NCBI RefSeq assembly: GCF_021917145.1
Contig: NW_025813755.1
Span: forward strand, 116,242-180,241
DNA: 64,000 bases
Reading direction: 5' to 3'
DNA from: Hypomesus transpacificus
Taxonomy: Eukaryota > Chordata > Actinopteri > Osmeriformes > Osmeridae
Below, piece by piece: positions 1 through 64,000 of this stretch. Under the pieces are notes generated by a model. The model saw only the letters and a program-made list of their open reading frames with translations, was not told the origin of the DNA and made no database searches. Each line of letters begins with the position of its first letter. Within the stretch, counting starts at the first letter, position 1. The position numbers were made by a program, and so were the translations under genes.

Positions 1-1769
1 TGCAATGGCTGGACTAACTAAACAGTGCTGTCCAGTCCCACTGGGCACACAAAAACAATCACTATTGAACCCACATAAGCTGTGAACTCATAGAAGATGT
101 ACTACATATTTCGAGTGCCTGCGAACAAACACAGAGGTGTTTCCCACAGTAAACAACGCACGTTAGCAAAGTGATGGGCTGGGAGGGCTGGCTGACCCAG
201 CGTCATGTGCCAGAGCCTGGGGTAAACATCCCTGACAAAACATGGATGAGGAGGGGACGGCGAGAGATCGCCCAGGATGTCTTCCAGCATAGCTGAGGTT
301 GCTAGTGCAATATGTACCGGACTCCTCCCCTCTGTGCTCCTCGGACTCTCCCTCTTCCTCCCGTTCCCCTTTTCTCTCTCCCTCTCCCTCCCTTCCACCC
401 TCTCTCTCTCTCTTTCTGTCTCAGCCCACATCTATTTTTCATTTGGACCCTTTCCATCCCAGCTCGTTCACCCCCTTTTTTGAATCTACACACACATGCA
501 CACACACACAAAGAACAGATGTGTCAATATGTTTACAACTTCACAGCTTCTGATGAGACCTAGAAGGATGCACTGCACAACATCTCGTGAAACGAGTAGC
601 ATTCTGCTTTATCTCAAATCATTCACACACAAAAACACACACACAAACACACGCACACACACACACAAACCAGCATGACCAGCTGGACTGGGTAGGGGAA
701 GTAGCGCCTTTTGTAGCCGTTTTAGACAACAGATGGCTGAAAATCTCTGTGCAGAGGAGGGTACTCTCCTTTTCGGGGGCAGCGAGCACAGAGAGAGGTT
801 GCATCACTCCTCTGCTCCAGAGCAGCCACGGGAGCTGTTTCTCTGCCTGCTGCTCTGGCTACACACTCCCAAACACACTCATCGACTGACCACAGACAAT
901 ACAGCCTCTCAAGCTTACTGGACAGTGCCTGTGTGGCTAAAGGTGACTGTGAGATGTTGACATGAGTATCATACCACTTGAATGTCTAAGGCTCAATAAC
1001 GTTTGATTCAACAAACAGCCAATATTTCTAATTGTAAGTTATTCATTTAAGTTACAGCCCATATAGAAACTTGACAACCACAGAATTCAGTTTTAATCCT
1101 GACTGCAAAATGTCAGTTAGCCTACGCTTACTGAATTGAATTGTGCTAATAGATATATTTAATTTTTCCACTTCCAATTCTGTGGGGTCTTTCTAAATGC
1201 CCACAGCTGCCCAGTCATGCTCATAATGTTATTGGTAAATTGAGGTGAGGTCCAGTCAGCGTGTGGCGGCTCCGTGAGCACGCTGCAGACCAGAATAGAT
1301 CATGTGTCATCCTGGTAAATCAGGATTAGCGTTCTGCTCAAACCACAGGACATCAGCGACTATAGAAGACTAGGCGAGATGGACGCGGCGGATAAGTTCA
1401 TTTTTCATGAAACCCACATACCGACCGTACACACACGCACACCTTTTCACTATCGACAGTTGCATTGTGTGGACGTTGGATAGGCAACACACACACACCC
1501 AACCCCAAATAAAGGTATCACACAAGACAAAACCTCCAAGCAGCATCCCCCGTCCCACTGACCGCTCTGGCACAGCCTGTGCATGTGCGGGTTAGAACAA
1601 ACAAATGCCACATTCATGACCTATGACAGGTGGACTTGGACATAACATGCACTTTTTGTCCTTTCAAACGCAATCCGGTTAAATGAGAACTCGCTGCACA
1701 CCCGTCCGAATGAGGCTCTGATTATGCAATTAAAGGCGACAGGGGATGCAGTATGGAAAGCCGACAAAC
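1..1769 (-). other. brsk2: brsk2 first intron (minus strand)
   Basis: This stretch lies 3' of the first coding exon of brsk2 on the minus strand and is read as the start of its first intron. I see no further kinase exon in it: the next expected exon, which would continue the glycine-rich loop, is not found. It holds (CA)n tracts near 486-510 and 630-670 and a pyrimidine-rich run at 330-425. The open frames seen here are low-complexity and do not resemble any protein family. Confidence 0.6.
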
Positions 1770-1863
1770 CTGTCTGTCCTTTTCCGAGCGTCTTTTCCAA
1801 GCGGTAGGGTCCCACGTAATTGGCATGTTGGGCACCGCTGTTGTCTTTTCCAGACGATGACAT
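1770..1863 (-). CDS. brsk2: BR serine/threonine kinase 2, first coding exon (partial gene)
   Basis: The 94-nt exon encodes 31 residues plus one base, beginning [10 protein letters not shown] and continuing to [16 protein letters not shown]. This matches the N-terminus of BRSK2 (SAD-A), an AMPK-related kinase that controls neuronal polarity and presynaptic function. The last residues are the start of the kinase glycine-rich loop (LGKGQTG). The ATG reads from 1863 downward. The donor is ACAG|GTTTGT, with intron bases from 1769 down, leaving phase 1. The rest of the kinase lies to the left, outside the window. BRSK1 has a different N-terminus, so BRSK2 is preferred. Which teleost duplicate this is cannot be decided. 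Confidence 0.85.
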
Positions 1864-3640
1864 GTTGATGTGTGGAAACAGAGACTTTGTCAGAGGCGCA
1901 GTTGCGTCTATATGAAGGTCCAGCCGTTGTTTTTACTCCACAGCCCTATTGCCTCCTCCCGTCGCTATCTTTCTCAGTCGTTCTCTTAGGTGCTCGCTCT
2001 CCTCTCTCTCTCTCTTTCTCTCTGACTCTCCCTCACACGCTGTTGGAGAAGGTACGATTCTCTCTACCCCTCTCTTCTCCGTTTGCTGCAGATGAACCGC
2101 AAGTGCTTCAGGAACCGAATATCATTGTTGGTGAGCCTGCACTTCTTCGGTTGGCCTATGGAGGCACTATAGAGGCTCAAGGACTTCAGAGCCTAAGAAT
2201 GACGGACGGTGAATGCAGCCAAACAGCAAGCACAAAATTAGTGTGGCAACACCCCAGCTTGTTGCTGGAGCAACTTCTTTTTGGTCGAAAGTATGGGAAG
2301 TTACTATTCTTCCTCCACGGGCTGCTCAGTTCATATGAGATTTTAAAAGACTTTGGACCGAAATATCCTACAGCCTTTGTGTGTGAGTGTGTATGTGAGT
2401 GTGTGTGTGGCTGAAGTACGTACATGGCATGTGTGTGTGTGCGTTAACTCTAAGGTTCATTTCACACCCCAGTGGTCTGAGACTTGTGACTGTGGCTCGG
2501 GCTGAAGCCTGTCTTACTCACAGCAAGGGTACAGGTATCAGGGGAAGCCTGTCCAATGTCATGCTTTCCCAAGTCTGACAGCAACACACACACACACACA
2601 CAGCATTCTTCCAACCTAAAAGCACAGTATGCTTGCACTAGAGTGCTGTCAGAAGAGGAAAGAAACGACAGAGAACGGAAGTCTGATTATGTGTCTGTCT
2701 GCAGAAAGACACCTTGATTTCACCTCCCTTCCCCTAATGAAACAACATCTTCTTGTCATACTGTCAGTACGCCAGGAGCCACAGCATCACTCCCCAAAGG
2801 TGCCCTCCAATCCCCGGAAGGAACATGGTCCTTCTGAGCATGCGGGCACCACACGACTGACAGGGAAATTGACGTCAACACTGACAGTACAATGTCATGG
2901 GAAGCTGAAACAGCTAGAGCTGCATGGCCCATATCATATTGTTATCACTTTTTGCAGTTCGATTTTGTTAACTTCACAAATTCAATATTATCATTTATGA
3001 GATAAAGAGCAACTCCATAATCTTATTGCAACAAACGTTACAGTTTATTTGCATATGTTGTCCCCGGGCATGCAAGATAAAACAACATTATACCATAACT
3101 GTATTTAAATTCAATCAACAATCCACAAATAAACACATGTTGTGTGTGCAGTTATCTGACTTGGAATTGTCTCGTACAAGAAAATGCAGGTTTAAACGTT
3201 GAGAACCTTCTCATTAAAATCAATACCCTCTATTGAAGGCCTGTGTTTTTTCCTCTAGTGGACATCTCTGTCTGAGCAGCCTGACCCTGACCTGCATCCT
3301 CAGTGGAATAACACATGCCTGGTCAGGGGGAGGGTCCACACATGCCAATCATCCCAGGGGGGTTGGTGATTGGCCAGGTGTTCCTGTGGCGGGGTGGACT
3401 CTGAGCAGAGCCAGGACCAGGTGGAGGGGTAGAGCATGTGATGTCAGAGCCAGGTGGCTGGTGGGTGTCATTTCAATAATGCATGGCCCAGCTCTGACAC
3501 TCTCAATGCTTTGAAGTTTCCAGAAACATCTGTACCCGGAGTTTTTTAATCCCCCTTCCTGCACCTCTCTTCTTCCCTCCATCCCCTCTTCCCTTCTTTC
3601 CAAGGATATCATTCCCTCTCAACTGCAGCAGAATTAATGT

Positions 3641-3641
3641 T

Positions 3642-3713
<72 letters not shown>
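3641..3713. repeat. (GT)n microsatellite
   Basis: A nearly pure GT repeat of about 70 bases, flanked by imperfect GT units out to about 3750. It is read directly from the sequence. Confidence 0.95.
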
Positions 3714-3716
<3 letters not shown>

Positions 3717-5630
3717 TTGCAGGTTTGTGTGTCTGTGTGAGTGTGGGTCTGTGAGGATCTGTTTACTTGCAATTCCCAGTTTACAGCACCAAACAGATCT
3801 TGTCAACTCAATTCCCCTATTTCTTGTTTATTAGTGCTGTACGCCTCTACGAACCTCATTTCTCATATTAAAGACATACTGTACGTTCAGAAACTTCTGG
3901 GATACAGAGCATGATTATCTGGACTGTTTCAAGCGTTCCCTGGCTCACAGTGTGTGTGCTGTTGTTTCAGCTGGACACCTTCACACACCTAATCTATGTA
4001 GTCAAGGTTGTCCGGGCACAGTGACCTCCGCAGTGGGCTTTCTCCCTGTCCCCAGCCTGTTTCACAGGCGTGACCGAGCTTCCCTTGGTCCACCTAATAT
4101 GTACCTCACATGTTGGCCTGATGTTCTGCAGAGCCTTCAGTGAGCTTGCTCCCAGGGAAGGGGTGACCCGCCCAGCTCCATGTCCACTATGGGAGGAGGG
4201 TTACACCGTGCATGAACAGCATTCACATATGGGGCTTCCGACTGACGTGCAAATGGGGATGGATGGACAGCGATGAAGGGAGAGAGAAGGGTGCAGATAA
4301 AAGTGGAGAGGGAGAGAGAAATAGGGGGAGATAGGCCAATATCGGCGGGGAGGGAGGGAGGGAGAGAAAGAGAGAGGGAGGCAATGATGGGTAGACAGAG
4401 GGGGAGAGGGGTGACAAAGAACAGCAGAGAGAAGTAGAGGGAGAGGGGCGGGTGGGGGCAAAAAAGGGGAGGGCAGGGGGAGAAAGATGAGAGGGTGGAG
4501 CCAAAAAGGGGGGAGACAGAGACAAAGAGAGGAAGAGGGTAAGAGAAAGGGAGACTAGAGAGGAAATGAAACATGCATGACGCGTGGCAAGCATCCAATG
4601 ACCTCTGGATATGAGAGCGTGGAGTGGGATGCCAGGCGCCTTAATATCACTCCAGCCCAGATAATGAGAGGAGTTACATCTTCATCGTACACACTCTGCA
4701 CACGGGGTCAGACTGCAAAACAGGTTCTGGAGCAGCACGTCCTATCAACACATATATCCTTATCTCCTTCTCGCTCCCTCCCTCTCTCTCTTACGCACAC
4801 ACACACACAGACACACACAAAGACAAGCAATGGCAAGTATTCTCCTTGGGACCATCATTTTCCAAAAAGGTCAAACAGCTGTTGATACAACGACAACACA
4901 TACACAAAGTTCACACACCACACACACACACACACGCTCCAGCTCACCAGTTACAGACTGGTTATGTCTAGCTTGCTGAGTGAGGGCTGTTGGCTGGGCT
5001 GGATGTGGTTGGCCAGCTTGCTGGGTCTAGATTAATGAGCGTGTGGTGGTCAGACAGAGGAGAGACTATTACAGTCCATCTGTAAACGTTTATGGGCTGG
5101 AGGGCAGAGAGAAGGAAGACAGAGGGATGGTGGATGATGGAGGGATGAACAGACCTTTACCTGTCAGCCATGACGTTCATTTATCACCTGTTGGGCCGGA
5201 GAGTTTGGAAGTGGCACAGCCAAAGAGGGGCTTGGAGAAGACCAGGAGGGAGGGCCAGAAGGAGGGAGAGAGCGGGAGAAAGAGGGCAAGAGGGAAAGAG
5301 GAAGAGAGAGAGATCGCGAGGGACGAGGGCTCGGTCCCACGGAGACCAGAAAGAATAAAACCCACAGAGAGAGATTTGATCAGTTTATGAAAATGGCACA
5401 AACCACCTCCCAGAAGATTTCCAACCAGGAGCCTCTCCCACCCCCAACATCCCCCTCGGAGGCCCTCACAGGAGGGGGAAGCCTGGGAAAAACCCAAGCA
5501 GGTCAGCTGGTAGAGATCCCCCACACTAAGAAATAATAACTAGACAGACAGGATGAATCTAGTTGGCTCTTATTTCAATCTCCTGTGTGTGTGTGTGTGT
5601 GGGGGGGGGGGGGGGTTGTATGTGAGAGAA

Positions 5631-6027
<397 letters not shown>

Positions 6028-6733
6028 TTAGTCTACGCGTACCCTTAGTGATGGTATGGCAACACATTCCTAACTGAATAGCTGCAAGGCATTTCCATCC
6101 AGTTTTACAAGACCCTCACATGCACACAAATACTATGGCTGCAGACAACAATAATAGATCACTTCAAATCAAACACACATGCAACACAGGTATTAACACA
6201 CAAGTGAGACTACACAAGGAAAATGAATTACAACACACATACGCACACTCACAGCTCTGAAGAGGCACAGCTGTAACTCCACTGCCCTCTGTTGGTTAAA
6301 CATTTAAACAACACACACTGTTGACTTACAGTAAAAGAAAACAACTATTATTTGTATAAAACCTTTAGTTTTATTGCTAAGCCTCCATCAATCAGGACAG
6401 TGCTGCAGCTAAACTGTTTATATGGCAGAAAACCAGGTATACACGGCTTGCAGTAGCCACCTACTGAGAGAAACATGCATTGACCCACAACCCTTGTACT
6501 AGGATCTGAACTGGATAGTTCTCCACCTAGCAACACGCCTTGTATTGGAGACAGGAACCCCTGCACTGCACAGCACACCCCAGCTTTAACAAACTACTCG
6601 AATAACATTTTGGATTTGGCATTTTAGACAATTAAGACACACACAACACAGAAAGGGGGGGAGGGGGGGTCACAGGCACACAAGCACACATGCATCATCC
6701 ACGCCACACACTCGTCTGAAGACATGTGGGGAT

Positions 6734-7016
6734 AGAGCTTTTGCCGCTATGGCACCCAGACTCTGGAATGCTTCGCCAACCAGCATTAGATTTGCTGAAA
6801 ATGTTGAGGGTTTTAAGGGACAAGTGAAGACTCACTTGTTCAGGTTAGCTTTTGAGTAATCTCTGTCTTTGGTCTATTGATAATTTGTATCTGGTTTTAT
6901 TTATTTTATTGTTTATTGTTAGACTTTTATGTTATATTGACAATGTACATTGTAAAGCACTTTGTGACCCTGTCTGTGAAAAGCGCTGTAAAAACAAATT
7001 TTACTTACTTACTTAC
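6734..7016 (+). mobile_element. 3' end of a non-LTR retrotransposon (LINE)
   Basis: Positions 6734-6859 encode 41 residues and a stop (RAFAAMAPRLW, then a THLFRLAF end). This is the conserved C-terminal tail found after the reverse transcriptase in many teleost L2/CR1-type LINEs, where the motif is APRLWNxLP followed by FKxxLKTHLF. A 3' untranslated tail follows (GTAAAGCACTTTGTGACC type), ending in four TTAC units at 7001-7016, a typical LINE 3' microsatellite tail. The 5' part is missing, which is the usual 5' truncation. The exact family is not certain. Confidence 0.75.
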
Positions 7017-8746
7017 AAACATAAACTACGTGTTCACTCATTAATCAGGACCTGTGGTGATTACTATGGAAATAATTGGAGTATAAGAAGCAAATTGTTG
7101 GCAATCATTTGGAGAGCTTAGCGCTGGTGTGTGTAATTAGTTTGGCTGGGTGCGCCTGAGTAATTACAGAGCCAAAGTTAGTGGTGCTGCAAGCAGCGTG
7201 AAGGACTTCATTGACCATATTAGAGTCCACATAATCACGGACACAATTAAAGCCCCGCTATTTAGAACCTAACCACAGGATAAGCAGGAATGTCTGAGAT
7301 TTGAGACCATGCCATCGTTGAGATCTCAGCACTCTCCCTCAAGCATCTAGAGTTGCAGCATCTATCCAGAGGCGGCTGCTTCTGCACACATTTACCTCAG
7401 GACTAACCCGTTCTTAGAATCGGGTTGAGCTCCAGTGTCATAATAATGCAATTCATTACACCTTAAACCCATTAAACCCAGCCAGCCATTCAGTCAGGCC
7501 CAGAGTCTGATGAGGCAGCAGCATGTGTGGCTGGCGAGCAACATAGGTGACCTCTCTGTGATTGCGTGTCCTACACAGTCTGAGTACAAAGCAGTTGCCC
7601 TTGAAAAGGCCTCACGCACTCCAAGGCAGGCTCAGCTCTCTGGCCAATTGGAAAGGGGCTCCTGGCAATGTCATCCTCTCTTTCCCTGTAACAAAGCCAA
7701 GTGAACAGGAATTCTGTGTGTGCGAGTGTGTGCCCACTATGGTGCGTGTTTGAGTGTGAGTGTGTGTGTGTGTATGACTAAATACATGGCTGCGTGTGTG
7801 TGTACGTGAGTGTGTATGCGTGCGTGCTCATGCCTGGGAGGGGGAGCTGTGAAATGACCACACCTCTGAACACATGAGCATGGTCAAGGTGACTTCACCT
7901 CTGCGTAGCTGTTGCAGCAAACCTGATCAGAAACAAGATGTTTCACACGGTCCCATGGATGTCCTGCAGCCATGCCCCCTCACCCCATACACAATGTCCC
8001 TCTGCTCTCTGGTGTACTCCACAGTCAATCACTCAATCAAATGTATTTGTACAGCCCCATACATCCCTCCGCAGACAGACTCAGATTGTGGTACAACGCT
8101 CAGGTACCAGAGATGACGTCAGGATTGCGGGCATCTGATCCTGGACCATGATGGAATTCACAACAGTATTAGCAGGAATACAGACAGGGAATTCCTGAGG
8201 CACACCATGTATTATTGCTAAGATATATGAAAGTTGCAATAGATTAGATTTTTTCGGTATAAAGTGTTGTCCCTTGTAAACATGTTGAGAGAGTGCCCTT
8301 TGAGAACAACACAAACATCTCAGTTCCAGTGGAAAGTAAACGTAGCATTTTTGGAGTGTAACGTTACATTCCAGCCCATTGTGTTCCAGCAATCCTGTTT
8401 CCAGCCATTTGCCTTTGGTGAGGCAACCTTTGCTTCCTTGTTTATATTGTCAAACCACTGTGACACAAGCGATTTGGAGGAAAATGTGAAAATTCTGGCA
8501 ATAATTGGGGGTTCTATTTCTCCTATTTAAAATGATTTTATATTATTACATACTGCAGCTGTAATGCTTTTAGTGATGGTCAGGTGATGGCTGGAAAGTT
8601 GGACCACCAAACACTGCAACTTTGGTACTCTGGTTATGGCCATGACAAGAATGGATTTATGTGAATCCCAGTTTAAATGTACGGCTGCAGTCATTTGCTG
8701 TGGCCTTGGTCCTTTTGTCTCTGGCTCAAAGGGAGGGAGGGAGGGA

Positions 8747-8881
<135 letters not shown>

Positions 8882-9649
8882 GAGGAGGTGGGGAGGGAAG
8901 GATGTAAGAGAGAGGGAGAGATGGATGGGGAGGGGGAAGGAGGCGACAGACGAGTGTGATGCAGGGGTGGCTGGAGCTGTCGGCAGGGAGGGACTGTGGC
9001 AGATGCATTACCGCCGACATCTCCATCCCTGCTGACACTGGCCTGCCCCACACACACAGACACACACACAGACACACACACACCAGCATGCACACACACC
9101 CCACACACACAATTACTGTTTCCACGTCCATCCCTCTAGACTCAAACCCTCTCCGCACACTCAGACACACACACTGGGACACACACACACACAGAGCACA
9201 CGTTGACACACACACACATGGCCAGGCTGATTAAAACCAACGGTTTGGATGGCTCCTCACCAGGCACAGGGGGTAACGACTGTCCACTTTTTCCTATCAG
9301 CCCCCTGCCTGGGCCAACACCCCCTTTTACACACACACACACATGTACACACACCCATTCCTCCATCCCTCTTTTCCCCTCCCATCCTCCTCTCTCGCCC
9401 ACACACCTCCCTCCGAAAGCAGGGAAAATGTCATGCCGGCAGGGGGTGTCGCTCTGGTCCTCCGGAGAGCAATAAAGTCTGATTGGAGTTAAAACAGTTG
9501 GTCAGGCACTCCACCCTGGCATCTGCTGAGTTACACACATGAAGCCTGTCATCTGTGAAATAGAAGCTGGGATGGGAGGATAGGGGAAAGGCCAGAGAGA
9601 GATGGAGGGAAGGAGGGAGGGAAGAAAATAGGATAGAACAAGGCAGTGA

Positions 9650-9663
9650 AAGAGAGAGAGGGA

Positions 9664-9731
<68 letters not shown>

Positions 9732-9735
9732 CCTG
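9650..9735. repeat. (GA)n microsatellite
   Basis: A GA repeat inside a longer purine-rich block (9560-9910), again with purines on the plus strand. Confidence 0.9.
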
Positions 9736-10038
9736 TCGAAGAGAAAGATTGAGAATCCTCCAGCAGTAGGAGGAGGAGGAGGAGAGAGGGAAAGATAACC
9801 ATCTGTGGCTGGTCGTGGCAGGTAGAGAGAAGAGGAGGGGAGAGGGGGACGAGTGGGATCCAACCTGGTTGAAAGAGAGAGAAGCAGTGGGAGTGCTGCG
9901 AGGGAGGGAAGAAAGGACAGGCACATCTGACCTTTAGAGACATGGAGCCATTCCATTCATTCATGTCTCAATGCCACCAAACCTTCCTCCAATGCCTCAT
10001 ACTGTCCTCCACACCCCCATATCATCCCTCGCTTTCCT

Positions 10039-10062
10039 CCCCCCCCCCCCCCCCCCCCCCCC
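10039..10062. repeat. Poly-C run (24 C)
   Basis: An uninterrupted C run. It is one of several long C/G homopolymers in the window. Confidence 0.95.
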
Positions 10063-11270
10063 TCTCCATCTCCCCCACTGTCCAGGAACGGCCCCCCCAC
10101 CTACATTTGGCCCCCTGAGGGAATTATTTTCACTTCAACAACTTCAATTAACCTTATTCTTTCTCGCAAATCCAATCACTCACACTCCATGTCCCAGGTG
10201 GAGGAGTTACCCTGGGCTAGGGAGAATGCTGCAGTCCCAGTGTGATGCTGGAGTCCTCGTGCTGCCATGCTGCACCAGGGGCCGCGGGATCTTCACACAG
10301 CCAGCTGGGGGTTGATCTCAGTGGTGTGACTACATCAAAACTCTGGGTCTGTATATATGGGTGTTCCTATACTGGTGGTTGGGAGACTGGGTATCCTATA
10401 GGTTTTTAGAACACATCGCACATACATATGAAAACACCTTTTTTACAGCAACCTTTTGCAGTCTGAAGGAAATCTGGAAGAGGGAGATTAACAGACCTCT
10501 CTCTCTATGGCTTAACTGTGAACAGCTTCCAAGGTCTCTGATCTCACATGAAAACACCAATCTATGTGTGTGTGCATGAATGCATGTGCGTGTGTGTGTG
10601 GGTGTGATTTCCACACAGCTGTTCTCAAGCTCATACCTGGCAAATTCCAGCATACCTGCAGGCTGGCTCTTATCTACCATCCGCCTGCTCTCATTTTCAT
10701 CTGGCTGCCGGAACAATGGCAGGCCAGTGGCAAGATGGCGGGCACACAAACACACAAACAAACAAACAAACAAACAACTCAAACACACAAACACTGATGC
10801 CAGAGTGATCGTAATTACAAGAGCTGCTCAAAGAATCATCATAAAACAGAGATGGGTCCCTGGGTGGGTCTCCAGTGTCCAGAGATCAGATTCCACAGCG
10901 TGAACGTGGAGCCTGAGTGGATGATTGTGTGTCTGATCAGGCTTCATTCATCTGCAAATGGTCTCCTTTAAGACAGGGACTTGGAACGCACACTTATGAT
11001 GTCACCTTTCAATTAGTACCTGATGAGTACCTCGGGAACGGTGATAGATTTCACTTTGGATAACAACAATGGGTCTAATGAGCAGATAGTGACTGGTGTG
11101 ATACTAGCAACACACACACACATACACGCACCCTCTGAATCATCTATGTTGATGCAGTCTTTGTGCACTCCACAGCAGGATACGAACACCCTCGATCCTC
11201 CATTCCTCTCTCTAACCCCCTTCCCAACACAGCACCAGTCGCCCCTAGCTCCCAATCACTGGCTCCCCAC

Positions 11271-11301
<31 letters not shown>

Positions 11302-11439
11302 GCCCCCCTATCCAAGCTAGTCCTGGTCTTATCAGTTTTTAATTGCTGCTGATTGGGCTATTATTGTTGTGGTTAATCTGCCTGTGGGTGGCTAATGAAG
11401 GAACTCCACTAGGAACTTTATCATGAGAGTACAGAAGGA

Positions 11440-11760
11440 AGGCATGGAGAGATTCCAGGACCCTTGAGCTGCAGAACAGGAGGGAAGGAGGAGAGGAGGC
11501 GTGTAGGACAAGAAGAAAAGGAGGAGGAGGAGAAGGATGAAGAGGAGGAGGAGGAAGAAAAATGAGGAAAAAGGAGGAAAGGAAGAGAGGAGAGAAGGAC
11601 AGGGGGAGGAGGGGGAGAAATGAAGAAAAGGGAGGAGAGGTTGAGGAGGAGCAGACAGAGAAGGAGAACAGGAGAATCCAAAGGAGAGGAGAGCTAGGAA
11701 GAGAGGAGGAGGAAGATGACAGGATGAAGAGGGTCAGAAGGAGAAAGGGATGAGAAGAAG
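11440..11760. repeat. GGA/GA-rich polypurine block
   Basis: About 320 bases of irregular AGG/GGA/GAAG units with very few pyrimidines on the plus strand. The 226-codon minus-strand frame covering it is a low-complexity artefact. Confidence 0.85.
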
Positions 11761-13211
11761 GTTTGATGGTGGTTGGAGGGCTCGCCAAGAGCTCAAAATA
11801 GGTTAGGGGACAAAAATAGAAAGAAATTTTTAAGAGAGGCTTTGTTTTCGAACTTGAGATTGTTTTTTGGGGTGCGTGGATAGTCTGCTGGTTGGGGGGT
11901 GGGGTGAGAAGAGGTGGACTGAAGCAAACCCAGCAAGTGTCTGGACCATGTTGTGAGAATGTTCCGAGTACTTTATGTCCCTGCAGAACCCGGTAGTGAT
12001 TGATGTGGTTGTATTCCAAGGCCTTTCTCCTGCTCGGTTCTATTTCTAACCCAGGCAGCAGGACGTCGTCTGGGGCCGGGTGATTTGATTTCCTTCCGTT
12101 CTTCCATTAGGCAACGAGGGCAGGTAGGACATCGCCCACAGCTTACACAGGTCCCAATGCCCTGTGCAATAACATAGTGTTGGCAGCTGACCCTGTGGAG
12201 CGCCAGGTGGGTTACATGACAAACTGGTGCTGCTTTACTCCACTGAGTAGGTGGGTGTGGGGGGTCCAGGGAGGGGGGCTTCGGGGACCAATGAGAGAGT
12301 GTTAGTGAGGCTCTGGCGAGAGGAGGTTAGAGTAGGATAAGAAGTTGATGCTTCAAGTTTTGGAAAATTCTGGGGGGGTTTGCAGTCCTTTTGGGAATGA
12401 TGGATGCGGAACAACAGGATATGATGTATGAAGTTGCATGGTCAAAACACAGCAAGTGGAGGATAATCTGTCTCTCTACTGTGTAAGTCGCAGTCACACA
12501 TACACAAGCCTGCATACACACACATTAGTACAAACCCTCAAGCACACGCAGGCGGACGAGCAAACACAGACATCAGTGCACAATCCCACACACAAACACA
12601 CACACACACAAAGACACACACTCCTGAGCATGCTGTTTAAGCATGCACTGTCAGTAAGCGTGTGTGTAATGTTCCCCTATGTAGACTGATTACCACCATT
12701 ACAGGATGTGTCAAGGGCACACAGCGCTCGAGGTCTCGATCATGTTGATCTATTCAACATTCTGTGGAGGTGGGGATTCCTCACTGAACTGCATCTCCTG
12801 AGGCCTCCTTAATATTTTCTCTCGCTCTCTTTCCTTGTCTTCTTTTAAGGTTGGTTAGGGTTAGATTTAACTTTTTTGTAGGGGGGGTCTACACAGAACT
12901 GTTCAGTCCCGACCCATAACAGCGGATCTTGACCCACACAGACCTGCAGAATTTCAGAATGCCTATTTTATCACCAACATATGCGGGGTAATTGATCTTT
13001 GAAGATGAAAACCAAACAAAACAGCATTTCAGTGAGACCATTTTGCTTGAGAGAAATACAATTTTTCTGAGATCATTGCCTTTCTAATGGCTCCCCCTAC
13101 TGGTGGGATTCAACACATAGTTTGCAGTAAACCTACAATCTTAAACCATGGAATAATATTCTTAATCCCTGCAAATTGATTTTGTATTCAGCAGGGGCGT
13201 CGTTAGACCCT

Positions 13212-13260
13212 TTTTACTGGGGCACATGCCCCAGTATAAATCTGCTGTGCCCCAGTAAAA
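13212..13260. repeat. Short inverted-repeat element
   Basis: A 13-base arm (TTTTACTGGGGCA at 13212-13224) is repeated inverted twice: partly at 13227-13235, giving a hairpin with a 2-base loop, and fully at 13248-13260. The surrounding text is typical of a dispersed fish repeat, but I cannot assign a family. Confidence 0.6.
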
Positions 13261-15234
13261 TCTCAAGTTTGAGTTTTAACAATTTATAGATAGTTTCTAA
13301 ATGATCGGACTACAGATCGTCATATTTTGACTAAAACATAAAAACAATATCACATGAAGCTCAAAAAAACTGTATTTGCGCTCAAATGAATGCGAAAAAA
13401 ATGTGCGTGCTCGCATTAAGTATTGATGTCCCTGCCAAAGCTAATATCAAACTTGCGTCCCTGAACTGTTGTATAGTAGGTTAAACAAGGGGAGTTTCGA
13501 TAGCCTAGTAGTGTATTGTGCGCAGTACTGTGAACTGTTTTTTCAAAGGGATATGAATAGGGGCCTGTGCCTTAATAGAGTTGTATGTCTAACAATGCCT
13601 CTGGTATACAGTCACAGGAGACAAGAACTTCAGCAAACCTGACAATAATGTGAAGGAAAGGCTCTGACACGTTCTGCAAAGAAAGAACATGATAGGGGTC
13701 ACCCATGTCCAGACCAATGTAAACCAAAGACAGATACAGATAGAACTCTGGAGGGCAGCATACTTGTGTCAGTGTCTTGGTTCTGAAAGAGCCTGGGCTT
13801 TCATAATTGTGCAATCTCTTCCAATCTGTCTTTTATCCTCTAATTGACCCACAGAAGGTAGGTCACCACAACGATCAACCGTTCTCCCCTTTTCATTTGA
13901 CCTGAGAGTCCAATATATTTTCCTTAAGCTGCATTTTTATCTTTAAAATCTTTATTAGCAATCAGAAGACTGACTGAAAAAAACAACTTGAGTCGTTGAA
14001 CATCGGAACTAAAGGTGACAGGTTGATAGGTTTATGAACTGTGTTGATTCCACAAAGTGGATGTGAGTCCTTAACCAAACCCTCAAATGTGTTTACAATC
14101 TAACTACATGACATCTTTATTATGATTGATATCATGTTATGAAAAACATAACAGGGGTGAATCTTAAAACTATTACATGGTGCATGCACAGCGAAATAAT
14201 TGCCCTAACTGCACCAAAGTTTATGTCATAGTTTCTGACATGGTTGTTGCACTTGCAATCAAGTAATACATTGATGTAATGTATCATACATTATACACAT
14301 ACATACATACATATATACATAAACATATGTATTAAATGAGTCACTGTAATTCTACGGGTTATACATTTCCTGTTCTTTTCAGTTGTTTGGGCATTGTATT
14401 GTATCAACCATGTGCATGAGCTGGGACCAAACAGATTCAATGGAGTTGTGGGACAGTGGGCATAGTAGTACAAAACACTTATTACCATCAAACACAATGG
14501 TTTATAGCTGCTGTACTATCACTATCACTTGTTCAATTTCATCAGTTGTTTCCTTACCTTAACTTTACCCTAGCCTTGACCAGTCTTTGATTCTACAGAT
14601 AGTTTGTTATCTGTAGATAAGCGCCCCGTAAACTACAAAATGCTCAATTGACTAAAAATCCTCATGGACTCTCATGGAAAATGTTGATTTTACCTGAAGA
14701 TTCTATACCTACCCATTGCTAAGCTGGAAAACTAAGAACCCTTTGAGAGGAGTAGGGTCAAGAATTCTAACTCACCAGAACTTGTACTTGAAACATGACA
14801 TTTCAACGTGATACTTGATGATGGATTTCTCTATTTTCACTGTATCTAAATAAAGAAAGGTCAACAGCTTCCATACAGCATATCCGGCAGTACCACTGCT
14901 GCCATATAAAAATGTACTAATATTTTTCAGCCTAATAATCTACTGATCACTGGATCAGAGTCAAAGACAGAACAGGCTGATGTCTACACAGTTAAAGTTC
15001 AATGTCTGAGGTGGGGGTAACTGTGATAACAATAGGCTCTGAAGTACAGTACGGTAGAACATTCCCATTATTACCTGTTTTATCTTGTGTGACCTGGATG
15101 TACCGTGGTGATAAACACATCCCAGAGCTTAAGTACCCGGGTCCTTGACAGACAACTTCAAAGGATCCTTCCAGGTGTCAGGTTCAAGCAGACAGTAATA
15201 CTGTAGGCCTGTTCTACGCACCAAGAGCTTCAAG

Positions 15235-15399
15235 ATGCTGGGGTACAGTCGGAGTATCTTCCTGGTTCGGACCTGCGGTCGCTTTTTCAGTGTGGAACAG
15301 GCCTGTTTCCGCAAGAACCACAACAAATGCACAACTTTGGTTTCCCAGAGATTTGCCTCATATAACTTCAATGTTGTGAGTATACAAGCGCAATGCTGA
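15235..15399 (+). other. Possible orphan first exon (mitochondrial-type leader)
   Basis: An ATG with an acceptable context opens 54 codons that start MLGYSRSIFLVRTCGRFFSV. They are rich in Arg and hydrophobic residues with almost no acids, resembling a mitochondrial targeting leader. A possible splice donor GTGAGT follows codon 47 (exon 15235-15375). No continuation is found before ldha. It may be a decayed gene start, a first exon spliced to something I cannot see, or chance. I do not recognise the family with confidence. Confidence 0.2.
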
Positions 15400-16228
15400 C
15401 TTTAAGAATGCTACATTTAGTTTGAACCCAAAAATTCAAGTTTGTTATGTTGCAACAGATGGCAGATCTATAATTGTATTTTGGATCTGCACATCTCTAT
15501 CATGGTATCCAATGGTATGGAAAGAGGTTCATACAGTAGAGTAGCCTTCATTGGATTTCAATTATGTGCAGTATTCAAGCGGTTTAACAGTGACGATGCG
15601 ATGCATGAGCAAGTAAAAAGTAGACAGCAGAAAGGTAACAACGAAAAAATGCCACACGATGGAGCCCTGGAGTAGGTTATAGACAGCTAGGCTGCGTGCA
15701 AATGCCTGCGTCGGAGGAAGATGTAAGCATTGCAATTAAGGACAAGAATGTTCAAGTCAGTAGGGATGGGCGTAGCCATACATTTGGCTACACAAATGTG
15801 TCAATTGCGATGTTTATGAGCAATATTTCCTCTATCGAAAAACGTTTTTAGACTACTTCTGGAATTCCAGAATATTTACGCAAACCTCTTGAGTAGGCCT
15901 AGCAGAGGACTAGCCTACTTTTCAGAATACCTCCATAAACGTTTGAAATAGAAAAGGAGACATTGTATTTGCACTGTTAGAGTTGAACTCTTGAGTTAAC
16001 CGTACGAATTTACTCTTTATTATGCATTGAGTAGCCTACTCAGCGTTCAGCGTGATCATTAGCATAGGCAAAGACTAGTAGCAAACATAACATCTAGACT
16101 ATCAAGATCAGTAAATTCACATAAAACGTAATCTAAATATGTAGATGTATGCTGTTGGAGCATGTATGCTGTTGCTGTCTATTGCATACTGGAGAGCAGC
16201 GTAGTTTACTATTGCACTGAGTACAGTG

Positions 16229-16365
16229 GTCACGTTTCTTAAGCATGGACGTGACATCTAACACGAGACGCCTGGGCCCGCCCGATCTGATTCATATGTA
16301 ATCACGCTGCGCAGACCGGAGGTGTTCCGCTCCTTAAATACTGGGCTGTTGCACTCGCCCGTCAC
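16229..16365 (+). promoter_or_regulatory. ldha: ldha core promoter with inverted ACGTG motifs
   Basis: GTCACGT (16229-16235) and ACGTGAC (16249-16255) form a perfect 7-base inverted repeat separated by 13 bases. Each arm contains ACGTG, the core of a hypoxia-response element. A GC-box-like GGGCCCGCCC lies near 16273-16282 and a TATA-like TTAAATA at 16334-16340, so transcription should start near 16365. Mammalian LDHA is a classic HIF-1 target. That these motifs function in this genome is inference. Confidence 0.55.
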
Positions 16366-16460
16366 TACTGCAGAAAAGTTGCATCCAGCGGCTAAGAGGA
16401 GCCCGGTCGAAGACATTCCTAATCGCCTTCAGTCTTTTCTAAATCACTAAAACCCACAAG
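16365..16460 (+). other. ldha: ldha non-coding first exon
   Basis: The 5'UTR exon inferred downstream of the TATA-like box ends CCCACAAG|GTGAGA (donor at 16461). It joins the coding exon at 19284 across a 2.8-kb intron (16461-19283) in which I see no other gene. The start position is approximate. Confidence 0.5.
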
Positions 16461-19283
16461 GTGAGATGTTTGTATTACAAATAGGCTCATTTACCAATGT
16501 AATTTTGCCGAAAATTGCTTTGTCTCAAACATTGAACTTCCTACACATATTTTTGTATGTTGTGTGATAGTGAAAATATGTGTGCTTTCCATTGGGGTGT
16601 GTCAGTTTATTAATGATATAATAGATTCTTCATAATTGTGTCTAGAGTAGACTAGCCTATGGAAGTCAAAATGGGAAGTCTTACACGCGGAACTGGAGGC
16701 CTGCCTTTAGTTTGTGCGATGTTGATATGGATGCAGGCCAATTTACCAAAGTATGAACAGTGTCACTATCCTGGATTCCAGACAACCAAAAACCCGCCAC
16801 GAGAGGTGATAAAAATAGATGTCATCTGATCATTTAGGAATTTACGTATAGAGAACCATGCCACATGAAATTCCGAAGGCTCCGCAACTCGCTGTGAATA
16901 ACCTGTTGATGAAGGCTAATTGGAAGTGGTGGACTGTTTGACGGCCTGATGTTTGGTCGGGGCTTAGAACGTTGTTCGTAAGTTGTAGCCAGTCGTTTCG
17001 CGTTTTTTGAATGGAAATCTCCAATAAAGTCACAACCCGTTATAAATTAGCCCACTTAACAGTAAATGCTTCTGTTCGATGCATTTTAATAATGATCGAG
17101 GAACGTCTGTCTGATTAATTAGTTACTTGAGGCCTAATGGTTATCTATGTGTTTTAATCCGGTTGATGGAATACCGTGCCGGCTTTCTACAGTTTGTAGT
17201 AGGTTATATGGTGCTCGAACGCAATGCAGACTACGTGCCCAGATTCTTTGAGAGCATGGAGTGGTTGCGCATAGAAAACCAAGCCCCTCTTGCAAAGCAT
17301 CCTGGTATTTGTAGTCTCCCGTCTGCTCTCAGCATGGCACGATGAGATGGTCTGTTCTAAAGGCATAATGAGCACACAGTACTGCCAGTACTTTAATGTT
17401 CAAGGCTGTTGATTCACTAAATAATGTTTCCCCCATTTTATTGTGATGCAGTAGATTTGCATCCCATTTTCTAGTGGTCACAGGGCCTGGACATCAGATC
17501 ATTAGTAACTGTCCTTGGAAATCATAAAGCCTTGTTGTGGGATCATACCAACGTTGTAACTCGGGGAGCTAGCTGTGCACTCCAAGTGTCTGTATTCGAT
17601 GGCAGTTGTAACATAATCACCATGTCACTGCTAAATTGGATGCTAAGCTGCATGTGTGGCCGTTATCATCCAGACTGCCAGCTTACATTTATAGCCCAAT
17701 CTAAGACAATGACTAGATAAGGCCACAGCCTGGCTTTCAGTCTAAAGTCCAAGCCAGGACTGCTGGAGGCTAGGAGTGATATGGATGACCTATAGTGAAC
17801 ATGGACATATGACACCCAGGCAGAGCTTTCTGAGTGCTGTGGGGCCAGACTGACCTAAATGAACCAAGGAGAACTGATCTGTTTGGGAGGTGGTTACAGC
17901 TGTCAAACTGCAAATGTTAAGCAAGCTCACTCATTCATACTCGCATGCATGCATGTACACACATATGACAACGCATGCAGGCTGTAAAAAGTAGCCAAAG
18001 GATGTTACTTTTACTAGGCCATCCTTACAAGGGTTGGTAATGTACAACACCACAGTAGAATCAGTGACTCCTTCACAGACTCATTCTTGGGTCTCTCCGT
18101 AATCTGGGGATAAAGAACTGCTGACGCCTTTGCTTTTGCAAGTTGTGATTTGATTGTGTTTAGTTACACATTCCTTTGACCTCAAAAGGCCATCCCATGG
18201 GACCTCTCATCACAGATCAGCAGTGTCTAAAGATAACACTGAGCACTCGATCAGAGGTCAGTGCCCTGAACAAACTCAAAAACAAACTAAATCATTCTAA
18301 ACGTGGCTCATTGGTCAGGTTAGTGCTTGTGCATTCAGATTCCATAAGGGGCAGAGTAATCCTTGGAGTCAGATACCCTGAATGACTTCATTCCCCGCAG
18401 TCGTCCTGTTATAACAATGAATGCTGGACTGATCAATCAGATGCAGACTTTACTGTTGCAGCTTCTTGGCTGTGTGTGTGCGTGCCTGTAGGCCTATCGG
18501 AGGCTCCCTGGCTGTATGTGTGTGTGCCTGAAGACCTACAGCAGTTCTCTGGCTCATTAGTCCACAGTAAGCCTCTTCTCAGGGAGAGATAACGGGATGA
18601 GTGCTCTGGCCTGGTTCAGGGAAGGTGTGTGGAGCTCATGGCTGGGGTTGAATAGAGTGGAAGGGGTCTTAAATAGCCCTCTCCTGGGGGAGTCAGAGCC
18701 TATTACTCCTCAGAGCTCCTTCACTACAAGCCTCTGTCCACACAACACTGAAGGGGCTCAGTGTCTTGGTGATGATGAAAACAGGCCCACAAGCACTTAT
18801 CTTCCTCGTCCACTTGCAAGTAAATATAGAGCCATGACGACATCCCACGATAGTCAGGGCGGCATGGCAATTGGCAGCAGGGATAGGCAGAGGTTGTGAG
18901 ATAGGAGTTGCTTTGGAGACCCAGAGTTGCCATCTGGGGAAGGATAATGGTGGGTGTTAGACTGTAGGATGAATTGGAACTTCCTGTTTGCATTGGGATG
19001 TAACTCTTGCATGGATACTCGGATAAGGGAAGCATATTTTCAGTAAATAGCAAAAAGTTAGCTGCTGAGTTCTGAATTGAGAGTGTACTGTTAATAGTCT
19101 AGCGAGAGGCTCTCTACGGGATCTCACGTTGGCTGCCGGAGGAAGGAGAAGGTTATGTCATAGGCTGATGATGCAGTCATGTCAGGTCTTGCACGAGCCG
19201 GTTAGGATCAAATGGGCACTCACCGTGGATATGACATCTCTCTTTCACTGTCCCTCTCTCACCTTTTTCTCTCTCCCCCTCAG

Positions 19284-21808
<2,525 letters not shown>

Positions 21809-23020
21809 GGAGCTCTCTCTCACACACACACACACCTCACGTCCACGCCCAAAAGATACACCTCTACAGTGGCTCCCCCCCCTCCCCAGCTCCTGCTAGC
21901 TTCCCTAATGTACCTATGAACCTTGACCCCTACCAGAGACGGTGAATGAGGCCTCTTATGTATTTGGGGGCGGGATCATGTATCGTATCCAACAGGAGCT
22001 TAACATCAGCTCAGGATGTTTGTTTTGGCATGAGATTCACAGGTGTCATTTCTCCTCTCTACCCCCCCCTCCCCCATCCCCCCTCCTTCCTCTCTCTCCC
22101 TATGAGACCTTCTGTGAGTCCTCTCAGCAGATCTAACCTGTAGACCTTAACCTGGCCACAGCTGTGTCTGCCGGCGGGGGGGACAGAGGGGGGGGAGGGG
22201 GGTCTCTGTGTACAAGCCTCCCAAGGCCCTGGCTTACCTTGCGAAACAAATGGCCGTGTCGCTTACTGCCGTCTATGCCCCTCGTCTTTGTCACACTCCA
22301 TGTACCGTGCGGACATCCTGTAGCCTTTATCTTTGTTTGTGAATGTATCGTGTGACGCCTCTCGTGGTCAGGTGGGCCTGGCACTTCCCTTTTCTCTCTA
22401 TTCTGTGAACGTCGCGTGTTCATCGAGGCTTCTCCGTGTTCTCCATGCTGCAGCGTTCTACACAGAACCCCCACAGGCTGCCATGTTGTACACACGAGTA
22501 ACCGTGAGTAGGCTAATGGTGCTCGAGTCTTTCTGTAGGGAAAGGCTGACCCTGGTTTGTTTATCTGGGTTTAAGGGCATTGGGCTTAAAACACTGCCAG
22601 CTACAGTAACTACCTGATGTCTCTTTGTCACTGCACACGTTCAGAAACGGAGAATCAATGGGAGCCTGTGCCATGGCCTCCACACTGATCTGATGGCACA
22701 TCCATATTTGTTTGTAACTGATTGTGGCATTTCTGTTTGACGTGTCGTTTGTGCTTCTGTACACCCTAAATACCCTCATTTTTTTGTGTGACTATTTCTC
22801 TACCTTGTTTTGGGTTAGAAAAACCCAGCCAGGTGTTTGAAAACTCATGTACTGTATCTGTGACGACACTGTCCTTAAGGCAGCAGTATTCATTGTTTTG
22901 AAACTGAACGGTGAGCTGTCGCGAAATTTCTCCTGTCAAGTTCCCTTTCTGGCTTGTGACACTGTCAAAGATGCTGAACTTGCTCCACCATCAAATAAAA
23001 AAAGATTTGAATGACGATTC
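21809..23020 (+). other. ldha: ldha 3'UTR
   Basis: About 1.2 kb between the stop and the poly(A) signal AATAAA at 22994-22999. No other gene is seen here. The cleavage position is estimated. Confidence 0.6.
22994..22999 (+). terminator. ldha: ldha poly(A) signal AATAAA
   Basis: A canonical hexamer 1.2 kb after the ldha stop, about 240 bases from the opposing tsg101 signal. Confidence 0.65.
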
Positions 23021-23119
23021 AAGCCTCTTTCTGTGTTTGTGTGTCTGTGAAAGACGGTGATTTTATTGGGCATGTGCATGAATAAATGTAGCTGGTGATT
23101 CAGCTGGTCTTCATGCACA

Positions 23120-23151
<32 letters not shown>

Positions 23152-23153
<2 letters not shown>

Positions 23154-23229
23154 GAGAAAGACCACAAAGAAATCCGGCATTAGACTTGTCAAGAGAAAGA
23201 CCACAAAGAAATCCGACATTAGACTTGTC
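23152..23229. repeat. 39-bp tandem duplication (2 copies)
   Basis: Two head-to-tail 39-base units that differ at one base (CCGGCATT versus CCGACATT) follow a GT microsatellite at 23123-23151. They lie exactly between the convergent 3' ends of ldha and tsg101. Confidence 0.9.
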
Positions 23230-23241
23230 AAATCAGATCTT

Positions 23242-23247
23242 TTTATT
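23242..23247 (-). terminator. tsg101: tsg101 poly(A) signal (minus strand)
   Basis: AATAAA on the minus strand, giving tsg101 a 3'UTR of about 1.35 kb (24583 down to about 23225). Cleavage would fall at the edge of the 39-bp tandem repeat. Confidence 0.55.
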
Positions 23248-24583
23248 GTATCGATTTACATAAAATCTACAAATAAAAAAACGGTCCTACAGCCTAAACA
23301 ATACCCAACAGTAAACCTACTTATCATACAATCCAAAGTGCATTTAGTAAAAAGATAACTTTAAAGGAGACCTGTTTGTATACTCGATGAGTTAACTTTT
23401 GATTAGTACAATATGTTTGCCATGTCAACCACCACTTCCATCTAGCCTGTCACGGTGGTTGTGAGCTTGGAGTGAACCATAAAACAAAGCTACCTAATAA
23501 CAAAGGAAGTAGGTGTATAGAAGAAAGTATAAATTATTTTCATCTTGCTGCCTTTGAGAAACAGGTCAGTTGAGACGATCTCAACACCTTTAGAACAGAG
23601 ACACAGAGAGAGGAGCTGGGCAGTCGGAGGCTTCTATCCACTGTGCATGATTAAATGGTAGGTCTATTCACACTGACGAACTGAGCAGGTCAGCTGACCG
23701 GCCATTCAGGAAGTGCTCCAGCCCCTGGCGGATGGGAGAAAGGGAGGATGGTCGACCGGGAACTGCCATCGGAGGCTTCCCACACACGAGTAAGGAATCG
23801 GGAAAGGTTCAAGCCTCTGTCACTGTCTGCCTGTTGATGAACACTGGTCCTATAGGCCCTCCCTGTCCTCTGCCCTCTCCCTCTGTCCTTCAAAGCCAGA
23901 GTGTAATCTTTCCTCTATGGAGACCTGAGTGATGCAGTCCTCCAATAGTACCAGTAAAACAAAGAATGCAAGGTCATCGTCACACGGAAGGATCTACTCC
24001 CCCTCCCGCCCCCCCACACAATGCCAGCATCCTGAGACTGCGGCGCTTTGTGTTCGAAATCCCATCTGATGTGAAAGACACGAGTGCTTTTCACTGTGAC
24101 TGACATACAAAGCTCCTTCCATGATAACAGATGATGGCTTTGACTTAATGCTGTAATGCCTTACAGCCGGACCATAGCCTCTACGACAACCTGAATCTCT
24201 GGCCTGAGCACAATGCATATAGACACATGTTAGCAGTATCTCTGTTTGCTGTGGGAACTGCTAATTGGTACGTTTGGTCAAACAGGAGCAGAATCAGAAT
24301 GATACACATGGCCAATATTCAACTTCGATTGGTTTGATTTCTAGTCTGCTGAGGTAAATCCACGGTTTGGTTTCCTGTCAAACCAGCTCAGCACTTCCCT
24401 CGAGGACGAGGGGGGATTCAGGAGAGAAGTACCCACACAGGCAGGACAGAGCAGGGTCAGAGAGAGAAGGAGAGAGAAATGTGGACATGAAAAAAAACAA
24501 AGAAAAAAACAAGTTGTACAGACTTAAAAGAGAGAGGAGAGAGGGGGACCGAAGGAAAGAATGCGTGCACATGTCCACAGGGG

Positions 24584-25138
24584 TCAGTAAAGGTCACTGA
24601 GGCCTGCGGTCTTGCGGGCTTTCTGCATGAGGGCTCGGAGCTGGAACTGCTTCCTGGAAAGCAGGCGGACATGCTGACGGGGGGGGGGGGAGAAGAGAGG
24701 CGTTACAAAACCATAAAACACACCTCTGCAGGATGCGACCTTGAAATAAAAGAGCTTGTGTCTGTCTGTGTGTATGCATCACCTTGAGGAAGACCTCCAG
24801 GTCGATGACTCCCCTGCGCAGCGCCTCTCCCAGGTAGAAGATGGTGTCCTCGATGGCGTTCTCCTCGGCGTACAGGTTCAGGATCTGCTTGTAGAGGGGC
24901 GCCGTGGGGACGATGACGTCGTCGATGTCGTTGTTTTCCGACTGGTTCTCCATCTTCTCCAGGGCCTCGCTCAGCTCCTCATCCTTCTTCTTAAGCAAGT
25001 CAATGTTCCGGTCCACCTCGGACTTCACACAGGCAAATTGGACGATGAGATATTGACAACACGATGATACTGAGACAATGAGTACGGTATTGGGTGAGGT
25101 CAGACGAGATAGAGAGAGAGGGAGAGAGAGAGGGAGAC

Positions 25139-25170
<32 letters not shown>

Positions 25171-28100
25171 AGGGAGAGAGAGATGGAGGGGCCTCACCAC
25201 TTCCTGGTCCAGGCGAGTGACCATCTCCTCTAGCTTCTGGTGGCCCTTCTTCAGGTCCTCCTCGGTCCTCTTCAGAGCGTCCAGCTCAGCCTGGGCCCGG
25301 TCCATCTCCTCCTTCATCCTCCAGCGCAGCTTGTCGCTCACCGCTGAGATCAGAGAGGCACGGATGGTGTCTTCACCGATGGTCCCATCCCTGCTAGGAC
25401 CTGGGGGGGGGGGGGGGGTAGACGACACAAGATAAGTCTTATTAGCTTAAAATGCTAGACAACAACACAAGCTTCACTCATCTCTAACTGTTAGTACACC
25501 GGGAGGATTAGGTGTCCTTGTTTGGAGATTGGTGATTGGTGCAGGTGATTGAGTCTAGTGCCACAGGACAGTAGGTTGACGAACCAGAGACAGACTGGAG
25601 CATGGGACAGACATGGGACAAAGATGGGCCAGGAATAGGGACATAAGTGAGCCAGGGACAGAAAGGGTCAAGAACAGACCTGTGTCCCTGCTCAGGTCTG
25701 TGTTCAATATCAAAAGCAGCAGGCTGGAGTCAGCATTGTGAATGTCATAGTTAATCTCAGCTCGGAACACTGACGGTTCGGCAGGCAACCTTATCTCTCC
25801 TCCACTCTTCCCCGGCTCCTATATATAGGAGCGCTACCAAAACACCCCGCACACACTGATCTGGAGCCAGCTTCGCGTGTGCCGTCCCTCATCATCAACA
25901 GGCTGTGGGTGGAGGCAACTGATCCCAGGTCTGGGGTTACAAGCCTCGCCCTCCCAGGTCTTATAAATAGCCCAGAGTGAGGAGGGGCGTTGTGATGAGA
26001 GGAGCTGGGTGGTGGCCGGGTACTTTGGCGTTTGGACCCCCCCCCCCTTCACTCTTTGGCCTTTTGTGGCCCCCACTCTGGTTACAGCCACGACCTTTCC
26101 AAGGCTGCCGGGCACTGCAGAGGGGTCATGCCGTGGTGGTTCTGACCCAGAAAGAAAGGCTATGGTGTGGGACCAGGGTCACGAAAAAGGTCAAAGGGCC
26201 ATGAATGATAGAGGCATTGGCCATCGAATCTATCACTGACCTTACACTGCTTGGGTCTCCTCATTAAAAGGCATACTGACTCTTAACCTTCTTACCTAGT
26301 AGTTAATACATGTTCTGAAGCTCAAGTGTAATAGTAAACCATATTCTTCTACTGTTGGGTGGATATGCAGAGTGGTGGGCTTGCACTGAGTTATTCAAAA
26401 CCCCACCTCCTCTAACCAGGAAGTGGTGTGACTGCATACATACCGACGTTGGAGACGGGAGGCTGGGGGGTGTAGTGTGTAGGGCCACCAGTGGCAGGGT
26501 AAGAGTTTCCTCCAGGATACTGATAGGCTGGGTAACCACTACACACAATAACAGACATGTTATAGTTACATACACACACGCTCTATTCTACAACGTATAC
26601 AACAATGTATAAATGACATGACCCCCCAAAAATATAAATCCTAATTTCATTCACGTCAAGATGCAATGCCATTTCAAAATCTTCAATATCTCTGAGATTT
26701 AAACCAAGGGCTAAGACCATAGAGGAGAGTGTGTGCAAAAGGAGTAGCAAGCTCATCGTGAGAATTTTTGTTTTACCAAGTAGATTGACAGAGATATGTC
26801 TGTGTTACCAGGAAGCTTACGTAACCACATACATGTCAGAACTGGTTTGAGGAGAGTGAGATGCACAGTGTAGGTGCAGGAAGGAGGACAGAGAGGGGGT
26901 TGACAGACAGCTTACCCTGGGTTGGGGTTTGGACCATAAGGTGAGACTGCTGGCATACCAGGCATGTAGGATGCTGTTGAAGGGGACAAAAGGTACAGTC
27001 AGAGCTCAGCTGACCAACGCAATCTACTTCTTACTCAGTGTGCGAGCGCCGTCTGGTGTCAGATGATGGAACTACACGTCATTAATAAAAGCTTTTCTTT
27101 AACGTGTATTCATGTGTTGGATTAGCAGGCATTAATACAAAGCAACACACGGGGGGAGAGCACCCAAATGCTCTACCACGGATATATAACTCGTGAGCCC
27201 ATGAGCCACTGATTTACGAACACATTCAAGTGTAAAAGTAGTCTTTTTGGGGGAGGACTTAGCATTCACATTACAGAGTGAGCGTTAGAGGGAGAAATGA
27301 CTGACGGTTTGGGGGTCCTGCCGCCTGGAAGGCTTGGTAGGGGGCCTGGGTGGTGGGCCGGGAGAAGACGGGGGGCTCCTCCCCAAACACGACGATCATC
27401 ACCTGGATCAGGCCGTACAGGTCTGACTGGGGCTGGGGGGAACACACACTCACACAGTCACTCTATGAGGTCTCAAACACGTGGTGTTGTGCTAATCCAC
27501 AAATGCACTGCGTTTCGTCTACTGTGAAACAAATCATGTTTATATTTCTACAGTTAGATTTACTCTGTTATATTCAAAGTCAGATTTAAAAATTCTTCAT
27601 TCATTTATTCAGAAATTTCATAGCTGCTCTTGAGTGAACTTCTACATTTTTACTGAAAGACACGAGATTCCTTCAGCATCAATAATGTGAACTGCATTGA
27701 AATACACAACATTCCATTAAAATGTTGTCAAATGTTTATGACTTGGGTTTACTGTAAGTTGTTGACTGCTTTTACATCATGCCTGACGAAAGACAATGAA
27801 AGAGTTGTAAGGCATTGCAACATCCTTTTTACATACGTGTTTCCACTCGTGAAGGTAGGGCAGGTAGATCTTGCCGTTGGCGTCTATGTGTTTGCCAGTC
27901 TTGATCATCATAGCACTGGTGGGCTTGACAAAGCAAATGGGAGGGTTGTAGGGATACGTGTCCAGGAGCCAAAGACACACTGGGATGTTGTAGACATTGC
28001 CTGTCAGAAGGAAACAGTGCAACATATATCATCAAAAAAACACAGGTAACCGTAGAAACTGAAACAAGCAAAAAAAATCACTACAAAGTGGTTTTCATAG

Positions 28101-28856
28101 TACTGTTTTTTTCTTTTCTATATTTTGTTTTCAATCAACTGAGACTCCACCTCTACCACCATACCTCTGTAGCTCACTGGCACTGTCCCAGTCAAACTCA
28201 TCAGGTCTCTTGTGGAGCCATCATTGAACACTGAAAGAGAGAGATTGACAAAGACTATTAGCTGTGTAGGCTGGAACATTGTGATGAGCAAGTTCGCCAG
28301 GGAACTACAGCCACGGTTGGGACATGAATTAACTTTACCATAGGCGTCCATGACAGGTTTCAAGTCTTTATATTGGGATATGACATTGGTTATCTCTCGG
28401 ACAGTCAAATCTCTGTATTTGTATTGCTGAAAAACAGAAAGACAAACATAACATGAGTTGCTTAGCTAGCAAACATTATCACTCACTGTTTACGGTTTCA
28501 CTGGCTTTATACATGTTACATACTAGTATTAGTTTGCTTAGTAACTAGATCGGAAGCAATGTTCTGGAAATACATTGATGTTACAACCCCAAATAACCTA
28601 GTTGCTAGCTACACACGTTTGTCTTTTACACGTAATTCCACTTGAGCACAAAAGTTGTCATAAATGACTTCCCTAGCTAACCTGAGCTAACCTGGCGTGT
28701 TTAATATGCTCGAAGAGTCGCTGCAGGCTAACAGTTGGCTAGTAGCAACCTATTGCCAATTGTTAAGCCTATTGATGTAGTTATTTGTGTCAGATCCTAT
28801 TTTTGATTTCTCACCTTCAGCATTTTCTTCAGGGCACCTTCGTTGACAACTGCCAT
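24584..28856 (-). CDS. tsg101: Tumor susceptibility 101, ESCRT-I subunit
   Basis: Ten exons on the minus strand (28815-28856, 28339-28426, 28165-28230, 27837-28000, 27306-27432, 26916-26973, 26444-26538, 25198-25400, 24783-25022, 24584-24673) join in frame to 1173 nt, or 390 residues, the same as human TSG101. The product is the ESCRT-I subunit that binds ubiquitinated cargo and PTAP motifs for multivesicular-body sorting, budding and abscission. The UEV domain spans about 1-145, with the PTAP-pocket tyrosines at 64 and 69 and no catalytic Cys. A Pro/Gly/Tyr-rich linker covers about 146-213, a coiled coil about 235-312, and the C-terminal steadiness box about 330-390. An internal PTAP lies at 320-323, as in mammals. 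It converges with ldha, the arrangement seen in mammals. Confidence 0.96.
25815..25832. repeat. 18-bp perfect palindrome in a tsg101 intron
   Basis: GCTCCTATATATAGGAGC is its own reverse complement. It lies in the intron between the linker exon (26444-26538) and the coiled-coil exon (25198-25400). No function is assigned. Confidence 0.8.
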
Positions 28857-29896
28857 GGTTGGTGATATGATAGTACGTCTTCTTCCCAATGAACTATAGC
28901 AAGCTAGCGAGCTAGCTAATGCTAAGCAGGTGTTGGATTGCCAACTAGCAAGCCCAGCCCAGGGCCCGGAACTATGTAGAACAAGGCCCGTCGGTGATCG
29001 CAAAAGTAAGACCAGCTGAGTTCTATAGAATAAAACTGTTTTATTTATATTTTCGTATTGTCCTGTCGGCCAAGCGGTCTAAGTTTATGAAAAAATCTCA
29101 TAAATGTCACGATAAAAAATTCCAGCTGCTGCGATTGAGGTGGTCAACAACAACAATAGAGCTTTTCCTGTTGCCCTACCATACTGTATCCGGTCCTCTT
29201 GTTACACATTCCGTGTAACAAAAGGACCAGTGTTGAGGACCAGGAATCAGCTCTCAACACTCAAATCATTAGGGATCAGGGAATCAATAAACTCATAAAC
29301 TTATTCAGGATCCTTCTCCACTGATAAATACTCACTACATATTTTTTTAAATAAAATATAGATTAGAAGTAAATAGATTAATTCATGCAAAAGGTTATCC
29401 CAATATTTATGGATTTATTGGAATATCAATGTACAATTTTACAACCACAAACAATTACAATACAAAATGTAAAACAATCCTACTGATGTCAATATGTACA
29501 CAAATTAGGTCAGGGGGGAAATGCTTTAATATCAAGCACTCTCATTATTCTTTGAAACAAGTGGGTTGTGAAGGTACACAATTATTTCAAAAGATAAAAG
29601 GAATGTCCTAAACCTTACTACAGTCTGTAGTGCAGTTATCAAGTATTCAGTTATCATACACTATCCAGGCAACGTATGTTTTATAATGCCTGTTTCATAA
29701 TGTTTTCACAATTAATGTTTTGTATCTTATTCTTACGATAGTATTATGACATTTCAGATACTCAAAATGCCGCAGCTTCAAGGCCATAGGATGGTGTCAA
29801 ATTGAGAAGAAAAAACCCTAATGCTTGTTATCACACGCTAGAAATATTCAATGGTATATTTAACATGCAATATTCCTCAGAACATAAAAAAAAATA

Positions 29897-31734
29897 CTAG
29901 CAGTTAGTTTCATTGTCTTCTTGGAAAGGAGGATCATCTTCACTGATCAAAGATATGCTGGAAGTTCCTGCATCTGAACTCGCCCCTGTGTATCTCTGGG
30001 ATTGTTGTGAACCTTGCGAAAAGAAATTTTCCGTAACTAAAAGTATTTTACACAAATGTGTCAGAGTTACAAGACATGAACACACTGTAAGACAGATGAG
30101 TCTTCTGAATGTTTTCTCAAGTTGAATCTGAGTTTTCTGAACCTTGCTCTCATATCTAGCTGGATGAGGCTTGCTTATCAGTCTCTGCATTTATCTAGTG
30201 CAGGGTCAGAGATGTTTGTGCAAGTGCGTGTGTGCGTGTGTATATGTGCGTGTGGTCGGAGGGTGGTGAATGTGTAATTGTGTGTGAGACTCACAAGTAG
30301 CTTGATCAGGTTCCACACCCGGCCTAATACACAAAGGAGGAATCTCTCCAAATATTGCAGACATCACTTGGACCAGGCTGAACAGATCACACTCAGTCTG
30401 AAAAGGGTGCAGAGACTTGTTTAAATGGTGTCAAAATAAACACGTTGTCCTGTATCCTGACATAGGATGCACGACAACATGCATCTATGACTATGCAAGT
30501 CTGTTGAGTCATAGATGTGACCACATCCAGGCTGAGAGACGTGAATTACACAACGCAACTCATCAAGTTTAGTCAGTGTTCTCATGGTAAGTAAACCATA
30601 GCAGACCCCAACAATGCTTTTTAAAACCTTTTTCCAATTTTGAGTGCATGCTACGTGAGACATGATCACCTTTAAAATGATTGAGCACAGTACACTCTCT
30701 GCAACATACAAAGGTTGAACATTGCACCCACGTGTTTCCACTCCTCTAGGTAAGGTAGAAGGACTTCTCCATTGCTGTTGATGTGTCTGCTTCTCACAAT
30801 CATCATCTCCTGGGTAGGTTTAACATAGCACATGGGAGCCGACCCCGGGTAACTCTCCTCCAACCAAAGTTGCACTGGGATGTTATACTTTTGACCTACA
30901 CCAAAGACAATGAAACAAATTGGGACACTGAATCTCTAAATACTCAAATTAATATGCTTCATTTTCAAAATTGTTCTAAGATCTAATAGAGAATAATGGA
31001 CCATAATAGGGAACTGAGGTTGGCTTGCAACAGAAGTCGTTTGTTTCTATATGGGAGAGTGAAATGGACAGTATGGCTTTGTGGTGCTTATAGTGTCATT
31101 AGTCAAAGAGGGTGATGTCATGCAAGATACACAGACACAGTTCCTGGTTACCATTAAACGTGACAGGAATGGTTCCTGTTAGGCTCATCAAGTCCCTCAC
31201 ACTTCCATCATTGAAAACTGGAAAAGCAAGACAGTCAGTTTGTCATTGTATATGTTGGTTCACAAAATGCCATACAACTCCTGACAGATCACGTCTAAGC
31301 ACAAGACAGTCCGTACAGTATAGGTCATAATCGAGTAAAAACAGGAAGATACTCACCATATTTATCCATCATGGCCTGGAGACCTTTGCACTGGGAAAGT
31401 ACAACCCATATTTCTAATGCAACGTGTTTCCTGTGATTATAAGTCTAGATAGAAGGAAGTACGTGTGTCAGGCAACACAAATGAGTCAAAGGTTTTGACA
31501 ATGTCAACTTATGGAATACATAACTCTATCCCATAGGGACTGCCCATTTGTTTTGATGGGATCAAGTACCCTGTTTAGTAGAAAAACGGAATAAACATAC
31601 ATTTACCAGCTGTTATTGCTATTCACCTGACAAGAATACAGTATTCAGTTAAATACAACACGTCTATTTTCAAACAAATAGACTCTTACCTTAGGTATCA
31701 TTTTCCGTAGTGCGTCCAGATTATCATTACCCAT
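29897..31734 (-). CDS. UEV-only TSG101-like protein (tandem tsg101 paralogue)
   Basis: Six exons on the minus strand (31690-31734, 31357-31444, 31152-31217, 30732-30895, 30295-30397, 29897-30012) join without a stop into 582 nt, or 193 residues. Exons 2-4 are 88, 66 and 164 nt with the same phases as the matching tsg101 exons, so this is an intron-containing duplicate. The UEV fold covers about 1-145 and has FNDGS, LMSLTGTIPV, YNIPVQLW and LPYLEEWKH. The E2 catalytic Cys is absent. The pocket tyrosine 63 of human TSG101 is Phe65 here, while the next one is kept as Tyr70. A Ser/acidic tail ending DNETNC replaces the linker, coiled coil and steadiness box. In mammals UEVLD occupies this slot, but no LDH domain is present and the sequence is closer to TSG101. 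Function is unknown: possibly ubiquitin or PTAP binding, or competition with ESCRT-I. Confidence 0.85.
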
Positions 31735-31865
31735 GATTATGTATCGTTGAATATTCAGACAGGATCCTACTTCTGTCTGGCGGGTAGTTTAACATCAACC
31801 CACTAGTGTTTTTCCGTCATCTTACCATAGTTTTATTGCCATGGTTTATGGTTAACCTCTGCCAA

Positions 31866-31930
31866 CCAATCAGCTAGCCTCACAATTACATCACAGCTTA
31901 TAAAATGGACTACACTAGTGAGCTGTTTGC
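31866..31930 (+). promoter_or_regulatory. CCAAT and TATA motifs pointing rightward
   Basis: CCAATCAG (31866-31873) and TATAAAA (31899-31905) stand in promoter-like order on the plus strand, just upstream of the start of the minus-strand UEV gene. They may be the other half of a divergent promoter. The CCAAT box can also serve the UEV gene. No coding gene is recognised to the right before hras. Confidence 0.35.
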
Positions 31931-34900
31931 AGTTAATTGAATACCGTTATCAAACAACTGTCTCTTGATGACCTACATTAATCTGTACTTCTGTGATCTA
32001 CTCTCTCAGGACATGGTTGGGGTCAGGGGTGTTCAATATATTACAGATTTTACTCCACAGCCTATATTCTAAGCTAACAAGCAGTGCAGTCTTTTACTGT
32101 ACAAATCTTACACAGTTTACCACAACATCTCTCACATAGAATGCCAGAAACCTGGCATAGCACAGTTACACCCACTTGCGCAACTTTGTGATGTGTTAAA
32201 TGTTTACAACTTCTCTTTGAACTTTGACCAGAGGGAAGTCTACTGCTTTACCATGACGTCTGTACTGCAATGGTTGGAGTGAAAATGGCAGGGAACACCG
32301 TAGCATCCCACACGTCTGACAGTGTTCGACTGGTTCGTCTCATTGTTGCAGGCGATGGGATCACGTGCGTTCGAAGAACAACAAAGAGTTGAAGGAAGGA
32401 GACAGAGGAATAGATGACTATAGTATAGCAGATTGTTAAAAACAATAGCAGATTCCACTTTTGGTAATCTCATATACAATAAAATTCTTCCAATTCCTCT
32501 TGTCTATAATTACACTACATAGGGCACTTACAATACTGTAGATGGCAGCATATCCTCAGTCTAAAGACAAATGAATCAGAGTGCCATTCCACCGCAAACT
32601 AGCTGGGTACAGTTCATAAGATGACAGGATGGTAGATGTAGGTAGTGGGGAAATAACTGCGGGGCCAGGGTGTGTTCATTTTAACATCTTTATTCCTGTC
32701 CTGCTATATATTTGCCAGTTTGCTTGAGTAAATACATCTTAAATAGTTAAAACAATTGACAATTTCACAATACATTTGAACCCACCATGTCCTCCCTAGC
32801 ACAGTTGCCAAGAGAGAAGCAAGCCCTTAGTCATGATTATGTCCTTGTGCACAACCTCAAAAGTCCATGATTAGGCCACAAGATGTTTCTTCCCAGTTGA
32901 GACAATGGAACCTGTGTGTAGCTGCTGGTCTTTTATTTCCCTAAGGTTGGAGTGCAGCTCCTGTGTTGCTAAAATGGTCATTTACCTTCAGGCGTGACTC
33001 AGTGCAAGCTGGTCCAGGTAGGGAAAGACTAGAGGAACCAATCAAATAACGGCATACCTAACCACCAACTACATGTGGAACCCATTTGTTAAAACTGATT
33101 TAATTATCTGTTGCTGGACACAAATTTACAGACTATTGACTGGGATCAAAGATGAAGAGCACACTACTTAAAATTGCATTGTGGAATTATGGAACGTTAA
33201 AATATTAGTTGTTTCTTTTGAAAGTCATGAAACCTCTTTCCTTTCCTCATAAAAGACAAACAATATCTGGTCATTCATTAGTTAAAAACACATATATTCA
33301 CAGTTTTCTGCCCAAACAAACCATCAACAATAATCAGATTATTAACAATGACAATAGGTACAGCCATCTTTAGAATCTCCTTCGACGAAACGCATCGTTT
33401 GACACAACCCCTGAGATTCATGAGACAATCCACCTCCTAACTGCTGTTCTCATTCAAAAAGAAAAAGGCTACATGTAGACCGCCATCTTAATCTCAGTCT
33501 CTTAAACCATCTTTTTTGTTGAGTTAAGAAATGCCCAAACGGTTGAGTGTCTCATCCTTAGACGTTCTAGAGGACAGTCTTCTGAGGTTGCTGCATCCAA
33601 GACTAGCTTCCCACAAATGTACATGGGTCTTTGTTGACTGGAGCCAAGCCAAGGAGGGCATACATAGGAGAATGACCCAGAACAGAGTACCTTGGGCTGG
33701 GGAGACTGCAGACGTTTTAACAAGTGTAATTCTATACAAGACAGAACCAAAAATGGGGGGGAGAAGGATGACGTCTTCCTGTTAAATATGTTTACACAGA
33801 AACTGCGGGGCACCACAAACATTTCAACAACCTCTAAAGGGGTTAGTTTGGAATTTAAATCAAAGTACTTTCATTATTCATTTTAATTTCAAAGGCAAGG
33901 GGAGAGCTTAGAGCTGTTTAAGTGACTTCAACTTGGCTATCGTGTCACACCTGTTAACTGTACAGACCAGTGAGTACCTTAACATGGGAAGAAAATACCA
34001 TAGACAGGCTCTTTACAGTCAATTAAGATTCAAATCGTTATACACATACTTGACGAAAAGACAAACAACCTTTAACTACTCAGACAGGCCATGCTGTGAA
34101 GGATCACCCAGTACTGTCTCCTTGTGGAACTCTGCAGTCTGTCTGTGGAGAAAACAACAGATGAAGGACTGAGCGGACCACATTCAGTTTCACCTCTCTA
34201 ACATCATCTGTCACTCAAATCACATGTGCTCCCCACTACGAAACTGATACACATCACACCGACGCCCATCTGAGGTCGCACGCACTGCTCCAACACAGGG
34301 GTTTTATACAAGACAGGAGGTACTACCTAGCTAACAGATAAGGCAAGTCGAATAGGACAAAGCATCATGGCTGCCTATCGCTAGTTGTTGTTTATTCTGG
34401 AGATAAAAGTTAATCAAAGCAACAACGTCTATTATCAATCACGCGTTCTCACGATTCACAAATCAAAATGGCTCCTAGATGACTCCATTCAATTCTATAG
34501 ATTGACTATCTGAAGAGGCATACTTGAGAGAGGGAAGGTTTGAGAAAAGCAATTATTTTGCCCCACAAATGACTAGTAATTTAAGGCAGGATTTGGTTTG
34601 TGCATTACAATCTGTGAGGGTGAATTCTGACATTCCATCCAGGACTCCAGGATGACAGGTGGAGAGACAAGTCTGGACCCTAATTCCTGAGCCTCATTTC
34701 AAAACACAGTGAGGACCGATGCATACCTGCTGAACACCTGGCTTCATTCAAAACATAGACCACACGCTAAACACTGGAACGCAACGTTTCAAGTTCCAGA
34801 GGAACCGTGCTTTACAGGTTAATCAAGGTGTCAGCATGCCTGTCCTGATATCAGAGTAAAGACGAGCACTACCCCCCCCCCCCCCACACACACACACTCA

Positions 34901-35400
34901 CGGATGGCACTAGCCTCCCTGGAGCCGTGACAGGCAGCAAGTCCATACAACTCATGCCCCCCCCCCCTATGTTCTCCAACCAAGAAATACAAGCAAATAA
35001 ATAGCCATGAGAGATCGTTTATTCCCAATCCTTAACTAGTCAAACAGTAACAATCCTATTGCACCAGAACCTACACTCGTCATTACTATTATTACTTCAC
35101 AAAGAAGATCCTTATCACACACGTGCAGGCCTGTGAAGAAGGAGGAAGGGCATTCTAGGACTAGGAGTCCGTCCATCGGTTTGAACCATAACTTCGTCCA
35201 CAACCAGGACTTCCTAACAGCAACGGGGCCTTGATAAAACCTGGCAACCACCCGTTCCACTAAATACACATCCCTTCTCTCTTACAGCATTGAGTATCAC
35301 CACCCTCAAAAACCTTCAAATCACAAAGTCTCATTTAGACACAATTTCATTATTGGAAAACAAAAAAACTATTTGAGTTTTGCGGCTAGGCTAATCATGA
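31931..35400. other. Spacer and possible distal hras 3'UTR
   Basis: I see no coding exon here. Minus-strand AATAAA hexamers occur near 32932-32937 and 35018-35023, either of which could end hras transcripts. Short C runs are at about 34872 and 34959. The region is AT-rich and has no strong coding signal in any frame. Confidence 0.4.
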
Positions 35401-35989
35401 AAACAATACAATCTTATGAGGCTTTCTGTCCCTTTCCCCGTAGTCTACCCAGAACAATGAGGTTACGGTGGCATCCCCTTGGAGACGTGATGGGTGGTGG
35501 ATTCGAGGTTGGTGGGGGTAACTATTGTCCGGTCCATCCAGGGGGTATGGCGGGGTAAGGGATAGAAGCAGACTTTCATATTGGGAGGGGGGGAGTGGGG
35601 GGGGGCTGGTGACCGCCCACACCCCCAAGTTAAGACCAGTGTTGAGACTGTTAAACAATAAGTTAGCAAGACCTCATGGAGCTTCCCAGCACAATCACAC
35701 TGGATTATACAGAGTCAGTAGTGGTGTTGGTCTGGCAGACATGGAATAAAAGAGGGGGGCCGTTTAGCCCATCCCACCCCAGAGTTGCACAGCCCAGGCT
35801 GGGCAGGCAGGGAGCAAGGCTCCCCTCTCCCCAGTATCCATGGGTAAAAAGTCAGCCAGGTGGTTGCTTCTCTTTGACCGTCCTCTTAAAAAAGTTCTTA
35901 TGTTTGTGTTGGTTCCTCTTTCCCTGTCAATCTTCAGTCCATGCTGCCACTGCGCGCCATAGGTCCACTCCTCAATCATAGCAGCCGAG
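35400..35989 (-). other. hras: hras 3'UTR exon
   Basis: An acceptor CCCTCCCAG|CTCGG opens this exon at 35989 on the minus strand. It pairs with a donor five bases after the hras stop (TGATGGAG|GTATGT, exon end 36179). The lower limit is not known, and 35400 is only a minimum guess. Human HRAS has the same arrangement, with a donor a few bases after its stop. Confidence 0.5.
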
Positions 35990-35997
35990 CTGGGAGG

Positions 35998-36101
35998 GAG
36001 GGAAGGAGGGAGGGGGACAGGGAGGGAGGGAGGGGGGGGAGGTGGAGAGGGAGGGAAGGAAAGGAGGGGGAGAGGGAGGGAAGGAGGGGGAGAGGGAAAG
36101 A
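35998..36101. repeat. GGGA-rich polypurine tract
   Basis: Repeated GGGAGGGA/GGAAGGA units inside the hras 3'UTR intron, with purines on the plus strand. Confidence 0.85.
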
Positions 36102-36183
36102 AGTTGATTCTCAAAGTCCAGATTTGAGGTGGAGTGTGTGTGTGTAATGGTGTGTGGGTGTGTGTGTGACTGACATACCTCCA

Positions 36184-39790
<3,607 letters not shown>

Positions 39791-40826
39791 TTAATAACAT
39801 CGCTAAAAACGTTAGGGCATTTCATTTTGTTCATTGAATCGATCTTGGGAAGGAAGGGTCTAAAATGACACAACTGGGTGTGCATGCACTGTGGGGAATG
39901 CACATGGCAGGGTTGAGCATGTGCAGAGTATTAACAAAGATGTGAAATATATGCACGGTAATGGCCGTGTGTGATTGTGTGTGTGTGTGTGTGTGTAGAG
40001 GGGGCTGAAGCTGAGACCCCTCATAGTGGAATGTAAAAAATGTGCTGAAGGTACTCGATGTTCCAATCCTCAACCGCTCAACACCAGTGAGAGAGAGAGA
40101 GGTAGCGAGAGAGAGAGAGAGGTAGCGAGAGAGAGAGAGGTAACGAGAGAGAGATGTAGCGAGAGAGAGAGAGAGAGAGCGAGAGATGGTGATGAGAGGT
40201 GACGTGGGGGAGAGCGGGTGGGGAGGCCCGACAGTGCCTAGCAGAGTGCTTGCTTCTCATCTGGGAAGAGCTTTCATCGCTAATGCTTCTTCAACATCTC
40301 CGGGCTGGGCTGGGCTGAACGCGCGGAGCCAACGAGCTCCAGCCCTGCTCCACTCCACAGGCAGACTGCTGATGGCAGCTGAATACAGAACAGGAGCACA
40401 CACCAGCACACTGGAGGGATTTCTGCAGTGGCTTTCACTGGTCTCCTACCATGGGGGCGACTCCAAAGGGGGGGGGGGGGGGCTTGAGTGAGAAAGAAGG
40501 AGATATGTTTTATTACAACCAGGTGTGAGTAGCCATATAGCAGTCCCCCTCTGAGTCGTTAGGCCCGGTTAACAGGCCCTGGCTATTATACGGGGCTGCC
40601 CAGCCCATAAATCAGGGGTCTTATTAAACAAAAGTTGCTGGGCATGGGGGGAGAGAGAGAGAGCAGGACTGACATCCATACCATAATAGAAGCATATGTG
40701 CCGGCGCGGTCACTGCTCCTTGAAGATACAACCTCATCCTCACGAAATCAGCCCCCTTTGAGGCTGACTTCAGCGTGATGGAGTGCGATGGCTACAGAAG
40801 CCCCAGAGGCCAGTCGGCCGGACAGA

Positions 40827-40827
<1 letters not shown>

Positions 40828-40864
<37 letters not shown>
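40828..40864. repeat. Poly-C run (37 C)
   Basis: The longest uninterrupted homopolymer in the window, in hras intron 1. Confidence 0.95.
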
Positions 40865-43800
40865 ACGGCGGAACGGACGAAGGTGAAAGGGAGCGAGGGA
40901 AGGAGGGAGAGAGAGTGGTGGGAGGCGGCTTTGCCTGGCTACAGGCTGCAATCGTATCACTGTGCGGCTACCTTGAGGACAGCTATCTGGTCGTGCAGGG
41001 GTGTCGACGGTCCACTCGGCTAGTCAGTGGGAAAGTGACTCACACACACGCCACCAGAACTCAACCCGGATACATGACATCACTCACTGATATTTCTGGT
41101 CATTTGTGACAGTGCCTGAAATTGCCAAACGGTTCTTGTGTAAAGTGACTAGACGTTGGGCAACATCCTGTCCTTGTCCTGACAGCATGACGGCATTTTG
41201 CTGATGCTCCTTGGCAACAGCATGACACTTTATGGTTACCGGGTAAGGGTGACGCAATCCAGCAGAAAATGACCTGTGACGTCAACGACTGTTGACATAG
41301 TTTGGTGGGAAAAGCAGAAAAACAGTCCAGGTGATTTCCACGACAGAGAAACCTGGGGTTTTCCAACCCCTCATTTTATCACTTTACTTACACGAGAGTC
41401 TCGCTCTAACCTATGGTCCCACATCACTTAGATCTAGCACTGCCAATGCACCGATGATATTGGGGCTGGACCACATACTTAACCAGATGAGAATCAGTTC
41501 AGTTCCAGGATGTGAACAAGTCTGGTCCTTGCAGCCAAGCACCTAACCCCATCTGCCTCAACATGGACCCCCCCCCCGCCTCCTGAAGAACTGACCACAA
41601 GCTGCTCCACACACACACACACACATCACTGTCCACACACAGCTCCAGTGTTGCTGGAAGAGAGCAGTGAGGGGTGATATCAACATGGAGTCTGGGCAGC
41701 TTGATGAGAGGCAGCACAGAGAACAACGTCCAAGGCTAAAACTGGGAGTCAAAGCAACAGAAACACTCAAGAGTCGCTCCTATATCCGTCTCTGGGTGTG
41801 GTGGTGTATTAATAGAACCCAGTGTGTGTGTGCGTGTCTGTGTGTGTGTGTGTGTGTCTGATGTTGTGTAGACTTGATGAGGGTTCTGCCACTGTGGGTT
41901 CACTGATGTTAATGATTGATACAAGAAACCTACTTTCCAAGCTTGCTGATGATGCAGTATGCCCTGATAAAAACACCGTACTCACACCAGAACCATGTGA
42001 CATCCAACACCTTCCCAGTCCAGCTCCAGCCCAGTCCAGCACCATGTCTGGCACCATGTCCAGAACCAGCTGGTTAATTCCCTGGGAGGTTCGAACAGGA
42101 AAGGTAACTAAAGCCATGCCGGAGCATCTGCAGAGCCAACAGTCTCGGAGGGCTTCGTGAAAACAGCCAGGCGGCTGCGAGACCCTGACCCAACAGGAAG
42201 GGAATTAGCATCACCCGTCAATCGCGCTAGCAAACACTCGCCCCTTCTTCCTCCTCACTGTAAAGAAATGAGTTACCTGCAGGCCGCGCTTAAGCCCGTC
42301 ATCAAATCCAACCCGCACAAGTACGCACATAAGCAGCAGTAGAGGAGCTGGGCAACAGTGTCAGAGTCACCACGAACAGTGGCCTGGGAGAGCCTTGGCC
42401 CGGAGAGAGGGCCCGACTCTGCAGGCAGTCTGAGGGGTCACTCCTGCACTTCCCAGATGGAGATTCGTGGGGAATCTATGCGGCTCTGGGACAGGGATGG
42501 GATGACACCGCCGCCGGGGGGGCGACTGATCCGCAAAGGAAGGGTGGGATGAGCCAGCCAATCAGAGAGGAAAAGTGTGAGGGCTTTTCATGCATCCCCC
42601 CCCCCCCCCTTCCTCAGCTTTCCCTCCCTTGTGATCCTCCCCCCCCATCCAAGCTCAACACTCCACACACACACACACACCTCTCATTTCACTGATGCCA
42701 TCTTTCCCAGCCCTTACCCACTACACCCCTCTGTCTCACTGCCCCCCCGTCAGCCAGAGGATGGAAAGGGGGGGGAGAGGAATGGGAGGCCGGGAGGGTG
42801 GAGACGGGACAGGGCAGTCTTTCATACGAGGCTGGCAGGATGACTGACCATGCTCCATCTGCAGCTGAGAGTGGCTGGTGACTCAGTAGAGAGGGCCACT
42901 CATAGTGACTCAGATGTCGTCTCATAGCAGTACAGAGAGAGGGATGCATCGGGCCCACCTCATGACACAAGCGGACACATGAAGCGTCCCACCACCGTGT
43001 CCTGACTGGATGCAATGGATCCCATGTCTTCTCCGCAGCCTGCTGGCTGGCTGACTGGGCCATGCCAGAGGCTGGTGAGTAATCCAAGCCTGCATATGGA
43101 GATGTTTGACTGGGCCCTGCTGGCTTGACTTGTTGTCAGGGGGGATCAGTCCTGGTGGTGTTTGTCTACAGTTCTGGGAAGGACAAGGCCTCCTGGGGAC
43201 AAGACTCTGGTGACTAACCTGTCTCCTTACACTTTCTCTCTCTCTCTCTTTCTGCTTACACGTCTCTCTGTGTCTCCTTACACTCCTCCCTCTCCCTGTG
43301 TGCAGCTCTCTCTCCATGCAACTCACACCCAAACACATCAGGTCTCTCTCTCTCTCTCTGGCTGCGCCACACACCTGCCTTACCCTCTCCTCTCGGTCTG
43401 ACTCTGAATCAGTCATTAGTGCCAGGCCACGTTGGACCTCCACTAGAGTCTTAATTAGCCCCTAAAGTAGCCCCACACACAAGCCTTACAGCACTGTTCT
43501 GCAGACACACACAGACAGTAAACACACACACACACACACTCATTACCACTAATACACGCACGCACGCCTAACAGCCCCTCTGCTTGATAGCTCCCTCCGT
43601 ACTCACACAGACCCAGTGGGTTGGTGTAAGCCTAGTACTGGACGGGTCAAACCAGAATACCCTTCTAAAGCCTCCACCACACTGAAGTTCTGTCCACAGA
43701 CAGTGGAGTCAGGCCACTGACTCCCAACCAGTCAGGTGCCTCGACTGGTTCCCCATATGTGGACTCGACCAGTCCACCACCCCACCCCCCCCCCCCCTCC

Positions 43801-44604
43801 CATGTGCGATGGCTTCCTGGAGTCTTATGGTTCAGTCTCTGCGAAATCTCTCTATGGCTGCACCCTTTTGCCTAAGGATCTGTGCATGTCTATGCATGGA
43901 GTTATATATAGCCCGGCCCGCCACCTCCAGCCTGGGAAATTAACAGTTCGTTTTGAAACCCTAGAGGCCCGCCTGGACCGGGAGGATAATCTTACATGAC
44001 AGCTTACTGAGGGAGCGGGCAGGGGAGCTAGCGCATGAGCGAGGGAGGGAGAGGGAGGGAGGAAGGAGCCAAAGAGGACGCCCCTTTCTTTCCGTACGCC
44101 AAGGGCATGCGGAGGGGGGGTGGGGGGGGGTGCTGGGGGTTTGGATTGAAAAAAGTCCAAAGACCTCCAAACTCACTGGGCTTAAATCCCCCCAAAATGG
44201 TTTTGCTGGCTTGAAAATGACAAGCCACTGTGATGCTGTTCAACCACAGGATTCCTGAGCTGGTCTGGGGAGGTGAGTGTGATGGGGTAGGCGACAGACT
44301 CCAACCCGTCAGAAGATCACAGCTCAGCATATAGCCCAGATGACTTCCAGCACGGAGGACAAAGAAACAACCCCAAAATGCGAAATGTCAGGGAGGGTAA
44401 ACACAAGATGGGGGACTCCTACTCCGTACGGCTACATCCACCTCTCCATTAGAGTGCCTGATTGGTTAAAGGATCCATATTGGCAGAGCCACAAGCCCAC
44501 TGCAGGGATAATAGATTTTTAATGGGGGCAATGATGGTAAGGGGAGACTCTCTGGGGAGGTATCACAATCGAACACAGAGACTCAGACCCTCCTGGAGCC
44601 TTTA

Positions 44605-44630
44605 CCCCCCCCCCCCCCCCCCCCCCCCCC
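44605..44630. repeat. Poly-C run (26 C)
   Basis: An uninterrupted C run in hras intron 1. Confidence 0.95.
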
Positions 44631-46235
44631 ACAAATGCCTATGACTTCATCCCCTATAAAAGACATCTTAACTGTTGACACAAACCCCAAATCGGAATCC
44701 TACTGACTGAAGCACAGTTTGGCACCGCATCAACACAGTTCAGAGTCCGAAAAATCATCCATTTTACAAGATGACAGGTAAATACCCCCGAGAGACCAGC
44801 TTCCTTCGGCCTCACGGCAAATCTCCTCCTGCACACAGATGTCTCTCGGCTTCAGTGTACACCCTGTTTTGATGTACATACAAACACAGTGGCTTGAGTA
44901 AACCTAGGGTTTACTAATCTCTGCAGCGGAAACACAGTTTAGCACAGGCTCAACACAGCTCAGAATGAGTGAAGTTACAGTCAAATACTTTTGCTTTGAA
45001 AGCAAACTGGTGGCTAAATGGGTTTATCAAGCCTCTACCAAGAAAAGAGGCTATAAGGCAGGACCAGGAGCACAAAAAGCCACCAAAGAACTAAGAGAGT
45101 CCTGAACAAGCACCTAGAGTGAATAGCAGTATTCATCAGCATGTAAACCATATCATACAATCGGTTGGTAAACCAGGAAGAACAACAGTGTTATGGTGAG
45201 TTTCAAAATAGGCCCTTTTTCTGTTTAGTGGTAAAGGGGATTTAAACTGAGCTTCCAGAGTCACTGGCTTTGTAGATTGAGGGGTCTCAAAGTAGCTCCT
45301 GACCTTTGTCACACTGGGTCAGCCTTTTAGGTTGGTGTACAAATACAGGCTCAGGTGATTGGGCGGGCAGAGATGAAAAGGAGTTGACCTGTCAGTCGGA
45401 GATATACTCCAGCCACCTGGCCAGCAAAACTACGACCGACGACCGATGCAAAGATCCGACTGGTGACAAACTACGTCCGCTGATCTTAAGAAAAGTCGGC
45501 GGTGTTCATCATTTATTGAATTATCATGTTTGACCTGACAGTTGCCCATGCACTGACAAATATCAAGTCATTTGACTCGAATTGGGAAGATAGTCTCAAA
45601 AGCAAACTCCATAGTGCGTCGGCGTTAAATCGTGCTTTAAATCAAACGCCTAGTAATGGAATGCAACTTCCGCAGTGCTACGGGGCGTCACCCTTGTCTA
45701 CGGTCTCCCTTCAGCCACTACACCGCTGGAAATGATGAACTGACACAGTGCTTCGAGCCCTTTGCAAACTCGTTTCAATATCATACCCCGACGGTTTGGG
45801 CTACTAGGCCACTAAAACAAATATGCCAATAATACGGTTTGATTTCCAGGCCTGGCTAAACAATGAATTTCAATACCGTGAAGTTTTTTTTGCCGCCTGC
45901 TATCATGGGCTTCATCGCCTCATTGCTTTGCTGAAATGTCTTATTTCCAGCAATTAGCCTAGCATTAATTATAGTTCGTCCATGTCTTGTCGTGGATACA
46001 AATCCCAGTCGCTCTCACATCATGAGACCAATGAACCGTTTTGGGCATAGCCACAATGAATCGATGCCGACAATATCATAACAAATCCAACAAAATGTTG
46101 TTGACTGTGACAGATATACAACTTGGAATAAACAGATTTACAGACCCTGTTTCAAGTAGCAAACGTGAACTCTACTAACATGTACAAATTATTCGTATAA
46201 ATTGTATAAAAAAAAGGAATGTACGGCATACTTAC

Positions 46236-46330
46236 AACAAGCAGAGCTCCAATGTTAAAGAGCGACTTGAACTGAGTCCGTGCAGTTCAACAGATATCCT
46301 ATTTATCTTTCCCAGCGGTTCCTTACTGTC
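46236..46330 (-). other. hras: hras non-coding first exon (putative)
   Basis: A minus-strand donor GTT|GTAAGTATG ends an exon at 46236. It lies about 6.5 kb upstream of the coding exon, beside the lrrc56 start. Mammalian HRAS also begins with a non-coding exon. The 5' limit is estimated. Confidence 0.45.
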
Positions 46331-46840
46331 CCTTACAGTTTATAAACTCAAAGCGTAAACTATTATCTCACAAAATAGTTACTTTTCAGCAAAAGTGTCT
46401 GAGCATGTATTCGAAGCTGTGTGTGGAGTCGGCTCACGGCGGACAATGTGCTTTGCAAAGGGAGAGAATGAATAGCTGTTGTTGAGCCCACGCCCAGATA
46501 GCTATTAGCTAGCTAGTGTACTGTGAACCGCCCCAGAGAGGGGCAGTCCATGCATGTTCTGACCAAGAGATTTGGTCCTGACTTGTGTTCATAGTGGGCA
46601 TGCTTTACGAAGGGTTGTTGTAGGCAGGGCAGTCATTGGAATGTAATATTACTAGCGTGGCTTTGGTCATTGTACATTTAAAACGTTAGCTTTGAACGTT
46701 AGTTTTGCCTCAATTGGCGCATTTGCTAAACGTTCCTTTGGTTTACACATGCTTAAACTGTTACATTTATAAAATACAAACAATTATGCTCACCATGGTA
46801 TCTACTAAATATTATGGTCATGAAAAAACTAAAAAAACAA
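46331..46840. promoter_or_regulatory. hras/lrrc56 head-to-head promoter region
   Basis: About 500-600 bases separate the putative hras first exon (minus) from the putative lrrc56 5'UTR exon (plus). GC-box-like elements (CCACGCCCA near 46489, CCGCCCC near 46529) and a small GCCCC/GGGGC inverted repeat (46531-46545) lie between them. The same head-to-head order exists in human, so shared regulation is plausible but not shown. Confidence 0.45.
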
Positions 46841-46899
46841 TACTACATACCAGTACTACATATCCCATGAAGCATACTTCTGCCGACATCCTCGTATCC

Positions 46900-46999
46900 A
46901 GGAAGTTAAATGCCGTTGCCAACAAAACATGTCTGTGCCCTGAAGTGCATTTCTCTCTGGAAAATGTGCTCCCTCATCTAAGAATTTGTCGAATGAAAG
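46900..46999 (+). other. lrrc56: lrrc56 5'UTR exon (putative)
   Basis: A donor GAATGAAAG|GTAAGC (47000) ends an exon upstream of the first coding exon, whose acceptor is TTTCTTTCAG (exon from 47244). The 5' limit is uncertain. The open frame here does not continue into the coding exon. Confidence 0.35.
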
Positions 47000-47277
47000 G
47001 TAAGCCGTGAGTTATTATGTCGCAATCAGTAGTGAGTGTCATCGTTTTGATTATAATAAAACAAATAATGATGTGGTCATAATTCAGCTCATATGCACAA
47101 CCTTTCAGGTGGCCTTGCTGACTGACTAGCTAGCTCAACATAGAATGTTTTCACAATTTATGTCATTTAAGCAATAATTCACGTTTGAAGCAAGCCTAGT
47201 ATTTGCTTTGTTCCAATAACTAATTAGGCCAACTTTCTTTCAGATTCCAGTGAGAGATCAGCTGCATCCAAGACTCT

Positions 47278-50200
47278 ATGGTCCTAGTACAACCTGGCAC
47301 AGCCCGGGTTCTGGTCACAGAAATGAGCGGGTCAGGCCAATTGAACCCAACCCCTGCTGCCTTTGAGGACTCTGACATGCTGGTGGAACTCTATCTCTCC
47401 CCAACAAAGCTGGTTAGATCCCAATTGGTCAATTTGTTTTGAAGTTATTCCACGTATACTCGGATATTTCTTCAGTTGATGTGTGTTTTCCTATGTGATC
47501 TTGGTCATCCTACGTGAGTACTGTGATGTACTGTAACAGCCTGTACAGACTGTTACTGCAAGAGAGTGCTTGAGGCAGCAGACGCGAGTCCACGCGTGAA
47601 CACTGCCTCCTGGGTGACACTGTATTCTACAGCCATTATCACGTTCCATGACCTTGATTACTGAGTGGACATATGGAGGGATATCTATAAACCTGTCAGC
47701 GGGGCAAGGGGTTGATGAATGGCGAGCTCCACACAGCCATTAGCATGACATAAAAGAGAGAAGATCACACATCCATAGCCCCTATATATCATTCATACAC
47801 ATCCAGTTGGTCAGAAGCCAGAGCCGTTTGATTGTTTTTTGTTGCAAGTAGCAACAAAGCAACTTGTGACTGAAGCATAACCCATATCTGTCCAATTCAA
47901 GCAGTTACATTTTCTGTATTCCCTTTTCAAGAAGTTACCTGGAAGTTACTGCCAATTAGTCTTGTAATTTGATTAAATGAGTCTTGAAATGTGGTTGACC
48001 AGTATAAATCACTGTGTAGTTGCTTGGTGAGAATACTAGTAGCCTTTTTAGTTGAATAGGTCTGTGGAAAGGGGAATTCAGTCTACTGAGAGACTGAACA
48101 CTACACCTGGTTAACCAGGAGGTATTGTCAGACAGCACACTAGTCTTAGTTGCAGCCTGAAGAAGACATATTCAAATTAGCAGTAGGCTAACTCAAATGA
48201 CATGTACTGTAGTGAAATAAGACAGAATAAGCCTCTGAACTGACAGATCTTCCCCTCAGAAATCGTTGAGCGGCACAGAAGACATCTCCCAGGTCAGCTC
48301 CTTGGAGATCTGTGTGGATACTCGGGAAAACACTCTGGGTAACTTTGGTAAGAATCTGCAGTGGAGCCTGTACAGTGGGTTTCCACGGTAACATACCATA
48401 TCATTGTGGTTGTAATTATACTGTGTAATGTAATGTCATGCCTGTATTAAGCAAAAGCTGTTATCCAAAGCGACATACAGGGGAGATTTGAACCTGGGTC
48501 CCCTAATCTGCAGTGAAATGCTGTAGTGTTGAGCTATACCCTTCCTCATAATCTCTTTAATGTCTTACTGTAAATGTACTCTCTCTAGTCATAGTGGTGA
48601 TCTTTTGTATAGGATGTCAAAATGTACAACAATCACAGCCCTCCTATTGTTAAATGCTTGTTTTGAGTGTAATGACGCAACAAGATATAGGTGGCCACAG
48701 TTTCAATGCACAAAGACTTTGGGTGAATAACAGATAACGGTCAAACAGAAAGGGGGTCTGTGACTCACACAAAGCTGGCAGGTAGGATTCTCCCTCCAGC
48801 CTGTACCACAACACTAGTTCCGATTGAGCAGATAAGGACAGGAAAACCACACCTACTCGTACGTATTTTCAATCAGACAACATTCTTGCGCAAGAACATG
48901 ACGGAGGAAGCCAGGTCAGGAGTGAATCCCTTTGATTGGATAGCAGAACAAACGCTCCGATTGAAAAATCTGATGAAGTTCTGGAGCTGGAAGAAAGCCA
49001 GCAGGTATCAAACCAAGTCACCCTCATCAGCCAGTAACGTCACTGTCTCTATCTCCTTGTCTTCATCCGACAGGTGCATACTTGCCCAGGCTGCTACAGT
49101 TGAAAATGAACAACAGTATGATAACGTCAGTCAGGTAAGTGGAAAGTCCCACTCTGATCTTCCGATTTTTCAGATGTCTCCCTTTCTTAATCTGTTACAC
49201 AAATCATTTGAAAGATCACCACACTGTGGGGAAAACACAGTGTGTGTGTGTGTGTGTGTTTGAGGGGGGAAGGGGGGAGATCCAGAAACAGTTCAACCAC
49301 AAGCCAGACCAGATACCAAGGATTATATACACACCCCTCCTTAGAAATCTCATCCACCCATAAGGAAAGAGCCAGGTAGACATGTTAGGGTTGAAGGATG
49401 TCTACACTGGACCAAGATGGTGCTCCACTTTTGTTTGTGTGTATTTGGGTATATGTGAGTGTGTTCTTTTTTGAAAATGGCACTGTAATTGGAACCAGAT
49501 GCCCTCAAGGCCCCTGTCACACTCCACACTGTGAGCCGTCCTGTAGCAGGGGCCTGGGATGTCTGTGAGGGCTGGGCTGGAAAGATGCTAGGTCCCTGGT
49601 GGTCACAGGGGTCTCGGCTGTCCTATAATCCTGCGGGTAGGGTTGGAAACGGGGCTGTCGGCCTGCAGGTGCGAGGCTCTGGATCCACCAGGGCCAGCAG
49701 GGACCTGTGACATCCGAGCCGATGGGAGCAGCTTGTCCAGAGCATCTGTGGGGAGGATGGAACAGGCTGTAAATCAGACAGACAGGTTCTCTGACCAAAC
49801 TGATTTGGGAGACTCGCAGTGTCTCTGTCAAGTCTCATATTTTGTGCTGATTGCTGTTACAGCTGTGTCGATACGTACAGCAATTTAGCTGTATATCCCA
49901 GGTACAAATGTAGCTAAATAATTAGCCATATTAGCTATATACAGCTAATCATTTGGTCAGCTTGTCTGCTGCCTTTGAGTCATCTTCCTGTTATAATGAC
50001 AGCAAAGACACAAATATAGCAGCATTTTGGCACATTGAGTACGGGCACAGAACAATAAAAAAAGACGTTTTGAACTTTGCACGCACAAAGACTCCCTCAC
50101 AGATGGTTTGCCGCTGAAACAATATGCAGCTTCTTCTGTGGAGTTATACGAGCCGGCGGGGACTTTTGAGAGCAGCACAGGTGGAAGAGTGCAGCGGAGG

Positions 50201-53200
50201 GGAGAAGAGAGGAGCTCTATGTACGCCTGGAGGGAGCCAGGGATCAGAGAGGAGCAGAATGGGAGACATAGAGCTGCCTGACCCGCCCTGAGAGCACCAG
50301 CCAAGGCCTGGCCGGACATGCACAGCCCCTGATAGCATTTCCTGTCCTGGGCTGTGGGGGCTGCCTGAGGAAGACTGAGAGTGCTGGGGAGGGCTGGGGT
50401 CAGAGAGGAGATAGCTTGCAAAAGGAGGGTTGGATAGTTGAGGAGGCCAGGTCAGGGATAGACAGGCCTAGGACCAATGCAGAGGCCAGTTCTTGAGGGG
50501 AGATGAGACCAGAGGTTGTGTAAGGGAAGGGCTCCAGCTGGGTCAGATGCTGGGGCCTATGTTTAGTGATTGTCTTTGTCACCCTCTCTGACACGCCCTG
50601 CGTTTGTGTGTGTGTGCTCAGGGACCTGGGCACCACCCTGGCCCACCTGCAGGTGCTGTGGATGTCTCGCTGCAGTCTGGTCGACCTGGATGGTATCCCT
50701 TCCTTCACCTCTCTGAAGGTACATAGACAGGGGCAACCACTTACCACCACATCTAATAGAAGACACTATTAGAAACATTTACATGCCCCAAAGTTTAGAA
50801 AAGGACTGTTTCAGTAATCAATACAACTCGAATCACTCATCACTTTCTTATCTCATAGCTCTGCCTTGAATCATGTGTGTGTGTGTGGGGAGTCAGGTGG
50901 CTGAGCGGTTAGGGAATCGGGGTAGTAATCTGATGGTCGATTCCCGGCCGAGCCGAATGACGTTGTGTCCATGGGCAAGGCACTTCACCCTACTTGCCTC
51001 GGGGGAATGTCCCTGTACTTACTGTAAGTCGCTCTGGATAAGAGTGTCTGTTAAATGTCTAAATGTAAATGTCTTCTCCCTGTCTCCCTGGGTCAGGAGC
51101 TGTACGTGGCCTACAACAGTATATCCGACCTGAGCCAGGTGAGTATGCTGGAGCACCTCCAGCTGCTGGACCTGGAGGGGAACGATGTGGCTGACCTGGT
51201 GCAGGTTCAGTACCTGGGCCTGTGCAGCGAGCTACGCACCCTCACCCTGGAGGGGAACCCTGTGTGTGTGTGCCCGCACCCCAACACCAGCCAGGTACAC
51301 GACAGGTTGTCGTTTACTCTCTACCTCCCTTCTCCCTAGACATAAGCCGCCTGCACCTCTATAACTAACACACGTCTGACAACGCTGAGTTATTCAAATT
51401 CAACTCCAACCGATTGCATTAGATAGGCCTGAGGTCATGTTATCAACAAGAATCATCCCAGTAAGCAGTAGTCTGATGCCAGTGATCTGCTGGTAGCCGC
51501 TAGCCAATTATGCTATCCATGATCATGCTGTTCAATTGGCTATTTGGGACCGAGATTTTGTGTGTGCATGTGGAAGTGTTTGTGTTTGTGTGAATGTTTC
51601 GCCGCTGTGTCATTTGGTGTGTGTGTGTGTGGAAGGATTGGAGTCTGTGGGATGAGATTAGCCAGCCTCTCTTGTGTTTGCCGGCCCCAGCCTGCTGTGT
51701 TCAGGCTGTGAGCCATGCCTGTCCCCCATGCCTCCCTCACGGGTCCTGCAGATAATAGCCCAAATGCAATTACTCTGTTTGGAGACATGAAAGGGCCCTG
51801 TGGTATCCCATGTTGCTGCCAAGGAGGTCTGGATCAGTCAGTACAGGACATGGGGACACGGCCAAACACCTTACACCCTGTCTTTTGTTCTTTCGCATGT
51901 TCTCTCTGTCGCTACCATGCTGCGATGTAGCGCTACAGCTTCAGGCGTGGACGGATCGATTGGAGTGTGGTGTATATATGCTTCCTGTTTGTTTCCTTGT
52001 CTGGTGCCTTAGGAAGCTGCATGTGGCTTCTGGGGCAGAGTGAGTATGGTGGTGTTTGCCAAGCAGCAGCAGGAAGGAGAAAACTGGGGAAAATGAGGGG
52101 AAGATGCTGATCAGAAAATGCATTAGGCTCGTTCTTTGGGAGGTGGTTGTTGCGTTCTCCTCTGTCCAAACTAGCATCCCTTTATAAACAGTATTTTTTG
52201 GGGTTCCCTCTCTCTTTATCTGTCGTTGTCCTTCGCTATCGCTGTCTCTCTCTTCCCCCTCGCCCTATCGTTTTCTCACTTTCTCACTCACTATCTCCGC
52301 CCCTCTCGCTCTCGTTCTCTTTTCGGCCTTTCGGCTCAGGCTTTTTCCCCCATTTTCTTATCGTTCTTCCTTTCAACCCTCTCTTCCTCTTCCTCCCTCT
52401 TCTCAGTCTCTGTGGTTTGGTGAAGGGGGCGAGTACAGCTCTGATTGGATCACTCAGCAGCCCCAGTGCTTCTACTGGCTGTTCTCTGTGTACGACTCTT
52501 TCTCGCTCTCTCTACTGCTCTTTCTCGCTCTAATGCCATCTCCCTCTTTCTCTCTACTGCTCTCTATTTGTTCCCTCTCGATCTTTCCTACTACCCCCCC
52601 TCTCCCCCCCCCCCTTTCTCCCCCCCCCCCCCTTCTGTTGTCTCCCTACTGATAAAAGACCAGAGCCGAGTACAAAGTGCATATTGTCTGCATTAACGCT
52701 CACATCTTGGCACACCCAGCCCTTGTTTTTGGCCTCCCTTGGCTTCCTTAGCAGGCTAATTGTTAAACTAACTGACTAAGCGGATCTACCGTTCCCTCAA
52801 TGGTTGGTGTAAGGGGACTGTGATAATATAGGTCGACCTTTTGACCCATCTCTCTCACTTGTGAAATCCAGATCCCAGGTCACACTGACTGGGTCAGGAC
52901 GTGGTGCGAGTCCAGACACACGCTCCCAGGCTTGTGTGTTCCTCTCAAGGCAACACAACCAGGAAGGATGGCCTGTCGCTTGATGATCTGCTATTCCTGT
53001 CAGTCACAGTACTCCATGTTTCTCCTCCTCTATGTTTCTCCTACCCTCTTCCCTGCAACTAGACCGGGTACTGCTACCGCTCGGCCGTAAGAGAGCTGGT
53101 CCCTCAGCTGCGTTTCCTAGACGATGTGTGGGCGGAGCAGGAGGTGGAGCGCGGCTCCAACAGCAGCTCCATGGAGGAAGACTGGGCTCTGCTCAGACAG

Positions 53201-55884
53201 TCCATCAAAGAACCCAGCAACAACCCCTCGGAGACCGCGACCGGTGCGTGCGTGCGTGTGTGCGTGCACGCGCGTGTGGCTGGATCTGTACCACTGTGGG
53301 TTTTCACGAGCTATGCAACTTCACGTGTTCACGTGTCGTGTCAGATCTTAGTGTTGTTCTTCTTCTCTCCTGACAGAGGAGAGGGCAGCCAGTGTGTGGC
53401 CCCTGGCCAGGCCCAGCTCTGGCCAGCGCCCTGGCTCAAGCCTCTCCGGCTCCCGGCCTGTCAGTCGACCAGGGAGCTCCAGGCCCCACTCCTCAGCCGG
53501 GTCCAGACCCCCTTCAGCCGCTGGGGCCAGCCGCACCATCCTCTCCCCTCAGGGCTCCAGACCCGGTTCTGTCGAGTCGGAACCAGAAGCAGTGGACCCA
53601 GACGCCAGCATCCTGACACACGGTGAGCAAGGACGGAACCACATATGAGGTACTTGCCGTTCAAACCTTCAAAAAGAATGATTGATTGAAATATTGCCCA
53701 GATCCTAATAATTGAATGTCCCAGAGTCTGTCCTTGGACCTCATTGGAGCCTGCCTTGGCTCAGCCATCGTCTGCTGTATGAAGGGAATTCATCAAGCGA
53801 CGCGCCACGTTTACTTCACGTATACCTGCTCAACAGTGCCACCTAGAGAACACATTGGAACCTGAACCCGAAAAGAAACACTGTTGAGCTACAAGTCCAC
53901 GAGTGAACTATTTGAATTGACGGTCGTCCTCTGTGTGTAGGTGCGGGCAAGATCCTCTTCTGTGGGAACCCAGTGCAGGCTCTCCGCGCACGGCGCCACA
54001 AGATGAAGGTACGTGCGAGCGTACGAGGAAACCCTCCAAAGCCCCACGGCACCACGTCGCCGTGTTCACTGGGAAACGTGTCTTCAACGAATCCATGCGT
54101 GTTGTGGTCCGCAGCAGTCACCCCCCACCATGCCCCCCCCCCCCCCCCAGGTGAAGGCAGTTTGAGTAAGACAGGGCAGACAGATCTGACAGATCTGGAG
54201 TATTTATGGACTCTGACAGGCCATTATGACCACCCTGGCGTGGCCTGCTTGTCTCCTTAATGCGATGTCAGAATTAACAGAAGGAGATCATTATGGTGGT
54301 GAGGACAGCGGGCGGGCGGGCTTAGCGGGCCTCTACTGCTGTGGCCGAGGTGACGTGACAGACGGGCTCGCCCCTTGTCAGACGCTGGCGATCTGTCATC
54401 CTGTCAGCTCCGCTCAACGCCTCTCTCCCTCTCTCCCCCCCTTCTCTCCGTTTCCCTCCTCTATCTCTCTCTCTCATCTCTCTCGCCCCCCCCCCCCCTC
54501 TCCGCTGACCTCCCCCCCGCCCCTCGTTTTCCTCGGGGTGTCGCTTCAGCAGACGGCCCCCCCCCGCGTCCGCCCGCTGCGCCCCCCCCCCTCCACGTTC
54601 CCGAGCACACGTATGACCTTGAGGAGATGGACGGGCGCGAGCGCTGTGACGTGTTCTCGGAGCTGCGGGCCTGGAGGGAGCATCATAACAAGTACTGACC
54701 CCCCCTCACCCATCACTGTCCATTTTGGATGACAGAGAGAGAGACAGACAGAGAGAGAGACAGAGAGAGAGGGGGGGGAGAGAGGGGGGGAGGGAGACGG
54801 AGAGAGAGGGGAAGAGAGAGGGGGAGAGAGAGGGGGGGGAGAGAGAGACTGTTGTGGGAGTCAGGTGGCTGAGCGGTTAGGGAATCGGGCTTGTAATCAG
54901 AAGGTTGCCGGTTCGTGTTCCTGTATATTGCAGACGTCTTTTGGCCATGGAGAAGGAGGGTTTTCCCCAGGCAAACACCTTCCTCAGTGAAGATGACGAG
55001 GATGAAGAGGACAGCCTCAGCATTACCCTCGGCCTTGAAGAGGAAGAGGGGAAAGAGATGGAGGGAAACAGAGGAAGACTCGGGTCAAACTCGCCAGACT
55101 CCTTATTCCAGTCACCCTCTCCAGGTGAGTTCCATAACTCGACATATTAAAAGACCGAATCCACTGAGTCGCAGTGTAGCACAGTGCCGTTTGAACATCA
55201 AGTAAATATGCGTTTGATTTCCCCTCTAAATAGACCTGTTACAGAGAGAGGCCATATCTCCTGAGGTGGCCAGACAGTCCATGTCCCCGGACTCCACTCC
55301 ATCACCCTCTCCCCCTCTCAGCTCCACAGCCTCCCCTGCTGGACATAGGCCGTCGGGGATCCGAGCTCGCAGGCTGAGGCTGAGCCAGGCTGGGGTCAGG
55401 CCTGCCGGGGCGGCTGCAGAGGCAGGGCTCAGTAGATCCGACCTGGGGGAACTCCAGAGGCTCCAGGAGGGGATGAGGCCCAGAGCCCCTCAGCGGCCCC
55501 AGACAGCACACCTCCCCCACCGGCCAGCCTCCAGCCCCCTGGGCTCTGGCCTCAGGGAACCATGGTAGGGTCTTGCTCTTGGTGCGCCGATCGACTCAAC
55601 GACTCAGTGGAATGCATCTTACTGATTTCTCTGTGATTTAGCGTACAGCTCATGTCGGCTGATTAGATGTTGATTGACCTGATTTTGAGCTTCTCCTTCC
55701 TTGCAGGAGAGAGGCAGGCGTGCCCACCGGGACGTCTGTCAACGGGCATCAGCCAATCATCATGCCCCGCAGGCCTCCGGAGGGGCTGGCCGCGGCGCGT
55801 CCTCGCACGGCCAGAGCGGCCCTGCAGAAACCTCCGCCGCGCCCCGCTCTCCAGCCCAGCAGAGGGAGCTCTCACCTAGACTGA
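47278..55884 (+). CDS. lrrc56: Leucine-rich repeat containing 56 (ciliary dynein-arm assembly factor)
   Basis: Exons: 47278-47412, 48260-48347, 49074-49134, 50622-50718, 51097-51294, 53063-53243, 53377-53622, 53941-54008 (or to 54150), 54550-54691, 54934-55124, 55234-55564, 55707-55884. LRRC56 is needed for outer-dynein-arm assembly or transport in motile cilia; its algal counterpart is ODA8, and human loss causes ciliary dyskinesia and laterality defects. The LRR block (about 75-190) contains LPRLLQLKMNNS, LQVLWMSRCSLVDLDGI, LYVAYNSISDLS and LQLLDLEGND. The capping segment ends VPQLRFLDD. Downstream, ILTHGAGKILFCGNP and LRAWREH match the human protein. The C-terminal third is Pro/Ser/Arg-rich and poorly conserved. 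With the short eighth exon the frame breaks at a poly-C tract near 54557-54565 (see findings). Confidence 0.88.
48445..48541 (-). mobile_element. SINE fragment, minus orientation
   Basis: The reverse complement has a tRNA-like segment with a B-box-like GGTTCAAATCTCC, followed by GTCGCTTTGGATAACAGC. The latter resembles the LINE-shared tail common in teleost SINEs. It lies in an lrrc56 intron. Confidence 0.6.
50889..51071 (+). mobile_element. Full tRNA-derived SINE
   Basis: A tRNA-Leu-like head (A box GTGGCTGAGCGGTTA, B box GGTCGATTCCC) is followed by a body and the teleost tail GTCGCTCTGGATAAGAGTG with ATGTAAATG at the end. The element ends about 25 bases before the lrrc56 exon at 51097. It is not a tRNA gene: the cloverleaf is degraded and the tail is SINE-type. 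Confidence 0.8.
54556..54592 (+). repeat. lrrc56: Coding poly-C tracts in lrrc56
   Basis: Two C runs of 9 and 10 bases lie within the coding exon at 54550-54691, where an apparent one-base frame discrepancy arises with the short upstream exon. Confidence 0.8.
54735..54848. repeat. GA/GGGGA polypurine tract
   Basis: A simple purine repeat in an lrrc56 intron, directly before the SINE head at 54856. Confidence 0.9.
54856..54914 (+). mobile_element. Truncated SINE head
   Basis: The same tRNA-like head as the SINE at 50889 (GGGAGTCAGGTGGCTGAGCG through the B-box GGTTGCCGGTTCG), but cut off after the head. It ends about 19 bases before the lrrc56 exon at 54934. Confidence 0.7.
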
Positions 55885-56480
55885 GCTCACACGCTGAGGT
55901 GTGTGGCGGGAAGAGTGGTCAGCAGGGGCACTGACCCTGACCTTACAACAGAGCTGTCACTGTGTTCCCCCAGTGGAGCGAAACCCTGCTTTCAATATGA
56001 GAATCTGTGGAAGGTGTATGCCATAAGAGTGACCCATTACTGTCTCGGTGGTTTGGTAACCTGTTCACTGGTGTGACCCTTGACTCGCTGTATCTCTCTG
56101 CTCTCTCACACACCTCTACTAAGAACTCCCATACTTTGACACCTCCGCTGAGCGTCATTACACGAGAACAGCTGTGTTTCCAGGTGTTTGTAGCTGAATG
56201 TTGAACATTGAGATATTTTTTTATACCGCTTATTTGCTCAGTTGCGACTGTGTTTTTGAATTTAGATGGTGACGTTTTTTATTCACTCAGATACTACCTT
56301 AAATAAATATAATAATATTGATCTTCTACTTCACTGTATTCTTTACAGGTGTCATTTGAAGGGAAAGATGAAGTGCTTCACCACTAGGTGGTGCCATGTT
56401 CTTTTCTATGTTTTTAACGCGTTGTGTTTGTGGGATATGGTCATCTAGCCGCACTAATGTTGAATAAACAGTCAGGATAG
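55885..56480 (+). other. lrrc56: lrrc56 3'UTR
   Basis: A 3'UTR with two AATAAA signals, at 56302-56307 and 56463-56468. Either or both could end lrrc56 transcripts. Confidence 0.5.
56302..56307 (+). terminator. lrrc56: lrrc56 proximal poly(A) signal
   Basis: A canonical AATAAA about 420 bases after the stop. A second signal is at 56463-56468. Confidence 0.5.
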
Positions 56481-56499
56481 ATACATTTCCCATTAGTTT

Positions 56500-59400
56500 A
56501 AATATATGATGGTGTGGTCTCTGCATGCAGAATTGTTGTAGGTTAGCTGACTTGGCCCTGGTCAGGTTTCTTAGAAAGCTAGCAAAGAAAGGTGGACCAG
56601 ATATGGTATGTTCAGTTTCCGAGATAAGGCCGTAAGGGTGCAGCGAGGGAGAAAGAGGAGTGTTTATTTTGACGGGAGCTGTAGAGAGGTGGCATTCCGC
56701 TCCATATCTAGGATTCCATGTTGCCTGCAGGTGAACAAACTCTGTGGCGTTGGCATATTTGAACAAGCCCAATCCTGCGTAAGCGGACCGTACAGGAACG
56801 AATGTACACAGTTACTGTATCGCTTCCATGAACCTCTCCTTTTTTCCATTCGACAGATTTCCTTTCTGGAAGCTTTTGTTGCTGTGGAGAGTTGCTTCAA
56901 GGAAACACACACATAACCTGTGTGAACAGGCATGAACTCCATTGCATTCCATGTCTGCCCCTTTCTATTAAACTGTTAACCGGGAACATGAAACTACAAA
57001 TACAGGGTCTTGTGTGTGTGCCCGTGATATGGGAGGTCTGGAATGTTCTTCCATAACACGAGGAGGCTGTTAGTTTGACTTGCTTGAATAACCTTATAAG
57101 TGTCATGGCTGTGTAGCCATTGTTCCATCACCCACCTGTACTCGGACCTGCAGTAGATCACATGCTGCTGGGTGATGATGAGTCCGCCTGTTGACTGTTT
57201 ATTGGAGTCAACTAGATAGTGAATTAGAGAGTGAGGTATATATATTGTCTGGGAAACAGTCACATCTGTGAGCTTGTTTTTCATTTGATATGGCAAAGTC
57301 AGGCTAAGGTAGATTCTCTACTCTGGGATTTAGCATAGAGACTTTAGCCAAGTAAATCACACACACATTCCTATAACTTGATTGAATTAGTACCTACAAA
57401 AGGACTCAACACACCGTAGTTTGAGTTGTTCTCCTAAAATCAATTTATCATGCCCCAAGATGTATGGAAGTTGAAAGTCACCCCTCAGTGTATTTATTAT
57501 TTATGAGGTACGAAAAAAAGACATGGATAATTGAAACAGGCTTTAATCAAATTAAAAAGCCAGTTAATATTTCCGCCCCTCTTACGCTCATTCTTGTGGC
57601 CTAATTTCCCAAGAGATGTATAGGAATTTTGGAAAAGTTTAATTTTGTCAACAAGTTTGCTTCATCAAGGATGTTGATCTTGATAGTGGCTCAGTACCAG
57701 TGGTAACAATTCAACAAACAAGTGGAGATTGGAAAATAAATGTCAGCAGGACATCAAAGAAAAAGGATCAAGTGTAGGTTATTGAAAGACCAAGAATGCA
57801 TGACCTGTTTAAACAGTTCTCTGGTACTGAGAGAGCGAGATAGACAAATGAGAAGGTACGCTCTCGCCAGTTAGGCTACAGCCCTCAGAAGTCATCATCA
57901 AAGATGGCAGGAGGAAGTGGACATTTGACAGCCATGAGTCAGAGCACATCCTACCATCCCTGACAAGATGATTAACAAGAACACACCAGGCATTGTCAGT
58001 AAGCTGTGCAACTTACACATCATTTTGAGGGAAGCTGTTCTTACCTGAGTTAAGTGACTGTTTCTAAAAACAACAGCACATTTTAGCAGGTTGTATGTGG
58101 TGGTGGAGATCCAGTCCAAACAGGCCCATTATAAGGCTTGGGCAAGGAAGGAATCCAACAGGGAGGAACATTCCATTCCCTAGGGGGTATCCAACTCTAG
58201 AAGTTAATGTGTTGGAGGAGATTTTACAGATAGATGCACAGAATATCACGAGGTGTGTGCCTTCCTTGCAACCCATTCTGCCGGCTCAGAAGGCTTAAAA
58301 GCAGGTATCCTTGTTGAATACTCGGTGATAGATAACATATGTATGTATTGCTATGTATTTAGTGCAAATACGGTCCAAATTTAGGGGACACTGTGCAAAA
58401 AGAAAGAGGAATTCAATATATGTTCATGAGGGATGTTTTTTTCGATGTCAGTGTTTACTGTTGCCATGAGCGACGACGCAGCGGAGGCGGTAGATAGGAA
58501 AAAGACAAGGGATATTTAAAGGCAAAGTGTTTGCCTAGTGAACTGAACAATCAACTTTTATCTTGAGTAAAATATCGTATCTGAACTATAACTCAAGTGT
58601 AAGGTTTAAACATCTTATCTTTGAAACTGATTTAAGATATAGAAAAATATCTAGAGTTAGGCATAATGCACTAATTACAGGCAGAAAATCACTGTTTTGG
58701 ACAAATTATCAAAAACTGTCTCACATCACCAGAGTCCTAAACTGTTCTACTGTTTTTAACCTGGCTTTATTGGAAAGTCTGTCAACATCAGGACCGCCGT
58801 TAGCTACTTGTCGGCAAAACTCCCATGATACTAGCCCTTTAAGATGTCAATCAGTGCTGTGTTGTTGATGCTGAATGGGACTGGGAGGGGGTGATACGAC
58901 AGTAATGTGCAGTCGGTATCGGGAGTTCACAAGTTGCTAGGTGTAAGGACACATATGCTTTGGTATACCGATGTGAGGTCTAATATCCCACTTTTGAAAC
59001 CAGAATTCACCACTGTGACTTTCGCTAGCTGGCGCTCAAGTTCTGCACGACCCGTACGACTTGGTAAGTCACACATTACACTACAGTACGTAACGCTAGC
59101 ACCTTTCTGGCTTTCTGGGTATCGTCTCATCTAAACCTCGAAAAACTTTCAAGTGTCTAGCTACATGACTAGCGTATTTTGATCTTGCTTGATTATGGTT
59201 GGATTATTTGAATATGAATTATTTAAACCTAGCTTGGCTAGCTACATAATTAGTCAGAAATCCCACAACAGGTGGTAATCAAAATTGCGCTGTGGGATAC
59301 TGATAGTCAAAAGGTGATACGATTATTCGTAGTCAGCCAAATATTGTTGAACTTCAGTGGAATGTGAATCAAACTGTCTGTTCAGGCCCCTTTCTCCTTC

Positions 59401-61080
59401 TCACTTCCCTCCACCATTACATCTCTCCATAGTGAGTCATCTGTCCAGCTGCTCGTGGGAGAACAAAAATATTTGTTGTGCGCCAGCTGGAGATGGCACT
59501 TCTCTGTTTGTCTTTTTCCTCTCCTCTCTCTCTCCTTTTTTCTGTCTTCCCCTATTTCTTCCTGTTCTCATACACACACACACACGCGTGCACGCACACA
59601 CACACACGCACACACACGCACACACACGCACACACACACACACACGCACACACACACACACGCACACACACAACAATAGTATGTTACTCTGCAATAATTG
59701 TGATCACTGACATGACCCCGATGAGACTGCTGTTACTGGTCAGTTTTGATCATGGTCAGTAAGGAGCTTCCTTGTAGCACGGTATTAGCGTCTCCTTCAG
59801 TACTTTAGTTGTGTAAACTCAGTGGCTGGAACTCATGAATAGTCATTGCTTCATTAGGTTTGAATTGCGTCAGTTAGTCCTGTAAATCAATTTCTCCCCC
59901 CACTTCATTCCTTCGGAACCTTGCACATTGTCGTTCTGCTTTGGCATGTTTTTACCCTTCTCCTGGACTATCATGATATCCTTTGATTAGAAGCCCCAAT
60001 AACACACTTTAGCCTTCTTCTGTTCTGTGTCCTCACACCAGCTGAACTGGGGGTTTATCTATTCGCTAGGCCAATTCTGTGTGTCTCTTTTGGAACAACA
60101 TATTGACAGAGTGTGCTCTGACACAATACCTCATTGTGTGGTCCTGGTGATCACAGGGTCTGGGTTGCTTTGAACGTGGATTTCTCTGTTTGATTAAATG
60201 TCTATTGTGTCAGTTGCCGAAGATAGTTATACCATGACACAGTTGTACAATGACACAGTAGTATAGCCTGCTTACTTCTGCATTTAAGAACTGTTTGGTG
60301 TTCTTATCAAAACTCTTAAATGATAAGCTGTTACAAGCTAGTTGGTTCCCAGACCCTGAACCTGTCCTGTCCATTACCAGTCAGGATAAATCTCAGAAGT
60401 GCAGACCGGTCGTTCCTGACTCTTTTCCTGGTTTTGATCAGACTGCACCCACCACCTTTACCAAGGAGTGTTTTGATTGACACCTGTGAACGAGGTGAGA
60501 TGCATGTCGGCTGCAGACTTCTGCATTGTGGAAGTTCAGCTGTTTCTGAGTGTGGGCCAGATCTGAGTCACATGGCTGGAGAGCAGGGTCCCTCCCAGTC
60601 GGTGGTATTGGGAGGGGGGGGGGGGGGGGGGGCTGGGGGGAGAGGAGGGGGTTGGGAGGCCAAAGGCCGAATGCCCCCCGAGTCTTGACACAGCTTGAGG
60701 AAACGACCGGAGCAGGAGAAGGTCTGGTCTGTCCTCACCCCTCCGTCCCACCCTCTCCACTTCTCCTACCCTATTTTATTTTTACTCAGACTCTATCTTA
60801 ATATATCTTTCTCTATATTTAACCATCTCTTTTCTTTCTGTTGCTCTGTCTTGCTCTCTCTCTCGCTCTCTTTCTCCCTTTCTTTCTTTGTGCTGAGGGA
60901 ACTGCAGTTCTGCAATCATGTGACTTTTTTGTCTCAACACAATTGCCGGTGTTTGTCATTGGCCGATTTCTTTGAAAGAGCGTTGGTCTCCAGGGCGACA
61001 GAGAATGGCGGCACCACTTCACTTTTCTCTTTCTCTCTGCCCCCTCCCCTCTACGCTGCGCTGAGTGAGTGTGTGTGTGT
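56500..61080. other. Unassigned region downstream of lrrc56
   Basis: No gene can be named. A minus-strand frame at 57130-57253 with acceptor- and donor-like flanks looks coding but is not recognised. A donor-like CGACTTG|GTAAGTC at about 59061 could end a non-coding exon. (CA)n repeats lie at 59574-59672 and a G run of about 19 at 60614-60632. The 216-codon minus-strand frame at 60819-61469 overlaps simple repeats and resembles no family. Confidence 0.4.
59574..59672. repeat. (CA)n microsatellite with CG interruptions
   Basis: About 100 bases of CA repeat with regular CACG variants. Confidence 0.95.
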
Positions 61081-61084
61081 GTGG

Positions 61085-61219
61085 GTCTGTCTCTCTCTCT
61101 CCTACACTCCAGTGGATCAGGTAGCAGACGAGCACACACAGACACAGTGACGGGGCTCTTTTCCCTCTTCTCCTTTCTCATCAGGCCCACAGACACACAA
61201 ACGATTAGATTCAACAGGA
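61085..61219 (+). other. Possible 5'UTR exon of an unknown plus-strand gene
   Basis: A CT-rich then CA-rich leader ends AACAGGAG|GTGAGT (donor at about 61220), without an ATG-initiated frame of note. In human, LMNTD2 and RASSF7 follow LRRC56, but no exon of either is recognised to the window end. Confidence 0.2.
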
Positions 61220-61828
61220 GGTGAGTCTGGAAACTGCTTGAAATGCTGTTGGGCTTTTGGAGTTTGTTGTTTGTCTCTTTGACCGTTGTGAAAATGATCG
61301 GTAGTAGACTGGTAGAAAATGTTTGAGTCCCATATTGAATGGTACCATCATTCTTTGGCCGCCGTTTCTTACTAATTGAATAGACCTGCATGCAAACTCT
61401 TCTATTTAATGAAGGAAATCCCCATGGTAACGATCTGAAGCAGATTAGAAATTGCAGGCCTAAAAACACACGTCTGTCAGGTTACTGTCATAACTTTTCA
61501 CATTGTTCCTATGAATAGTTCCAGAAGACACTGGAAGCTTTCCTTGTTCTAGTATTAGAACCATAAAAACAAAACAGCTGTGTTGTCTTGGTTCCGTCTG
61601 CGTCATCATGGCCGACACCACCATTTCGGTTGTGTTTGTGGATTATGCCTCTTAGTGGGATTTTTTTATGCGTGACAAGCATCTTAAAGTGGGGCCCTCT
61701 CCACTGCCGCACTCGGCTTCCACCAACCAGGTGGCTCCGTCTGTGTTTGGTTACCATGGCAGCACCCAGAGTAGATCAGGTCCCTCCTTCAGGTGAACAC
61801 TTGACTGATGGCCCAAGGATCATCTTAC

Positions 61829-61841
61829 ACACACACACACA

Positions 61842-61910
<69 letters not shown>
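61829..61910. repeat. (CA)n microsatellite
   Basis: About 80 bases of nearly pure CA repeat. Confidence 0.95.
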
Positions 61911-61912
<2 letters not shown>

Positions 61913-62919
61913 GGCAGGCACCTGTTTCTGTCCAACATTACCCTGACAGGGGTGTGAATAGCACCCCCCTCCAACACTGTTCCCCCCCGCTGAAGACCTC
62001 TGTCTGAGAGGCAGAAAAGAAGTCGCTTGTGTTTTGACTAGACTAACGCGGTATCCCTGACCTGTGGCTGCCGTTTCGAGTGCTCCGAAAGAGACGGGAG
62101 CATCTCTGACGAGATCAGGCTGTTGAATTCAGGCGGTGTAGAGTTCCGCCTGTGTGTGGAACCTGTGCAGGCTGGTCTCTGCGCCAGACATGGACGAGTG
62201 GAAATCCACACACACAGGAAGCAGGGGCTGGGTTGTGTCCTGTCCTCCATCCAGAGAGATGAAGTGTTGGGCTGATGTCATCAAGAGGAAACCGGCTGTG
62301 ACTGTCCTGTGTTGTTCCTGCTGGGGCATGCCATGATGTCACCCCTGCTGACCTCACAATCCTGGCATTCCTGGCCGCCGTGCTATGCAAAAGAGCTGTG
62401 TGTGTGGGGTCGGGTGGGTGGTGCCACCGTCAGAGACAGTCAGACCTCCCCCTGTGACTCCCCTCATTAATTAAGAATGCAGCGCCTATCCACCTACACC
62501 CACACGCACGCGGTCATGAATTCACGCTCGGGCGCATGTCCGCCCCGCTCGTGAGCCGTGGCCCTCCGCCGGCGATCCGCTCTGTCTGCCCTCACCTCCA
62601 TAGAGACGAGCCCCAGGTGTGGGGGCTGCCTGCCCCCCCCAGGTTTGGGCTGGTGGTCTCTGGGAGCTGGACCACTCTGCAGGGCCGGGAGAGTGATCCA
62701 CCCTGAGAGAACAATACCCCACCCCGTGTTATGTTTCCCCGCTGGCGGATGTGCGGCTGGTGGGGCGTAGTGTGTGTGTGTGTGCGGGGGTGGGTTGTTA
62801 GGACACTAAGTGGGCCCCCACCGTTGCCCAGTCCAGCCCAGCTACAGGCAGAGCCCTCCTTTGATCCAGCGGAGCCCGAGCAGAGTGGTTCACTTGAGGA
62901 GAAGAGCAGAGGTATATCC

Positions 62920-62952
62920 GGGGGGGGGGGGGGGGGGGGGGGGGCGGGGGGG
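62920..62952. repeat. Poly-G run (25 G, C, 7 G)
   Basis: A long G homopolymer broken by one C, with strong G-quadruplex potential. Confidence 0.95.
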
Positions 62953-64000
62953 TTATTGTTCCCTCGGGTGTTTGGATAGTCCCTCACCAGACTTGGTGGA
63001 GACAACATGACCACCACCTGTAGACAGACACACACGGGGCCTGAGGAACACTCAATGTGTCACACGGGGCGTCCGTCATTGCCTGACAGTGACCTCTCTC
63101 TCGCTCTCTCCCTCCCTGTGGGGGCTTATTTCTCCTTTGTTCGTCGTTGATCCCTGACCTCTGACCCCGAACCACCTGACGGGTTATTTCTCAGTGACCT
63201 GCGCTTCCTGCTCGGCCGGCCCCACCTATTGTGGTGGCTACAGTGAAAGCAGATCAATAACAACACACAGGAAGCCCCCCTGTCTGTCTCTGTGGCAGGC
63301 TGGCCATGCTAGCCACGCCTGTCTGTCAACACTGTCTAGTGTGTCTGTCCCCGTCTCCATTTCCAATTCACGTTTGAAACGTCTCTCTTCCAGCCTGTCC
63401 TTTCTCTTTGTCGGACTGACCAGGCTAACTGTTTTCCTGCCGGTCTCAACAGAACCTCAACATTTTCCTTGTCCTCACTCTCTTTCTTTCTGTCTGGAGG
63501 TGTCAACCAAAAGGTAGCCCCCCGTTGCCCAGGCCCCACCTTTACCCCTTTGTCCCCCGCTTACCCCCCTGTCCCCTAGGAGGCTTGGGGTCAGTGAGTG
63601 AATATGAGAGTGTTGTTTACTTAACTGCCTGGCTTTGTGCTCTTCGAAGGGGCACCCCGAGAGATGGAGAGAGGGATGGGGGTGGGGTAGAGAGGGTAAA
63701 GAGGGAGATGGAGAGAGATAGGGAGGGAGGCGTGGGGGGGATATGTCCCTGGGAGCAGAAATGAAACCAAACCAGTCCAGACTGGACTGAAAGAGGGGCA
63801 TTAAGAAAGACAAATACATAGACCAGTGGTGGTGCAGCCATTCCTCTCCACAGGACAAAGGCACAGCTGACAGTTTATGGAAATGACATTGTCATTTGCA
63901 CGCCTCCTAAAATGGACCTTTGGACTACGGGTGCCAGTCTTGAACTCTCCGACTGGAATCTGGCTGGAAGTAGCCGTTAGCTAAGGCCAAGGGTGAGCTG

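What the first reader, a model, noticed from the sequence alone, without database searches (positions are those of the whole stretch)
29897..31734. Intact UEV-only TSG101 paralogue in the UEVLD slot
The six exons join to a clean 193-residue frame. Three exon lengths (88, 66, 164 nt) and all their phases equal those of the neighbouring tsg101. The protein stops after the UEV fold and a short Ser/acidic tail, with no linker, coiled coil or steadiness box and no LDH domain. In mammals this slot next to TSG101 holds UEVLD, a UEV-LDH fusion. This gene could be the pre-fusion state, a UEVLD that lost its LDH half, or a separate tandem copy. One PTAP-pocket tyrosine is Phe, so ligand binding may have changed. 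A free UEV without ESCRT-I assembly regions could act as a decoy or ubiquitin binder.
Basis: partly seen in the sequence, partly recalled or inferred. Interest (0 to 1): 0.75.

Follow-up and report, generated by a model that had tools for sequence, protein, structure and literature searches.

The report
Stand-alone UEV copy beside fish tsg101
Next to a normal tsg101 gene, this probably fish genome carries an intact-looking shortened copy that encodes only the ubiquitin-binding UEV domain plus a short tail; it looks more like a diverged tandem duplicate of tsg101 than a stage in the making of the mammalian neighbour gene UEVLD.

Summary
Six exons with GT..AG introns, minus strand 31734..29897, join to 193 codons with one Pfam match, UEV. 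Exons 2-4 (88, 66, 164 nt) and five intron phases equal those of the complete tsg101 next door. No UEVLD-type LDH domain was found nearby.

The 'UEVLD slot' interpretation is weak. The UEV is 54.5% identical to the window's TSG101, 47.6% to human TSG101, 35.2% to recalled human UEVLD. Likelihood joins it with the window's TSG101 under 4 of 4 models, but not significantly (AU of the UEVLD pairing 0.066-0.097). With a recalled zebrafish UEVLD, placement inside the UEVLD clade is rejected. Its outer neighbour is hras.

Residues 42-61, with the ubiquitin hairpin, change at 0 of 16 conserved columns (52 of 103 elsewhere); 6 of 12 PTAP contacts are changed, not one. Best reading: a tandem tsg101 duplicate reduced to a free UEV that may bind ubiquitin but cannot join ESCRT-I. 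Expression and function are untested; no other fish sequence was fetched. New variant of a known kind.

The parts
31690..31734 (-). exon 1 (ATG; 45 nt, ends phase 0)
   Evidence: MGNDNLDALRKMIPK, aligned to [14 protein letters not shown] of the neighbouring tsg101, whose exon 1 is 42 nt
31357..31444 (-). exon 2 (88 nt, ends phase 1)
   Evidence: same length and phase as tsg101 exon 2
31152..31217 (-). exon 3 (66 nt, ends phase 1): ubiquitin hairpin VFNDGS and strand LTGTIPV
   Evidence: same length and phase as tsg101 exon 3; residues 42-61 unchanged at 16 of 16 conserved columns
30732..30895 (-). exon 4 (164 nt, ends phase 0): UEV core
   Evidence: the only stretch with blastn similarity to the tsg101 locus at E below 0.1 (68.8% over 109 nt)
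30295..30397 (-). exon 5 (103 nt, ends phase 1): end of the UEV fold, altered PTAP lip (V141L, F142C, S143I)
   Evidence: tsg101 exon 5 is 127 nt and also ends in phase 1
29897..30012 (-). exon 6 (116 nt with TAG): Ser/Thr- and acid-rich tail, no clear counterpart in tsg101 or UEVLD
   Evidence: alignment; composition and chance of an open frame
29414..29419 (-). candidate polyadenylation signal AATAAA about 480 nt past the stop (others start at 29530, ATTAAA, and 29045, AATAAA)
   Evidence: motif match only
24584..28856 (-). complete neighbouring tsg101, ten exons, 390 aa: the likely parent gene
19838..21805 (+). classical L-lactate dehydrogenase (A/B type), opposite strand; not the LDH half of UEVLD
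   Evidence: pieces 67-88% to rabbit LDHA (45% for the piece that spans an intron) against 31-52% to human UEVLD-LDH; pieces 72-86% to human LDHB (45% for the intron-spanning piece)
36187..39673 (-). hras, outer neighbour of the UEV gene
   Evidence: four tblastn pieces, 80-100% to recalled human HRAS; C-terminus closest to HRAS of the three Ras ends tried

Best explanation
Origin: a tandem duplicate of tsg101 (partial, or truncated later), made in the ray-finned fish lineage (lineage inferred), keeping exons 1-5 and ending in a new sixth exon. Mechanism (inferred): a free, catalytically dead UEV that binds ubiquitin through the unchanged hairpin and strand 42-61 but cannot enter ESCRT-I, because it lacks the coiled coil and steadiness box. 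It would therefore compete with, or tune, Tsg101 at ubiquitinated cargo or HECT ligases. The PTAP groove is changed at 6 of 12 contacts, so that function is probably weakened or retuned. Shown: gene structure, domain content, pattern of residue retention. Inferred: lineage, expression, ubiquitin binding, competition. I put about 0.65 on the tandem-tsg101 origin and about 0.35 on the ubiquitin-competitor role.
For: Exons 2-4 of equal length and five equal intron phases, same strand, start codon about 2.9 kb from tsg101's. Closer to the window's TSG101 (79 of 145 identical) than to human TSG101 (69) or recalled human UEVLD (51). At the 26 columns where the window's and human TSG101 differ it matches the window's 12, human 2, neither 12 (sign test 0.013); UEVLD matches 4, 7, 15 (Fisher 0.017). 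The tree joining it with the window's TSG101 is best under 4 of 4 models, lnL difference 3.2-5.2. Third-codon-position excess (51, 42, 89 differences at positions 1, 2, 3) and LWL85 dN 0.39, dS 2.03, ratio 0.19 indicate past purifying selection. Residues 42-61: 0 of 16 conserved columns changed against 52 of 103 elsewhere; UEVLD changes 5 of 16 there, including N45K, and N45A impairs ubiquitin binding in TSG101 (PMC7073217, passage seen). Precedent for a free UEV interfering with Tsg101: TSG-5', residues 10-240, listed as inhibiting HIV budding (PMC10807055, table passage seen).
Against: The tree support is not significant: the pairing with UEVLD is not rejected at 5% (AU 0.066-0.097 for the quartet; the position outside TSG101 0.095-0.118 with five taxa), and the parsimony columns for the two pairings tie at 3 to 3. 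dS is saturated (NG86 undefined, YN00 failed), the ratio averages both branches and old time, and with a quarter of the divergence neutral 20.5% of simulations still had no stop, so recent loss of function is not excluded. Gene conversion with adjacent tsg101 could fake the affinity. The 42-61 stretch was chosen after looking. The promoter lacks CpG enrichment: o/e 0.48 against 0.66 at tsg101 and 0.42 for the window. The surface 98-115 around the vestigial active site, also a ubiquitin and HECT contact region (PMC9944984, passages seen), is changed at 10 of 17 conserved columns, so ubiquitin or HECT binding may be altered too. A trout study (PMC12603132, passages seen) reports one TSG101 orthologue in trout and, in those passages, no second UEV gene.
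Confidence: 0.5

Rival explanations
1. Old pre-fusion duplicate: the tsg101 copy that elsewhere was joined to an LDH gene to make UEVLD, surviving here unfused.
For: Same side and strand of tsg101 as UEVLD in human (human order recalled); Buljan et al. proposed such a duplicate (PMC2926785, passages seen); the topology is not rejected at 5%.
Against: No excess of residues shared with UEVLD (3 columns against 3 for the pairing with the window's TSG101, plus 6 shared with that TSG101 alone and 0 with UEVLD alone); skew 12:2 towards the window's TSG101; the fusion is placed on a branch with vertebrate genes, the recalled zebrafish UEVLD already has LDH, and a percid transcriptome paper lists uevld among oxidoreductase genes (PMC6504104, passages seen; a gene-list annotation only).
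Confidence: 0.15
2. A uevld copy (for example an ohnologue from the teleost genome duplication) that lost its LDH exons.
For: Position beside tsg101; intron phases shared with TSG101, as is also reported for UEVLD (PMC2926785, passage seen).
Against: 35.2% to recalled human UEVLD and 32.7% to recalled zebrafish UEVLD, against 54.5% or 53.3% (longer alignment) to the window's TSG101; placement inside UEVLD costs 33-34 lnL units, AU at most 0.0014 (which uses the recalled zebrafish sequence); it lacks UEVLD's N45K and G47S; tblastn with UEVLD-LDH gives nothing better than E 0.37 in 28.2-31.6 kb, and with LDHA nothing better than E 0.20 (at 35.7-35.9 kb) between tsg101 and hras.
Confidence: 0.06
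3. A decaying or unexpressed duplicate (young pseudogene) that still looks intact.
For: Fast divergence: 52 of 119 TSG101-conserved columns changed; no CpG-enriched promoter; tail of no known kin; 20.5% of simulations with a quarter of the divergence neutral still had no stop.
Against: Open frame, five canonical introns and good start context at a depth where fully neutral drift leaves no stop in 0.8% of simulations; changes are not spread evenly.
Confidence: 0.15
4. PTAP decoy: a free UEV that captures P(T/S)AP motifs of viral or cellular partners.
For: 6 of 12 contacts kept: T58, Y68, N69, I70, T92, M95; M95A impairs PTAP binding (PMC7073217, passage seen); TSG-5' precedent.
Against: D34G, Y63F, R64N, V141L, F142C and S143I change half of the contacts, more than in recalled UEVLD (4 of 12); S143 hydrogen-bonds with the peptide (PMC7650771, passage seen).
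Confidence: 0.14

Closest known systems
TSG101 / Vps23 (ESCRT-I subunit)
   Same: UEV domain, lengths of exons 2-4 and phases of introns 1-5, ubiquitin hairpin
   Different: No proline-rich linker, coiled coil or steadiness box; half of the PTAP contacts changed; new acidic tail
UEVLD (UEV3)
   Same: A UEV paralogue of TSG101 lying beside it on the same strand (human position and strand recalled; neighbouring gene per PMC2926785)
   Different: No LDH half; 35.2% identical to the recalled human sequence; 3 columns shared against TSG101
TSG-5' (artificial TSG101 N-terminal fragment, residues 10-240)
   Same: A free UEV without ESCRT-I assembly regions
   Different: A laboratory construct of human sequence, reaching past the UEV (PMC10807055 and PMC3766686, passages seen)
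RetroCHMP3 (shortened ESCRT-III duplicate that blocks virus budding)
   Same: Duplicate of an ESCRT gene as a possible dominant-negative
   Different: ESCRT-III, retrocopy origin; only its title was seen here, in a reference list, the rest is recalled

Membership tests
TSG101 / ESCRT-I subunit | UEV domain | tested here: met
   PF05743 137.5 bits; human TSG101 UEV structures, best E 1.3e-43
TSG101 / ESCRT-I subunit | Coiled coil and steadiness box for ESCRT-I assembly | tested here: not met
   Frame ends at codon 193; residues 146-390 of the window's TSG101 match only the tsg101 gene itself in the window at E up to 1
TSG101 / ESCRT-I subunit | P(T/S)AP-binding groove | tested here: inconclusive
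   6 of 12 contact residues kept; binding not testable
UEVLD | C-terminal lactate/malate dehydrogenase domain | tested here: not met
   tblastn with human UEVLD-LDH over the window: at E below 0.37 only the opposite-strand classical LDH at 19.8-21.8 kb
UEVLD | UEV branches with UEVLD | tested here: inconclusive
   Inside the UEVLD clade rejected (AU at most 0.0014, with an unverified recalled zebrafish sequence); pairing with UEVLD outside TSG101 worse but not rejected (AU 0.066-0.097; 0.095-0.118)
Ubiquitin-binding UEV | Hairpin V43-S48 with N45 | tested here: met
   V, F, N, D, G, S all kept; binding itself not testable
Catalytic E2 | Active-site cysteine and an E2 (UQ_con) Pfam match | tested here: not met
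   Leu at TSG101 Y110, which I recall as the active-site position; the only Pfam match at E up to 0.001 is UEV

The most novel reading that the evidence does not exclude
A natural, germline-encoded free UEV in fish that works as a dominant competitor of Tsg101: it keeps the ubiquitin hairpin while its PTAP lip and E3-facing surface were remodelled, perhaps under conflict with enveloped viruses that recruit ESCRT-I. It would be an ESCRT-I counterpart of RetroCHMP3.
Probability: 0.08. Interest if true: 0.8.

Novelty: new variant of a known kind. Interest (0 to 1): 0.4.

Why it matters
If expressed, it would be a natural separation of the UEV from the rest of TSG101, and a second fate, besides UEVLD, of a tandem tsg101 duplicate. 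It bears on the published duplicate-then-join model for UEVLD and gives a testable protein with the ubiquitin hairpin kept and the peptide site altered.

Tried and rejected
Considered and set aside. LDH half hidden nearby: with UEVLD-LDH no tblastn match better than E 0.37 in 28.2-31.6 kb; with LDHA none better than E 0.20 (35.7-35.9 kb) between tsg101 and hras. Residual tsg101 exons 6-10 beyond the UEV gene: none at E up to 1. Conserved introns that would mean a young duplication: no blastn match beyond exon 4 at E below 0.1. N-myristoylation of the MGNDNL start: set aside from recalled motif rules (no Ser/Thr at position 6), not computed. SPTY2D1, PTPN5, GTF2H1, KCNC1 and CSRP3 as neighbours: best tblastn E 0.47, but those queries were recalled or approximate fragments, so absence is weak evidence. 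The open frames between the UEV gene and hras and left of the LDH gene were printed but not searched against protein families. Relatives in viral contigs: 1 stretch matched a pattern, 0 confirmed. The bacterial promoter scan does not apply to a vertebrate gene and is not used. Columns dropped: the quartet uses the 145 columns of human TSG101 residues 1-145, so the one-residue insertion of the UEV gene and the tail are left out; the five-taxon test uses ungapped columns only (their number was not printed).

Literature: ten searches. In the rows listed I saw no report of a UEV-only TSG101 paralogue in fish; two searches listed only 25 of 39,943 and 15 of 72 papers. This covers the open-licence PubMed Central library held here only; genome annotation databases were not searchable, so such a gene may already be annotated. 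PMC12513931 was read in parts 1 and 2 of 3; of the other papers cited I saw passages only.

Full report
What is there. On the minus strand, six exons from 31734 to 29897 join to an uninterrupted 193-codon frame with GT..AG introns and phases 0,1,1,0,1. The product has one Pfam match at E up to 0.001, UEV (PF05743, 137.5 bits), and matches human TSG101 UEV structures, best E 1.3e-43. Immediately downstream on the same strand lies a complete tsg101 of ten exons, 28856..24584, 390 aa. Exons 2-4 of both genes are 88, 66 and 164 nt, and introns 1-5 have the same phases. Exon 1 (45 against 42 nt) and exon 5 (103 against 127 nt) differ in length, and exon 6 has no clear counterpart. Published trout tsg101 primers (PMC12603132, passages seen) match this tsg101 at 18 of 22 and 18 of 20 bases, the first across the exon 3/4 junction; the paper's siRNA does not match the coding sequence (7 of 19 bases differ). 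This fits a ray-finned fish; the species itself is not known here.

Is it more than chance? Over 146 aligned codons the two genes differ at 182 nucleotides (51, 42 and 89 at codon positions 1, 2, 3) and keep 80 residues. In 2000 neutral simulations to the same divergence 0.8% had no stop and none kept more than 59 residues; with half or a quarter of the differences the share without a stop was 5.4% and 20.5%. LWL85 gives dN 0.39, dS 2.03, ratio 0.19; NG86 dS is saturated and YN00 failed. This shows past constraint, averaged over both branches; it does not show present function.

Surroundings. The LDH gene at 19.8-21.8 kb is on the plus strand and of the classical A/B type: its pieces are 67-88% identical to rabbit LDHA, with one piece at 45% where an intron is spanned, against 31-52% to UEVLD-LDH, and 72-86% to human LDHB outside the intron-spanning piece. 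It is not a lost half of UEVLD. The other neighbour is hras, 39673-36187. In human the gene beyond UEVLD is SPTY2D1 (recalled). So the phrase 'UEVLD slot' rests on adjacency to tsg101.

Origin. Over 145 columns the UEV shares 79 residues with the window's TSG101, 69 with human TSG101 and 51 with recalled human UEVLD. At the 26 columns where the window's and human TSG101 differ it matches the window's 12 times, human 2 times and neither 12 times; UEVLD matches 4, 7 and 15 (Fisher 0.017). The tree joining it with the window's TSG101 is best under LG+G4, JTT+G4, WAG+I and LG+C20+G4, by 3.2-5.2 lnL units, but the alternative with UEVLD is not rejected (AU 0.066-0.097), and parsimony columns tie at 3 to 3. 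Adding a zebrafish UEVLD recalled from memory (not verified) rejects placement inside the UEVLD clade by 33-34 units (AU at most 0.0014) and leaves the position outside TSG101 open (AU 0.095-0.118). Buljan et al. 2010 (PMC2926785, passages seen) describe UEVLD as a tsg101 duplicate joined to an LDH-type gene, on a branch with vertebrate genes. Taken together a tsg101 duplicate in the fish lineage is favoured; an old pre-fusion duplicate is possible; a uevld without LDH is unlikely.

Which surfaces were kept? Of 119 columns identical in the window's and human TSG101 the gene changes 52. Residues 42-61, which hold the ubiquitin hairpin and the following strand, change at 0 of 16, against 52 of 103 elsewhere (Fisher 5e-5; stretch chosen after looking); UEVLD changes 5 of 16 there, including N45K. 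The region around the vestigial active site, 98-115, changes 10 of 17 (Fisher 0.20, so not a significant excess). Of the 12 PTAP-contact residues listed in PMC7650771 (passage seen), 6 are changed: D34G, Y63F, R64N, V141L, F142C and S143I. Kept are T58, Y68, N69, I70, T92 and M95. UEVLD changes 4 of 12. N45A and M95A are published mutations that impair ubiquitin and PTAP binding respectively (PMC7073217, passage seen); both residues are kept here. The same review reports that TSG101 with either mutation still rescued knockout cells, so neither site is needed for survival.

How it most likely works. Without coiled coil and steadiness box it should not be built into ESCRT-I; this rests on established knowledge of TSG101 (recalled) and on the absence of such exons. 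With the hairpin intact it should still bind ubiquitin weakly. A free UEV of this kind would compete with Tsg101 at ubiquitinated cargo or HECT ligases. The laboratory fragment TSG-5' shows that a free UEV can interfere with Tsg101 (PMC10807055 and PMC3766686, passages seen), though it does so through the PTAP motif, and that groove is here half changed. All of this is inference; expression, binding and any effect are untested. The promoter lacks the CpG enrichment of tsg101 (o/e 0.48 against 0.66, window 0.42), which would fit restricted expression or none.

Verdict. Observation confirmed, interpretation partly supported, new variant of a known kind. The weak points are the absence of other fish sequences (genome search did not complete in 12 of 12 tries), the recalled zebrafish sequence, the saturated dS and the unproved tail.

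Noticed in passing
36187-39673 (-): hras, coding pieces found by tblastn in four places, with an HRAS-type C-terminus ending CVVS
   Followed up: partly
51055-51336 (+): ORF with leucine-rich-repeat sequence (VAYNSISDLSQVSMLEHLQLLDLEGNDV...) that looks like LRRC56, the human neighbour of HRAS (printed; the identification is recalled, not searched)
   Followed up: no
19838-21805 (+): classical L-lactate dehydrogenase gene, pieces about equally close to rabbit LDHA and recalled human LDHB
   Followed up: partly
5570-6067 and 8527-9215: CT-rich microsatellite tracts that read as Ser-Leu repeats in mechanical ORFs
   Followed up: no
24783-25022 (-): the window's TSG101 keeps the internal PTAP motif (IVPTAPLYK), which a review places between coiled coil and steadiness box (PMC7073217, passage seen): a possible ligand for a free UEV
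   Followed up: no
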